From the IMG/VR virus record IMGVR_UViG_3300031851_000091, positions 1 through 33,686 of that record: a DNA stretch of 33,686 nt; one strand, written 5' to 3'. The stretch comes from a virus. Numbering within the stretch: position 1 is the stretch's first letter; every line of letters begins with the position of its first letter. The notes below the pieces were generated by a model. It did not search any database and was not told the origin of the DNA. It saw only the letters and a program-made list of their open reading frames with translations. The position numbers were made by a program, and so were the translations under genes. This document shows, one piece after another, positions 1 to 33,686 of the stretch.

Positions 1-260
1 TTGCTTAGGCCTGCGGTAGCTGCTCTAGGCTTTTGGTTCATCTCCACCCCCGTTAGCTAATCGGAATTCGGTAGAATGAATAATCTCCCGCTCCTTTGTA
101 CTAAACGGACCGCCCTTGCTAGGCGCTTTCCATAGCAGAGTCTTAACGTCGTTATCCAAAGAAAACCATTCCTCGGACGCAGAGCTTAGATCGCCCAATG
201 ATATGCCCGCCTTGATAGCCATGACCGACTCGCCATAGGCTAGCATCGTAGCCGTGTTCT
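1..260. repeat. Left copy of the terminal direct repeat
   Basis: The first 260 bases match the last 260 bases (33427-33686) in the same orientation, with four substitutions at 33, 52, 101 and 133 of this copy. The repeat carries the 3' half of the annealing-protein gene and the start of the next small gene. It gives a circle or unit genome of 33,426 bases. A physical terminal repeat of one molecule would normally be identical, so the mismatches point to two strain variants joined in one assembly. Confidence 0.95.
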
Positions 261-639
261 CAATAAGTAATTCGTAAACTTCTTTCTGAGATATTCCTGC
301 CTTAGCTTCGTTCTGCTGAGATATGGCGTTAGCCACCTCATCCGCACTCGCGTACTCAGTACCACCCAATCCAAACGCCGCAAGCGCCCTTCCAAGACTT
401 GAAGTCTCGCAGTTCTCGACGTGCGACGTCTTGTTGATATTCGTAGAGCCACGCACCTCGTGAGCTAAGCCAGTAGCCAGGAGCTTGCCGTTGTCGCTGA
501 TTGACGCCTTGACCACCACGTCATCACCTTCCCATCGGACTATTTCGGTCTCAATAGAAAGATCTGGGTGCTTTGCTCTAAACTCTGAGACGCGCTCTGC
601 TACAGTTTTGTATTCCTTACCGTGAATATTTACAGGCAT
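25..639 (-). CDS. Putative single-strand annealing protein (Erf/Rad52-like)
   Basis: This 204-residue protein resembles phage single-strand DNA annealing proteins, which bind single-stranded DNA and promote strand annealing during replication and packaging. The recognisable part is residues 30-95: a beta-rich stretch with GLAHEVRGS, followed by NKTSHVENCETSSLGRAL and AAFGLGG, the helix-plus-glycine signature of small Erf/Rad52-like phage proteins. The remainder is acidic and ends in a glycine-rich tail (GGGDEPKA). It overlaps the preceding 62-residue gene by 10 bases and shares its promoter at 848-876. Across the contig junction it is followed by an SSB-like gene and, further on, SNase and NinG, so it fits a recombination module. 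The family call rests on motif memory only. Its 3' end is repeated, with variants, at 33451-33686. Confidence 0.55.
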   Translation of the reverse strand: MPVNIHGKEYKTVAERVSEFRAKHPDLSIETEIVRWEGDDVVVKASISDNGKLLATGLAHEVRGSTNINKTSHVENCETSSLGRALAAFGLGGTEYASADEVANAISQQNEAKAGISQKEVYELLIENTATMLAYGESVMAIKAGISLGDLSSASEEWFSLDNDVKTLLWKAPSKGGPFSTKEREIIHSTEFRLANGGGDEPKA

Positions 640-818
640 GACGGCTCTCCCTTAAGTTGCTCCATGCGAGTCTTAAGCTCGTTGCGGTAGAGAGAGTTCA
701 TTTCAGACTCGTACTGCAAATAGTCAGCAGAGTTCTTAGGATACGGATTGGCATCAAAGCCCTCACCGTAGAGATAGTCAGAAAAGGCCTGAGCCTTGGG
801 GAATTCTTTAAAATCCAT
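630..818 (-). CDS. Small hypothetical protein, 62 aa
   Basis: I do not recognise this gene firmly. It starts at ATG 818 behind a strong AAGGAG site and is the first gene after the promoter at 848-876. It overlaps the annealing-protein gene by 10 bases, so the two are probably co-translated. The product is acidic and aromatic. The segment GEGFDANPYPKNSADYLQYE weakly recalls the NPYP-containing core of ribosome-modulation-factor-like phage proteins, but key RMF residues cannot be confirmed by eye. A role in early host or ribosome manipulation would be speculation. Confidence 0.6.
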   Translation of the reverse strand: MDFKEFPKAQAFSDYLYGEGFDANPYPKNSADYLQYESEMNSLYRNELKTRMEQLKGEPSCL

Positions 819-823
819 GTCGT

Positions 824-843
824 TCTCCTTTTGTTATTGGAGA
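824..843 (-). promoter_or_regulatory. Leader inverted repeat overlapping the ribosome-binding site
   Basis: On the minus strand TCTCC (843-839) is separated by ten bases from GGAGA (828-824), which is the Shine-Dalgarno core of the 62-residue gene. The arm begins where a transcript from the promoter at 848-876 should start, so the leader could fold over its own ribosome-binding site. The stem is only five base pairs. Confidence 0.35.
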
Positions 844-847
844 GGAC

Positions 848-876
848 AGTATATAGATCAGTTTACTTCATCGCAA
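848..876 (-). promoter_or_regulatory. Sigma70-like promoter for the annealing-protein operon
   Basis: On the minus strand TTGCGA (876-871) and TATACT (853-848) are separated by exactly 17 bases, matching the -35/-10 layout at 4/6 and 5/6 positions. It sits just beyond the endolysin stop codon and about 30 bases upstream of the ATG of the 62-residue gene. It would let the recombination genes be transcribed apart from the late lysis operon. Confidence 0.6.
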
Positions 877-881
877 CAGTT

Positions 882-1325
882 TTATTTACCGTTGCGAATC
901 ATTTCTGTTAACTCAATAGCCCTAGATCTGACCTGCTTTGCCCACCGTGAGTCCATGAACTCGTCGGCTGCTAGGCTGTAGTCTGCCACCTCCATAGCGG
1001 CTAGTGCCTTCTTAAACAGTCTCAGACGTGTAGCCCCAAGATTAAAGCTAATGTCTATCAGTGCATTTTTTCGCGCATCGTCTAGGCTATTGAACCAGGG
1101 GTATTCTGCGCTTAGCTCTTTTGTGACCCGGAGGATGTCACCCTCAAGCAGCATGTCTACCTCTTCGTCGCTGAGGCCTATGCCGCCGTTGGGGTCTATG
1201 TTTCGTCCGATTCCGATAGTCCAGTGACCCGCCGAGCACATGTAGGCAACATGACGGCCATTTTTTTTGACTTCGCCCTCGTGGCGCTTGAGCATGTCTA
1301 TTAGCAGGCTATTCTTCGTCATCAT
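882..1325 (-). CDS. Endolysin, GH24 lysozyme
   Basis: This enzyme cleaves the beta-1,4 bond between N-acetylmuramic acid and N-acetylglucosamine in peptidoglycan at the end of infection. At 147 residues it has the normal length of a single-domain T4-type lysozyme. The catalytic glutamate is E16 in KRHEG. The active-site lobe is CSAGHWTIGIGRN at about 30-42, where Cys30 occupies the place of the usual aspartate and Thr36 follows, a variant seen in many phage lysozymes. ALIDISFNLGA at about 88-98 is the conserved helical lobe motif. There is no signal peptide or arrest segment, so export presumably needs a holin. It overlaps the upstream gene by 17 bases and has no strong ribosome-binding site, which suggests coupling. 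Two ATG codons in tandem can serve as start. Confidence 0.93.
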   Translation of the reverse strand: MMTKNSLLIDMLKRHEGEVKKNGRHVAYMCSAGHWTIGIGRNIDPNGGIGLSDEEVDMLLEGDILRVTKELSAEYPWFNSLDDARKNALIDISFNLGATRLRLFKKALAAMEVADYSLAADEFMDSRWAKQVRSRAIELTEMIRNGK

Positions 1326-1506
1326 AGGAATAGTTCATCTCTTGGCAAAGCATTTGAGAAGCAGAGGCTAAGACACCGACTACAGCGAAGAGAGACATTC
1401 CATCCTCTAGGAGTTCTGCAATTAGCTCATGCAGCCCTGTGTACATCCTTTCGGCTAAAACGTCCTGCTTGTCGGTGGTGTTTAACTGTACGACATTATC
1501 GCTCAT
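1309..1506 (-). CDS. Small hypothetical protein in the lysis region
   Basis: I chose ATG 1506 (MSDNVVQL) because it forms an ATGA overlap with the upstream lipoprotein-like gene; a longer form from 1521 would intrude further. The 65-residue product is acidic, with a predicted helix and a short hydrophobic patch (MSLFAVVGVLASAS, about residues 36-49) that could be a weak membrane segment, and it ends in acidic YDDEE. Its position directly before the endolysin makes a lysis role possible, but no family is recognised. Confidence 0.6.
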   Translation of the reverse strand: MSDNVVQLNTTDKQDVLAERMYTGLHELIAELLEDGMSLFAVVGVLASASQMLCQEMNYSYDDEE

Positions 1507-1748
1507 TTGGTCACCATGCACGGATCAGGGAGAATGATGCCAGTAGACAGCAGTAGAGCCGTTCTGGCGGCTTTTCTAATATACGACACAGGTTTGCCGC
1601 AGTACATCTTAAAATCGCTTACAGCGCCCCTAGTGATGTCTCCTGGGTCGTATCCGTCCTTGAGGTTCTCTGTGATGGCGCAGCTAACTGTTGCAGAAAA
1701 CAGTAGTGAGATTGCAATAGCCCGCCATATCGTGGTCGCTGATCGCAT
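1503..1748 (-). CDS. Small secreted or lipoprotein-like protein, lysis region
   Basis: The start is placed at ATG 1748 behind AGAGG; a GTG three bases upstream is also possible. The 81-residue product begins with a charged n-region and a hydrophobic core (AIAISLLFSATVSC), giving a signal peptide with a marginal lipobox at Cys23-24. The C-terminal part, MYCGKPVSYIRKAARTA, has the same spacing of YC, P, R and R as the lipoprotein encoded at 2318-2515, so the two look like diverged relatives. It overlaps the 3' end of the lipase gene by 65 bases. An outer-membrane lysis function (o-spanin-like) is plausible but unproven. Confidence 0.6.
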   Translation of the reverse strand: MRSATTIWRAIAISLLFSATVSCAITENLKDGYDPGDITRGAVSDFKMYCGKPVSYIRKAARTALLLSTGIILPDPCMVTK

Positions 1749-2349
1749 CACCTATACCTCTGTCTCTTCGGACGTACTTTTCTGGAGGGTTTATCCAAGT
1801 CTTACCCCAGTTGTCGAAGTAGACCATAGTTTGGCCTGCGTCTGGGCAGAACCCAATAGAGGGGATTCGAGCCACCATGTCAGAGCCGTGAACGAATGAG
1901 ACCTGAGACTTAAGGTCTCTCATCTTGGCCTTTGAGGGCCGCAGGAAGACGTTTGGCTTACCGAAGGTGATCAGCCTCACGTTAGGGAAGAATCGGCAGC
2001 AGTGAGCTGATAGCTCTGCCAGGGCACCGCCGAGAGAGTGACCTACAAAGATAATCTCTTTCTTGGGGTCAAGCTTAGATAAGATCTCTTTCCAAACTGA
2101 CCTGTGAGCCATCATGAAACCGCCATGCACCCACCGGCCACTGTAGCGCCAGGGGAATGCTGTCAGGTTAAAGATCCAATCTCTAGCCTGCTGTGTTCCT
2201 CGGAAGACTACATATTGATGCCTAGCATGCTCAATGATATATGCCGTGGTTGAGGTCTTGGAGTTTTCTATCTTGATAGCTCCGTCCATATCCTCGTCGT
2301 AGGCCTTCAGAGCGTACTTAGCCGCCTTCTTGATCAGTCTCTTGTTCAC
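1684..2349 (-). CDS. Class 3 lipase (alpha/beta hydrolase)
   Basis: The 221-residue protein has the full layout of the Lipase_3 family, which hydrolyses acyl esters of glycerides or phospholipids. VFRGT at about 48-52 is the oxyanion loop. FVGHSLGGALAEL at about 101-113 is the nucleophile elbow with Ser105. HGSDMVARIP carries the acid Asp157, and SDHDMAGY carries His206, completing a Ser-Asp-His triad. There is no signal peptide, so it should be cytoplasmic until lysis. The start is a GTG at 2349 that overlaps the upstream lipoprotein gene by 32 bases. It sits among lipoprotein-like, coiled-coil membrane and lysozyme genes, which suggests a role in breaking membrane lipids at lysis. A virion-borne or metabolic role cannot be excluded. 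Confidence 0.85.
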   Translation of the reverse strand: MNKRLIKKAAKYALKAYDEDMDGAIKIENSKTSTTAYIIEHARHQYVVFRGTQQARDWIFNLTAFPWRYSGRWVHGGFMMAHRSVWKEILSKLDPKKEIIFVGHSLGGALAELSAHCCRFFPNVRLITFGKPNVFLRPSKAKMRDLKSQVSFVHGSDMVARIPSIGFCPDAGQTMVYFDNWGKTWINPPEKYVRRDRGIGDAISDHDMAGYCNLTTVFCNS

Positions 2350-2515
2350 AGGTGATCTCGATACGGTTAGGAGCCACAGAGGTCGCTACAGCCTCACGAT
2401 TAGCAATGCGTTGAGAGGCAGGAAGGTCGCAATACTTCTGAACCGCATCGGACACTATGTCCAATGACGAGCAGTTGGCTAAGAATAGAACAGGTACGAG
2501 CAGTAGATATTTCAT
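2318..2515 (-). CDS. Small lipoprotein, lysis region
   Basis: The 65-residue product has a short lipoprotein signal (KYLLLVPVLFLANC) with the modified cysteine at position 15. Asn at -1 is unusual for signal peptidase II but tolerated. The mature part contains QKYCDLPASQRIANREAV and a second cysteine near the end, a pattern I associate with small phage outer-membrane lipoproteins. It starts immediately after the stop of the coiled-coil membrane gene and overlaps the lipase. By size, signal type and position it could be an Rz1-like outer spanin. The related gene at 1503-1748 is the alternative candidate. Confidence 0.65.
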   Translation of the reverse strand: MKYLLLVPVLFLANCSSLDIVSDAVQKYCDLPASQRIANREAVATSVAPNRIEITCEQETDQEGG

Positions 2516-2517
2516 AA

Positions 2518-2769
2518 TTACCCCATTGTGTTAAACCATGTCGTGATCCCGGCCACCACAACAATCCAGAAAAGACGCTCAGCGAACCGGCCGCTGACTG
2601 CATTAATTGCCATAGTGTCTATCTTTGACTCTATAGCAGTGATCTTGTCATCAATGGCTGACTGACGCTTAAACACTGTAGAAATTTGCTCCTCAGCCCT
2701 TGCTAGGGAAATCATGGTCTCGCTGAGCCTGTCTATTTTAAGCTCTACTCGCGTCAGCCGGTCTTCCAT
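2518..2769 (-). CDS. Coiled-coil protein with C-terminal membrane anchor
   Basis: The 83-residue product has a heptad-rich helix from about residue 5 to 55 (MEDRLTRVELKIDRL and following) and one transmembrane segment near the end (LFWIVVVAGITTWF, about 66-79). This is the architecture of XhlA-like, holin-associated proteins and of some membrane-anchored spanin partners. Its start codon follows directly after the stop of the metallophosphoesterase gene. With the lipoprotein right after it, the pair would make a plausible inner/outer-membrane lysis couple. No residue-level family match is certain. Confidence 0.6.
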   Translation of the reverse strand: MEDRLTRVELKIDRLSETMISLARAEEQISTVFKRQSAIDDKITAIESKIDTMAINAVSGRFAERLFWIVVVAGITTWFNTMG

Positions 2770-3954
2770 CTATATCACCACATTCGCTTGATCGTACTCT
2801 CGAGGGATCTCGTAGGTGCAAGTCATCAGCTTGCCTCCCTCTGCCTTGTAAACGATTAGGTCCATCGTGTGATTTGAACCATATCCCATGCTTGAGTGCC
2901 AACGGTCCGGTGGGGGCAAACAACCGTGCTTGGACACTGTTACTCCCTCAAACTCTTGAATACTCTGGTGGTGGAAATGGCCCACCAAGAATTGCCTGTG
3001 AGTAGTTTCGCCCCAATCTCTAGGCATGTCCCTGGGCATGATCTGGGCAAGTTTAGCGGCCTTTATCTTATCGCCGTGGTGTATGCCTAGCAGCCACTTA
3101 TTCCACCTAACATAATGAACATATTGAGATGATTTTAGCACATTTACTCTTGGCTCAGACTTAAAGTAAACCTCGAGCACCACCTGGATAACTAGGCTCG
3201 TGTGATCGTCATGATTGCCCCTAGCGACCACCAGAGTCACGTTGTCGCACTTAGTGAGCATCTGCTCAACGCCGTTCATTAGAACCTGTGCGCATGCTCT
3301 GAGCTGATCCTCGTAAGAGCATGACATGTCTACCAGGGTGCCCTTCGTGGTAGTGGATGGGTTGGCTCGGTCTGAATGCGCCAGATCTCCTAGAGAAACT
3401 AGCAGCCCATTTTTCGCTTCCGGCATCTGCTCAACGAGTGTAAAAATAGCCTCGTCGATCTCTTGGGTGGCCTTGCTGACATTGAAGTCTCTGTCACCTG
3501 TCTCCTTTTTGAATGCGAGTGCCCCAACGTGTGCGTCTCCTATGATAATGCTAGGCATGAGGTCGTCTTTGCGGATCTTCTTGCCCTTAGCCTTGCGCTT
3601 GACCGGGATAACTCCCTTGCAGAGCTGCTCAACAAAAGCATTAAAGGCTTCTGCCTTCTCAGCCTCTGCGGCAGTCCTCTTCGTTTTTAGCCAAATTTTC
3701 TCGTTGTCGTCTGTGGTGGTATAGATGGATCTGCCCGTCACTATCTCACCTTCGGGAACCAACCGCCTAGCATCGAAATTATCTGAATAGCCACGCTGAG
3801 CCGCAAAGTTTTTAACCGCCCCAATGTGGTCGCGTACTGTAGACGGAGAAACACCCAAGACACCCGCCGCTTTGGCAACCACTTCCCCGCAGTCTTCCCA
3901 GGCCTTTATAGCCTCGCGTTGGCGCTCAGTCTTGGCGTAATCTATTAGACTCAT
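2770..3954 (-). CDS. Metallophosphoesterase with N-terminal helix-turn-helix
   Basis: The 394-residue protein joins an HTH (about residues 24-45, AKAAGVLGVSPSTVRDHI) to a calcineurin-like metallophosphoesterase. Metal-binding motifs appear in order: GDAHVG (Asp140, His142), SLGDLAHSD (Asp190), ARGNHDDH (Asn247, His248), GIHHGD (His293) and VGHFHH (His326, His328). Such enzymes hydrolyse phosphodiesters or phosphomonoesters using two metal ions, and the HTH suggests DNA as the target or partner. It overlaps the upstream membrane gene by ATGA and lies between structural and lysis genes, as similar genes do in other podoviruses. Whether it is a nuclease, a phosphatase or a packaging helper cannot be decided here. 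Confidence 0.85.
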   Translation of the reverse strand: MSLIDYAKTERQREAIKAWEDCGEVVAKAAGVLGVSPSTVRDHIGAVKNFAAQRGYSDNFDARRLVPEGEIVTGRSIYTTTDDNEKIWLKTKRTAAEAEKAEAFNAFVEQLCKGVIPVKRKAKGKKIRKDDLMPSIIIGDAHVGALAFKKETGDRDFNVSKATQEIDEAIFTLVEQMPEAKNGLLVSLGDLAHSDRANPSTTTKGTLVDMSCSYEDQLRACAQVLMNGVEQMLTKCDNVTLVVARGNHDDHTSLVIQVVLEVYFKSEPRVNVLKSSQYVHYVRWNKWLLGIHHGDKIKAAKLAQIMPRDMPRDWGETTHRQFLVGHFHHQSIQEFEGVTVSKHGCLPPPDRWHSSMGYGSNHTMDLIVYKAEGGKLMTCTYEIPREYDQANVVI

Positions 3955-4226
3955 TGACCACCTTCTTTGTAATACTTCAGATCGGTTTGCAGGATCAAGA
4001 CTTCTTTCTGCAATGCTATGACTTCGTTTTCTAGTTTTCTTATATCAGGAAAGATATAGTTGTTCTGATTGCCCTTGAGATTTCTAGTCTCCTGAGCATT
4101 AACGTCTATCCGCTCGCTAATACTGGCATAGCCCCAAGTAGCAAAAGCCACTATAGATATAATCTGCAAAAGCCAGACTATACTGATCGTTATCTCTGAT
4201 CTGTCGTTTAGTTTTGGAACCGCCAT
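3951..4226 (-). CDS. Membrane protein with coiled coil (possible inner spanin)
   Basis: The 91-residue product has a short N-terminal cytoplasmic stretch, a transmembrane segment at about residues 12-32 (ITISIVWLLQIISIVAFATW), and a long C-terminal heptad-rich region (DIRKLENEVIALQKEVLILQ). A single N-terminal membrane anchor with a periplasmic coiled coil is the architecture of Rz-like inner spanins, and also of some holin-associated proteins. It overlaps the phosphoesterase gene by four bases. The assignment is by architecture and position only. Confidence 0.6.
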   Translation of the reverse strand: MAVPKLNDRSEITISIVWLLQIISIVAFATWGYASISERIDVNAQETRNLKGNQNNYIFPDIRKLENEVIALQKEVLILQTDLKYYKEGGQ

Positions 4227-4239
4227 TATTCACAAGAGC

Positions 4240-4521
4240 CTAATAGCCTTTTATCAAAAGCTTCTTGTAGTCAGGATCTGACAGCTTGCGACGGATGTAC
4301 TTGGCGTACTCTTGAGTGCCGATAGATGCACCGCACTCGCGTGACCATTGCTCAGCAATGACTAGGGGGATAGATCCTACCCAACGTGCTTTGGCATCGC
4401 CGTGCATCGAAGGGACGTGATCTCTTAAATCATGAATCTCTTTTAGGATTCCGCTTACGTCTTGGCTTCGGACTACCTGTATCTTGCTGTCCTCCGCTGT
4501 TATCTTCTCGTTTATTGACAT
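4240..4521 (-). CDS. Hypothetical protein, 93 aa
   Basis: I do not recognise this family. The product is mixed-charge and probably helical, with a basic C-terminal half (YAKYIRRKLSDPDYKKLLIK). It starts at ATG 4521, with GAGG about fourteen bases upstream. The gene overlaps the preceding 75-residue gene by 92 bases, unusually long for this genome. The overlap covers the low-complexity tail of the other product, so both reading frames can be real. It lies between the capsid gene and the phosphoesterase. Confidence 0.6.
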   Translation of the reverse strand: MSINEKITAEDSKIQVVRSQDVSGILKEIHDLRDHVPSMHGDAKARWVGSIPLVIAEQWSRECGASIGTQEYAKYIRRKLSDPDYKKLLIKGY

Positions 4522-4657
4522 CTTCTACTACCTCAAAGAATCCTGTTTCTAACACTTTCTTAACCATCTCAGGAGTGACTTCAACAATATCACCCACTTG
4601 GTAGCGAGCACCTTCTATCCACGGTTGACGTGGGCTAGTGCAGATAATTTTTGTCAT
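4430..4657 (-). CDS. Small hypothetical protein with basic tail
   Basis: Residues 1-50 form a compact beta-rich unit (QPWIEGARYQVGDIVEVTPE) that could be a small SH3-like barrel, followed by a disordered, basic, serine/glycine-rich tail (GSPKPRRKRNPKRDS). It may be a virion decoration or head-closure component given its place two genes after the major capsid protein. That placement is the only support for such a role. The tail is encoded in the 92 bases shared with the next gene. Confidence 0.55.
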   Translation of the reverse strand: MTKIICTSPRQPWIEGARYQVGDIVEVTPEMVKKVLETGFFEVVEDVNKREDNSGGQQDTGSPKPRRKRNPKRDS

Positions 4658-4668
4658 ATGGTTACTTC

Positions 4669-4926
4669 TTATTTCTTTGTAGACTTAGCGCCACTACACT
4701 TCCACCGCTTTCGGCTTAGGTTGTTAGGCGTGTTAGGGTCGTTCTGCTTTGCTTTCGATAAGCGCTTCTTGATCCCGAGAGATCTAGCGCAGTATGAGTC
4801 ACCCTTGCTAGTTCCGGGTTTAACTCTAGCCCCACCATCGCTAGCCTTACCGGCCTGCCCATAGCTGACCTTCTTGCCCGACGCTGTGACCTTTACTTTG
4901 GCCTTACCCTTTCTTGGTGTTGCCAT
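4669..4926 (-). CDS. Small very basic protein, 85 aa
   Basis: The product is rich in lysine and arginine throughout (RKGKAKVKVTASGKKVSYGQ) and contains SYCARSLGIKKRLSKAKQ and NNLSRKRWKCSGAKS, with two cysteines about 30 residues apart. Such short basic proteins occur near capsid genes of environmental phages and may bind DNA or RNA, but no function is established to my knowledge. It is the first gene after the capsid terminator, with a GAGG site at good distance from ATG 4926. Confidence 0.65.
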   Translation of the reverse strand: MATPRKGKAKVKVTASGKKVSYGQAGKASDGGARVKPGTSKGDSYCARSLGIKKRLSKAKQNDPNTPNNLSRKRWKCSGAKSTKK

Positions 4927-4936
4927 GCTTACCTCA

Positions 4937-4972
4937 TAGAAAAGGCCGAGACCCCCGAAGAGATCCCGGCCT
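4937..4972 (-). terminator. Intrinsic terminator after the major capsid gene
   Basis: Read on the minus strand, a 10-bp stem (AGGCCGGGAT with GTCTCGGCCT, two G-U pairs) continues into CTC/GGG and closes on a TTCG tetraloop, giving 13 paired positions. It is followed by a run of four T. It begins seven bases after the capsid stop codon, so it should end or attenuate the capsid transcript before the small late genes. Confidence 0.85.
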
Positions 4973-4979
4973 ATCCGAC

Positions 4980-5942
4980 TTAGCTCACGTCAGCGATAAC
5001 GCCGTGTGCTGCTTCGTTGTCTACCTGTAGACCAAACTCTACAGAGATCAAACGACGCTCGGCATGGCCGGTACGCGCTAGAGGCTTCTGTGAAGTAGGC
5101 TTGAGGTATGCTACTCGTGCGTAGTTAGGGTCGAGGACCAGAACGTCGCGTGAGCGGCTAAAGCGTGAAGGAACAATCTGTAGCTCACCGAAGTCTGAAA
5201 TGTAGACGTCGATTGCAGCGTTCAGCTTGCTGTCTTCTGCTTCTTTGAAGCGTGTAGCGTTGCCTGTGAAGGCAGAGATAGTCTGCTTCTGTGAAGGACC
5301 ACAGATTACGACTGAAGGCTCAGCGCCTTGTGTCCAACAATCAGCAATAACGCTCTTGAGGAGTGCCTCAGTGATTGCTCGCTGTGTGCCGTCAGTTGCC
5401 GCTGCATCAACGTAGCCTGCATCGCCAGAACCTGAAGTAGTACCATCAGCACCACTAGTTCCACGATTAGCGTTAGTGCGGAGGAACGCAGGGAGGCCCG
5501 CAGATGAGCGAGCTGTGCCAGAAGCACCGGCTGAGCCTGCTACGTTGTCGCAAAGCATAGTTTCCATATCACGCTTAAGCTCTTTGAGCTTGTATGCGAT
5601 CTGCTTGGCAGTAGTCTGTGCATCGCCTGCGCCGTTTACAGCGTTGGCAGTGTCAGACACTTCTACGACCTTGTCAGAGATCTGCGTGTAGTTGCCCTGA
5701 CGGACAGCGTTAGTTGGTGCATCGTTACCTGGAGCAGACTCGCCCTCGATTACACGGTTTGAAGTGCTAGCTGCTGCTAGAGACACTACACCCCACTCGA
5801 AGTAAGTGTTGTCCACGTTGCGACGGCCAATAGCAGACATCACTGGTGTGTCAGTTGGAGAGATCGAGATCATTGCTTCTTGCAAATCTTCTCGGATGGT
5901 TGAGACGTCATAGGTCTCGTTAGTGTTAGCTGTTACGCCCAT
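4980..5942 (-). CDS. Major capsid protein, SU10-like
   Basis: The 320-residue protein builds the icosahedral head and resembles the SU10 major capsid family (DUF5309), a lineage of the HK97 fold. The N-terminus carries the typical segment DVSTIREDLQEAMISISPTD with TPVMSAIGR, followed by NTYFEWGVVSL and an E-loop-like EGESAP region. The C-terminal half has VVICGPSQKQTIS, DVYISDFGELQIVPSRF and DVLVLDPNYARVAYL, the usual hallmark strands. It starts at ATG 5942 behind AGGTGA. A scaffold gene precedes it and a strong terminator follows, fitting a highly expressed late gene. Confidence 0.92.
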   Translation of the reverse strand: MGVTANTNETYDVSTIREDLQEAMISISPTDTPVMSAIGRRNVDNTYFEWGVVSLAAASTSNRVIEGESAPGNDAPTNAVRQGNYTQISDKVVEVSDTANAVNGAGDAQTTAKQIAYKLKELKRDMETMLCDNVAGSAGASGTARSSAGLPAFLRTNANRGTSGADGTTSGSGDAGYVDAAATDGTQRAITEALLKSVIADCWTQGAEPSVVICGPSQKQTISAFTGNATRFKEAEDSKLNAAIDVYISDFGELQIVPSRFSRSRDVLVLDPNYARVAYLKPTSQKPLARTGHAERRLISVEFGLQVDNEAAHGVIADVS

Positions 5943-5961
5943 AATGGTTCACCTAAAGTAG

Positions 5962-6939
5962 TTAGCTTAATAAGAATTTGGCGACATCGTCGATGCTGCC
6001 AGTTTTAGTCATCCGATTAGCCGCACTTTGTCTAGCCTTTGCCTTGCCAGTTCGACCTGTTCGCTTGGCCCCAGGTTTAACCACCGGTCTCGCACCTTTG
6101 ACTTTCTGATCGGCTTTGGATTTACCATTAACGATCTGATCGTATTTCATGGCTTTTTGCAAAACCACTAGTGCGCGGTGATCTACTACCTCGGCTATCT
6201 CTGAATCGGAAAATCCGACTCGAGCACCATAGTCTAGTAAGTCTTCCTTTAGTTTAGCTGCCGATTTGGCGTCGCTGAACTCAGGTATGGCTTGGGCCAA
6301 ATGCTGCATCTGCTCTTTCAGATACACCTGCCTTGCCGCCTCCATCTGGTGACTCTGCGATTGCTCCATCTGCCCAATCATAGCTTGCTGATTGTTGTAT
6401 GCCGCAGCCGCTTCCTCGTAGTTCATCTTGGCTTCCATGTACCCAATGGGGTCGTTATTAAATAACTCCCGGCTAGGTGGCATGGGGGCCTGCATGATCT
6501 GTCCAGATTGCAGTTGGTTTAACAAGTTTGACGCTTGCGCCCTCTCGTTTAGGAGTGCCTGATAAACTTGCTCCGCTTCTTTCTTTTGCTGAGCAGCCTC
6601 ATTCATTCCTTTACTGATGTAAGCTTGACCACTGTATGACCGCTTGAGGTCCTCTAGGGTGACTTCACGTTCCTCGCCATCTACTTTGACGGTGTAAAGT
6701 TCCTGTGAACCGGCGTCTTCAGCCTCTTCCGCTTCATCTTCATCCAGATCAGAATCCTCATCAGAGTCATCCTCATCTAGATCCTCTCCAGGCTCCTCTG
6801 GCTCTGCGTCGTTGGATTCCTGTGAAGGGTCATCCTGCAGGTCATCGTCCTCTGGCACTTCTGCCGGGTCATTTAATATTAAATTATCGGCGACGGAGTC
6901 TACGCTACCGTCCATTACCACATCGTCAGTCGTTTCCAC
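5962..6939 (-). CDS. Scaffolding protein
   Basis: The 325-residue product has the character of a capsid scaffold. It has an extremely acidic N-terminal third (runs of D and E to about residue 75), a central helical, glutamine-rich region (residues 110-230) and a strongly basic C-terminus (KPGAKRTGRTGKAKARQ) that can bind the capsid shell. It sits directly before the major capsid gene, as scaffolds do, and should be lost during maturation. The start is a GTG at 6939; no ATG fits better. The call rests on composition, size and order. Confidence 0.75.
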   Translation of the reverse strand: METTDDVVMDGSVDSVADNLILNDPAEVPEDDDLQDDPSQESNDAEPEEPGEDLDEDDSDEDSDLDEDEAEEAEDAGSQELYTVKVDGEEREVTLEDLKRSYSGQAYISKGMNEAAQQKKEAEQVYQALLNERAQASNLLNQLQSGQIMQAPMPPSRELFNNDPIGYMEAKMNYEEAAAAYNNQQAMIGQMEQSQSHQMEAARQVYLKEQMQHLAQAIPEFSDAKSAAKLKEDLLDYGARVGFSDSEIAEVVDHRALVVLQKAMKYDQIVNGKSKADQKVKGARPVVKPGAKRTGRTGKAKARQSAANRMTKTGSIDDVAKFLLS

Positions 6940-6956
6940 GGTCCTGATACCTCGGG

Positions 6957-7187
6957 TTACTTGCGTTTGTCGAGAATCTTCTCTTCCGTTATATAGGCTT
7001 GGAGTCGAGACTCGATCTTCTTTAATGCACTCAATATAGAGTGCGCTTCTTCTCGAGAGTTCACATCTGCAGATGCGGAGTTCTCAAAAATGCTTAGTTG
7101 GTCTGCTTTTAGCTCTTCCATTACGCTTTTGAACGTGTCGTCAGCGAGTAGGTTTCGAGCGCGAGCAGCCTTATGAACTATGTCCAA
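6957..7187 (-). CDS. Small hypothetical protein between portal and scaffold
   Basis: The 76-residue product is helical and charged, with a likely coiled coil in the second half (ILSALKKIESRLQAYITEE). It uses a TTG start at 7187, supported by AAGGGG eight bases upstream, and follows the portal stop without a gap. Small head proteins at this position can be assembly or connector accessories. No family is recognised. Confidence 0.6.
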   Translation of the reverse strand: MDIVHKAARARNLLADDTFKSVMEELKADQLSIFENSASADVNSREEAHSILSALKKIESRLQAYITEEKILDKRK

Positions 7188-9281
7188 TTATACACCCCTT
7201 GGCGTGTTCTGTGCTGATTTGACCCTAGCTACGTCTACAGAGGTCCCATACTGCCCATAGACCTTGGCAGCGTCTACAAGGAGGTCCTGATCCATCTGGT
7301 CACGCTTCAGGTCATCATTTGCTGCGGCCTGCTGAGCCTCAAATTGTAACTGTGCCATCTTGTACTGCGAATCAGCCTGGAGCTTAGCCTGATCAGATTG
7401 CAGCTTAGCCTGCACCTTCATTTGCTCAGCCTGTAAGTAGGCAGCGTTAGGATCTGTCTGCTCTTCACCCTGAGCCTGTTGTGCGGCCTCTGCTCGCTCT
7501 TGCAGCATCTGCTCAATCTCTGGCGTCATAGGCGCAAAGTAGCGGTCTACGTTACGAACACCTGAGAGCTGCAGCATGTCGCCTAGAGTGTTGCGAATCT
7601 GCGTAAGCGTAACCAATCCATTCTGCTGACCGTATGACTGCCAGATCTGCATCTGCATACCTAGAGCTTGATTCAACGCAGCAACCTTGGTCTCGTCTCT
7701 TCCTGTGCCTAGTCCTACGTTCACAGAGAGGTCCATTGAGCTATTCCAGACGCGAGGGTCAATAGGCGTAAACTGACCATTGAGGCGCATCATTTCTTCG
7801 GCGTCGGTGTTCTTGATAACTAGCTCTAACATGAGCCTAAACATCTCACGCATGCCGCCCTCAGCGAAGTTGCGAGCAATAACCTCTACCTGCCCGGCAC
7901 CTGCCTGCATGGTAGTCGCTACGGCTGTCGCTGTTGCGTTCTGTAGAGCGTCTGGGTCTAGGCCTAGTGATGCCCTAGATACGCCTGTCTTCTGCTCTGT
8001 CTGAGCGTCCATGTACTGCAGAGCGGGCAAGGTTGTTCCTGCAACAAAGGGCACACTCATCTCTTGGATGGCGCCTGCCTGCTTAACTCTGACAATGGCT
8101 CCAATCTCGTTGTTGAGCATGTCATCCATGTTAACCATGTCTTCAACCACAGCCGTGCGTGGGTTGTTGGTCAGCGCTACGTTGTCTAGAACACCTCTGA
8201 GCATTGAGGTAGAGGCGTCCTGGTCTTCCATAATCAGATCGGCCACAGACCGGCCATAGAATGCGTGAGGCTCTGGGTCGCACTCAAACACAGCAAACGG
8301 AACCTCGTCGCATGGCATAAAATCTAGCAGCTTGTAGCTGTTACCGCCCATCACAAACTTGTGCAGGATCGGCTTACCGTTGCCCTCAACGTCTACACGC
8401 ATATAGGCCTCAGTGATCAAGACCACCTTCATAGACGGATCGTTGTAGTCCTCCTCTGAACGGTCACGAGAGTAACCACGTCGTGCGAAGTCCTCCTCGT
8501 CTACCAGAGTGTCGGTCTCAGATATTCCTGACAGCTCTGAGATCTCGTCAAAGTCAAAGCCCATAGCCGCTACGTCACCGACACGCATTTCTGCCCGGTG
8601 AGCAACCACATAGGCGTCGTCTAGACTGCGAGCGTTGCGGTCTACAAAAAACTCTTCTGGAGGCACCGACTCAACGCAGAGCTTGCCCTTGTCAGTGTAG
8701 TAGGCAATCTTAACGTCGTGAGACTTCTCTTCTATTTCCATACCCATCTGATCAATATTGATCTCAATGGTCTCGGAGTGCTCCAGTACCTCTACGTTGT
8801 CGTCACTTACCAGGTAGGTGAACTCGTTGTCTGAGAGGTTTGTAAACGTGTGCACTTCGCTCTGCTGATAGTCTTCCCAGTAGATCTTAGCTACGCCGTT
8901 CTTCTTTACTAGTGCGTCATGGAATACGTCATTAAGGACCTTGTAACCGCCTATCTCGCCAAACTTCCAGTGCATGTATGCAGTTGCTTGGTCGGCGCTA
9001 GCGACGTCCTCCGGTCCTTGTGGGATGTACTCCACAGGCTTTTCGTTAGACAAGAATATACGCATTAGGCTTGGCTTGATGCCACGGACAATATCTCGTA
9101 CCTTGGTAGCAACAACCTTCGAGCGTCCGTTCTCCCAACCTAGGTCTGTCTCGCCATCAAAGTAGCGCTGAGCTTTAATTCGCTCAGGAGCAATCTCGCT
9201 CTCAACAAAGTCCACTGCGTCAGATATAGCGTCAGCTACAATGGTCTCGATTTCGTCATCTGTAAGTTGCTTTGGCTTCAT
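7188..9281 (-). CDS. Portal protein (P22-like)
   Basis: At 697 residues it matches the length of P22-type portals, the dodecameric ring through which DNA enters and leaves the head. Typical features are the early segment IAPERIKAQRYFDGE, GRSKVVATKVRDIVRGIKPS with LMRIFLSN, a mid-protein stretch MPCDEVPFAVFECDPEPHAF with YGRSVADL, and the conserved LMRGVLDN-like helix (DASTSMLRGVLDNVALTNNP). The last 110 residues form a glutamine-rich coiled coil reminiscent of the P22 barrel. It overlaps the upstream internal-protein gene by ATGA, which couples their translation. Confidence 0.92.
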   Translation of the reverse strand: MKPKQLTDDEIETIVADAISDAVDFVESEIAPERIKAQRYFDGETDLGWENGRSKVVATKVRDIVRGIKPSLMRIFLSNEKPVEYIPQGPEDVASADQATAYMHWKFGEIGGYKVLNDVFHDALVKKNGVAKIYWEDYQQSEVHTFTNLSDNEFTYLVSDDNVEVLEHSETIEINIDQMGMEIEEKSHDVKIAYYTDKGKLCVESVPPEEFFVDRNARSLDDAYVVAHRAEMRVGDVAAMGFDFDEISELSGISETDTLVDEEDFARRGYSRDRSEEDYNDPSMKVVLITEAYMRVDVEGNGKPILHKFVMGGNSYKLLDFMPCDEVPFAVFECDPEPHAFYGRSVADLIMEDQDASTSMLRGVLDNVALTNNPRTAVVEDMVNMDDMLNNEIGAIVRVKQAGAIQEMSVPFVAGTTLPALQYMDAQTEQKTGVSRASLGLDPDALQNATATAVATTMQAGAGQVEVIARNFAEGGMREMFRLMLELVIKNTDAEEMMRLNGQFTPIDPRVWNSSMDLSVNVGLGTGRDETKVAALNQALGMQMQIWQSYGQQNGLVTLTQIRNTLGDMLQLSGVRNVDRYFAPMTPEIEQMLQERAEAAQQAQGEEQTDPNAAYLQAEQMKVQAKLQSDQAKLQADSQYKMAQLQFEAQQAAANDDLKRDQMDQDLLVDAAKVYGQYGTSVDVARVKSAQNTPRGV

Positions 9282-11215
9282 TGATTACCGTCCATAATTC
9301 CACTTAGTAAGCCTACGCTCTGCTGAGTTGTTGCTCGCCTGGCAGCAGGAGCCACTTGAGATATCCTGTTAGAAATCATGTCCATCAGTCTATCAAGTGC
9401 GTCTTTATTGTTTAGAGCATCCATAACAAGAGATGGATTATCTGAATAAAGAATATTAACCACACCCATCCGCTCCGCATCGCTTAGCCCCGGTGTCTCT
9501 TTAGCAATCATTTTAGAGACCATGCCTACAATAGCTCTAAGATCAAAATTAGCAGCCCTGCCCATTTCTTCTAAGCCGACATTCATTCCAGATGCTGCCC
9601 GCTCCCTTCGCAATAGTTCAGTTGGCGAGCCTGCCGTATTAGGTAGTTTAGATGCTATTTCCTGAGATTGCCCGGCAATATCTAGCTGCCTAGCTACGCG
9701 ATCAATGTCTTCCTCTGGCAGAATGTATCTTAAGATAGTTCCAAATTGAGAGTCTTCTTTAGCCATTTTGCCTAGAGTGGTTTTGTTCTTTTTGGCTTTA
9801 AATCTAATAGCTGCCATAACACCGGCTCTGTATGCCTGTAACTGCTCTGGCTTGTTTGCCAAGTCTTCTATAATATCTTGAATCTCGTCAGGGTCTTTGC
9901 CAAGCGCTAATTTGCCTTGCTTGAAATTCTCACTAATTCCTCGCCTAGTGCTTGCAGCCATTCTTGCCGCTGATAGATCAGGAGAGAATGCGTCTATTGC
10001 GTTTTTTAACACGCTAGCATCGTCTGCAACAGCAGTTCCCATTGTGCCCGATCCTTCCCTAAACTCCTTGCCGCCTAGATCTCTTACCATGCGATAAGCT
10101 ATCTCAGCATCTTCGAGGTTAGGAGCACGAGCAAATCCTACTGCGCCGTTGTCAGCAGTTCCCAATAATGGTACTAAATTTCTGCGTCCATATAGCCTTT
10201 GGGCATCGGTAGCTATCTCAGGGTATCTCTGATAGATAGACAATAGCTGTGCTGACAGGTCACCACTAAGATCTCCTGCCTGCTCAAAGACGGTCTTATA
10301 TGCTTTGTTTTCTAGCTCTTTTAGAGCCTCGTCAGTCTGACGCATTGCACGGATGACATTCTGATCCATTCCCGGCGTTAAAGATCTCGCTAGCTCTCCT
10401 TGTGCTCTTGCCGAAGTAGTCGTAGCTCTCTCTGTACCGCGCCTCAGCACCTCTGCGCCAGACTGCCCACCCTCTACCACAAAATTCTTAAGGACAGGTA
10501 AAAGAGTCGCGTTGTCGGATATAATCCTGCCGTCAATGATGTCTTGGACTATCTCGTCGGCTGACTTGTCGGTAGCTTCAATGATTCTCATTATCTCAGC
10601 TTGAACGGCGTTAGAGGCTCTGTTGCCAAATTTCTCTCTAGCGTAGTCAGCAACGCTACGGAATAGGCCGCCACCTGCTCTTACTGCACCTGTTAGACCC
10701 GCAGGAACAGCAGCACCAATTAGCGTCCCTGTGCCGGTATCTAAAGCCATGCCGGGAAGATTTTCTGCCTCAGAGGTTCCTAGTCCGTAAAGACCACCCT
10801 CAAAAGCGCCAACCTTGGCGACGTCACGAATAGCAGGAACGGTCTTCCCACTAGAGATAGCGCCTCGCACCTTATTAAATACGCCTGCCCCTGCGTTGGT
10901 TGCTAGAGATCCTAGAATCTCCATTGTAATCGCCTTGCCAGGGTTCTCTGCTTGGTACTGAGCTAGCTCTTGGCGTATCTTGTCTCTCTCTACCTCGTAG
11001 GTAGCACCGCCAGGAACCATTGACCTGATAGCTGCCTCAATCTCATCGCCAAAGCCAAACGTCATGCCCTGAAGACCCATGCGACCCATCTGAGACTGTG
11101 CAGGAGGCCTAGCTATAGAGCCAGGACCTTCTGGGTAGATGCTAGGGCTTTGAGTCATGCTAGACTGAACTCGAGCAAGAATCGCCTTCTGAGCTTCTGT
11201 TAATTCTTCTGCCAT
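9278..11215 (-). CDS. Putative internal virion / DNA-ejection protein
   Basis: The 645-residue protein has features of phage internal or pilot proteins. The N-terminus has MTFGFGDEIEAAIRSMVPGG and EVERDKIRQELAQYQAENPG, and a glycine/alanine-rich, weakly hydrophobic region at about residues 100-185 (ITMEILGSLATNAGAGV, GTGTLIGAAVPAGLTGAV) could insert in membranes. The rest is long alpha-helix. Similar proteins with the TFGFGDE element precede portals in many environmental phages. It may be packaged in the capsid and ejected with DNA. No enzymatic motif is visible. Confidence 0.65.
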   Translation of the reverse strand: MAEELTEAQKAILARVQSSMTQSPSIYPEGPGSIARPPAQSQMGRMGLQGMTFGFGDEIEAAIRSMVPGGATYEVERDKIRQELAQYQAENPGKAITMEILGSLATNAGAGVFNKVRGAISSGKTVPAIRDVAKVGAFEGGLYGLGTSEAENLPGMALDTGTGTLIGAAVPAGLTGAVRAGGGLFRSVADYAREKFGNRASNAVQAEIMRIIEATDKSADEIVQDIIDGRIISDNATLLPVLKNFVVEGGQSGAEVLRRGTERATTTSARAQGELARSLTPGMDQNVIRAMRQTDEALKELENKAYKTVFEQAGDLSGDLSAQLLSIYQRYPEIATDAQRLYGRRNLVPLLGTADNGAVGFARAPNLEDAEIAYRMVRDLGGKEFREGSGTMGTAVADDASVLKNAIDAFSPDLSAARMAASTRRGISENFKQGKLALGKDPDEIQDIIEDLANKPEQLQAYRAGVMAAIRFKAKKNKTTLGKMAKEDSQFGTILRYILPEEDIDRVARQLDIAGQSQEIASKLPNTAGSPTELLRRERAASGMNVGLEEMGRAANFDLRAIVGMVSKMIAKETPGLSDAERMGVVNILYSDNPSLVMDALNNKDALDRLMDMISNRISQVAPAARRATTQQSVGLLSGIMDGNQ

Positions 11216-12402
11216 TAGTTACCCGCCTGCATGAATTCCTGTTTCTGTTCATTAGTCATCGCGCCCCAGACCTGTAAAGGCACCCCCGGAGGAGGAGCCA
11301 TAGGCAGAGCTTGGTATTGCTTGATGAATTGAGAGTAGGTCATGTTGCCGCTAGTTAACTCTCTTGCAGCCTTAATAAGCTCTACGCGAAGCTTATCCTT
11401 CGCTCGAATCCTATCTTCAATCTGCTTTCTCAGCTCCGTAGGCGGCAGGCTTAGATCAAGTTCTGTAGCAAGGGCTAGCTGTAACTCTTTCTCGCTAAGC
11501 GCACCGAATGTGGCAGAGTTGATCACGTCAATACCTAGCTGACTAGCAACAGTTCTGAGTTGAGCCGTGGAAGCATCAAACGCAGGAAGCATGCTTCTGA
11601 ACATGCCAGACTCTGCACCCTGATCAATCGCATTGTAGGCTGTGTATAGACTGCCAATGCTTTCACCCAGTTGATCCGCTCTTTGGAATGCTGAGAACCC
11701 AATCTGTTGAGCCTGCTCTCTATCTGCAAGTCTTATTTCTCTATCTATCTCCATTTGCTGCTCTTCAGCAGGGGTAAGGGCTATAGCTCCCTCAACATTT
11801 TCTCTGTACACTCTGCCTGTATTGGGATCAGTCGCCACAACATACCGCTGCCCAGTTACAGGATCTACTTCTGGAGCACTAGTCTTAGTGCCTGCGCCTG
11901 GACGAATCTCTGCCTTTAGGTATTCCTCGAGAACGGCTCTTGCAGTGCTCGGCTGTGACTCAACCATCTTAGCGAGATCGTCTCGGTTTCTGCTTCTCAG
12001 GTATTGAATAGTCTTATTAGCCTCTGCGCTTAATAGATCAGTCTTGCGACGCTGTTCTATGTTAGCGGCTGCCTGCTGCATGAGAGCCTGATTAGGGTTC
12101 ATGGTCATGCCGCCCAAACCAATTACCAGACGATCAGCAAAGTTCGGGTCCTGAACACGCTTCTTGATTCCGCCACCTATAGCGCCGAGGATGCCCATAG
12201 CACGATCACCGAAGCTGCGAGGCTGCTGCGGAGGAGGTGCTTGGTTGGCTGCCTGGTTAAGTCTAGCTAGGTTGCCTGCTTGATTGAGCGCAGACATATC
12301 AGGCATCTGACCCATAGCGCTAGGTAGATTAGGCTGCATACCTTGCGAGCCTGCCTGCTGCTGTCGCATTAACTCTCTGTAGTCGTCTAATAAACCGGCC
12401 AT
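11215..12402 (-). CDS. Putative internal virion protein, helical, Gln-rich N-terminus
   Basis: The 395-residue product starts with a glutamine/proline-rich disordered stretch (to about residue 65), then a glycine-rich hydrophobic patch (AMGILGAIGGGIKKRV). It continues with mostly helical sequence, including an EKELQLALATELDLSLPPTE segment and QFIKQYQALPMAPPPGVP near the end. It overlaps the next gene by TAATG. Composition and position between low-complexity virion proteins and the portal suggest an ejection protein. There is no catalytic motif. Confidence 0.55.
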   Translation of the reverse strand: MAGLLDDYRELMRQQQAGSQGMQPNLPSAMGQMPDMSALNQAGNLARLNQAANQAPPPQQPRSFGDRAMGILGAIGGGIKKRVQDPNFADRLVIGLGGMTMNPNQALMQQAAANIEQRRKTDLLSAEANKTIQYLRSRNRDDLAKMVESQPSTARAVLEEYLKAEIRPGAGTKTSAPEVDPVTGQRYVVATDPNTGRVYRENVEGAIALTPAEEQQMEIDREIRLADREQAQQIGFSAFQRADQLGESIGSLYTAYNAIDQGAESGMFRSMLPAFDASTAQLRTVASQLGIDVINSATFGALSEKELQLALATELDLSLPPTELRKQIEDRIRAKDKLRVELIKAARELTSGNMTYSQFIKQYQALPMAPPPGVPLQVWGAMTNEQKQEFMQAGN

Positions 12403-12412
12403 GATTCTCTCT

Positions 12413-12724
12413 CTACTTGAATAAGTCTAAAAGGCCTCTACCGGCCTCTTTTGCGCCCTGAGCGACGTTACCTGGCATCTCCATAGCTCGAGCAGGAAGG
12501 GAGCTTATGTTCTGCCCCATAAACCTCATTCGGTCGGCAATGTTGTCAGGATCTAGCCCGGACATTTTCATTCGCATGCGACGCTCTTCCTCCTCTTCAG
12601 CAGATCTAGGTGGCATAGTTGCCATAGACTGTACCTGCTGCTGAGGCATCATTTGCGCTGTCCGATACTGCGTAGGCTGCATCTGCTGCATTTGAGATTG
12701 AACGTAACTAGGCATATTAGGCAT
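12413..12724 (-). CDS. Small Met/Gln-rich virion-module protein
   Basis: The 103-residue product has a methionine- and glutamine-rich first half (QSQMQQMQPTQYRTAQMMPQ), an acidic run (AEEEEERR), then a short amphipathic helix ending in GLLDLFK. It has a good AAGGAG site. It lies in the run of internal virion genes and shares their skewed composition. No known family is recognised. It may be a small packaged protein. Confidence 0.55.
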   Translation of the reverse strand: MPNMPSYVQSQMQQMQPTQYRTAQMMPQQQVQSMATMPPRSAEEEEERRMRMKMSGLDPDNIADRMRFMGQNISSLPARAMEMPGNVAQGAKEAGRGLLDLFK

Positions 12725-12733
12725 ATCTACTCC

Positions 12734-14584
12734 TTATCCGAATATTGATGCGCCGGCTTGCATCCAATCAAACAAGCCTGGCTGCTTAGTATTGGTCTGA
12801 GTCTGCTGCCCGGTCTGAGATCCACCATAAGCGCCTAGCTGAGTCTGTAGTGCTTGCTGAGGTGAGCCTGTGTAGCCTCCGTACTGAGCCTTAGCTGCCT
12901 CAATTAGTGCTTGCTGCTGTAACTGCTGCTGTAGGCCTGCCTGAGCTTGTCGGTCCATTATATCAGTAGCCATACCGAAGCCAAGGTTGCCTGTCTGAGC
13001 TAAGTTACCGGCAGCGTTAAGTCGTAATCCTGCGCCTTGTATACCGGCCTGCTGATTAGACTGCTGCGCCTGCATCATGGCGTTCTGGTTTGCTATAGCT
13101 GCCTGATTAGATGCTGCTGCACCGAACTGACCCGCTTGGTTTAAAGCACCCATGTTTGCAATGTTGGTCTGTGTGCCTAGCTGAGCGTTTTGCAGTGCGG
13201 CAGTGTTGCCCGCCTGTGCGCCGAACTGAGACGCTACGTTGCCTGCTTGGGCACCGAACTGCGCCGCTGCGTTCTGCTGTGCTGCGTTCTGAAGTGCTGC
13301 TTGGGTGCCTAGCTGAGCATTCTGGAGACCTGCGACATTCTGCGCTTGAGCACCAAATTGCGATGCTTGATTTTGAGCCGCTGCGTTCTGCAATGCCGCT
13401 ACGTTTTGCGCCTGAGCACCGAACTGACCTGCCTGATTTTGAGCCTGAGCACTAAACTGAGCCGCTGCGTTCTGCTGTGCTGCATTCTGCAAGGCTGCAA
13501 CATTTTGAGCCTGAGCACCGAATTGAGCCGCTTGATTCTGGGCTGCCATATTAGATAGATTTGTCTGAGTTCCTAGCTGAGCATTCTGTAATGCTGCTTG
13601 AGTTCCTAGCTGCGCGTTTTGTAGGCCCGCTACGTTCTGCGCTTGGGCGCCAAATTGAGCAGCCTGATTTCCTGCTGCTTGGTTAGCCATCTGAGCTTGC
13701 TGACCGAGGTTCGCAGTTGTTGTAGCTGCCTGTAGGCCTGTGGCTTGATTAGCAAGGCCCGCCTGCATGCGTGTAGCGATGTCCTGCTGCGCTGCCTGCT
13801 GAGCCTGTGTGAAGCCTGCCTGACGCAATCCTGCCGCTGTGCGAGCTGCCTGCTCTGCGAAGGCTCGATTAGTCTCAGCCTCTGCAATACCCTGGCGTGA
13901 ACCACCAAACGCACCTGCTGCCTGAGCCTGAGCACCACCTAGATTCTGCTGCATCAATCGCTGACGCTCGAGGTCAGATAGAGACTGCTGTACTACTTGG
14001 TTTTCGTAAGGATTAAAGTAGGGGTCTAGGCTAGTGCCTGCTAATTGCCCTGCTTGCACTCGCTCTGAGGTTACAGGACCAACACCGGCAATACGCTCTG
14101 CGTCATAGCCCTGTGCGGTAGCTCTCTCTGCTGCCGCTCGTTCTGCTGCTGCTTGCTGAGCTGTATACCCTTGTGCTGCCGCATTTTGAGCTGTATATCC
14201 TTGAGCTGTATAGCCTTGAGCTGCTGCGTTTTGAGCATTGTAGCCTTGAGCCGACGCTTGCTGAGCTGCTGCGTCTGCCGCAGTGTAGCCTCCTGCCGTG
14301 TAGCCTTGAGACCCTGCTGTTTGAGCAGCTGCTTGAGCAGCGTTATATCCTTGCGAGCCAATCTGAGCCGCTTGAATATTTATCGGGTTGTAGTTCATTG
14401 CAGCCGCTTGACCTGCAGCGCCTTGACCGACAGCCTTCATAATTGTTTGAGCAGCACTACCCGCCCCATCTACTACAGGGTTGCCAAACTGCTTTACAGA
14501 TTGAGGCGTGTTAGCCTGAACCATAGTAGGTGTTTGGTTTTGTTTATTCAGTGCAGCTTGTACGCCGCCAGTTGCGCCTGCCAT
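12734..14584 (-). CDS. Low-complexity Ala/Gln/Asn repeat protein, probably virion-associated
   Basis: This 616-residue protein is dominated by alanine, glutamine, asparagine and glycine. Residues 70-160 contain repeated AQGYTA or QGYNA units. Residues about 195-255 form a non-repetitive core with DPYFNPYENQVVQQSLSDLE and GAFGGSRQGIAEAETNRAF, a motif common in structural proteins of environmental phages. Residues about 270-480 carry many degenerate copies of QFGAQAQNVAALQNAQLGTQ. The C-terminus has glutamine runs. It is probably a long helical or fibrous internal or tail protein. Repeat copies are conserved in protein but differ at synonymous sites, which argues for selection on the sequence. 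Confidence 0.65.
   Translation of the reverse strand: MAGATGGVQAALNKQNQTPTMVQANTPQSVKQFGNPVVDGAGSAAQTIMKAVGQGAAGQAAAMNYNPINIQAAQIGSQGYNAAQAAAQTAGSQGYTAGGYTAADAAAQQASAQGYNAQNAAAQGYTAQGYTAQNAAAQGYTAQQAAAERAAAERATAQGYDAERIAGVGPVTSERVQAGQLAGTSLDPYFNPYENQVVQQSLSDLERQRLMQQNLGGAQAQAAGAFGGSRQGIAEAETNRAFAEQAARTAAGLRQAGFTQAQQAAQQDIATRMQAGLANQATGLQAATTTANLGQQAQMANQAAGNQAAQFGAQAQNVAGLQNAQLGTQAALQNAQLGTQTNLSNMAAQNQAAQFGAQAQNVAALQNAAQQNAAAQFSAQAQNQAGQFGAQAQNVAALQNAAAQNQASQFGAQAQNVAGLQNAQLGTQAALQNAAQQNAAAQFGAQAGNVASQFGAQAGNTAALQNAQLGTQTNIANMGALNQAGQFGAAASNQAAIANQNAMMQAQQSNQQAGIQGAGLRLNAAGNLAQTGNLGFGMATDIMDRQAQAGLQQQLQQQALIEAAKAQYGGYTGSPQQALQTQLGAYGGSQTGQQTQTNTKQPGLFDWMQAGASIFG
13130..13680 (-). repeat. Degenerate in-frame repeats inside the Ala/Gln/Asn-rich gene
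   Basis: This stretch encodes six exact QFGAQA units plus variants (QFSAQA, QFGAAA), spaced irregularly and mixed with LQNAQLGTQ units. Copies near 13285-13360 and 13583-13655 encode nearly the same peptide but differ at many third codon positions, so they are old repeats, not recent duplications. Confidence 0.8.
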
Positions 14585-14596
14585 AACCTACTCCCG

Positions 14597-15184
14597 CTAA
14601 CCTAAAGGTCGGTTCTCAAATCTTCCGGTTGTCTCATAATGACGTCTAGCAAAGCCTTCAGGTGTTCTAAATGCCGGGTCACCGCCCGCAATTAAAGCGT
14701 CTCTGTTTGCGTAATAATCTTGCAAGATATCTTTGTTGCCTGGTGCGTTCATGTAGGCGTTAACATTAAACTCACTAGGGTTATAATCAGCATTTACTGA
14801 CTGCGCTGATCCGTATGGGTCAATGAACTGCTTATTAATAAGAGCAGCCTGACCAGGACGACGCGCAGCAAGCTCTGCTACGGCTTGATCGTACAAACCC
14901 CCAGATGACAGGCCTTGTATGCCTCCCTCATAAGTAGTCGCTTGCGGCAGTGATGCAGCAACATCCACTTGAGGACCTAAGCCAAAAGTTGAGGCAAAGT
15001 CATTAGTTGATTGCATGTTAGCTACTTGAGTTGGGTTAAATGCCGCAACGTCTGGGCCGTAGTAGGGAGTGTAGCCAATCTTGCTTACTTCCTTACCTTG
15101 CTCAAGGTTTGCCCTAGCCGCATCTTCCATCCATTGTGGAATATCGACTTCGCTTGTAGTTGAACCGCCTTTGCCACCGCTCAT
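14597..15184 (-). CDS. Putative minor structural protein, 195 aa
   Basis: The N-terminus (MSGGKGGSTTSEVDIPQWME) and the segment SKIGYTPYYGPDVAAFNPTQ recall a family of short proteins found next to low-complexity virion genes in environmental phages. Residues 75-150 are glycine/serine/alanine-rich. The C-terminus PEGFARRHYETTGRFENRP looks like a small folded domain. It has an AAGGA site and sits between the GNAT-like gene and the repeat protein. The function is unknown; a virion role is inferred from company. Confidence 0.6.
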   Translation of the reverse strand: MSGGKGGSTTSEVDIPQWMEDAARANLEQGKEVSKIGYTPYYGPDVAAFNPTQVANMQSTNDFASTFGLGPQVDVAASLPQATTYEGGIQGLSSGGLYDQAVAELAARRPGQAALINKQFIDPYGSAQSVNADYNPSEFNVNAYMNAPGNKDILQDYYANRDALIAGGDPAFRTPEGFARRHYETTGRFENRPLG

Positions 15185-15185
15185 A

Positions 15186-15545
15186 TTAAATTTCCTTACT
15201 TAGTGTCAGTAGTGTAGGCGACCACCCGAACGGTGCTAGCGCCTTCTTCCATCCTGGTCTGCCCGAGAGTGTCAGTGCGCTGCAGTTCTGTGACTTGGCC
15301 CACGCTGTGACGTCCTCGTGCATGTCTGTTATCTGGTCTAGCTCCCCGCCTGCGAGGAATATATGTAGAACGCGCTTCCTTGGGAATATCGCTATCTCCG
15401 TAACAATACAGCCGCGCTCTGCAGGCCAGAGCTGCATTTTCCCCTCAAGTATACCATCAAATACGTCCTGTAGGTCGTGAGTGCCACCGCCATAGGCTAG
15501 CGCGTCCTCAATCCACTTAGAGCATCTAACAAACTCGTCAACCAT
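15186..15545 (-). CDS. GNAT-like protein in the structural operon
   Basis: The 119-residue product resembles small phage proteins with a partial GNAT acetyltransferase fold. A central strand-rich part (RGCIVTEIAIFPRKRVLHIF) is followed by helix and a CSALTLSGRPGWKKALAPFG motif, with the GRPGW element in the place of the usual late GNAT strand-helix. The canonical acetyl-CoA loop (Q/RxxGxG/A) is not obvious, so it may be catalytically inactive and structural. It overlaps the upstream gene by eight bases. Confidence 0.6.
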   Translation of the reverse strand: MVDEFVRCSKWIEDALAYGGGTHDLQDVFDGILEGKMQLWPAERGCIVTEIAIFPRKRVLHIFLAGGELDQITDMHEDVTAWAKSQNCSALTLSGRPGWKKALAPFGWSPTLLTLSKEI

Positions 15546-16197
15546 GTAGCCTCGTTATAGCTAAAGTTACGGAAGGGGTGCTCGGTGCAAATGCCGTAGC
15601 GGGCTGAACCGCAAGAGATCCGTTTGTGCTACTTACAGCCCAGTACACCTCTAGATAGTCGCTAGCAGTAATATCAAAGTTTGACGTGCGAGACACCACA
15701 GTGGTCGCATTGTTCTGGTGAAGACCGGCCTTGATAGAGTAGCTGCCGTCAATTACTACACCGTTAATCACAGGCCAGAACCAAAAATCAACAGTGCTGC
15801 CTGAAGTAGATGCTATCTGTGCGCTGAATGATAACGAATAATGACCACCCTCTTCAAACACGATTCTAGAGGCAGGCGTTCCCTGGCTAATACCATGATT
15901 GCCTACAGGCGTATCAAACGTGATTGGATAGGCAGTATTAGCAGCCGCAGCGGTGACGCTAGTCGTTTTGACAAAGTTGGCCTCACCGTCCGCTAAGACT
16001 ATCTGTCTCCAAACTCCGTTTTTTGAAACAGTAGGCCACTGGTAGGTCGTGTCCCACATGATCAGGCCGTCCTCAGTAGCCCGCTCGTCGCTTATCTTGT
16101 AACCGAGCAAGTTTCGAGTTCTTCTCAGGTGTTGCAGCAGGCGATTAGCCCACGTCTGCCAAGCGCCACCAGAGGGCTGTGGGAGCTGTTCACTCAA
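15538..16197 (-). CDS. Tail-associated protein with C1q/TNF-like beta domain
   Basis: The 219-residue protein has a short helical N-terminus (SGGAWQTWANRLLQHLRRTR), a linker, and a C-terminal beta-sandwich from about residue 75. The pattern YPITFDTPVGNHG, GHYSLSFSAQIAST, VDFWFWPVINGVVI and DYLEVYWAVSS matches C1q/TNF-like jelly rolls used as trimeric tips of tail proteins. It begins with TTG 16197, supported by GGGAGG six bases upstream and by the TTGA overlap with the nozzle-like gene. Receptor binding or head-fibre decoration are both possible. Confidence 0.6.
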   Translation of the reverse strand: MSEQLPQPSGGAWQTWANRLLQHLRRTRNLLGYKISDERATEDGLIMWDTTYQWPTVSKNGVWRQIVLADGEANFVKTTSVTAAAANTAYPITFDTPVGNHGISQGTPASRIVFEEGGHYSLSFSAQIASTSGSTVDFWFWPVINGVVIDGSYSIKAGLHQNNATTVVSRTSNFDITASDYLEVYWAVSSTNGSLAVQPATAFAPSTPSVTLAITRLHG

Positions 16198-17675
16198 CGC
16201 CTACCTCCCGCCACTATATCTAAGCGATTGATGCCTACGCGCCAATCTGAGAGCCTCTCACCCTCTACACGGATGCGTAGCTGCCTTCCAGTGAATCGCA
16301 GGCTAGTAGGAGCAGCCATAGGGTAAGGACCGTACTCTCGCTCTACGTCATTGGGGTAGAACCTAGTCTTAAAGGTAGCCGTAACGTCACCGGCTGTGCG
16401 CTCGTCTGGGATCATCTCAACCACAGAGGCTATCTGGTCTCCAGTGCCGATCATGATAGGGCCGCTCTCAGCGAACGGTGACAGGCTGCCGTAGGACAGT
16501 CCGACCTCGTGCTCGTAGATCTTGTTGTCGTCAGCGTCTGCCCATATTGGGTGACGGAATGCGCCGTGATCCACTCCAGAGGTTCTAGCTAGGGACCCGA
16601 TTGACCAGGTCTGCTCTACAAAGTTGTAGACCACATAGCGGTCACACTCGTTCGATGCACCAGACGGATAGAACCACCAGATCTCTCCGTAGCGAGAGTT
16701 CGTCACTGCGAATGCCTTAGACTGCTGCGAGACGTTAATATCTGAGAAAACGTAGTCAGAGACGTCAGACTGCACCTTGGATACTGATCCACCGGCGTAG
16801 CTAAAGAATGCTCTGCGACCCATCCACATAGCACCCAGGTCAGTTGTAGCGACTGCCTTCTGAGATACGATGCCGCAAGACGTCCCAACGCGCTCTATAC
16901 CGTAGACGTAAGGAGGCCCCTGGTAGCTTGCGACGTGTGCATCGATGTTAGTCAGGATTAGTGACTGACCACGAACCCGGATGCCGCACATGATCTCACC
17001 GGCAGTCTGTAGCTCTAGGTCACCTGCCTCGTTGGTAGCAGATGGCGTCCAGGTAGTGTTGTCTTCCTTATCGGACCATTGCACCAGACGAGGATTGCCG
17101 CCTGCGCCTAAACAGAACAGGAACCGCTCCTCAGAGACCATTAGTGCGATGTTGCTTGTGGGTGCGTTAGCCACTACCGCAGCAGGGGTCCCAGAGTTCA
17201 GTTGCCACTCGTAGACCTTGCCGTCGTCCCTGGTGCAGCCGACGAGGTACTCGCCCCAGTTGTCTAATGACCAGGTAGTAGCAGGAAGAATGGTTTGATT
17301 GTCTAGGCGCTCTGTGCCGTAGGTCTCGTAGCCGTAGCTAGCTGCGCCATAGCCAGTAAAAGCAGACGCAGTCTCCCTGCCCGCAGTAAACCCGGCAGGC
17401 GTGATGTCGTAACGCACACCGCCCTGATTCCAGGCGTAGAGAGAGCTGTACGAACCACCGGCAATGTAACGGCTGTTAGAGTTATCCTTCCACGTCAACA
17501 TGCCACGGATAGCGTTATCCGCAGCGTTGTCGCTCTTTAGACGCCATCCACCCACAGGTCGCATGGTTCCGTCAATCCACCGAATCAGGTTAGCATCACG
17601 CCACCTGTTCGATGATTGAAGGTCCGTGCCATTGCGGTAGATGCCCGCCGGTATGTCCAGGGGAGTCAACGGCAT
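16194..17675 (-). CDS. Putative tail nozzle / DNA-stabilisation protein
   Basis: The 493-residue protein resembles beta-propeller tail proteins such as P22 gp10 and T7 gp12, which close the portal channel. The N-terminus (PLDIPAGIYRNGTDLQSSNR with WRDANLIRWIDGTMRPVGGW) is a signature I associate with this group in environmental phages. The rest is strand-rich, with repeated aromatic blades (YAWNQGGVRYDITP, WSLDNWGEYLVGCTRDDGKV, RYGEIWWFYPSG). It starts at ATG 17675 behind AAGGAG, downstream of the fibre genes. Family assignment is by fold pattern, not by a checked alignment. Confidence 0.7.
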   Translation of the reverse strand: MPLTPLDIPAGIYRNGTDLQSSNRWRDANLIRWIDGTMRPVGGWRLKSDNAADNAIRGMLTWKDNSNSRYIAGGSYSSLYAWNQGGVRYDITPAGFTAGRETASAFTGYGAASYGYETYGTERLDNQTILPATTWSLDNWGEYLVGCTRDDGKVYEWQLNSGTPAAVVANAPTSNIALMVSEERFLFCLGAGGNPRLVQWSDKEDNTTWTPSATNEAGDLELQTAGEIMCGIRVRGQSLILTNIDAHVASYQGPPYVYGIERVGTSCGIVSQKAVATTDLGAMWMGRRAFFSYAGGSVSKVQSDVSDYVFSDINVSQQSKAFAVTNSRYGEIWWFYPSGASNECDRYVVYNFVEQTWSIGSLARTSGVDHGAFRHPIWADADDNKIYEHEVGLSYGSLSPFAESGPIMIGTGDQIASVVEMIPDERTAGDVTATFKTRFYPNDVEREYGPYPMAAPTSLRFTGRQLRIRVEGERLSDWRVGINRLDIVAGGRR

Positions 17676-17685
17676 GGTGTGCTCC

Positions 17686-18180
17686 TTAAGGTGCTACCGG
17701 CCAGTCAGAGTCTTCCAGGTTCGGGAAGTTTGCGTGGTCTGTTATATCCCGCAGAGCTTGACGGTAAGTAGCCATCTCAGCCGCCATCGTAACATCAGTG
17801 AGGGCTGTCCAGTCAGTCTCAGCAAGCTTAGCATCACGAGTAGTTCGGACACTTGCCGCAGCCTTAGCATCCAGATCAGCCTGATAAGCCGCCTCATGCT
17901 CAGCCTTGGTCGTGGTTACGCCGTCCTCTGTAGTGTCAGCAAACATATCTACTACTGACCACGCTTGTACCCAGTTGCCTTTAGTGTCCTGTGTAGCACC
18001 GTTACGGATGGCTTGTGTGTAGCCTGTCACTTCTGGCTTTGGAGCTGCCAGTACAGGGTCTATGCCAAGAGCAGAGCAGACGTTAGCGTCCCACACTCGT
18101 GGCAGTGATGTGTTGCTGTGCATTCTTCTGACTTCGCCTTGAGTTTTGACTTCGCCAGTTGATTGAATACGATATTCCAT
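17686..18180 (-). CDS. Tail fibre assembly / chaperone-like protein
   Basis: The 164-residue protein ends with TRDAKLAETDWTALTD, then MATYRQALRDI and NFPNLEDSDWPVAP. The RD-x2-L-x2-TDW ... YRQ-x-LRDI ... WP pattern is that of phage tail assembly chaperone-like domains. The N-terminal 90 residues are a separate, beta-rich part with GNWVQAWSVVDMF. It directly follows the large fibre gene, the expected place for a protein that helps fold or attach it. Confidence 0.7.
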   Translation of the reverse strand: MEYRIQSTGEVKTQGEVRRMHSNTSLPRVWDANVCSALGIDPVLAAPKPEVTGYTQAIRNGATQDTKGNWVQAWSVVDMFADTTEDGVTTTKAEHEAAYQADLDAKAAASVRTTRDAKLAETDWTALTDVTMAAEMATYRQALRDITDHANFPNLEDSDWPVAP

Positions 18181-18188
18181 TATGTCAC

Positions 18189-20156
18189 CTATGCTATCGC
18201 TAAGAAGATGTATGTGCCGCCACTGGCGTTAAGCGCAGCAGGAGCAGATGATGTTACTGTAAAGCCACTCGATAGTGGGTCAATGTAATCTGTGTTAGTG
18301 ACTTCGGCTGCTGTAGAGTTCAATAAGAGATACGGATCGTTACCTGCAACAATGCCTCTTACGCTGTCATAGACGTACCAATCGCCAGTAGAGTCTGTAC
18401 GCTTGATAAGTATGAATCTAGCACCTGCCGAGAAGCCACAGTCTACGTTTAAGTCTGAACCTGTACCTGTGTAGCTGCCTACTTTGCTTACTCCTGCTAG
18501 TGTGGCGAAGAGGTAGGCTATGTATGTATCACCAGAGCTATTATTTACGTCTTGATAATTCCCAAGCGTAAAGTTTGTTGTGGTAGGCTGAGCTTTAAAA
18601 ATTGATGAAGTAGTATATGCTAAAGAATTTGACGCAGCATTGTTTAAATTTAATTTGGCTTGAGTAAAATTTGTTGCGGAAAATTCAGTGCCTACAAACC
18701 ATCCTACTGCGCTTGCGTTATTTCGTCTTTTAATAATAATTAATTCTGGGATTACACCAAGATTATGATTTACTTGATAGCCTTCACTACCATTCCCAGT
18801 ATAAGCCACCATATCAAAGAAGCCTGTGGCGCGTTTGAACATATGAGCAAAAACAGAGGTATTAGCTGACTCTCCAGATGGCCCTGCTCCGACATTGGAA
18901 TCAAAAGACACTGTGGTATCTGCTACTTCTGCTGCCGTGGTGTTTGTAATAAGTTTTGTTTCTCCTAAAAGGCGAGTGTGTGCCCTGTTTTCAAAAGAAG
19001 CAGATAATAAATAGCGAAGATACATATCCACAGGGAAGCCACTGATAAACTCTGCTAGCGTACCGCCTGAGCTTGCTCTAGTGTCTGCCATAAAAACCTC
19101 AGTCCCAGACTCAGGAGTCTTCATTGGTCTGCGGATGGCTATGTAGATGTAGTCGCGACTAGAATAGTTAGTAGCTACGTTTCCGCTCGTTAGCCTAAAT
19201 CCATTAGCATATGGCTCTAAAAAATCAGTATCTGTTACTGATGGATTGCTTCTGTTTGCATCTAGAGATTCATCATTACCGCCTACAGTCATACCTCTCA
19301 TTACATCAAACATATCCCAGTTATCAGCGTTAGAAGATGACTTAATAATTACAAACTGTGCTTCCCAGCCAAGGTTTATTTCTTGTGTGCTGCCATTACC
19401 AGTATAACTCCCACACTTAATAATATTCTCGCTGCCATCGTCTCCAAAGCCTCCTGCGTCTGAGGCGAATAGGTAGGCTACGTAGGATTCTCCAGGATTG
19501 TTAACGTAAGTACTAGTTCCTAATGTAAACACAGAGTCAGTAGGAGCAGTGTCATTCCACTGACCCGAATCATCTGCTCTTGCGCCTGTTGTAAAAGATA
19601 TACGGTAATCTTCTGGTGCTGAAGCATCTATACCACGGTGATATATAGACCAAGGACGAGCTTCACCTGCTTGATATTGCTTTACTATAATCATTCCCGG
19701 TACAGCGCCAAGATTATGGGCTATCTCACGCCCTGCAACGCCATTCCCAGTATAAGTCACAACATCAAAGAACTTCTCAGCCTTGCGGAATGTCCATGAG
19801 GCAATGCTTTGACCCGTATCGTTTTCTGACCCAGCATAATTAGCGCCCGTAAAAAACCCATTTGTATTAAACGATAAGGCTGTTCCTGTATTTATTTGTT
19901 GTGCCGCAGTAGTATTTGAGCGCAACACCGCCCCAGCGCCTCTTTCAGTATCATATAAACAGTTATTATCGGAAGTTGATCTTGATTTGCACCATACCAA
20001 CCCACCTTCTGTAGAAAGATCAATGCCGTTTACGATGTTCTGTCCTGCCGCTCCAGTACCAGTATACAAATAAGTCGAGAAGACATCCTCAACGTACCCG
20101 AGAGTGCCACCTGCATTACCCGCAGCAGCTGTTAGAGCTTTAGTTAATTTGCTCAT
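18189..20156 (-). CDS. Large tail fibre / receptor-binding-like protein
   Basis: The 655-residue protein is made of repeated beta domains. Four related segments occur: TYTGNGVAGREIAHNLGAVP, SYTGNGSTQEINLGWEAQF, AYTGNGSEGYQVNHNLGVIP and SYTGTGSDLNVDCGFSAGAR, each followed by an (I/V)(I/L)(I)K strand. Two longer units therefore seem to be duplicated. This YTGNG...HNLG layout is common in fibre or spike proteins of aquatic phages. The DNA at about 18590-19990 is visibly more AT-rich than the flanking genes, which suggests exchange of host-range sequence. It has an AGGAG site and is followed by the chaperone-like gene. Confidence 0.75.
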   Translation of the reverse strand: MSKLTKALTAAAGNAGGTLGYVEDVFSTYLYTGTGAAGQNIVNGIDLSTEGGLVWCKSRSTSDNNCLYDTERGAGAVLRSNTTAAQQINTGTALSFNTNGFFTGANYAGSENDTGQSIASWTFRKAEKFFDVVTYTGNGVAGREIAHNLGAVPGMIIVKQYQAGEARPWSIYHRGIDASAPEDYRISFTTGARADDSGQWNDTAPTDSVFTLGTSTYVNNPGESYVAYLFASDAGGFGDDGSENIIKCGSYTGNGSTQEINLGWEAQFVIIKSSSNADNWDMFDVMRGMTVGGNDESLDANRSNPSVTDTDFLEPYANGFRLTSGNVATNYSSRDYIYIAIRRPMKTPESGTEVFMADTRASSGGTLAEFISGFPVDMYLRYLLSASFENRAHTRLLGETKLITNTTAAEVADTTVSFDSNVGAGPSGESANTSVFAHMFKRATGFFDMVAYTGNGSEGYQVNHNLGVIPELIIIKRRNNASAVGWFVGTEFSATNFTQAKLNLNNAASNSLAYTTSSIFKAQPTTTNFTLGNYQDVNNSSGDTYIAYLFATLAGVSKVGSYTGTGSDLNVDCGFSAGARFILIKRTDSTGDWYVYDSVRGIVAGNDPYLLLNSTAAEVTNTDYIDPLSSGFTVTSSAPAALNASGGTYIFLAIA

Positions 20157-20165
20157 GCGTTACTC

Positions 20166-20792
20166 CTAAACGTAGCTGCCAGTGTAAGCACCGTAGAGTA
20201 CGGAGGAGACTTTCCAGAACACCAGTGTGTCCTTAGCAGTCAGCGTAGGAGCGACATTGCCGCCAGAAGTCACCCACTGCATTGTGGGCCACGTTACTGT
20301 GTAACTAGCACCTGCTTCGAGCTGTAGGACAATAGCGTCACCAGAGCTTAGCGAGTCTGTGAAGGTCGTGTTAGTCGAGAGAGTCTTGGTCTGTACTGCG
20401 CCGTTGGTAGCGTCAAAGGCTGTGCCTGACAGAGCGTAGACAGTGTCTCGGATGGTCTTGTTGGTAAACGTGTCAGTGCTAGTCGCTGTGACTAGGGCTG
20501 TGACTCCGTCTAACAGGTTAAGCTCTGTGGCAGTTGAGGTGACACCATCAAGAATGTTCAGCTCTGCCGTAGTGACGGTAGCACCGTCTAGAATGTTTAG
20601 CTCTGCGGCAGTAGAGGTTACCGCAGTACCGGCAATCTTAAGCGTAGACAGGTTAGGCGCAATGGCCGTAGTGCCATCTAGCAGATCGTCTAGCAAGTCT
20701 AGGTCAGTATTGAGCTTAGTGCCCCAGGTGTCGTCAGATGCACCGACCTCGGGTTTAGTTAAGCCATAGGTTGTGGTGGTTGTATCAGCCAT
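20166..20792 (-). CDS. Tail fibre protein with ELNILDG repeats
   Basis: The 208-residue product has three [10 protein letters not shown]-type repeats at about residues 60-95 ([30 protein letters not shown]), a known fibre-shaft element in phages. The N-terminus [20 protein letters not shown] is a typical baseplate- or tail-attachment motif. The C-terminal 90 residues are beta-rich ([14 protein letters not shown]) and probably form the tip. It has a GAGGTGA site. It could be a second, shorter fibre working with the 655-residue one. Confidence 0.8.
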
Positions 20793-20794
20793 CG

Positions 20795-21400
20795 TTAGTC
20801 ACCTCGGTAATCAGATTCCGTCCAAGTCTCGGACGCATTAATTTGCTCTATCCATTTGTACCTAGCGAACGTGCCGACGTCTGACCCGGCGTTATCACTA
20901 GCAGCGAATGGTCTAATTCTAACATAGTTTATTGCTACTGAAGACGTGGCGCTGCCTGCTGCTTCTCCCACGATTGCTAGGAATGCCTGAGCCGTGCCTG
21001 TTGCAGTGCTCGTGTCTGCTATATCACCTAGCCTTACCCGGACGCCTACCATTGATGTGCTAGAGGTAGACGAGTCTGCTACTACTGCATTCTTGATGCG
21101 CTCGTAGTCAGCCTGTGTAACGCTTGAGGTCACAGAGACAGCAGATGCGCCCTCCCAGATCTCTGGGTAGCCGTAGCGGGCCTCGCTGTACGGTCCAGTG
21201 CCGTAGCCTAGACGACGCCTTACTAGCCTTGATGTGCCAGTAGACGTCGCAGTAGTAGAGGCAGACACCTGGAAGACATAGGACCCAGACACGGTAACAG
21301 AGGCCGCCGAGCTGTCTGCTACGGAGGACTCATATACCTGCGGATAGCCATACCTTGCTACGTTGTATGGACCAGTGCCGTAACCGGCTCTCAGCGCCAT
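20795..21400 (-). CDS. Minor structural protein with duplicated GYGTGPY motif
   Basis: The 201-residue protein contains [19 protein letters not shown] at the N-terminus and again [19 protein letters not shown] about 60 residues later, each followed by a Ser/Thr/Ala/Val-rich, probably beta, segment. This is an internal duplication. The C-terminus ([19 protein letters not shown]) is a separate short unit. It overlaps its upstream neighbour by TAATG and belongs to the tail gene run. The exact function is unknown. Confidence 0.65.
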
Positions 21401-21783
21401 TAGTCTAGCGTGATGTCCAGATCACCAGTAGGGATACGGAAGACGTCCCCTGTGGCAATAGCCTTGGCAGTCGTGAGGACCGCATGGACTAGCATAGTGC
21501 CGCCGCTAGAGGCAGTGAATACGCCAATGTGGCTCACCGTGCCCCAATCCGCAGTAGCAGCAGGAAACTCTACCGCGCCACTGTTACTTGCGGTATCACC
21601 TGTTACGGTGAACGTGGCCGCTGTGCGAGCGTAGGAGCCGCCTGTGACCTCTGTACCGGCAGCGCCAGTGTCAGTAGGGTCAGATGTAAAGAGGCCGATA
21701 TACCACGCTGTAGGGCGTGTAACTGAACCTGCTGTTAGTCCCCAGTTGAGGACGTCTGTCTCGAACGAGTTAGTAAAGCTCAT
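21400..21783 (-). CDS. Minor tail/fibre-type structural protein, 127 aa
   Basis: The product matches a widespread small phage structural type: a WGLTAGSVTRPTAWYIGLFT opening, then SDPTDTGAAGTEVTGGSYAR, a beta-rich middle with ADWGTVSHIGVF, and a GDVFRIPTGDLDITLD end. Such proteins are usually annotated as tail fibre or minor tail components. Its start codon abuts the adaptor stop codon, and it is followed by the GYGTGPY protein with a one-base overlap. Confidence 0.7.
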   Translation of the reverse strand: MSFTNSFETDVLNWGLTAGSVTRPTAWYIGLFTSDPTDTGAAGTEVTGGSYARTAATFTVTGDTASNSGAVEFPAATADWGTVSHIGVFTASSGGTMLVHAVLTTAKAIATGDVFRIPTGDLDITLD

Positions 21784-22404
21784 CTAATAGCTCCTGATCT
21801 TTAATCGTAAACCAGAGCCGCCAGACTTGGCTTTATCGCTCTGCAAATTAGTTCCTGCTACAGCACCAGAGTATAACACACTCCAGACCTGCATTCGGGC
21901 GTCGTCCTTCAAGTATGGGGCAGACTGAGTCAGCGATCCGTACAGGTAGGCATCCGGTGACATCTCTAGCAGCCAGTTGGAGGCGTTAGAGTCTGATAGC
22001 TGTTCTAGCTCTGCGTAGTACAGTAGCTCTCCGCTATAGGTAGTATCGGGCGTAGGATAGACCTCTATAGCCTCACCTGACACAGCGTAGTAGCGTGGCT
22101 TGCCCTGGGCGTCGTTAGTGTCCATGCGGTATTGCAGCATGTCGTCTAGCGATAGCAGCTCTAGCCTTGATGACTTGCCGTCGTCTAGGTGAAAGCGAAC
22201 AGGCTCGAGGAAGTCTGCCGGTAGCTGCGAGTACCTGGTGTCTATCTGACCCTCGGACCGCTTCTGCATCTTGTAGTGACGCACCTCACGCTCCATCTGA
22301 GCCTCTGCCAGAGAGATGAACGTAGGGATGATCGCCGTTAGATCGTCCCGGTTGAGGAAGTCAGCTATTGTAGACTTCAGCTCTGTGTATGTTGTGATTG
22401 CCAT
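21784..22404 (-). CDS. Head-tail adaptor protein (SU10 adaptor-like)
   Basis: The 206-residue protein fits the phage adaptor family that docks below the portal in short-tailed phages such as SU10 and T7. The N-terminal motif TTYTELKSTIADFLNRDDLT with IPTFISLAEAQMEREVRHYK is the recognisable helix pair. The middle part is beta-rich (YSQLPADFLEPVRFHLDDGK), and the end has a LEMSPDAYLYGSLTQSAPYL helix. An AGGAC site precedes ATG 22404. In this genome it is far from the portal gene, on the other side of the tail genes. Confidence 0.8.
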   Translation of the reverse strand: MAITTYTELKSTIADFLNRDDLTAIIPTFISLAEAQMEREVRHYKMQKRSEGQIDTRYSQLPADFLEPVRFHLDDGKSSRLELLSLDDMLQYRMDTNDAQGKPRYYAVSGEAIEVYPTPDTTYSGELLYYAELEQLSDSNASNWLLEMSPDAYLYGSLTQSAPYLKDDARMQVWSVLYSGAVAGTNLQSDKAKSGGSGLRLKIRSY

Positions 22405-22417
22405 GATTGTGTCCTGT

Positions 22418-23950
22418 TTACATCATCACGTCGAATATAGACTGCGGATTGTACACCTTGGTCTTTGGCGTAGATGACAGATCAAGAAGGCCTCTGACAG
22501 CATCGCGTATAAATGATGGCGCTGCTAGTTCTCTTTCCCCTGTCTCAATGTCTCTTCGGAACGGTAGAATATCGCCGTACTCGTAGCCGGGCTCTGGTCT
22601 TGGGTCCATGCCGATAGCTCGCATTCTAGCATCAACCTCTTGGTTGTGACGCGCTGCCGATTGAGCCTGCAAGTAATCCATAGGATCACCCGCCCCTTGG
22701 CTATCTGCTGCGACCATTGCAGCCATAAGTCCCGCCTCTGGTCTTACAAATGCAGTACCCTCAAATTTAGATCTAGCAGCCAACCTTTCCTCTGGAGAAG
22801 CATATCTTTCTACAGGAATGCCTTTTGATTGAAGAATGTTTATAGTCGAATCTGGGGTATCAATCGGCACTATTGCGCCGCCAAACTCACCAAGATCAAC
22901 AGGCCTCATAGGCTTAGATTCAAAATACTGAGTTGGAGAAGATGTTAAATTAGACGCAAATGACTCAAGCTCAGAAACGATGTTTTCAGGAACGTCCTTA
23001 AACCCCTCTCTCTCAAGAGATTGCCTCATTCCAAGCCTTCCGGAGTTAGCTATAGCTGCTCCAACGTCATCCCTCATTTGCCAAGAAGAGTCAGGCCATG
23101 AATAAAACTGCTGAAGAGAGTCCTGAAGATCAAGAAGTAAATTGTCATTGCCTGTATTTGACTCAAGCGTCTCAGTAGATAAGAGTCCCTTTGCCTGCCT
23201 TGCTTCTTCTAAAGTGTTTAATCTTGGCTGCAATGAAGCTCTTATTTTCCCAGCTCCAAAAGTTGAAGTATCCTCAGTACCAGAACCAGTGCTCTTTTTC
23301 ATGTAAGAGACAATGTTTTCGTTTGTAAAAGGCTTAATGTTTACATTTCTAGATTTTTTTGAAGAGGCATCAAAGTACAAATCAGGATCAAGATATTTAT
23401 CCATCTCCTTATCTTTCCATGAATCAAATGCTTCCCTGTTTGACTCCCTAAACTGCCTTACCTCACTTAATTTGATGCCTTCAGGTATATCTAATCCTAC
23501 ATCTTTGCCAAACTTTCTAATTGCACCTTCTGAAAAAAAGAAATTATCAAAGTTGTTTTGAAGCGATGAAGGAGAGCCGCTCGGATTTTTACGAGAAAGC
23601 TCAGACAAAGCATACTCGGCTTCCGCTCTATAAACAGGCCCTATATCCTTGTAATCGTCTGCAAATTTTTCAGCGGCTCCTTTGGTTGGAAGCCTAAACG
23701 GTCTAGGTGACCTAACGGTGTAAGCATCGCTAGACCACATCGCGTTGGCTTTGTTAGCCTCTGGAGCTAAAAGCTCTGGCCTTCCAACAAGTGTAATATC
23801 GCCGAAATTCTCAAATGGAATATCTTGCTTGGTTACGCCGATTGAAGGCGCAGGTATGCCGCCGAGCTGCTCATATCTAGCTATAGCTTCTGGGCTTGTA
23901 TTATGTAGGAAGTTCAAGAGGCCTTTTACAGCCTTGCCTGTGCCTGCCAT
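22418..23950 (-). CDS. AT-rich gene; N-terminus resembles a polyvalent-protein domain
   Basis: I do not recognise the whole 510-residue protein. Residues about 20-85 (ARYEQLGGIPAPSIGVTKQD, then FENFGDITLVG, then SSDAYTVRSPRPF) resemble the GG-x-P-x-PSI-x-V ... FGDI-x-L ... DAYT-x-R-x-P motif set that I associate with domains of large polyvalent proteins of phages and conjugative elements, which are injected into the host. The middle is charged and helical with no catalytic motif seen; the C-terminus has FIRDAVRGLLDLSS. The DNA is AT-rich (16 G+C of 60 at 23341-23400, against 35 of 60 at 24061-24120 in the terminase). It may have its own promoter at 23978-23986. A transferred, virion-ejected anti-host protein is inferred, not shown. 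Confidence 0.6.
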   Translation of the reverse strand: MAGTGKAVKGLLNFLHNTSPEAIARYEQLGGIPAPSIGVTKQDIPFENFGDITLVGRPELLAPEANKANAMWSSDAYTVRSPRPFRLPTKGAAEKFADDYKDIGPVYRAEAEYALSELSRKNPSGSPSSLQNNFDNFFFSEGAIRKFGKDVGLDIPEGIKLSEVRQFRESNREAFDSWKDKEMDKYLDPDLYFDASSKKSRNVNIKPFTNENIVSYMKKSTGSGTEDTSTFGAGKIRASLQPRLNTLEEARQAKGLLSTETLESNTGNDNLLLDLQDSLQQFYSWPDSSWQMRDDVGAAIANSGRLGMRQSLEREGFKDVPENIVSELESFASNLTSSPTQYFESKPMRPVDLGEFGGAIVPIDTPDSTINILQSKGIPVERYASPEERLAARSKFEGTAFVRPEAGLMAAMVAADSQGAGDPMDYLQAQSAARHNQEVDARMRAIGMDPRPEPGYEYGDILPFRRDIETGERELAAPSFIRDAVRGLLDLSSTPKTKVYNPQSIFDVMM

Positions 23951-23958
23951 GTTATGTC

Positions 23959-23986
23959 CTCATGTGCCGATAACATGAGTATAACA
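23959..23986 (-). promoter_or_regulatory. Extended -10 promoter and inverted repeat before the AT-rich gene
   Basis: In the 40-base gap after the large terminase gene the minus strand has TGTTATACT (23986-23978), an extended -10 element. Overlapping its downstream edge is a perfect 7-bp inverted repeat, CTCATGT (23979-23973 on the minus strand) and ACATGAG (23965-23959), with a 7-base spacer. The repeat could be an operator or a leader hairpin. No good -35 is visible. Confidence 0.45.
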
Positions 23987-23990
23987 CAGA

Positions 23991-25268
23991 CTAAGCGATC
24001 CCTCGGATGTTGCGACGGATAGGTGCTCCCCAGACGTGTGTAGGCTTGTAGCCCACTGCCAGGTAGCGGAAGGAGTCAGATGCGTGTGAGGTCCAATCGT
24101 GTAGAGGTCTGCCACGCCAGTGCTTACCGTTCTCGTCCCAATCCCTGCGGTACTGCCTTAGAGCGTCAATGCCACGCTCGCACTTCTCCTGGTCAAACCA
24201 ACACTGCGGGATCATTGAGCGGACCTGCTGTATACCGTCCTCAATGCTGAGCATAGGCGCTACTATGACGTTGCTAAGGCCTAGAGACTGCAATACCTCT
24301 AGCCTAGACTTGCCAGTGCCTAGCTCCTTGACCCGGACGTCGTGCGGCAGGATATGTTGGTCGTAGGTGTAGCCTTTGCCCTGGAGCATCTGCACATAGT
24401 GATCTAGGGCGCAGCCAGAGTTCTCGTAATAGTCAATGATTCGGATCTCTTTGCCGATATACTGCGCGAACCAGATCACGGTCGTGTCGGCCATACCAAG
24501 GTCCCAAGAGGTCACCACAGCAGTAGACTTGTCGTAGGGCACAGCGCAGAGCCTGCCTTCTGTCTTAGCCTGTAGCATCTCTAGAGCGTAGTAGCTGCCC
24601 TCAACGTGGATGCGGTAGTCGCCCTCCCAGACGTGCTGATAGATGTCTGGGCGCTTCTCTAGGTCCTCTAGCCTTGCCTGCTCTAGTACATCAGGGAACC
24701 ACGGATTGTCAGACCACTGGAGTTCAGCGATCTTGGCGTCCTTTGGCGGGTCCTCACGGAATCGTTTGTGCGTTGCTGAGTTCTTGCTCTCCGGGTTCCA
24801 CGTCACCCAGATCTCTGAGTCGTGCTCTCGGACCGACGGTATGAGCTTCTGCCAGGCTGTTTCTGTAACGCTCTCTGCCTCGTCTACCCAAGCCAGTAGT
24901 AGGCGTGACTTAGATTTGAGAGAGTCTACGTTAGTGCGGAGGCCGGCGAATGCGTAGTTGATCCTGCCGTCCTTGCTGCGGATATACCGCTCACCGATCT
25001 CGTAGTAATCAGCCAGGAACGACACAGAGCTGATAGCTGCCTTAATCTCCTCGAGGGATGACTCACTGAGAGAGTTGAGGTGCTCACGACCGCAGAGGAT
25101 GATACCTGCCCTGCCCGCCTTGCCTTCCTGGTAACCCCTTAGAGCTGTCATTAGAGCGAAGGTGCGAGTCTTGCCTGATCCACGGCCACCATAGGCGCCA
25201 CGGTATCTAGCCTTGCCCTCAAACACAGGCACTAGCTTGTCGGGGATATCAATCGTCGCTGCTGTCAT
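23991..25268 (-). CDS. terL: Terminase large subunit
   Basis: This is the ATP-driven DNA packaging motor and nuclease. Walker A is GGRGSGKT at about residues 27-34, and Walker B is LLLAWVDEAE with the catalytic glutamate. A coupling-type segment VTWNPESKNS follows. The RNase H-like nuclease domain shows SWDLGMADTTVI and the terminal acidic motif HDWTSHASDSFRYL. The family resembles Terminase_3 (PBSX/P22-like). I chose ATG 25268 (MTAATIDIPD, 425 residues); an upstream TTG at 25292 would add eight residues but lacks a ribosome-binding site. It overlaps the small-subunit gene by 20 bases. Confidence 0.95.
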   Translation of the reverse strand: MTAATIDIPDKLVPVFEGKARYRGAYGGRGSGKTRTFALMTALRGYQEGKAGRAGIILCGREHLNSLSESSLEEIKAAISSVSFLADYYEIGERYIRSKDGRINYAFAGLRTNVDSLKSKSRLLLAWVDEAESVTETAWQKLIPSVREHDSEIWVTWNPESKNSATHKRFREDPPKDAKIAELQWSDNPWFPDVLEQARLEDLEKRPDIYQHVWEGDYRIHVEGSYYALEMLQAKTEGRLCAVPYDKSTAVVTSWDLGMADTTVIWFAQYIGKEIRIIDYYENSGCALDHYVQMLQGKGYTYDQHILPHDVRVKELGTGKSRLEVLQSLGLSNVIVAPMLSIEDGIQQVRSMIPQCWFDQEKCERGIDALRQYRRDWDENGKHWRGRPLHDWTSHASDSFRYLAVGYKPTHVWGAPIRRNIRGIA

Positions 25269-25641
25269 CTGCCCGCACTCCACGCAGTACAATACTGGTC
25301 GGAGCCAATGCGCCGTCAGAGCTTGTCACGTCCTGCTCAACGCGATCTGAGTAGCCGTGCTTAGTCAGTATCAGCTTGGTGATAGTCGGGTTAAAATCGC
25401 CTGTGAGACCGTTAGAGAACAGCTCCTTGGCTTGCCTTGCCATTAGGTCGTCCAAAATGTGTAAAAATTCTTCGTTTTCGGCCTTCCAATTGTATAGTGT
25501 CTTCCTTGATACATTTAGATACACAGACAATCCCTCAATGGTTGGGATCACTTCACCATGCAATAAATACTCTTTTGATGCGTATCTACCTGCCTGCTCT
25601 ATTAGAGCGTCGGTCAGCTTAGATGGGCGTCCTGCGGTCAT
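25249..25641 (-). CDS. terS: Terminase small subunit (P22 gp3-like)
   Basis: The 130-residue protein recognises packaging-site DNA and recruits the large subunit. It begins with GRPSKLTDALIEQAGRYASK and contains PTIEGLSVYLNVSRKTLYNW, an HTH, then LDDLMARQAKELFSNGLTGD with NPTITKLILTKHGYSDR. This order matches the P22 gp3-type small terminase family, associated with headful packaging. It forms an ATGA overlap with the 52-residue gene upstream and overlaps terL downstream. Confidence 0.88.
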   Translation of the reverse strand: MTAGRPSKLTDALIEQAGRYASKEYLLHGEVIPTIEGLSVYLNVSRKTLYNWKAENEEFLHILDDLMARQAKELFSNGLTGDFNPTITKLILTKHGYSDRVEQDVTSSDGALAPTSIVLRGVRADDSSDD

Positions 25642-25796
25642 AGTCTTATTCCGTAGTGGCGTTCTAGGTGACGAACTATCTTAACGATCTCGTCAAAGTA
25701 GGTTTCTCTATCGACAGGGTAGCCTTTGCTGCGTAGGACGTCTTTGATCTCGTCCCTGGTCAGCGGTATTGGCTTGCCTTCGTCGATTACTATCAT
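25638..25796 (-). CDS. Small hypothetical protein upstream of the terminase, 52 aa
   Basis: This short frame runs from ATG 25796 to a TGA that overlaps the small terminase start as ATGA, and its own start overlaps the preceding stop as ATGA, so it is one link in a coupled chain. The product (MIVIDEGKPIPLTRDEIKDV, then LRSKGYPVDRETYFDEIVKI and VRHLERHYGIRL) is charged and helical, with normal codon use. The function is unknown. Confidence 0.7.
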   Translation of the reverse strand: MIVIDEGKPIPLTRDEIKDVLRSKGYPVDRETYFDEIVKIVRHLERHYGIRL

Positions 25797-25954
25797 TTCG
25801 GTGGTTCTACGCTACTTGCCTTTTGGCTTTCGCTTTTTGCCTTTTCCGTACATGACTCAGTCTCCTGTTTGCCCTTGCCGAATATCTGGTCCCAGTTAGA
25901 CTCGAACTTGTCCTTGTCTATCTTGAGAGGCCGTCTGCCTGAACCCTTACCCAT
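25793..25954 (-). CDS. Small basic protein, 53 aa (GSGRRP type)
   Basis: The product begins MGKGSGRRPLKIDKDKFESN and continues WDQIFGKGK before a polar tail (TESCTEKAKSESQKASSVEP). Short phage proteins with a GSGRRP start and a WDxIFGK motif occur near terminase genes in other phages; their role is not known to me. GGTGA lies five bases before ATG 25954. It overlaps the upstream gene by eight bases and the next by ATGA. A 13-codon frame is nested within it. Confidence 0.7.
   Translation of the reverse strand: MGKGSGRRPLKIDKDKFESNWDQIFGKGKQETESCTEKAKSESQKASSVEPPK
25812..25853 (-). CDS. Possible nested 13-aa lysine-rich micropeptide
   Basis: Within the 53-residue gene, in another frame, an AGGAG site eight bases before ATG 25853 opens a 13-residue frame, MYGKGKKRKPKGK, ending in TAG. 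The ribosome-binding site is better than that of either overlapping neighbour, and tiny YGKK-type lysine-rich peptides are annotated in some phages. It may equally be chance in a lysine-rich region. Confidence 0.35.
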   Translation of the reverse strand: MYGKGKKRKPKGK

Positions 25955-26156
25955 ATAAGTCACCGTGCTTAGGATCTGCCGCAGGATTTACCTGCCTCGA
26001 GTGCCTGCTTACTTGGCTATGCCCGGCACATATACCTGTTGGTATCTTCTCAATCTTACCACCATTTGCTAGAAATTGCATAACTTCTTGATCTAGCTGC
26101 TTTTGCACTGATCGCTTGTCAACAAATACTGGTGTCTCTCTTCTTCTAAAATCCAT
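25947..26156 (-). CDS. Small hypothetical protein, 69 aa
   Basis: The product has VDKRSVQKQLDQEVMQFLAN followed by GGKIEKIPTG. The FLA-x-GG-x-I-x-x-IP-x-G motif recurs in short proteins of proteobacterial phages, but no function is known to me. The second half (SQVSRHSRQVNPAADPKHGD) is basic and disordered. It overlaps the primase-like gene by 11 bases and the 53-residue gene by eight. Confidence 0.65.
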   Translation of the reverse strand: MDFRRRETPVFVDKRSVQKQLDQEVMQFLANGGKIEKIPTGICAGHSQVSRHSRQVNPAADPKHGDLYG

Positions 26157-26589
26157 ATGCCTGCTCTTTAAGCGGGTTCCAATCAGAGTTGTCTATCTGA
26201 TCTATGCCCTTACGCTTTCTCTCGTCTCGTCTAGCGAGCACTACCTTAAGGTTCTTACGGTCGCTGTACTTCATTCGCTCACCGCGCTCTAAAGCCGCCT
26301 TGGCTATCATGATAAGGCCATCGTCTGCGTCCCTGGTCTTCTTGAGCATCCAGTGAGGATCGTGCAGCATCTCTCGTTTTTCGGAGAATAGCACGTCTAT
26401 CGGCAACCCTATAGCTTCTACAAGAGAACGACCGTTGGCTCCACACGAATGGCAGTGAGCCAAGACCTTACCTTCCTTCTCTACAATAGACATTGACGGA
26501 TTTTTGTCACCATGCACTGGGCAACATGCCGTATATTTGTCACCTGACTTGCGGACCTTATCAAGCCTGTCCAGAATTTCTGCGAGCAT
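26146..26589 (-). CDS. Isolated DNA primase zinc-finger protein (CHC2-like)
   Basis: The 147-residue product contains a CHC2-type zinc-binding domain of DnaG-like primases: CCPVHGDKNPSMSI with Cys23 and His26, then CHSCGANG with Cys46 and Cys49, and the linking strands VEKEGKVLAHC. A full primase would continue with an RNA polymerase/TOPRIM domain, which is absent here; the C-terminal half is a basic helical region. It overlaps the helicase gene by 29 bases. It may recognise priming sites and recruit or replace part of the host primase. Truncation of a once-larger gene is an alternative. Confidence 0.8.
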   Translation of the reverse strand: MLAEILDRLDKVRKSGDKYTACCPVHGDKNPSMSIVEKEGKVLAHCHSCGANGRSLVEAIGLPIDVLFSEKREMLHDPHWMLKKTRDADDGLIMIAKAALERGERMKYSDRKNLKVVLARRDERKRKGIDQIDNSDWNPLKEQAYGF

Positions 26590-28036
26590 GTGCCCTCCTA
26601 ATCATCTTATGCTTAATGAAGCCGAGCACGTCATCGCTCTTAGGCTTTCTTGGTATCTTGTCTATGCCTCTAGGCCAGACCTTGTATTTTTCCTTGTAGG
26701 TATATGCTGCCCAACCTTCGTTGTATCCCTGGTCAAGACTGTACCCGAGCAGCTCTTGATAGAACCGGGTCTTGTCTTCCATCGTAACCTTCTCCACTTT
26801 CTGTAGGATCTGATCGTCGTGGTAGATAGACTCATTCTTTGGTATCTCATAGCCGCAGCCAAAGCAGCGTCTGCCGGTAAACAGTGTGCTGCACTGCGGG
26901 CAGGTGTTCATTTTCGGCTCTTTCTCTTCTTTCTTTACCTGGTTCTCTTCCCTGAACTTCTTCTCTCCATCATCGAGGCTAACCGGCACGATGTCCTCTG
27001 GAAATCCATGCTTGCGAAGATTGCCACTAAAATCTAAGTAGACGCTATCTGTCTTGCCGCCCCCATCAGTGCGCCATATACGGCCTGCTCTCTGCACAAA
27101 CAGCAGTTTCGATTTCGTCGGGTACATACAGCAAAGCAAGGACACTCCAGGGTCATCGTATCCGACCGAGAGAATCATTGAGTTACACAGGAGCTGAAAG
27201 TCTCCTGCCTTGTGCGCCTCATAGAGTGCTATGCGCTCGTCCTCTGGCGTGTATCCAGATATATGCTCAGCAGTGATGCCGTTGGCGTTAAGCGCCCGAC
27301 AGAGGGCCTTAGACTGCTCTATTGATGGCGAGAAGCATATGCCACGCCTACCCTTTCCGTGCAGCTTGATATTCTCAATGACGTCACCCTCGAGGACGGT
27401 GTCGGCCTCAACAGCCTTTGCCAGTGCCTTGGGGTCATAGTCGCTGCCGCCAGTAGGTAGTGCTCTGGTCTTGAGCTTAGAGGTGTCTATCGTGTGCCCG
27501 GCGTAATAATTAGTCGGCACGAGGTAACCCTGCTTGATAAGCTCACGAGGCGTGATGGGCACTACCAGGTCATTAAAGATCTTGCCTAATCCCTTGCTCA
27601 ATGGTGTCGCGCTAAGCCCCAAGTAGTAGGTGCCAATATTCCGTCGATCCATGAGTTCCTGAAGGGCACGGTAAACGGTGTGCGCCTCGTCAATTATCAT
27701 GATCGAGTAGTCTGGGATATTCTTTTTTCGGATCAGTGTCTGGACCGAGCAGACTTGTATAAGGCTGTTGGGGTTGTAGCGGTAGTCCTGACCCTGCATG
27801 ACAGAGAAGTCAGCGCCTAGCTGCTCCAGGGCTGTGCATGCCTGAGATACGAGCTTAATGCGGTCGCATACAAAGAATCCACGCTTGCCACGCTTAGCTG
27901 CCTCCATGAGAATCCAACAGGCCACTAGCGTCTTTCCGAATCCACAGGGTGCACTTAGGATTGGTCGCTTGCCCGCAGAGAGGGATGCTCTTACCTGGTT
28001 GATCGCGTCAATTTGATGTGGTCTGAGTTCAATCAT
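26561..28036 (-). CDS. SF2 DEAD/DEAH-type helicase
   Basis: The 491-residue protein is an ATP-dependent nucleic-acid helicase of superfamily 2. It shows a Q-like RPHQIDAI start, Walker A APCGFGKT (29-36), IIDEAH (114-119), LSATP (141-145) and the motif VI QRAGRIWR (315-322). After the core comes a zinc-binding pair CPQC (379-382) and CFGC (391-394). A C-terminal domain follows with FYQELLGYSLDQGYNEGWAA and YKVWPRG, an element seen on other phage replication proteins. It starts at ATG 28036, overlapping the zinc-ribbon gene by eight bases, and is followed by the primase zinc finger. Confidence 0.92.
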   Translation of the reverse strand: MIELRPHQIDAINQVRASLSAGKRPILSAPCGFGKTLVACWILMEAAKRGKRGFFVCDRIKLVSQACTALEQLGADFSVMQGQDYRYNPNSLIQVCSVQTLIRKKNIPDYSIMIIDEAHTVYRALQELMDRRNIGTYYLGLSATPLSKGLGKIFNDLVVPITPRELIKQGYLVPTNYYAGHTIDTSKLKTRALPTGGSDYDPKALAKAVEADTVLEGDVIENIKLHGKGRRGICFSPSIEQSKALCRALNANGITAEHISGYTPEDERIALYEAHKAGDFQLLCNSMILSVGYDDPGVSLLCCMYPTKSKLLFVQRAGRIWRTDGGGKTDSVYLDFSGNLRKHGFPEDIVPVSLDDGEKKFREENQVKKEEKEPKMNTCPQCSTLFTGRRCFGCGYEIPKNESIYHDDQILQKVEKVTMEDKTRFYQELLGYSLDQGYNEGWAAYTYKEKYKVWPRGIDKIPRKPKSDDVLGFIKHKMIRRAHARRNSGQA

Positions 28037-28166
28037 TATCTACTTCATGTAACTTGCCGCCACAGAATGGGCAGGCAGTTTCGCTTGGCACTGCATCTGA
28101 ATGCATTTGATGATCGTGTCCGTTTTCACAGCTAACTATAATTAGGTCCTCTGGTGAGTAGTCCAT
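28029..28166 (-). CDS. Small zinc-ribbon protein, 45 aa
   Basis: This frame runs from ATG 28166, with a perfect GGAG site six bases upstream, to a TGA inside the helicase start (overlap ATGATTGA). The product has VSCENGHDHQMHSD followed by CPFCGGKLHE, so it contains a C...H plus CPFC zinc-ribbon pattern. It is the first gene after the tandem repeats at 28187-28251 and heads the helicase operon. It may bind nucleic acid or serve as a helicase partner. Confidence 0.75.
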   Translation of the reverse strand: MDYSPEDLIIVSCENGHDHQMHSDAVPSETACPFCGGKLHEVDND

Positions 28167-28186
28167 CAATTTCTCCAGTAATGAAA

Positions 28187-28251
28187 CTTATATGACGCAC
28201 AAAGCACTTTAATGCGCCTTATATGACGCTTTGCGACACTTTATCGCGCCT
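28187..28251. repeat. Tandem 31-bp repeats before the replication operon
   Basis: CTTATATGACGC occurs at 28187-28198 and 28218-28229, exactly 31 bases apart. Each is followed by a CACTTTA box and a GCGCCT box (near 28204-28219 and 28236-28251). Read on the minus strand each copy carries GCGTCATATAAG, whose TATAAG could be a -10 element. Two to three copies lie between the hydrolase stop and the zinc-ribbon ribosome-binding site. They could be operators, tandem promoters or iterons. Confidence 0.8.
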
Positions 28252-28645
28252 GATTGTAAAAAAGATGGCGGCCAATCTGACGACTAATGCTTAGACTTTC
28301 GATCCAGTAGGGCTGCACGTCGTCTCGGTGGTAGTAAGTAGCTCCATTCGTTATATCCACGAGATTAGGCCAATTCACCGCAATACTAAGGGCTAGTGTG
28401 TATGCCCCTTCGTCTAGTATTACTTCAGGCCTACCGTCGCAGTAATAGCTGAAATGGCACTGATTTCGGACCATGTGGCCCATCCATGTGCGGCCCTGCT
28501 TGACCACCTCGCAGGGTGAGTTCGGGAATTTGTCGGATGCTACCCTGTTCATGATGACGTTAGCCACCGCTACCTGGCCATCTAAAGGCTCAGATCGAGC
28601 CTCGAAGTAGATAGCAGTAGCGATACAGGCTATGGCGCTAATCAC
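28241..28645 (-). CDS. SleB-like cell wall hydrolase
   Basis: The product resembles the Hydrolase_2/SleB family, which cleaves peptidoglycan. AIYFEARSEPLDGQVAVANV carries the family's catalytic glutamate, followed by NRVASDKFPNSPCEVV, CHFSYYCDG and GATYYHRDDVQPYW, all hallmark segments in order. The N-terminus is hydrophobic (ISAIACIATAIYF) but may be part of the fold. I chose GTG 28645, giving a GTGA overlap and GAGGTG at good spacing (134 residues); GTG 28651 is possible. It lies in the early region, far from the lysis genes, so it may act in entry, another stage or as backup lysis enzyme. Confidence 0.88.
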   Translation of the reverse strand: MISAIACIATAIYFEARSEPLDGQVAVANVIMNRVASDKFPNSPCEVVKQGRTWMGHMVRNQCHFSYYCDGRPEVILDEGAYTLALSIAVNWPNLVDITNGATYYHRDDVQPYWIESLSISRQIGRHLFYNQAR

Positions 28646-28839
28646 TTGCACACCTCGTTGTATGTGCGCTTGTAGTCAGGCCAACCCAGAGTCTGATCGG
28701 CCTTATGGATAGCTACCATCTCACAGTACAGAGCAGTCTCGTGGCTCTCTATATCTTGATCAGTAGCACCTGCTACTAGCAACGCAGTGAACAGGGCTAG
28801 AAATGCGGTGAGGGACCAGATGGTTTGGAGTAGGCTCAT
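28642..28839 (-). CDS. Small membrane-anchored protein, 65 aa
   Basis: The product has one N-terminal transmembrane segment (IWSLTAFLALFTALLVAGAT, about residues 7-26) and a soluble part with ALYCEMVAIHKADQTLGWPD and two cysteines. Proteins with an N-terminal anchor and this YCEMV...GWPDY...C pattern are common in phages, without known function to me. It overlaps the genes on both sides by four bases, so it is co-translated with the hydrolase. Confidence 0.7.
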   Translation of the reverse strand: MSLLQTIWSLTAFLALFTALLVAGATDQDIESHETALYCEMVAIHKADQTLGWPDYKRTYNEVCK

Positions 28840-29198
28840 AGTGGCAGCTTCCCATTGTAGTGAAGATCAATGCAGCTCTGAGCGTAGGCCTTGAGAGTGT
28901 CGAACATTGCGTCGTGCAGCATTGCTTGAGCCTCTGTGCTGTCTTGCAAGGTTCCACGGAAGGCTAGCTTAAGAAGCGTCTCAGAGAGAGTGGCTGTGCA
29001 GATCTCGTTAAAGATTGCAGAGTCTAGGTGCTCGCCGCAGTCAGCGTAGCAGAACATATCAACGAGCATGCCCTGGATGTCTTCCTCAGAGACGATGTCC
29101 CAATCAATGTGGTCTTCACGCTCGTAGTGAGCTAGTCCTTCTGTCTTGAGCCACTGGATGACGTTAACGCGATGCTCGAAGTTAGTTATTGTTAGCAT
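28836..29198 (-). CDS. Hypothetical early protein, 120 aa
   Basis: I do not recognise this acidic, helical protein. It contains VIQWLKTEGLAHYEREDHID, a cysteine pair in DMFCYADCGE and many histidines. It has an excellent AAGGAG site before ATG 29198, and a perfect UUCG hairpin lies just upstream in its leader. Its ribosome-binding site (GGAGAACA) is complementary to the loop of the candidate small RNA at 30643-30725. It is probably an early host-interaction protein, by position only. Confidence 0.65.
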   Translation of the reverse strand: MLTITNFEHRVNVIQWLKTEGLAHYEREDHIDWDIVSEEDIQGMLVDMFCYADCGEHLDSAIFNEICTATLSETLLKLAFRGTLQDSTEAQAMLHDAMFDTLKAYAQSCIDLHYNGKLPL

Positions 29199-29212
29199 AA
29201 TGTTCTCCTTGA

Positions 29213-29228
29213 TGCCCCCGAAGGGGCA
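29213..29228 (-). other. UUCG-capped hairpin in the leader of the 120-aa gene
   Basis: TGCCCC and GGGGCA pair perfectly around TTCG on the minus strand. There is no T run afterwards, so it is not a normal terminator. It stands seven bases after the preceding stop codon and just before the AAGGAG site of the next gene. It may stabilise or mark the processed mRNA, or slow RNA polymerase. Confidence 0.75.
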
Positions 29229-29235
29229 AGTTAAT

Positions 29236-29403
29236 TTAAGCTTCGAGGTTTAATTCGAGAGAAGCAGCCCAAGGCTTGTTGCAGTAATAATGCGCTAGGA
29301 TTGCTGCGACAGTAGAAACGTCTGAGTTGTGAATTGCAGCGAGATTTTTAATGTTTAAATCGCCGTTGTTTAAATGAATTTCTATAATTTCTTTATCAGT
29401 CAT
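29236..29403 (-). CDS. Small hypothetical protein, 55 aa
   Basis: The frame starts at ATG 29403 with GGAG seven bases upstream and ends at TAA 29236. The product (MTDKEIIEIHLNNGDLNIKN, then LAAIHNSDVSTVAAILAHYY) looks like a small three-helix unit; the second part could be an HTH (IKNLAAIHNSDVSTVAAILA). Its DNA is more AT-rich than the neighbours. It is the first gene after the promoter at 29441-29469. A small DNA-binding regulator is possible. Confidence 0.75.
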   Translation of the reverse strand: MTDKEIIEIHLNNGDLNIKNLAAIHNSDVSTVAAILAHYYCNKPWAASLELNLEA

Positions 29404-29440
29404 GTTGTATCTCCAAGGTTATTTCGTTGCTGTTGGGATT

Positions 29441-29469
29441 ATAATGCTCTAACCAAGGACAAGTGTCAA
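29441..29469 (-). promoter_or_regulatory. Sigma70-like promoter for the 55-aa gene operon
   Basis: The minus strand has a consensus TTGACA (29469-29464). Seventeen bases downstream is CATTAT (29446-29441, 4/6). A consensus TATAAT overlaps it at 29443-29438 but at 20 bases spacing. The AT-rich 90-base gap that holds these boxes has no coding frame. It would drive the 55- and 120-residue genes, the membrane protein and the SleB-like gene. Confidence 0.55.
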
Positions 29470-29493
29470 CAGATCTGTTTACATTAATTGGCA

Positions 29494-29670
29494 TCACTTT
29501 GTATCAATTACGCGCTCTCTGAGAATCGCCTTCTCAAAGGCTTGGCACTCAGGGCAGCGCCATCCGTCCCGGTACATAACATAGGTGTCGTCTGTAGAGC
29601 GGTGATTAAATCTGATTACTTCCCCGGCTATGTCTCCGCATGGGCAGGGTTTCTGGCTTAGGTCGTCCAT
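29494..29670 (-). CDS. Small zinc-ribbon protein, 58 aa
   Basis: This frame runs from ATG 29670, with GAGG eight bases upstream, to TGA 29494. The product has KPCPCGDIAGEVIRF near the N-terminus and WRCPECQAFEKAI later, giving two C-x-C / C-x2-C zinc knuckles (Cys9, Cys11, Cys39, Cys42). This is typical for small phage zinc-ribbon proteins of unknown role. It starts three bases after the stop of the 127-residue gene. Confidence 0.75.
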   Translation of the reverse strand: MDDLSQKPCPCGDIAGEVIRFNHRSTDDTYVMYRDGWRCPECQAFEKAILRERVIDTK

Positions 29671-29672
29671 TG

Positions 29673-30056
29673 CTAGTCCCTCATGTTAGGTGGGATATAT
29701 CTCTCTATATCTGAGCCGTACTTGTTTGCTAGCTCGACGATGATCTCTCCCAGGGGTTTCATCTTTTCTATGCTGATATCCCTTAGCATTTTTAGGTCAG
29801 ACGTTTTCATATGAACTTCTACTAACTGGTATTCATTATCTTTTGGGGCCGTGAATTTGAACGTCTCTGGGAATGCAATAACATTCGACATTGATGTTTC
29901 CGCTTCCTTAGTGGCTAAGGCGTCCTCCTGAATCAGCTTTCGCTTCCACCCTTTCTTTGGCGGCCAGGATACGCCTATGCTCTCTAGGCCCTTCCTTGTG
30001 AACCCTCCTGCCGGGGTTCTAATTGATTCTATTATCTCGCTAGTTTTGTTGGTCAT
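29673..30056 (-). CDS. Hypothetical protein, 127 aa
   Basis: The N-terminal part contains TPAGGFTRKGLESIGVSWPP followed by KKGWKRKLI, a compact motif seen at the ends of some small phage proteins and resembling a helix-hairpin DNA-binding tip. The remainder has VIAFPETFKFTAP and a helical acidic end with EIIVELANKYGSDIERYIPP. It starts at ATG 30056 after GGAGAACAAT. These ten bases are exactly complementary to the first ten bases of the small-RNA loop at 30653-30662. The function is unknown. Confidence 0.7.
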   Translation of the reverse strand: MTNKTSEIIESIRTPAGGFTRKGLESIGVSWPPKKGWKRKLIQEDALATKEAETSMSNVIAFPETFKFTAPKDNEYQLVEVHMKTSDLKMLRDISIEKMKPLGEIIVELANKYGSDIERYIPPNMRD

Positions 30057-30108
30057 ATTGTTCTCCGTTTTTGTTACTAGGATTTACAGGCAGCAGTGCC
30101 CATTTTCC

Positions 30109-30278
30109 CCCGCAAACACACCTACGGCATTAGGTGTTCTTACGCTCCTCGAAAGGAAGGCCACTAGACCTGGTACTCATTACGACGATCCACAATGGTG
30201 AACCGCTCCCCCGCCAGACTTAACTGGACGTTATTTCAATGCCTAACTCACGACCTGGTGTGTGTGTGTGTTTGCGGG
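30109..30278. repeat. Long-range inverted repeat with TG tract
   Basis: CCCGCAAACACACC at 30109-30122 is the reverse complement of GTGTGTTTGCGGG at 30266-30278 plus a flanking G, with the second arm extended by extra TG units back to 30257. The arms enclose about 135 bases. They could form a large stem in RNA or a cruciform in DNA. The TG units make one arm variable in length. Confidence 0.7.
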
Positions 30279-30422
30279 TTCCTGTTGACATGGGCGGGTC
30301 AGCGCAGGAGTTTTAGGTCGCTCGTCTCTCCCATTTCTGGGGCTGATTTAAAGGGTCAGCTAACCATGAGCCAAGAGTACGTCTGGCTTTGCCGCACGGT
30401 TATGATCAAATCTGGTAGAAAG

Positions 30423-30445
30423 ATATGTTGATGAACACAACATAT
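30423..30445. repeat. Perfect inverted repeat, possible operator
   Basis: ATATGTTG (30423-30430) and CAACATAT (30438-30445) are exact inverted copies separated by ATGAACA. The half-site size and 15-base centre-to-centre distance suit a dimeric HTH repressor, and the phage encodes an XRE-type HTH protein at 32832-33038. It could also be an RNA hairpin. Confidence 0.65.
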
Positions 30446-30597
30446 GGTGTACAATAGCCCTTGTCGGGTTTCTTGCTACACTTACTTCTCCGTAATGATC
30501 TAGCCGGAATTTAGGGCCTTAACAACCCACCGACATTTAACTTTTACAGATTACTCTTACGGAAATGATTCTGCAAGCGAAAATGTAAATTCATCAG

Positions 30598-30654
30598 TTA
30601 TGCTTTAGCTATTTCTTTTTGTTGTTGTGGTATATTGCCACTAGGTTGATTCAT
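30598..30654 (-). CDS. Possible 18-aa leader peptide
   Basis: A GGGAGAACA site precedes ATG 30654 and opens an 18-residue frame (MNQPSGNIPQQQKEIAKA) ending at TAA 30598. It is the only minus-strand frame in the gap with a good ribosome-binding site. It is antisense to the 5' half of the candidate small RNA, so the site may instead simply be the complement of that RNA's loop. Confidence 0.3.
   Translation of the reverse strand: MNQPSGNIPQQQKEIAKA
30628..30636 (+). promoter_or_regulatory. Extended -10 promoter of the plus-strand RNA
   Basis: TGGTATATT is an extended -10 element (TGn plus TATATT, 5/6). It points along the plus strand, opposite to nearly all genes. Transcription would begin about seven bases on, near 30643, exactly at the first paired base of the downstream hairpin. 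No consensus -35 is present. Confidence 0.45.
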
Positions 30655-30725
30655 TGTTCTCCCTTGTTGAATCAGCCTTGCGATAAAAGCCATTTGAACC
30701 CAGGCGTCAAACCCTGGGTTTTTTT
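30643..30725 (+). ncRNA. Candidate ~83-nt small RNA with anti-Shine-Dalgarno loop
   Basis: From the predicted start at 30643 the plus strand folds into a 10-bp hairpin (30643-30652 with 30669-30678, one G-U pair) with a 16-base loop, ATTGTTCTCCCTTGTT. An 18-base linker follows, then the terminator hairpin at 30697-30725. The loop's first ten bases are the exact complement of the ribosome-binding site of the gene at 29673-30056. GTTCTCC is also complementary to the sites of the genes starting at 29198 and 818. This is the layout of a trans-acting bacterial small RNA. No family is recognised. Confidence 0.5.
30697..30725 (+). terminator. Intrinsic terminator on the plus strand
   Basis: AACCCAGG (30697-30704) and CCTGGGTT (30713-30720) form an 8-bp stem with loop CGTCAAAC, followed by a T run (seven T in all from 30719). 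The T run is only on the plus strand. It ends just before the stop codon of the minus-strand gene at 30730, so it would stop plus-strand transcripts from running into the ninG operon. Confidence 0.85.
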
Positions 30726-30729
30726 ATGC

Positions 30730-30945
30730 CTAGTGGAGCTGATCAATTTCGTCAGACTCCCAGAAGTCTATTAGCCTCACATAACAGTCGGGGTTCTCAT
30801 CAAAGAAGTCTTGAGTGGTTGAGATCATCACGGCCATCGTGACAATCGCCCGGAAGTCTTCGTGATCAATGTTCTGCATGCGCTCAGTTAGCCAATCGTT
30901 TATCTCTTCAAAATCCATCATTTCGACTTCTGTTACTTCGCTCAT
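30730..30945 (-). CDS. Small acidic hypothetical protein, 71 aa
   Basis: The product is strongly acidic (SEVTEVEMMDFEEINDWLTE, IDFWESDEIDQLH) with a hydrophobic helix in the middle (FRAIVTMAVMISTTQDF). Small acidic early proteins of phages often bind host enzymes or mimic DNA, but nothing specific is recognisable. It overlaps ninG by ATGA and is the last gene before the main intergenic region. Confidence 0.65.
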   Translation of the reverse strand: MSEVTEVEMMDFEEINDWLTERMQNIDHEDFRAIVTMAVMISTTQDFFDENPDCYVRLIDFWESDEIDQLH

Positions 30946-31523
30946 CTGAACTTCCTCTCGTATAGCCTAGCCTTGGCTGAAAATATGCGTTTTAAGCGCC
31001 TTAAGTATTCTATGGTGAACTTTCTAGGGGTGTTGTCGCATTCGAGCTGATTGAGCCTGTCTTCGCCGATATGGGTAATTAATCGCTTGCGGTACTCAAC
31101 AATGTTGCCTGATAGGTAACGATTACACTTTTTACACTGACCGAAACAATTCATTGTGTTAAATCGTAAATGACTTGCGCTACCACGGCTGCGGTAATGC
31201 CCTGCGTCGAATGTACCGCCACGGACCATATCACCAGGTAAGCATCCACAGCTTATACACTGCTTGTTCTTATCTCTGACTCGGATGTAGGAGTTGAATG
31301 CGACCTGAGCCTCTTTGATGTAATCTGAGGCGGTCTTGAGGGAGTCTAGCTTAGCCTTTGTGTCTCGCTTAATAACCTTTCTGGCGATCTCTTTGGCAGG
31401 CTTAGACTTGGTGAATTCTATTAGGTGCTCGAAGCTACAGAATGACTTTATGCCACCCATGACAGCTTCGTCCACCGGAACCTTCTTTCTGCAATGAGCA
31501 CAGCGCCGGGTGCTACCTTTCAT
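30942..31523 (-). CDS. ninG: NinG/Rap-like recombination protein
   Basis: The 193-residue protein matches the lambda NinG (Rap) family, a structure-specific endonuclease acting on recombination intermediates. An N-terminal zinc finger uses Cys8, Cys11, Cys29 and His33 (RRCAHCRKK, FCSFEHL). The core has QCISCGCLPGD, FDAGHYRSRGSASHLRFN and CFGQCKKCNRYLSGNIVEYR, the HNH-like signature of the family. Length is close to lambda NinG (204). It follows the 43-residue gene with an 11-base overlap and stands beside an SNase gene. With the annealing protein it suggests recombination-dependent replication. Confidence 0.92.
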   Translation of the reverse strand: MKGSTRRCAHCRKKVPVDEAVMGGIKSFCSFEHLIEFTKSKPAKEIARKVIKRDTKAKLDSLKTASDYIKEAQVAFNSYIRVRDKNKQCISCGCLPGDMVRGGTFDAGHYRSRGSASHLRFNTMNCFGQCKKCNRYLSGNIVEYRKRLITHIGEDRLNQLECDNTPRKFTIEYLRRLKRIFSAKARLYERKFR

Positions 31524-31644
31524 TGATAAACTCGGCGACCAGTGTTTTGAGGTCTTCTAGATCAGCCAGTAGCCGGTCTAGATCTCTGAGCTTATCCATA
31601 AACTCATCAACCTCGCTCTCGTCCATCTCTATGTTAATCTTCAC
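31513..31644 (-). CDS. Small acidic coiled-coil protein, 43 aa
   Basis: The frame starts at GTG 31644, with GAGG seven bases upstream, and ends at TAG 31513 within ninG. The product (MKINIEMDESEVDEFMDKLR, then DLDRLLADLEDLKTLVAEFI) is a single leucine-zipper-like helix. It overlaps the SNase gene by 11 bases and ninG by 11. It may dimerise or bind NinG, by position only. Confidence 0.7.
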   Translation of the reverse strand: MKINIEMDESEVDEFMDKLRDLDRLLADLEDLKTLVAEFINER

Positions 31645-32032
31645 GCTTATACCTCGAGCGGTTCTTAAGGTGAGCTGCCTCGACTTCATCCTTGTTCTGG
31701 CCGTAGTAAACCACTGCTAGGTGCTCGTTGACTAGGGCCTTATTAACCGACCCTGCGGGATCACTTATGATTCCTAGGTATCGCCCGAACTTTCCTTTGC
31801 CTTGGGTGCTGAGAGTGTAAGTCCCGCCGAGCTGTAAGAATCTAGAGACAAATTTCTTTGCTGCAATTCCTGCCGCTTTCTCTTCCTTGTCTCTGCTACG
31901 GCACTCGGGGCAATCCACGCCAAAAAGACGGATACGCTCACCATGAATCCAATGATTAAAACCAAGATCAATATCAACATCGATAGTATCTCCATCAACG
32001 ACACGGACAATTTTGCATTCATATTCATACAT
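31634..32032 (-). CDS. Staphylococcal nuclease-like (SNase) protein
   Basis: The 132-residue protein matches the thermonuclease fold, a calcium-dependent nuclease that cuts DNA or RNA. IVRVVDGDTIDVDIDLGF is the first strand pair. RIRLFGVDCPECRSRDKEEK holds the active-site arginine (Arg35), an acidic metal ligand (Asp40) and the general-base glutamate (Glu50 or 51), and GKGKFGRYLG holds the second arginine (Arg84). There is no signal peptide, so it works in the cytoplasm. It overlaps the genes on both sides by eight to eleven bases. Host DNA degradation or recombination are possible roles. Confidence 0.9.
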   Translation of the reverse strand: MYEYECKIVRVVDGDTIDVDIDLGFNHWIHGERIRLFGVDCPECRSRDKEEKAAGIAAKKFVSRFLQLGGTYTLSTQGKGKFGRYLGIISDPAGSVNKALVNEHLAVVYYGQNKDEVEAAHLKNRSRYKRED

Positions 32033-32219
32033 GATCCCAGTACCTCTCGAACTTAAGTGCGTTTATTGTTCTCCAGGCTCGCCTTTGGGTTACCGGGTCC
32101 ATTGACTCCAGACGACTCTCTAGCAGCTTAATGCTAAACACCTTGCGGTTGACTGAATGAAGCTTAGCCAATCTTTTGACGTCTTCAGGATACTTGTACA
32201 CAGTTTGTAAGTCTTTCAT
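32025..32219 (-). CDS. Small basic hypothetical protein, 64 aa
   Basis: The product (MKDLQTVYKYPEDVKRLAKL, then SMDPVTQRRAWRTINALKFE) is basic and helical. It may bind nucleic acid, but there is no family match. It overlaps the SNase gene by eight bases and the upstream 108-residue gene by ATGA, so it belongs to the same early operon. Confidence 0.65.
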   Translation of the reverse strand: MKDLQTVYKYPEDVKRLAKLHSVNRKVFSIKLLESRLESMDPVTQRRAWRTINALKFERYWDHV

Positions 32220-32542
32220 CTTAGCCCTGCCTCTGCTCTTGCTCGAGCATTTTTAGATCGCTCTGCCTCGAACTCCATATTCATCACCGTAAACTGGTGA
32301 CGGAATCTAACAGCTCGTTCAATTGCTACCTTTAAGCCTTCAAGCAGCTCAACGTACTTAGGGTGAGCGTAGGCGTACCGCTCCTGCTTTGCTACAGGCA
32401 TCTTAGCATCACTTGTCTCTGCCTCGATCATTAGCAGGCTCTTCAGCGTCTTGCGGTATTCCATGAGGTGACACTTGTCAGCCTCAGCCGCTGCGTGAGC
32501 CTTTGAGACCTTTGCTAGCTTGTTGAAGAATTCTTCGTTCAT
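32216..32542 (-). CDS. Hypothetical early protein, 108 aa, helical
   Basis: The product is mostly helix. The segment ERYAYAHPKYVELLEGLKVA followed by IERAVRFRHQFTVMNMEFEA resembles a small phage protein type with a conserved AHPxYxxLLEGLxxAxE motif and unknown function. A GGAG site lies seven bases before ATG 32542. It overlaps the 60-residue gene upstream by 59 bases and the 64-residue gene downstream by four. Confidence 0.7.
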   Translation of the reverse strand: MNEEFFNKLAKVSKAHAAAEADKCHLMEYRKTLKSLLMIEAETSDAKMPVAKQERYAYAHPKYVELLEGLKVAIERAVRFRHQFTVMNMEFEAERSKNARARAEAGLR

Positions 32543-32666
32543 ATGCTATCTCCACATGTTTTTTGGTAAGCTCTCGGCACTCCTCTGGCACCTTGGCTAA
32601 AGCCTCTAGCCGCTCTTCTCTAGTCGTCAAAGTCATAATGTGAGCAGCGTATTGTCTCGGCCTCAT
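32484..32666 (-). CDS. Small hypothetical protein, 60 aa (VPEECRE type)
   Basis: The product contains TLTTREERLEALAKVPEECR and a KKHVEIAYERR helix. A REERxxALAxVPExxRxxVxxHV pattern recurs in short phage proteins whose role I do not know. I kept ATG 32666, which has GGAG ten bases upstream; ATG 32636 would give a 50-residue protein but lacks a site. It overlaps both neighbours by about 50-60 bases. Confidence 0.6.
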   Translation of the reverse strand: MRPRQYAAHIMTLTTREERLEALAKVPEECRELTKKHVEIAYERRILQQASKGLKGSRSG

Positions 32667-32835
32667 AGTTAAATATCTCCGCTATTAATTCGTTGCCCTT
32701 AAGCTCTTCGGTAGGTATCACTACATAGCCCCGGTTGGTGATTACGAGCGCGTGGTCTGCCTCTGCTCTTTGAGTCAGCCACGCAGCATCCGTAATAGCC
32801 TTCTGAGGATCTTGGAAAATCCTCTGGTGCTTCAT
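32620..32835 (-). CDS. Hypothetical early protein, 71 aa
   Basis: The product (KHQRIFQDPQKAITDAAWLT, then HALVITNRGYVVIPTEELKG) has an alpha/beta character with a central hydrophobic strand pair. It is coupled to the HTH gene upstream by an ATGA overlap, which is suggestive of a regulator-partner pair, but no family is recognised. Confidence 0.65.
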   Translation of the reverse strand: MKHQRIFQDPQKAITDAAWLTQRAEADHALVITNRGYVVIPTEELKGNELIAEIFNYEAETIRCSHYDFDD

Positions 32836-33038
32836 ACCTTACACATCCTTACAAACGTGTTCAGATTAACCCCCAGGGCCTCGCTGACCTCAGCGCAAAC
32901 ATTCAGCCTGACATCGGCCTGATTGCGTAAGTAATGGACGCGCTGCCTGTGGACCCCTAGCCTCGTCGCTAACTCAGCCGACGAAACCTTCTTCTTTTCT
33001 TGCAGCTCGATTAGAGCATTGCCAAAGTGAATAGCCAC
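32832..33038 (-). CDS. XRE/Cro-like HTH regulator
   Basis: The 68-residue protein is a stand-alone DNA-binding helix-turn-helix of the XRE type: KKKVSSAELATRLGVHRQRV with HYLRNQADVRL, then a third helix in VCAEVSEALGVNLNTFVRM. I chose GTG 33038, which has AGGAGG four bases upstream; GTG 33053 lacks a site. With no integrase in the genome it is more likely an early-gene switch than a lysogeny repressor. A candidate target is the inverted repeat at 30423-30445. Confidence 0.8.
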   Translation of the reverse strand: MAIHFGNALIELQEKKKVSSAELATRLGVHRQRVHYLRNQADVRLNVCAEVSEALGVNLNTFVRMCKV

Positions 33039-33046
33039 AGAGCCTC

Positions 33047-33316
33047 CTACCACGGAACGTCAGACGAGAACGGATCATCTACAGGATCAGTAGACGCTAC
33101 AGGTGCAGGAGAAGGCGCAGAGTCTTGCTTAGGCTGCTTGCGCTTAACCTTGTGACGGAAGTACCCCTTCTTGCCATTTTGGGGCGGGTACCATTTAGAG
33201 TCTAAGAATAAGGGAATGCCTTCAAAGTCTAGGCTTCCATTAAAGTCGTACTGCCAATCCTCTGCTTTCTTGTCGTTCTTAAAGCTTACGCCGGTGTTAG
33301 TGTTGTCGTATTCCAT
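33047..33316 (-). CDS. Possible single-stranded DNA-binding protein
   Basis: The 89-residue product has a strand-rich N-terminal part (TGVSFKNDKKAEDWQYDFNG, then SLDFEGIPLFLDSKWYPP and GYFRHKVKRK) that could be a short OB-like barrel. A Pro/Ala-rich linker follows, and the end is acidic with an aromatic tip, DDPFSSDVPW. An acidic tail with a terminal aromatic residue is the partner-binding feature of bacterial SSB and T7 gp2.5. Its place next to the annealing protein supports this. The fold is inferred by eye only. Confidence 0.5.
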   Translation of the reverse strand: MEYDNTNTGVSFKNDKKAEDWQYDFNGSLDFEGIPLFLDSKWYPPQNGKKGYFRHKVKRKQPKQDSAPSPAPVASTDPVDDPFSSDVPW

Positions 33317-33467
33317 TTAATTTCTTCCAGTTTGAGTTAATAAAATTATTCAGTGCGACACAGTCGTCGCATATCAAGTAGTCTTTCTGGTTCTTGATTC
33401 TTGCAAGGCAGCACTCACAGGTCTTATTGCTTAGGCCTGCGGTAGCTGCTCTAGGCTTCTGGTTCAT
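33297..33467 (-). CDS. Small zinc-finger protein, 56 aa
   Basis: The product has TCECCLARIKNQKDYLICDDC, two C-x2-C pairs separated by 15 residues, a small zinc ribbon, followed by a helical basic tail. I chose ATG 33467 (MNQKPRAATA): an upstream ATG at 33479 exists only in this copy of the terminal repeat and is ACG in the other copy (position 52), so the downstream start is the one both variants share. It overlaps the end of the annealing-protein gene by 17 bases and the SSB-like gene by 20. Confidence 0.75.
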   Translation of the reverse strand: MNQKPRAATAGLSNKTCECCLARIKNQKDYLICDDCVALNNFINSNWKKLNGIRQH

Positions 33468-33686
33468 CTCCACCCCCATTAGCTAATCGGAATTCGGTAG
33501 AATGAATAATCTCCCGCTCCTTTGTAGTAAACGGACCGCCCTTGCTAGGCGCTTTCCAAAGCAGAGTCTTAACGTCGTTATCCAAAGAAAACCATTCCTC
33601 GGACGCAGAGCTTAGATCGCCCAATGATATGCCCGCCTTGATAGCCATGACCGACTCGCCATAGGCTAGCATCGTAGCCGTGTTCT
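33427..33686. repeat. Right copy of the terminal direct repeat
   Basis: This is the second copy of bases 1-260, differing at 33459, 33478, 33527 and 33559. In the annealing-protein frame two changes are silent and two alter the protein (Lys to Glu in the tail and Ser to Thr). That pattern looks like natural strain variation rather than random sequencing error. Confidence 0.95.
33451..33686 (-). CDS. Annealing-protein gene, 3' part (cut by contig end)
   Basis: This is the C-terminal portion of the protein encoded at 25-639, read from the right end of the contig to TAG 33451. It ends GGGDEPEA instead of GGGDEPKA and has PFTTKE instead of PFSTKE. Its 5' end is missing only because the window stops. 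It represents the same gene at the junction of the permuted genome, not a second paralogue. Confidence 0.9.
   Translation of the reverse strand, partial: NTATMLAYGESVMAIKAGISLGDLSSASEEWFSLDNDVKTLLWKAPSKGGPFTTKEREIIHSTEFRLANGGGDEPEA

What the first reader, a model, noticed from the sequence alone, without database searches (positions are those of the whole stretch)
22418..23990. AT-rich polyvalent-like cargo gene inserted between terminase and adaptor
The 510-residue protein starts with a GG-x-P-x-PSI-x-V / FGDITL / DAYT-x-R-x-P motif set that I associate with polyvalent proteins delivered by phages and conjugative elements. Its DNA is far more AT-rich than its neighbours (16 versus 35 G+C per 60 bases in sampled lines). 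It has its own extended -10 and inverted repeat upstream. Together this looks like an acquired gene for a protein ejected into the host, perhaps against defences. The rest of the protein matches nothing I know.
Basis: partly seen in the sequence, partly recalled or inferred. Interest (0 to 1): 0.65.

Follow-up and report, generated by a model that had tools for sequence, protein, structure and literature searches.

The report
Swappable effector gene in marine phages
Between its DNA-packaging and structural genes this virus carries one interchangeable cargo gene whose middle is swapped between near-identical phages while its ends stay constant; here the middle is labelled a nuclease, but its predicted shape looks more like an enzyme that tags molecules with ADP-ribose.

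Summary
The gene is real (22418-23950, minus strand, 510 aa, between terminase and a phrog_2941 structural gene). Only its middle is foreign: DNA is shared with relatives to about 23944 (7 nt into the ORF) and again from about 22744; the 1.2 kb between is the AT-rich part. The slot is filled in 52 of 52 distinct contigs where it is complete and collinear. In 20 typed close relatives it holds four unrelated middle modules, reassorted at least 8 times on the terminase tree; tails and heads are shared between different middles. The leader taken for the gene's own promoter belongs to the slot. The window's module (residues 12-401) matches Pfam PBECR5, a predicted RNase, but that model stops before an invariant second block (Y-F-E-x-K, 342-346). 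Two AlphaFold models put the supposed catalytic His on a first strand, not a helix; their best PDB matches are ADP-ribosyltransferase folds spanning a 250-residue helical insert (Z about 7: suggestive only). Best reading: an exchangeable, probably virion-delivered effector, likely ADP-ribosyltransferase-like, with a constant C-terminal tail, working like T4 internal proteins. Virion loading, target and catalysis are untested.

The parts
22418..23950 (-). slot effector gene, 510 aa
   Evidence: ORF; PBECR5 match; relatives
23951..23990 (-). slot leader: TGTTATACT at 23978-23986 within the 13-mer 23974-23986, hairpin CTCATGT/ACATGAG at 23959-23979, then GAGGACA before the ATG
   Evidence: shared by slot types M1-M4; fold z -2.06; promoter activity not shown
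22745..23943 (-). exchanged segment (AT-rich middle)
   Evidence: no DNA match to 12 compared relatives between these breakpoints; 42.4% G+C for 22751-23950
22748..23917 (-). PBECR5 / ART-like module, residues 12-401
   Evidence: alignment A2, 67 unique homologous domains, models
22940..23677 (-). helical insert, residues 92-337
   Evidence: secondary structure of the model
23903..23905 (-). codon of His16 (on strand 12-18)
   Evidence: 60 of 64, Gln in 4; strand in model
23843..23845 (-). codon of Ser36 (directly before strand 37-41)
   Evidence: 64 of 64; model
22919..22921 (-). codon of Glu344 (on strand 343-347, after the insert, outside the Pfam model)
   Evidence: 61 of 61; model; Pfam range
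22421..22744 (-). constant C-terminal tail C1, residues 403-510
   Evidence: 60-95% identical in slot proteins with other middles; diverged forms
23991..25292 (-). terminase large subunit, upstream border of the slot
   Evidence: phrog_3717
21784..22404 (-). phrog_2941 structural protein (ADAP), downstream border of the slot
   Evidence: isolates annotate relatives as tail tubular protein A

Best explanation
A fixed cargo slot between the terminase and the first structural gene downstream of it, in a group of small phages, holds one exchangeable effector gene. The slot's leader and first codons, and often a constant C-terminal tail, stay in place while recombination replaces the middle. In this genome the middle is a roughly 390-residue module that Pfam files as the nuclease PBECR5 but that most likely adopts an ADP-ribosyltransferase-like fold (candidate residues His16, Ser36, Glu344) split by a helical insert. 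The gene would be made late with virion proteins, loaded into the particle (perhaps through the tail), delivered with the DNA, and would modify a host macromolecule to favour infection. Shown: gene, slot, swapping, shared tail and leader, conservation. Predicted from models: the ART-like fold. Inferred: late expression, virion loading, delivery, NAD-dependent catalysis, host target.
For: Slot filled in 55 of 55 complete collinear loci, 52 distinct contigs. Four unrelated middles in 20 close loci, at least 8 changes on the TerL tree; window and L005 are 97% identical in TerL DNA and 99% in ADAP DNA but share no middle. Breakpoints just inside the start codon and at about 22744. Tail C1 shared by different middles. 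Slots of other clades match ART-PolyVal, LPD23, DUF7178, PBECR5, all from polyvalent proteins except DUF7178, whose function is unknown. PBECR5 homologs found without reference to the slot lie before ADAP in 29 of 78 loci, 19 more being cut by the contig end. Two models with His on strand 1 and best PDB matches to DarT, Tpt1 and a ubiquitin-bound effector across the insert. Glu344 and Lys346 61 of 61. Relatives inside giant phage proteins.
Against: VIA Z values are 6-7.4, below the level 8 the tool calls more than a common arrangement; Foldseek alone finds nothing in the PDB. No sequence-profile match to any ART family. Residue-level superposition of His16/Ser36/Glu344 on an ART active site was not seen. 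His16 is Gln in 4 of 64. No virion data. M4 proteins (7 of 20) carry neither tail. Seven relatives (L024-L030) and two isolates have no slot cargo.
Confidence: 0.5

Rival explanations
1. The module is a metal-independent RNase of the BECR fold, as Pfam's name says, which after delivery cuts host, phage or CRISPR RNA.
For: All 35 members of A2 match PF18814; a His and a Thr/Ser (T78, 64 of 64) are conserved, the pair Iyer et al. name for PBECR (PMC5512222 section 19).
Against: In both models the His is on the first strand, not in an N-terminal helix; the invariant Y-F-E-x-K block lies outside the Pfam model; best structural matches are ARTs.
Confidence: 0.15
2. The slot protein is a structural or internal-core protein of the virion whose variable middle is not an enzyme.
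For: Position among structural genes; constant tail; every complete collinear locus has one.
Against: Middles are unrelated in phages with near-identical structural genes, and several match enzyme-like domains; invariant polar residues fit catalysis.
Confidence: 0.15
3. The protein acts inside the cell late in infection, for example to exclude other phages, and is never packaged.
For: Late-gene position; rapid exchange fits phage-phage conflict as well.
Against: The same module occurs inside giant phage proteins of the type thought to be virion-delivered (PMC5512222); a common tail on different effectors suggests a common destination.
Confidence: 0.17
4. A recent one-off insertion of an AT-rich foreign gene with its own promoter.
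For: Local low G+C.
Against: Shared leader, native ends, slot never empty in collinear relatives, AT-rich homologs elsewhere.
Confidence: 0.03

Closest known systems
Polyvalent proteins of phages and conjugative elements (Iyer et al. 2017, PMC5512222)
   Same: Same domain (PBECR5, Pfam) and others of that repertoire in the same slot; encoded among packaging and virion genes; relatives inside giant multidomain proteins
   Different: Here a single catalytic module plus a tail, about 500 aa; one fixed slot with exchanged middles; the BECR assignment itself is doubtful
T4 internal proteins Ip1-Ip3 (PMC12373910, passages seen)
   Same: A hotspot of unrelated effectors that share only one terminal segment
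   Different: In T4 the shared segment is an N-terminal packaging leader; here it is a C-terminal tail whose role is unknown
ADP-ribosyltransferase superfamily: DarT, Tpt1/KptA, ubiquitin-modifying effector of Chromobacterium violaceum
   Same: Best structural matches of two models across the insert; conserved residues on strand 1, before strand 2 and on the strand after the insert
   Different: No sequence-profile match; a helical insert of about 250 residues; Z below 8
Helicobacter phage polyvalent protein jhp1044 (PMC5512222 section 19)
   Same: Mosaic effector with many domain arrangements among close phages
   Different: There domains are shuffled within one large protein; here whole middles are exchanged between a fixed leader and constant tails

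Membership tests
PBECR5 (Pfam PF18814) | profile score above Pfam's cut-off | tested here: met
   59.1 bits against 25; 35 of 35 A2 members match at E up to 1
BECR-fold RNases / PBECR | His in the N-terminal helix | tested here: not met
   in both predicted models the conserved His lies on the first strand; models, not experiment
BECR-fold RNases / PBECR | Ser/Thr in strand 4 | tested here: inconclusive
   T78 is T or S in 64 of 64 but lies between modelled strands 69-72 and 85-88
BECR-fold RNases / PBECR | BECR fold among structural matches | tested here: inconclusive
   none listed, which only re-align Foldseek's top chains
ADP-ribosyltransferase superfamily | ART fold | tested here: inconclusive
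   top rows of two independent models are ARTs, Z 6.0-7.4; supportive, below Z 8
ADP-ribosyltransferase superfamily | active-site residues on strands 1, 2 and 5 | tested here: inconclusive
   His16, Ser36, Glu344 conserved 60/64, 64/64, 61/61 on or next to strands in that order; superposition not seen
ADP-ribosyltransferase superfamily | sequence-profile match to a known ART family (helpful, not defining) | tested here: not met
ADP-ribosyltransferase superfamily | NAD+ binding and ADP-ribose transfer | not testable with these tools
   needs an assay
Polyvalent proteins | two or more domains of disparate activity in one polypeptide | tested here: not met
   one recognised module plus a tail of unknown role in the window protein
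Polyvalent proteins | encoded with packaging/virion genes | tested here: met
Polyvalent proteins | transferred into the host with the DNA | not testable with these tools
   needs virion proteomics and delivery assay
T4-type internal proteins | unrelated effectors sharing one terminal segment | tested here: met
   tails C1 and C2, head of L013/L020/L022; not met by M4
T4-type internal proteins | N-terminal signal that directs packaging into the capsid | tested here: not met
   the widely shared part is C-terminal; a role in packaging is not testable here

The most novel reading that the evidence does not exclude
The phage 'nuclease' family PBECR5 is not a nuclease but a divergent ADP-ribosyltransferase (His-Ser-Glu) split by a large helical insert, and these phages load it and other effectors into virions through an exchangeable C-terminal tail, a mirror image of the T4 internal-protein leader.
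Probability: 0.35. Interest if true: 0.8.

Novelty: new variant of a known kind. Interest (0 to 1): 0.62.

Why it matters
If right, an annotated family (phage proteins named 'nuclease') carries the wrong enzyme label, and a short conserved tail gives a sequence handle for finding unknown delivered effectors: whatever stands in front of that tail is a candidate. Near-identical phages with different slot contents are a natural allele-replacement series for asking what a delivered effector does for a phage. A cultured phage with the same slot exists (Octadecabacter Antarctic DB virus 2).

Tried and rejected
An AT-rich foreign gene with its own promoter: rejected, because the leader is common to all slot types and the exchanged part ends inside the ORF. 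Composition as proof of recent transfer: rejected, because 11 of 12 homologous ORFs are AT-rich relative to the rest of their locus and the fibre gene is equally AT-rich.

A host-defence gene: no PADLOC match for the window protein. Phg_2220_C in residues 175-194 (E 0.24): treated as chance. Profile matches of A2 to PDB sequences (mitofusin, lemA; E 0.088 and worse) fall in the helical insert: treated as chance. Foldseek against the PDB: best E 2.2 and 0.22 for the two models, no credible match. BECR folds are absent from the VIA tables, which is not evidence against them. The -10-like 13-mer occurs once exactly in the window; six matches at up to 3 mismatches against 8.44 expected, so no evidence of a repeated promoter.

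The genome-contig scan with alignment A1 could not run because no stretch was conserved enough; I did not repeat it, so cellular homologs were not surveyed. A DarT profile search of the window's record found nothing. TerL relatives were capped at 80 of 120. Loci dropped before the slot count: of L001-L084, 55 entered; seven (L024-L030) have the adaptor inverted; the others lack the end of TerL or the start of the adaptor. Three contigs were fetched twice (L002/L018, L007/L015, L008/L010). L004 (tail only) and L019 (start of an M4 gene) were not in the trees, and L001 is in the TerL tree only.

Full report
WHAT IS THERE. The window is a 33,686-base virus record with a 260-base end repeat of 98% identity. 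On the minus strand run a terminase small subunit, terminase large subunit (TerL, 25292-23991), the gene of the finding (23950-22418, 510 aa) and a phrog_2941 structural protein (22404-21784, here called ADAP). Residues 15-119 match Pfam PBECR5 at E 7.9e-16.

THE SLOT. I fetched viral loci encoding relatives of the window protein (9) and of TerL (80 kept of 120). In the 55 loci (52 distinct contigs) where TerL and ADAP are complete enough and collinear, the interval always holds a same-strand ORF of 464-1123 aa. In 20 typed loci of the close clade the window's own middle, M1, occurs in 2 (window and L001); the others carry three unrelated middles, here called M2 (9), M3 with DUF7178 (2) and M4 (7). 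M2 has no Pfam match but is found in 43 ORFs across the clades. More distant slots carry ART-PolyVal, LPD23, DUF7178 or PBECR5; the ART-PolyVal hits are below that family's own cut-off. Gp6 of the cultured Octadecabacter Antarctic DB virus 2 lies between TerL and an ADAP relative and has a weak ART-PolyVal match (E 0.00077, below cut-off).

MOSAIC ENDS. Window DNA matches the 12 relatives compared through TerL and into the leader or first codons (to between 23976 and 23934), and resumes at 22744-22741 for L002, L003, L005 and L006, at 22612 for L007 and L008, and at 22426-22415 for the others. So a segment of about 1.2 kb inside the ORF is what differs, and it coincides with the AT-rich stretch (42.4% G+C; the tail 51.7%). 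Tail C1 ends the window protein and M2 proteins (60-95% identity); diverged forms end slot proteins of the 65-66% TerL clade and of L102. Tail C2 ends M2 proteins L014 and L022 and M3 proteins L013 and L020; one head begins L013, L020 and L022. M4 proteins have neither tail. On the TerL DNA tree of 20 loci the four middle types need at least 8 changes; with tails counted 10, against a mean of 10.8 for shuffled labels (71 of 200 shuffles as low), so the combined labels show no clustering by descent. On the ADAP tree (19 loci) the middles need at least 6; with tails counted 7 against 9.8 (1 of 200 as low), so there the labels do cluster somewhat.

LEADER. A leader with TGTTATACT and a CTCATGT/ACATGAG hairpin is nearly the same before M1, M2, M3 and M4 genes; in L003, L005 and L006 it is replaced after the -10-like part. 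Folding the window's leader gives -15.2 kcal/mol, z -2.06. It is a feature of the slot, not of this gene. That it is a promoter is not shown.

THE MODULE. A scan with an alignment of the module returned 78 viral loci. In the positional check of 78 loci (L001, L038, L089-L164), 29 have ADAP within 1.5 kb downstream, 19 are cut by the contig end and 30 lie elsewhere, many in ORFs of 1,000-3,600 aa. Alignment A2 (35 rows) and a profile search of all held loci (67 unique domains; rows with a gap left out at each position) show His16 in 60 of 64 (Gln in 4), Ser36, Gly50, Pro63 and Asp75 in 64 of 64, Thr or Ser at position 78 in 64 of 64, Glu344 and Lys346 in 61 of 61. The Pfam matches stop before the second block: in seven members they end at residue 86-217 of segments of 349-563 residues.

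FOLD. AlphaFold2 gave a model of the window protein (mean pLDDT 82.7; most ten-residue blocks of 11-400 at 85 or more; tail under 75) and of an independent homolog out of a giant protein, L112 (91.4). Both have strand-helix-strands, a helical insert (residues 92-337 in the window protein), then strand-strand-helix-strand; the conserved His is on the first strand in both. VIA-align against Foldseek's top chains ranks, for the window model, DarT of Thermosipho africanus DarTG (Z 7.2, 141 aligned, 3.8 A), yeast tRNA 2'-phosphotransferase Tpt1 (7.0, 96, 2.6 A), E. coli DarT1 with NAD+ (6.8, 143, 4.4 A) and three entries of a Chromobacterium violaceum effector bound to ubiquitin (6.8, 6.1, 6.0), all aligned across the insert; the next row (5.9) is a match of helices. 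For L112 the first five rows are four entries of the same effector and Tpt1 (7.4-6.5), then helix matches from 6.2 down. That these proteins belong to the ART superfamily is recalled knowledge, apart from what the titles say. All Z are below 8, so this is suggestive; it gains weight because two models and unrelated ART families agree. The BFVD search finds 11 phage proteins at E 1.5e-5 or better, several named nuclease.

READING. Iyer et al. [quoted passage not shown] the first is not seen in the models. They give ARTs of polyvalent proteins as carrying residues on strands 1, 2 and 5 (section 9, read whole); His16, Ser36 and Glu344 lie on or next to strands in that order, and that Glu344's strand is strand 5 is inference. 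I favour an ART-like enzyme (about 0.6) over a BECR RNase (about 0.15), the rest being neither. ARTs encoded near terminase and portal genes and likely packaged in heads are an established theme (PMC9503650, passages seen), and T4 Ip1-Ip3 share only a packaging leader (PMC12373910, passages seen). By analogy the slot protein is delivered with the DNA and the tail is a candidate loading signal. These last steps are inference.

IN PRINT. 'PBECR5' occurs in 0 papers of the held library; 'PBECR' or its long name in 2. Two searches for exchangeable ejected effectors listed 6 and 3 papers, none whose title or abstract start describes this slot. Most subscription papers and all preprints are missing from that library, so this is no proof of novelty.

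LIMITS. Seven related loci with 71-72% TerL have ADAP inverted and no slot module. In Pelagibacter phage HTVC106P and Methylophilales phage Venkman TerL is followed directly by a portal-like gene. Cellular genomes were not surveyed. The target of the enzyme is unknown, and nothing here shows that it acts on a defence system.

Noticed in passing
window 18189-20156: The tail-fibre gene (655 aa) is as AT-rich as the slot gene (43.3% G+C) and holds two 86-base copies of an internal repeat at 71% identity.
   Followed up: no
window 1-260 and 33427-33686: End repeat of 260 bases at 98%, not 100%, identity, so the two ends of the record differ at a few bases.
   Followed up: no
L003 4557-4712, L005 3764-3919, L006 1229-1384: In these three the slot leader is replaced by about 150 bases that begin a small Cys-rich ORF before the slot gene.
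   Followed up: partly
window 4669-4926; L032-L037, L039, L040: An 85-aa basic protein next to the capsid gene in the window has a clear look-alike directly after the slot gene in another clade.
   Followed up: no
L024-L030: In seven relatives (TerL 71-72%) the adaptor and following genes are inverted relative to the terminase, with no slot module found.
   Followed up: partly
L007 4831-6333 and 42 other ORFs: Slot module M2 (about 315 aa) is the commonest occupant across clades, has no Pfam or PHROG match, and in L119, L123 and L124 lies in a separate ORF of the locus that also carries the PBECR5-like gene.
   Followed up: partly
L166 2752-4233 (Octadecabacter Antarctic DB virus 2 gp6); L080 1664-3388: Slot proteins with a DGRHR or DGHHR stretch that recalls ParB-like domains (recalled, not tested), gp6 also with a weak ART-PolyVal match.
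   Followed up: partly
window 12734-14584: A 616-aa protein coded by degenerate repeats in steps of 33 bases, rich in Ala, Gln and Asn.
   Followed up: no
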